Shown: piece by piece, positions 1 to 7,011 of the stretch | How positions within the stretch are numbered: position 1 is the stretch's first letter | Layout: each line of letters opens with the position of its first letter | NCBI GenBank assembly: GCA_003647765.1 | Contig: QMNM01000075.1 | Coordinates: forward strand, 1 to 7,011 | Reading direction: 5' to 3' | From: Candidatus Cloacimonadota bacterium | Lineage (GTDB): Bacteria > Cloacimonadota > Cloacimonadia > JGIOTU-2 > B8-G9 | DNA length: 7,011 nt | The notes under the pieces: model-generated | Told to the model about the DNA's origin: nothing | Databases searched by the model: none | Seen by the model: only the letters and a program-made list of their open reading frames with translations | Made by a program: the position numbers and the translations under genes

Positions 1-555
1 GAAATACCAACTCTTCATTTTGATAGACATTTATATACACCTTTGGTTGTTTATAGTGAATATAAGGAATACATAAAATCCATACCAGCAAAATTAAATA
101 AAGGGGAAACTAAATTTGTTAAAAAGTTAAGAAATTATGTGAGTAATAATAGCTTAAAGGATAAAGAAATATTCCTTTTAAGAAATCCTTCAATAAGTGG
201 AATATCCTTTTTTCAAACTTCTGGTTATTATCCTGATTTTATTATGTGGATAAAAGAGAATAACAGGCAATACATAATTTTTATTGATCCAAAAGGAATA
301 CGGAATCTTGGGAACTTTAACAATGAAAAAATACAATTGTATAAATATCTAAAAGAAGCACAAAAGAGTATTAAAAGCAAAAATAAAGAAAGAATAATAT
401 TAGATTCCTTTATTCTGTCAGTATCAAAATACAATAATATCAAAGGAATATTTGGTGAAGGAAATATTCCACAAGAAGAATTTGAAGAAAATCATATATT
501 ATTTTTAGAAGATGAATATGTTATTGAGAAATTATTTAAGGCTGCGACAGTGTAA
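1..555 (+). CDS. DEAD/DEAH helicase / type III restriction Res-like protein, C-terminal part (5' truncated)
   Basis: The frame is open from base 1 to the TAA at 553-555, so this is the last 184 residues of a gene that begins outside the window. It opens with LHFDRHLYTPLVV, which resembles the junction after the helicase core in DEAD/DEAH helicases of the type III restriction Res family. A PD-(D/E)xK nuclease signature follows: YPDF (Asp codon at 235-237), then a beta strand ending in IDPKG (Asp at 286-288, Lys at 292-294). Such proteins are ATP-dependent DNA translocases with a fused endonuclease domain, acting in restriction or phage defence. A TTG at 43 could be mistaken for a start, but homology-like sequence continues upstream of it. 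The last codons (gctgcgacagtg) are unlike the AT-rich body and run into the inverted-repeat element, so the natural C-terminus may have been replaced. The helicase motifs and any methylase partner lie outside the window. Confidence 0.75.
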   Translation, partial: EIPTLHFDRHLYTPLVVYSEYKEYIKSIPAKLNKGETKFVKKLRNYVSNNSLKDKEIFLLRNPSISGISFFQTSGYYPDFIMWIKENNRQYIIFIDPKGIRNLGNFNNEKIQLYKYLKEAQKSIKSKNKERIILDSFILSVSKYNNIKGIFGEGNIPQEEFEENHILFLEDEYVIEKLFKAATV

Positions 556-715
556 ACACCGAGGCTTCACCCAGTGAAATAATTACTTTATCTCTACATC
601 TTTGGTCTAATCTATTTTTATATTTCACTGGGTAAGTCAATAAAAGAACGCTGAAGCGTCCTTTGAATATGGCTCTTTAGAACGCTTTTTTTGACTTAGC
701 GTGTAGGTGGTTTAC
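552..715. repeat. nested inverted-repeat element (MITE-like or structured RNA)
   Basis: About 164 bp are organised as nested palindromes. The outer ends GTAAACACC (552-560) and GGTGGTTTAC (706-715) pair with one bulged base. Inside, arm A is a perfect 13-bp inverted repeat, ACCCAGTGAAATA (569-581) with TATTTCACTGGGT (621-633). Arm B is closed by TAAGTCAA (633-640) and TTGACTTA (691-698) and holds a hairpin at 643-664, AAAG-A-ACGC, loop TGAA, GCGT-C-CTTT. The arrangement is that of a three-way junction. No protein is encoded. The element overlaps the stop codon of the upstream gene. It could be a non-autonomous mobile element, a subterminal-hairpin transposon remnant or a small RNA; I do not recognise the family. 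Confidence 0.55.
654..692 (+). terminator. terminator-like hairpin with T7 tract
   Basis: AAGCGT (654-659) pairs with ACGCTT (682-687), and an uninterrupted run of seven T follows at 686-692, partly inside the stem. The stem is short (6 bp) and the loop is 22 nt, so termination would be weak to moderate. It lies about 100 nt after the helicase stop and would end that transcript. The GCGT at 656-659 can pair instead with an upstream ACGC (648-651), which would dissolve this hairpin. Confidence 0.4.
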
Positions 716-774
716 TCGTTTTTTGTAATTGCAAAATTTTTATGATGTTAGTCAGATTTTCTACATCAGAGAAT

Positions 775-803
775 TTATTTGAAACAGAGAATATGTCAAA
801 TAA
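775..803. repeat. 8-bp inverted repeat upstream of the VOC gene
   Basis: TTATTTGA (775-782) and TCAAATAA (796-803) are perfect inverted copies around a 13-nt loop, about 100 nt before the VOC start codon. A second, weaker pair, TGATGT (733-738) and ACATCA (763-768), lies just upstream. Either could be an operator or a leader hairpin, but short AT-rich palindromes also arise by chance in such DNA. Apart from these and the ribosome binding site at 887-893, I see nothing else in 716-901 and no convincing promoter. Confidence 0.3.
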
Positions 804-901
804 TTAGTGGCAATAAAATAGCTTATAAATCATGGTTTGCAATGACAGAAAAACTCTATTTTGCAGACCTCATAATAAGAAATAGTAGGAGGTAATATTT
901 A

Positions 902-1279
902 ATGGAAATCAAGCATATTGCAGTTGAATCTAATAATAAAGATGATGCTAATTTATTTTATGGCAATATATTAGGATTGGAAATGAAATATTCATATAAG
1001 CTTAATAAAGATTTATGTAAGAAAATATTCGGAATATCAGATGCAATGGATGTTATTATGTATGGAAACGAAAATATAAACTTTGAGATATTCGTAAACT
1101 CCAATTATAAACCATTCCGAACTTTTCAACATATTTGTATTCAAGTAGAAAATAAAGCGGACTTTATTAGTAAATGCCATAAGAATAATGCAAAAGTGAA
1201 TATAATAATAAAGGAAGATGGAAAAGAACTATATTTTGTTAGGGATTTTTCAGGAAACCTATTTGAAGTAAAATTCTAA
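902..1279 (+). CDS. VOC-family (glyoxalase/bleomycin resistance/dioxygenase fold) protein
   Basis: This 125-residue protein has two beta-alpha-beta-beta-beta modules of the vicinal oxygen chelate superfamily. All four usual metal-ligand positions are filled: His5 (KHIAVE), Glu62 (NFEIFV), His77 (FQHICI) and Glu122 (NLFEVKF). The helix with LFYGNILGLE at residues 18-27 is the typical 'FY.d.LGl' signature, and FVRDFSGNLFEV (112-123) is the usual 'DPdGn.iEl' ending. It is therefore probably a metal-dependent lyase, isomerase or dioxygenase acting on a small molecule; the substrate cannot be read from sequence. The start is well supported by AGGAGGTAA at 887-895, eight bases before ATG. The Mrp gene begins 35 nt downstream, which suggests co-transcription. 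The length is normal for a single-domain VOC protein. Confidence 0.85.
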   Translation: MEIKHIAVESNNKDDANLFYGNILGLEMKYSYKLNKDLCKKIFGISDAMDVIMYGNENINFEIFVNSNYKPFRTFQHICIQVENKADFISKCHKNNAKVNIIIKEDGKELYFVRDFSGNLFEVKF

Positions 1280-1314
1280 GCAAAAAAATAGTTGAATGAA
1301 GAAGGAGGAATTTA

Positions 1315-2163
1315 ATGCAAATTCAGGAAGAGAAAGAGAGAAAAGAGAGAATTGAAAGAGAGCGAGAAGTAAATTTAAAAGACAATATTAGCAGAATTAA
1401 GTATAAGATTGTAATTTTAAGTGGCAAAGGTGGAGTTGGTAAAAGCACTGTTGCTGTTAATTTGGCCTATGGTTTAGGATTAAGAGGTAAAAAAGTTGGG
1501 ATTCTTGATATAGATATACACGGGCCATCATTGGCAAAAATGTTAGGTATTGAGGGCAAAGTAATGCAAATAGCAGTGGGACGGAAAAGGCCAGCTCCTA
1601 TTAAAGTTGTGGAGAATATTTATGCATTAACAATTGCTTCAATGTTAAAAAATCCAGACCAGCCAATTATTTGGCGTGGTCCTTTGAAGATGCATGCAAT
1701 TAAACAATTTCTTTCTGATATTGAATGGCCGCCACTTGATTATTTAATTATAGATTGTCCACCAGGAACAGGCGATGAACCACTTTCTATTATACAATTA
1801 TTAAAAAAAGTTGATGGTGCAATTATTGTATCTACTCCACAAGATGTAGCATTTTTAGATGCTCGTAAAACTATCAATTTTGCTAAAGCACTGGATACGC
1901 CTATATTGGGAATAATAGAAAATATGTCCGGTTTCAAATGTCCATATTGTGGAAAGGATATAGATTTATTTAAAAAAGGTGGAGCAAAAAAAGCTGCTAT
2001 AGATCTAAAAGTAGATATATTAGGTGAAATCCCTATTGATACAAATATTGTAAATACAAGTGATAATGGCAGGCCATTTATTTATGATTTTAATAAACTA
2101 CCTGCTGCGAAATCTATGGAAAAAATTGTGGATAAGGTATTAGAGAAATTCCCAAATAAATAA
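1315..2163 (+). CDS. Mrp/NBP35 (ApbC) family Fe-S cluster carrier ATPase
   Basis: This 282-residue cytoplasmic P-loop ATPase of the Mrp/NBP35 group of the MinD/ParA family binds and transfers [4Fe-4S] clusters to apo-proteins. Visible motifs are the deviant Walker A GKGGVGKST (37-45), the switch I region DIDIHGPS (65-72), QPIIWRGPLK (116-125, typical of Mrp) and the Walker B/switch II segment IDCPPGTGDEP (146-156). The conserved Cys209-Pro-Tyr-Cys212 pair holds the bridging cluster at the dimer interface. There is no N-terminal DUF59/MIP18 domain, and also no N-terminal Cys motif of the NBP35 type. Instead the first 24 residues are a charged Lys/Glu/Arg segment encoded by an almost pure purine tract. 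The start is fixed by AAGGAGGAA at 1302-1310. The gene sits between a VOC gene and an epimerase gene, all in one direction with short gaps. In anaerobes such proteins serve general Fe-S maturation. Confidence 0.93.
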   Translation: MQIQEEKERKERIEREREVNLKDNISRIKYKIVILSGKGGVGKSTVAVNLAYGLGLRGKKVGILDIDIHGPSLAKMLGIEGKVMQIAVGRKRPAPIKVVENIYALTIASMLKNPDQPIIWRGPLKMHAIKQFLSDIEWPPLDYLIIDCPPGTGDEPLSIIQLLKKVDGAIIVSTPQDVAFLDARKTINFAKALDTPILGIIENMSGFKCPYCGKDIDLFKKGGAKKAAIDLKVDILGEIPIDTNIVNTSDNGRPFIYDFNKLPAAKSMEKIVDKVLEKFPNK

Positions 2164-2190
2164 AATAGAATAAGTGAAGGAGAAGCAATT

Positions 2191-3126
2191 ATGAATTATT
2201 TAGTTACAGGTGGAGCTGGTTTTATTGGGTCAAATATTGTTAAACGATTGTTAAATATGGGAGAATATATAAGGGTGTTGGATAATTTTTCCACTGGAAA
2301 AAGAGAGAACATCCTTCCGTTTTTAACGGATAATCATTTAGAATTGATAGAAGGAGATTTAAGAAGCTATCATATTGTTCGTTCAGCAGTTAAGGATATA
2401 GATTACATATTGCATCAAGGAGCATTGCCATCAGTGCCGCGCTCTGTCAATGACCCAATTACTACAAATGATGTTAATATTATGGGAACTCTTAATATTT
2501 TGGATGCGGCAAAAAACGAGAAAATAAAAAGGGTTATATATGCTTCATCATCATCTATTTATGGAGATACAGAAGAATTACCAAAACATAGTGAGATGAA
2601 AATAAATCCTCTATCTCCTTACGCATTAACAAAATATGCAGGAGAAAAATATTGCCAGATTTTTACAAACATCTATGGCTTGGAAACTGTATGTTTACGG
2701 TATTTTAATGTGTTCGGACCTAATCAAGACCCTACATCTCAATACTCTGCTGTAATTCCCAAATTTATAACTGCTATACTGCATAATGAACAACCTGTTA
2801 TTTATGGTGATGGCTTACAATCAAGGGATTTCACTTTTGTTGAAAATAATGTAAGTGCAAATATAAAAGCGTGTTTTTCTAAATATGCTGTGGGACAAGT
2901 AATGAACATTGCTACTGGCATAAGAATCACTCTTATAGAATTGATAGATAAAATCAATAATATACTTGGCAAAAATATTAAGCCAAAGTTTGCTGAACCT
3001 CGGCCAGGAGATGTGAAACATTCTTATGCTTCCATTGAAAAAGCAAAGAAGCTGATAAATTATCAAGTAGAAGTAGATTTTAATGAAGGATTGAAAAGAA
3101 CAATAGAATTCTTTTCAAATAATTAA
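2191..3126 (+). CDS. NAD-dependent nucleotide-sugar 4-epimerase (GalE/WbpP-like extended SDR)
   Basis: This 311-residue extended short-chain dehydrogenase carries the NAD-binding TGGAGFIGSN (6-15), Asp31 at the end of beta 2 for the adenosine ribose, and the catalytic Tyr144-x3-Lys148 (YALTK) with Ser near 121 in SSSSIYGD. RYFNVFGPNQDP and GDGLQSRDFTFV are typical of UDP-glucose or UDP-GlcNAc 4-epimerases. The stretch LPSVPRSVNDPITTNDVN resembles WbpP/TviC-type UDP-GlcNAc/GalNAc C4-epimerases. In KHSYAS the small residue Ser278 appears to occupy the gatekeeper position that admits N-acetylated sugars, where E. coli GalE has Tyr299; this alignment is from memory. The enzyme likely supplies UDP-galactose or UDP-GalNAc for surface polysaccharide. 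SD AAGGAG lies at 2177-2182 and the gene starts 27 nt after mrp, so the two are probably co-transcribed. UDP-glucuronate epimerase or decarboxylase activity is less likely. Confidence 0.88.
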   Translation: MNYLVTGGAGFIGSNIVKRLLNMGEYIRVLDNFSTGKRENILPFLTDNHLELIEGDLRSYHIVRSAVKDIDYILHQGALPSVPRSVNDPITTNDVNIMGTLNILDAAKNEKIKRVIYASSSSIYGDTEELPKHSEMKINPLSPYALTKYAGEKYCQIFTNIYGLETVCLRYFNVFGPNQDPTSQYSAVIPKFITAILHNEQPVIYGDGLQSRDFTFVENNVSANIKACFSKYAVGQVMNIATGIRITLIELIDKINNILGKNIKPKFAEPRPGDVKHSYASIEKAKKLINYQVEVDFNEGLKRTIEFFSNN

Positions 3127-3225
3127 AAATTGCTTTGTCCATTAGAAGTATATGACTCAACAATATCGTAATTTTTTAAGCAATTATCAAGGAATAATTT
3201 GACAAATATTTCCTAAACCAAGTTT

Positions 3226-3255
3226 TTGTTGAGTAAATTTCTTAAAAATTATAAT
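3226..3255 (+). promoter_or_regulatory. candidate sigma-70-type promoter for ptb-rpiB
   Basis: A perfect TATAAT lies at 3250-3255 with TTGTTG at 3226-3231, 18 bases upstream. This would start transcription near 3262, about 20 nt before the ptb start codon, and just ahead of the SD AGGGGG at 3272-3277. The -35 match is only partial, and AT-rich DNA gives many such matches. In its favour, this is the widest gap (157 nt) between the epimerase and ptb, so a new transcript is expected here. The -35 box lies inside one arm of a 9-bp inverted repeat. Confidence 0.35.
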
Positions 3256-3283
3256 TTAAATGTAACAAATCAGGGGGAATTCT

Positions 3284-4189
3284 ATGAAACCAATCAGACA
3301 TTTGAATGAGCTTATAAGTGTAGTAAAAAGTAGAGAAAAACGAACATTAGCAGTTGCTTATGGACAAGATCCACATACTATTGAAGCAATAGGAGAAGCA
3401 GTTGCAGACGGTTTTATCAATGTAAAAATAACAGGTGATGAAACAAAGATAAAAAAAGTTGCAGAAGAAAAAGGTGTAGATTATTCACAGTTTGAGATTA
3501 TTCATCAACCGAACGAGATAGACGCTATAAAAACTGCTGTTAATATAGTTAGAAATAAAGAAGCAGATTTTTTAATGAAAGGTCTATGCAATAGTGCTAA
3601 TTATATAAGAGTAATTCTAAACAAGGAAAAAGGACTGATTAGTCCAGGCGAGATAATCTCTCATACTACTGTATTGGAAGTGCCTACTTATCATAAGTTA
3701 ATGCTTTGTGCAGATGTAGCAGTTATTCCACATCCTGATTTAAGTCAAAAAGTTAAGATGTTGCAATATACAGTAAGGATTGCTCACAGATTAGGAATTG
3801 AGATGCCCAAAGCAGCAATTTTAGCCGCAGTAGAAAAGGTTACTTCTAAACTACCTGCTACTATTGACGCAGCTATAATTTCTAAAATGCAGCAGAGAGG
3901 ACAATTAAAAGGGGTGCTTGTGGATGGACCTTTGGCAATGGATTTGGCTATATCTAAAGAAAGTGTCAAAATAAAAGGCATTAAAAGTGAAGTAGCAGGC
4001 GATGCTGATATTTTTATCTTTCCTGACATCAATGCTGGAAATATAGCATATAAAACTCTTTCTCACTTAGGAGGTGCAAGTCTAGCAGCTATAGTTACAG
4101 GTGCAAATGTGCCTTGTATTTTAACTTCTCGTGCTGATAGTGATGAATCAAAATTTTATTCAATTCTTCTAGGAGCGCTGCTTTCGTAG
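3284..4189 (+). CDS. ptb: phosphate butyryltransferase (phosphotransbutyrylase)
   Basis: The protein has 301 residues, the usual length of the Ptb branch of the phosphate acetyl/butyryl transferase family. It interconverts butyryl-CoA (or a branched or other short acyl-CoA) plus phosphate with acyl phosphate plus CoA in the cytoplasm. Recognisable stretches are AVAYGQDPHTIEAI near 23-36, the phosphate-site loop FLMKGLCN (96-103) followed by YIRVILNKEKGL (107-118), ISHTTVLEVPTYHKLM in mid-protein, LVDGPLAMDLAI, and TGANVPCILTSRADS at 272-286 for CoA and acyl binding. Butyrate kinase normally follows ptb; here rpiB follows instead, so any kinase partner must be elsewhere. Acetyl-specific Pta is less likely because the loop sequences match the Ptb group. 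The start is supported by AGGGGG six bases upstream and by a candidate promoter. The TAG stop lies inside a small heptamer repeat. Confidence 0.88.
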   Translation: MKPIRHLNELISVVKSREKRTLAVAYGQDPHTIEAIGEAVADGFINVKITGDETKIKKVAEEKGVDYSQFEIIHQPNEIDAIKTAVNIVRNKEADFLMKGLCNSANYIRVILNKEKGLISPGEIISHTTVLEVPTYHKLMLCADVAVIPHPDLSQKVKMLQYTVRIAHRLGIEMPKAAILAAVEKVTSKLPATIDAAIISKMQQRGQLKGVLVDGPLAMDLAISKESVKIKGIKSEVAGDADIFIFPDINAGNIAYKTLSHLGGASLAAIVTGANVPCILTSRADSDESKFYSILLGALLS

Positions 4190-4205
4190 GGCGTAGAGCG
4201 AAGAG
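4185..4205. repeat. three tandem heptamers at the ptb stop codon
   Basis: CGTAGGG, CGTAGAG and CGAAGAG stand head to tail and include the ptb TAG stop at 4187-4189. The G+C-rich patch contrasts with the AT-rich surroundings. GCTTTCG (4180-4186) can also pair with CGAAGAGC (4199-4206) with one bulge, but no T tract follows, so it is not a standard terminator. It is the same kind of 7-base repeat as the longer array at 6294-6335. Confidence 0.5.
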
Positions 4206-4232
4206 CATTAAAATAAGAAAGCGAAAATAATA

Positions 4233-4682
4233 ATGAAAATAGCAATTGCTTCTGACCATGCTGGATATAAATTAAAAGAAGAAATCAAAAAATACCTCAG
4301 ATATAAATATGTAGTTAAGGACTTTGGTACAAATGGAGAAGACGCAGTAGATTATCCTGAGTTTGGTTTTCCTGCGGCTGAATGTGTTGCTAATGGAATA
4401 TGTGATAGAGGAATTGTTATTTGTGGTACAGGTATTGGAATGAGTATTGTGGCTAATAAAGTTAAGGGGATTCGTGCAGCACTTTGCTATTGCGGTGAAA
4501 TTGCAGAATTATCGCGCAGACATAATAATGCAAATGTATTAGTATTAGCTGGAAAATATCTTGACCCTAAAAGTGCAAAAGAAATTATTGATATTTGGCT
4601 AACAGCAAATTTTGATAAAGGAAGACACCAAAGACGAATAGATAAAATCTGCAAATATGAAATATCACACTTCTTAACTTGA
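4233..4682 (+). CDS. rpiB: ribose-5-phosphate isomerase B (RpiB/LacAB family)
   Basis: This 149-residue cytoplasmic enzyme interconverts ribose 5-phosphate and ribulose 5-phosphate in the non-oxidative pentose phosphate pathway. Signature elements are ASDHAGYKLKE (6-16), DYPEFG (40-45) and ICGTGIGMSI (63-72). Cys64 is the catalytic base and Thr66 takes part in ring opening. RRHNNANVL (95-103) carries His97, and GRHQRRIDKI near the C-terminus binds phosphate. Having Cys64 rather than an Asp-type base points to ordinary RpiB rather than an actinobacterial form. The start is fixed because family similarity begins at the first residue, yet no good SD precedes it. It begins 43 nt after ptb and is probably translated from the same message. 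The stop is TGA (4680-4682) at the expected family length, showing that TGA normally terminates in this organism. Confidence 0.93.
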   Translation: MKIAIASDHAGYKLKEEIKKYLRYKYVVKDFGTNGEDAVDYPEFGFPAAECVANGICDRGIVICGTGIGMSIVANKVKGIRAALCYCGEIAELSRRHNNANVLVLAGKYLDPKSAKEIIDIWLTANFDKGRHQRRIDKICKYEISHFLT

Positions 4683-4750
4683 AACACAGTCAGACATTTA
4701 ACTAACTGCTATATTTTCAGAAAAAGTTAATCTCACAATTTAAGGCGATA

Positions 4751-4791
4751 GAGCCAATTGCATTATGCAGGAGAACTATGCAGTGGGGCTT
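4751..4791 (+). promoter_or_regulatory. hairpin leader upstream of tldD with alternative pairings
   Basis: GAGCC (4751-4755) pairs with GGCTT (4787-4791, one G-T pair). Inside it, TGCAT (4759-4763) pairs with ATGCA at 4778-4782. The same TGCAT can instead pair with the nearer ATGCA at 4765-4769, because TATGCAG occurs twice (4764-4770 and 4777-4783). The structure ends about 33 nt before the tldD start. No strong T tract follows it, so it looks more like a leader fold than a terminator for rpiB. Confidence 0.3.
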
Positions 4792-4814
4792 CTAATGTTT
4801 AAGGAGTTATATGT

Positions 4815-4820
4815 AGGAGG
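4815..4820 (+). promoter_or_regulatory. ribosome binding site that decides the tldD start
   Basis: AGGAGG lies four bases before ATG 4825. The earlier in-frame ATG at 4765 has no such site, and the extra 20 residues it would add include the translated SD itself (VGGIM). Confidence 0.8.
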
Positions 4821-4824
4821 AATA

Positions 4825-6270
4825 ATGAGAGAATTAACGCAATTAGCCATTGATACAGCAGTATCCAATGGTGCATCTTATGCTGATATTAGAATTATTG
4901 AATCAAAGACAGAGAATATCTCTACAAAGAATGGAGATATAAATTATTTGAATAAATCTTCCATTCTTGGTTATGGGATAAGAGTGATTGTTAATGGATC
5001 CTGGGGATTTGCTTCAAGTCCTTATGTAACAAAAAATGAGATAAGAAGAACTGCTATAAAAGCAGTTAATATTGCTAAGGCATCAGCAACATTGCGTAAG
5101 AGTGGTATCATTTTAGCGAATGAACCTGTTCATCAGGACTTATGGACTTCACCATATCTTATAAATCCATTTAAGATATCTGTTGAAGAGAAACTCAATT
5201 TGCTTTATAAGATAGATAAGATTTTGCGGAAAGATGAGAAAATTAAATCAGCTGTATGCTTAATGAGTTTCTGGAATGAGCATCAATGGTTAGCAAATTC
5301 AGAAGGCACATTTATAGAGCAAGATTTACTCAGGTCCGGTACTGGTTATACTGCTACTGCTGTTGAGGGCTCAGAAGTGCAAGTTCGTTCTTATCCTTCT
5401 TCTCACGGCGGACAATTTAAGCAAATGGGCTATGAATTGATATTATCAACTCCATTAGTAGAAAATGCTGAGAGAGTGCGAGAAGAGGCAATTGCTCTTT
5501 TATCTGCTCCAGATTGTCCAAATGGGAAAAAAGATGTGATAATAGGCAGTGATCAATTAGCATTGCAAATACACGAGTCCATAGGCCATCCATCTGAATT
5601 AGATAGAGTTATAGGAATGGAAGCAAATTACGCTGGTACTAGCTTTATCACTACTGATTTATACAAAAATTTCCATTATGCTTCTCCTATTGTAAATGTA
5701 GTTGCAGACGCTACTGTTCCCACTGGATTAGCAACTTTTGGTTATGATGATGATGGAGTCAGAGCTCAACGATACCATATTATACAAAATGGCTTATATA
5801 AGCATTACCTTACTAATAGAGAATTAGCCCATATTGTCGGAGATGAGCGAAGTCGTGCTTGTAATCGCGCAGATGGATATAATAATATACCAATGATACG
5901 AATGATAAATATGTCCTTAATGCCGAGACAGGGCTCTCTTGATGAATTGATTAACGATACTAAAGATGGCATTTACATTGAGACAAATAAGAGTTGGAGC
6001 ATTGACCAAAAAAGATTGAATTTCCAATTTACTACAGAAATTGGTTGGGAAATCAAAAATGGTAAAAAAGTTCGTATTATCAAAAATCCTACATATCAGG
6101 GCATTACACCAGAATTTTGGCAAAGTTGCGATGCCATCTGTGGAAAAGATGAATGGATACTATGGGGAGTTCCTAATTGTGGAAAAGGACAGCCAGGACA
6201 AACAGCAGAAATATCTCACGGTGCAGCTCCATCCAGATTTCGTAAAGTTACTGTTGGCATTAGTAAATAG
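4825..6270 (+). CDS. tldD: TldD family zinc metalloprotease
   Basis: Starting at ATG 4825 gives 481 residues, the same length as E. coli TldD; the longer frame from 4765 is not supported. The N-terminal domain shows ASYADIRI, then RVIVNGSWGFASS, typical of the TldD/PmbA fold. The HExxxH zinc motif is His250-Glu251-Ser-Ile-Gly-His255, followed by HPSELDR. The probable third zinc ligand is Cys452 in VPNCGKGQPGQ. GYDDDGVRAQR and ACNRADGYNNIPMIRM are the usual conserved blocks of the C-terminal half. The TldD-TldE heterodimer degrades unfolded peptides threaded into its cavity and takes part in microcin and CcdA processing in enterobacteria. The HExxxH motif marks this as the catalytic TldD-type subunit. 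A tldE/pmbA partner often lies alongside, but none follows here within the window. The gene is 142 nt from rpiB with a hairpin leader between them, so it may be a separate transcription unit. Confidence 0.9.
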   Translation: MRELTQLAIDTAVSNGASYADIRIIESKTENISTKNGDINYLNKSSILGYGIRVIVNGSWGFASSPYVTKNEIRRTAIKAVNIAKASATLRKSGIILANEPVHQDLWTSPYLINPFKISVEEKLNLLYKIDKILRKDEKIKSAVCLMSFWNEHQWLANSEGTFIEQDLLRSGTGYTATAVEGSEVQVRSYPSSHGGQFKQMGYELILSTPLVENAERVREEAIALLSAPDCPNGKKDVIIGSDQLALQIHESIGHPSELDRVIGMEANYAGTSFITTDLYKNFHYASPIVNVVADATVPTGLATFGYDDDGVRAQRYHIIQNGLYKHYLTNRELAHIVGDERSRACNRADGYNNIPMIRMINMSLMPRQGSLDELINDTKDGIYIETNKSWSIDQKRLNFQFTTEIGWEIKNGKKVRIIKNPTYQGITPEFWQSCDAICGKDEWILWGVPNCGKGQPGQTAEISHGAAPSRFRKVTVGISK

Positions 6271-6293
6271 AATATATAATTGGAATTCTCAAT

Positions 6294-6335
6294 ATTCTGT
6301 CTCCTGACTCCTGTCTTCTGTCTTCTGTCTTCTGT
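6294..6335. repeat. six tandem heptamers (consensus CTYCTGT)
   Basis: The units are ATTCTGT, CTCCTGA, CTCCTGT and then three identical CTTCTGT, beginning 24 nt after the tldD stop. One strand is almost all pyrimidine. Short heptanucleotide arrays of this type (STRR sequences) are known between genes of filamentous cyanobacteria and occur in other genomes. Nothing in the array suggests a CRISPR, since the units are contiguous with no spacers. Confidence 0.85.
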
Positions 6336-6427
6336 TAATATGATCACACACTCAAAAATTTGACATTGGAGATATAATTCTTTCTTTTTGATTACTAACA
6401 ATAAAGGATTTAGAAAGGTGTTTAATA

Positions 6428-6610
6428 ATGAAACTTAAAAGATTTATCTTGCTAATGCTGATTTTATGTATTATTTCACCATTATTGGCTACTTATCAGG
6501 TAGGTGATTTAGTTGATAACTTTACATTAAACGATGATCAGGGCAATCCTGTATCTTTATATGATTTTACTGATGCTGTAATTGTCCTTGATTTTTGGTC
6601 TGTTGGTTGA
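6428..6610 (+). CDS. secreted redoxin/TlpA-like thioredoxin-fold protein, interrupted by TGA at the first redox Cys
   Basis: A 60-residue frame begins with a classical signal peptide: MKLKRF, a hydrophobic stretch 6-20, and likely cleavage after Ala21 in PLLA-TY. The mature part is the N-terminal half of an AhpC/TlpA-type thioredoxin fold: YQVGDLVDNFTLNDDQGNPV (23-42), then SLYDF and the strand VIVLDFWSVG (51-60). In this family FW-x-x-x is followed by C-x-x-C. Here codon 61 is TGA and the frame continues PNCTAVFKTLHSLL, so TGA stands exactly where the first redox Cys belongs, with Cys64 as the second. Reading through gives only 78 residues before another TGA at 6662-6664, so even then the domain lacks its C-terminal half. 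It could be a nonsense-mutated or recombined pseudogene, or a remnant of a selenoprotein. SD AAAGGTG lies at 6414-6420, seven bases before ATG. An exported thiol reductase or cytochrome-maturation-like role is a family-level inference. Confidence 0.6.
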   Translation: MKLKRFILLMLILCIISPLLATYQVGDLVDNFTLNDDQGNPVSLYDFTDAVIVLDFWSVG

Positions 6611-6664
6611 CCAAATTGTACCGCGGTTTTCAAAACTCTGCACTCATTGCTGAAATCCCACTGA
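6608..6664 (+). other. in-frame continuation of the redoxin after TGA (UxxC or broken CxxC)
   Basis: From TGA 6608-6610 the same frame reads PNCTAVFKTLHSLLKSH and then meets TGA 6662-6664. These 17 residues still look like the helix after a thioredoxin CxxC, so the frame was coding until recently or still is. A foldable inverted repeat, GGTTTTCA (6625-6632) with TGAAATCC (6651-6658), one mismatch, starts 14 nt after the first TGA, within the range of bacterial SECIS elements. However, its apical loop (CTCAT, inside GCA/TGC) lacks the G expected there. Beyond 6664 no family-like sequence continues in any frame. Confidence 0.45.
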
Positions 6665-6696
6665 CCAAATGATTGGCAAGCCATATATAACTGGAA

Positions 6697-6924
6697 TTGA
6701 TTTATGGTCTGTTTAATAAGATTAGTTTCTTACATTTGGAACTGAATGAAAAAAAATGCACAAACTGTGAATTATGTAATAGAGCATGTCCAATGGAATT
6801 AGATATTGCTAAAGAATATAACTCTCCTGATTGTATTCGCTGTTTTCAATGTACAGTATCCTATTGTCATAAAGATCTTATTAAACCTAAATTCACTTGG
6901 AACAGAGAGCATACAGAATCATAA
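6697..6924 (+). CDS. 2x[4Fe-4S] ferredoxin domain, C-terminal fragment of a NapH/YccM-like polyferredoxin (probable pseudogene remnant)
   Basis: The 76-codon frame reads IYGLFNKISFLHLEL, then two iron-sulfur motifs: Cys21-x2-Cys24-x2-Cys27-x3-Cys31-Pro (KCTNCELCNRACP) and Cys46-x2-Cys49-x2-Cys52-x4-Cys57 (CIRCFQCTVSYCH). In membrane polyferredoxins of the NapH/YccM kind, a transmembrane part ending in 'CPLGA' leads directly into a similar 'IYGLFNKIS' stretch and then the ferredoxin motifs. The similarity starts abruptly at the first codon here; a TAA lies nine bases upstream at 6688-6690 and there is no SD. The upstream membrane portion is therefore missing. The second motif has one extra residue and His in place of the usual Pro. 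If translated at all (possible TTG at 6697), it would be a small soluble ferredoxin. It more likely is the surviving 3' end of a deleted gene, lying between two related exported proteins. Confidence 0.6.
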   Translation: MIYGLFNKISFLHLELNEKKCTNCELCNRACPMELDIAKEYNSPDCIRCFQCTVSYCHKDLIKPKFTWNREHTES

Positions 6925-6957
6925 GAGTTTACTGAATATAAAATGGAGGGAAATAAA

Positions 6958-7011
6958 TTGAAGAGAGTATTTCTTTTAATGTTATTTATCAGTTGCATAA
7001 TACCAAATCTA
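6958..7011 (+). CDS. N-terminus of an exported protein, probable paralogue of the 6428 redoxin (3' truncated by window end)
   Basis: A TTG start at 6958 is preceded by GGAGGG (6945-6950) at seven bases, a strong site that outweighs the weak start codon. The 18 residues visible, MKRVFLLMLFISCIIPNL, form a signal peptide: basic N-terminus and hydrophobic core. They resemble the signal peptide of the gene at 6428 (RFILLMLILCIISPLL), suggesting a tandem paralogue, possibly an intact redoxin. The Cys is not in a clear lipobox. The function cannot be decided within the window. Confidence 0.6.
   Translation, partial: MKRVFLLMLFISCIIPNL

Follow-up and report, generated by a model that had tools for sequence, protein, structure and literature searches.

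A TGA at the first redox cysteine of a broken thioredoxin-fold gene in a Cloacimonadota genome: probable relic of a UxxC selenoprotein gene

Introduction

When an in-frame TGA falls exactly on the first redox cysteine of a thioredoxin-like protein, does it stand for selenocysteine (Sec) or has the gene simply been interrupted by a stop? The question is raised by a short gene close to the end of contig C101 in the draft genome of a Candidatus Cloacimonadota bacterium (1.97 Mb in 360 contigs, 88.8% complete). We have analyzed this contig in its entirety, 7,011 nucleotides, and refer to it as the window. Bacterial selenoproteins of the thioredoxin-like UxxC type are well known (review table in PMC13188914, the main text of which does not mention Cloacimonadota), and the use of Sec in this phylum is known through an unusual tRNA-Sec (PMC5330540). 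TGA also serves as a normal stop in the window, where rpiB terminates with TGA at 4680-4682.

Results

The thioredoxin stub and its two TGAs

The frame found at 6428-6661 reads MKLKRFILLMLILCIISPLLATYQVGDLVDNFTLNDDQGNPVSLYDFTDAVIVLDFWSVG-TGA-PNCTAVFKTLHSLLKSH-TGA and, with the TGA masked, matches Pfam AhpC-TSA with an E value of 2.7e-6 (Table 1). Homologues of the product encoded ahead of the first TGA were detected in 42 of 59 related genomes; a search of genome contigs for close relatives of the window protein gave none. A sequence-only reading of this DNA had noticed that TGA replaces the first Cys of CxxC, that a second TGA follows 18 codons later and that the C-terminal half of the fold is absent. 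The first of these points is confirmed by the translation and by the alignment with relatives (DFWSVG-TGA-PNC), and the other two hold as well, with no downstream frame, in any phase, carrying the remainder of the fold.

Both TGAs are contained in a 9-base repeat, TGACCAAAT, present at 6608-6616 and again, 54 bases on and in frame with the first copy, at 6662-6670. A tandem duplication was considered as its origin and rejected, since by eye the flanks beyond the 9 bases do not match. Other repeats are seen elsewhere in the window. Directly after the first gene (569-633) there is a perfect 13-base inverted repeat, ACCCAGTGAAATA / TATTTCACTGGGT, whose arms are separated by 39 bases, and at 6297-6336, between tldD and the thioredoxin stub, imperfect repeats form a CT-rich run (CTGTCTCCTGACTCCTGTCTTCTGTCTTCTGTCTTCTG). 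The Rfam scan of the entire window gave no match.

Table 1. Features of the thioredoxin stub and the adjoining NapH-like tail, in window coordinates.
Feature	Position	Strand	Basis
Shine-Dalgarno-like AGAAAGGTG	6412..6420	+	Upstream of start codon; read directly from the sequence
Unbroken frame of 60 codons, encoding a signal peptide plus the N-terminal half of a thioredoxin/AhpC-TSA fold	6428..6607	+	Translation, Pfam AhpC-TSA, homologues
TGA in place of the first redox Cys of CxxC, where relatives have the Sec codon	6608..6610	+	Translation, alignment with relatives
TGT, retained second Cys of the motif	6617..6619	+	Translation, alignment
Where relatives have the SECIS core CGGCGGCGCCG; window reads CGGTTTTCAAA, core lost	6624..6634	+	Comparison with relatives, covariance model
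Second in-frame TGA, closing the frame 18 codons on	6662..6664	+	Translation
Likely deletion junction of two truncated genes	6662..6696	+	Limits of thioredoxin and NapH-like similarity
C-terminal 4Fe-4S tail of NapH-like ferredoxin gene without membrane part (pseudogene)	6697..6924	+	NCBIfam NapH, homology, frameshift in C232

A TGA-coded UxxC family in Cloacimonadota

A profile built on the thioredoxin domain of the relatives was searched against 124 genomes of the phylum and retrieved 38 strong family members. Exactly one in-frame TGA interrupts 37 of them and only one has none; in every member that was read out, the TGA occupies the redox position. These are secreted proteins with a UxxC thioredoxin domain followed by PKD, beta-helix and T9SS-tail regions, in open frames mostly of about 640-680 aa. 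The NCBIfam selenoprotein models gave no match to the family, and in the literature that we searched, a limited library, no description of it was found.

In several genomes the family gene is found beside tRNA-Sec, selA and selB. The order at locus L078 (JAUWMT010000008.1, 5995-11401) is selenoprotein (5995-7923), tRNA-Sec (7955-8049), selA (8077-9462) and then selB. In seven genomes of the sister family of organisms (G003, G004, G007, G009, G011, G014 and G017), one contig carries the gene side by side with tRNA-Sec and selA. Downstream of the TGA, most family members share a SECIS core, CGGCGGCGCCG, that starts 16 bases from the start of the TGA and is common to all 11 aligned sequences. The strict motif TGA-N6-TGY-N4-CGGCGGCGCCG appears in 28 genomes and in none when the reversed control is used. 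The region of the core folds as a short hairpin, with pairs that hardly vary and thus lend little covariation support. Taken together, the conservation of the TGA, the adjacency to tRNA-Sec, selA and selB and the strict SECIS motif indicate that the TGAs of the relatives are very probably real Sec codons. The alignment of homologues, suggested earlier as a check, thus places TGA at the same codon in relatives from the phylum that resemble genuine Sec genes. A relative with a TGA in the same place and the CGGCGGCGCCG core was also detected in a contig filed as Bacteroidales (L090, JAFGVU010000128.1, minus strand, 1012), either through horizontal transfer or because the contig is misfiled.

SECIS and Sec machinery at the window site and in its genome

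Could the TGA of the window still be read as Sec? The hairpin that had been proposed after it is not supported, as the sequence folds no better than its shuffles (z-scores of +0.68 for 6608-6650, +0.36 for 6608-6664 and +1.28 for 6600-6680). The covariance model built from the SECIS regions of the relatives gave 5.0 bits at 6608 (E 2.4), lower than four chance matches elsewhere in the window. A hairpin within 6608-6680 was therefore rejected as a SECIS on both the shuffled folds and the covariance model. Of the 11 core bases, 8 differ from the relatives, which leaves at most the first bases of the element as a possible trace, and the motif scan found no copy of the strict motif in the genome of the window. 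The SECIS search called for after the TGA was thus negative by folding, motif scan and covariance model.

The Sec machinery was searched for in the same genome, a check that the sequence-only reading had proposed, and no component scored above its cut-off in the 88.8% complete assembly. SelA exceeded the cut-off in 11 of the 12 genomes tested and SelD in 9 of the 12; the genome of the window gave no match to the SelA profile and only weak relatives of SelD (63 bits versus a cut-off of 125). Its SelB match stayed below the cut-off (194.7 versus 242 bits) and corresponds to a 402-codon frame, similar to the EF-Tu-length matches of other genomes. The best tRNA-Sec match, at C274:1108-1197, reached 39.5 bits versus 47 and was discarded, being called tRNA-Ser by ARAGORN.

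A working selenoprotein, with UGA 6608 read as Sec and the machinery encoded by sequence missing from the assembly, is accordingly hard to believe. In its favor, the genome is incomplete, and tRNA-Sec, selA and selB form a single locus in the relatives, so one gap would be enough to conceal them; we estimate the chance of this at about 11% for the present completeness. However, selD, a separate locus, is missing too, and the estimate for selD being hidden as well falls to about 1%, taking the two loci as independent. There is no SECIS, and even with readthrough the frame would close 18 codons on without the rest of the fold. The contig that overlaps the end of the window (C232) does not help either, as it continues into a coiled-coil protein and a pyruvate phosphate dikinase rather than into Sec genes. 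Equally far-fetched is that another UGA-decoding tRNA still inserts an amino acid here, which would give a short UxxC/CxxC peptide; nothing points to it.

The window protein compared to the Sec family and to Cys thioredoxins

The window protein scored 46.6 bits on the Sec-family profile, over a partial domain only; the highest-scoring complete thioredoxin that is not a family member reached 33.9 bits, a difference of 12.7 bits. In a tree of 33 thioredoxin domains it was joined to the Sec group with support 99/96, on a long branch situated between the Sec and Cys groups and inside neither. From the TGA onward, 17 of 19 bases are identical to the Sec gene of G001, and the match includes codons that are rare in the other genes of the window: ACC, absent among 76 Thr codons, and GCG, used for 8 of 125 Ala.

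With the UxxC selenoproteins of the phylum (e.g., L078) the window protein shares a signal peptide, a thioredoxin start of the (T/A)YQVGD type, the TGA at the first redox position and the second Cys. The selenoproteins differ in their long frames, strict SECIS, PKD and beta-helix regions and sorting tail, the last three absent from the window, where a NapH-like tail follows, in one extra residue in the motif loop (FWGG-x-x-U, FW plus four, versus FWSVGU, FW plus three, in the window) and, in several genomes, in the adjacency of tRNA-Sec, selA and selB. The TlpA/ResA-like Cys thioredoxins of the phylum (G000:C262, L049) are similar to it in the fold, in DFW plus three residues and in the second Cys, but they have WCxxC with both cysteines, a full-length frame and a lower score on the Sec-family profile.

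These resemblances to the Cys proteins give some weight to an alternative without any selenium, in which an ordinary TlpA/ResA-like gene, broken by deletion or nearly so, suffered a change from Cys to stop at its first redox position. The loop length of the Cys type, the presence of GCPNC followed by LHxL in Cys proteins of the phylum, the intermediate position in the tree and the lack of SECIS and Sec genes would all agree with such a history. It must be kept as a candidate, since there is no close homologue and the window has neither the longer loop of the Sec family nor its SECIS core. Nevertheless, it demands a coincidence. A stop could arise at 22 other codons of the frame, through 32 single-base changes, and one random nonsense change would strike the codon of the first redox Cys about once in 33 times (ignoring mutation bias), and this in the protein closest to a family that is coded with TGA almost without exception. 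It also leaves unexplained the match of 17 in 19 bases with its rare codons. We consider this alternative rather unlikely.

The NapH-like neighbor and the deletion junction

A point missed by the sequence-only reading is that the stub is abutted by another truncated gene. From 6697 onward, about 75 residues align at 59% identity with a portion of a 288-aa protein from a relative in the same class (G028). The search of the own genome with the full 288-aa protein recovered this tail, the C232 variant of it, a distinct paralogue that is intact, on C274, and one insignificant match; no piece fitting the missing front was present elsewhere in the genome. The tail gave no match in viral contigs. Similarity to thioredoxins stops by about 6661, and the NapH-like similarity, clear from about 6697, reaches upstream to 6643 only by crossing two stops, so that two truncated genes probably meet at the junction listed in Table 1.

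The end of the window (6713-7011) overlaps contig C232 of the same genome (L063, G000) with 96.7% identity, the final 83 bases being identical, and probably reflects sequences of two strains merged in the assembly. Past the overlap, C232 codes for a 170-aa coiled-coil protein and then has a 909-codon frame, which we take from reading its sequence to be pyruvate phosphate dikinase, and no Sec genes. On C232 the NapH frame is shifted by the loss of one base, and from our reading of the two contigs, most of their remaining mismatches in this tail alter the amino acid.

Such a contig end, with two strains joined, makes one think of an artefact of the mixed-strain draft assembly, either at the junction or at the TGA, with an intact gene in the real genome. 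We find this improbable. The NapH tail is found independently on C232, where it is frameshifted, the genome has no other piece that fits the NapH front and no other member of the family, and a mistake falling exactly on the Sec codon is not to be expected.

Discussion

Our analysis favors reading this feature as what is left of the 5' part of a UxxC selenoprotein gene, truncated by deletion after the lineage lost the Sec trait. We regard this as likely, because the homologues in the phylum are coded with TGA and the protein of the window lies closer to the Sec family than to thioredoxins of the Cys type. With much greater confidence we hold the gene to be dead, whether its ancestor had Sec or Cys, given the missing SECIS core, the second stop, the NapH tail within about 35 bases and the incomplete fold. 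What is found at this locus is a truncated, frame-broken relative of an intact family, with a frameshift in the overlapping C232; from a working selenoprotein it keeps the in-frame UGA at the Sec/Cys codon and lacks the SECIS, the machinery and a frame completing the fold. Thus, the earlier suggestion of a selenoprotein gene that lost its 3' end stands, as a past event, on the homologues with TGA, the profile and the tree, while the absence of machinery and SECIS speaks against a working selenoprotein.

The history of this relic may have been as follows. In the ancestor, SelB and tRNA-Sec, with a hairpin immediately after the codon, would have allowed UGA 6608 to be decoded as selenocysteine. 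The lineage would then have lost its selenocysteine genes and the SECIS decayed, and a deletion, possibly a single one, would have taken out both the C-terminal part of the thioredoxin gene and the front of the adjacent gene for a NapH-like ferredoxin, so that two stubs became fused; the order of these losses is our suggestion. Translation, if any, would now terminate at 6608 after 60 residues.

There is precedent for Sec-related genes that outlive the trait. The gene selA persists in Helicobacter pylori and H. acinonychis after the loss of Sec, and in H. pylori it has been argued to be functional and recruited (PMC4607533); genomes with an orphan selD have been documented as leftovers of the trait (PMC5029168). 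As in the present case, relatives of these organisms still use Sec. However, selA and selD are machinery genes, whereas the window holds the broken gene of a probable Sec protein. The known bacterial UxxC thioredoxin-like selenoproteins (PMC13188914) have the Sec site, as here, at the first position of the motif, but they are working genes provided with SECIS and machinery, which the window is not. A selenoprotein gene that persists in a bacterium in broken form would be a modest addition to the known leftovers of Sec loss.

For annotation, the case advises caution, as a TGA at a redox Cys position without SECIS and machinery does not make a selenoprotein. More widely, the comparison has brought out a secreted UxxC thioredoxin-fold group, extended across the phylum Cloacimonadota and with an unusually strict SECIS. 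If the relic is truly that of a Sec gene, it would document directly, at the sequence level, how one bacterial lineage came to lose Sec use, an event usually deduced from absence alone.
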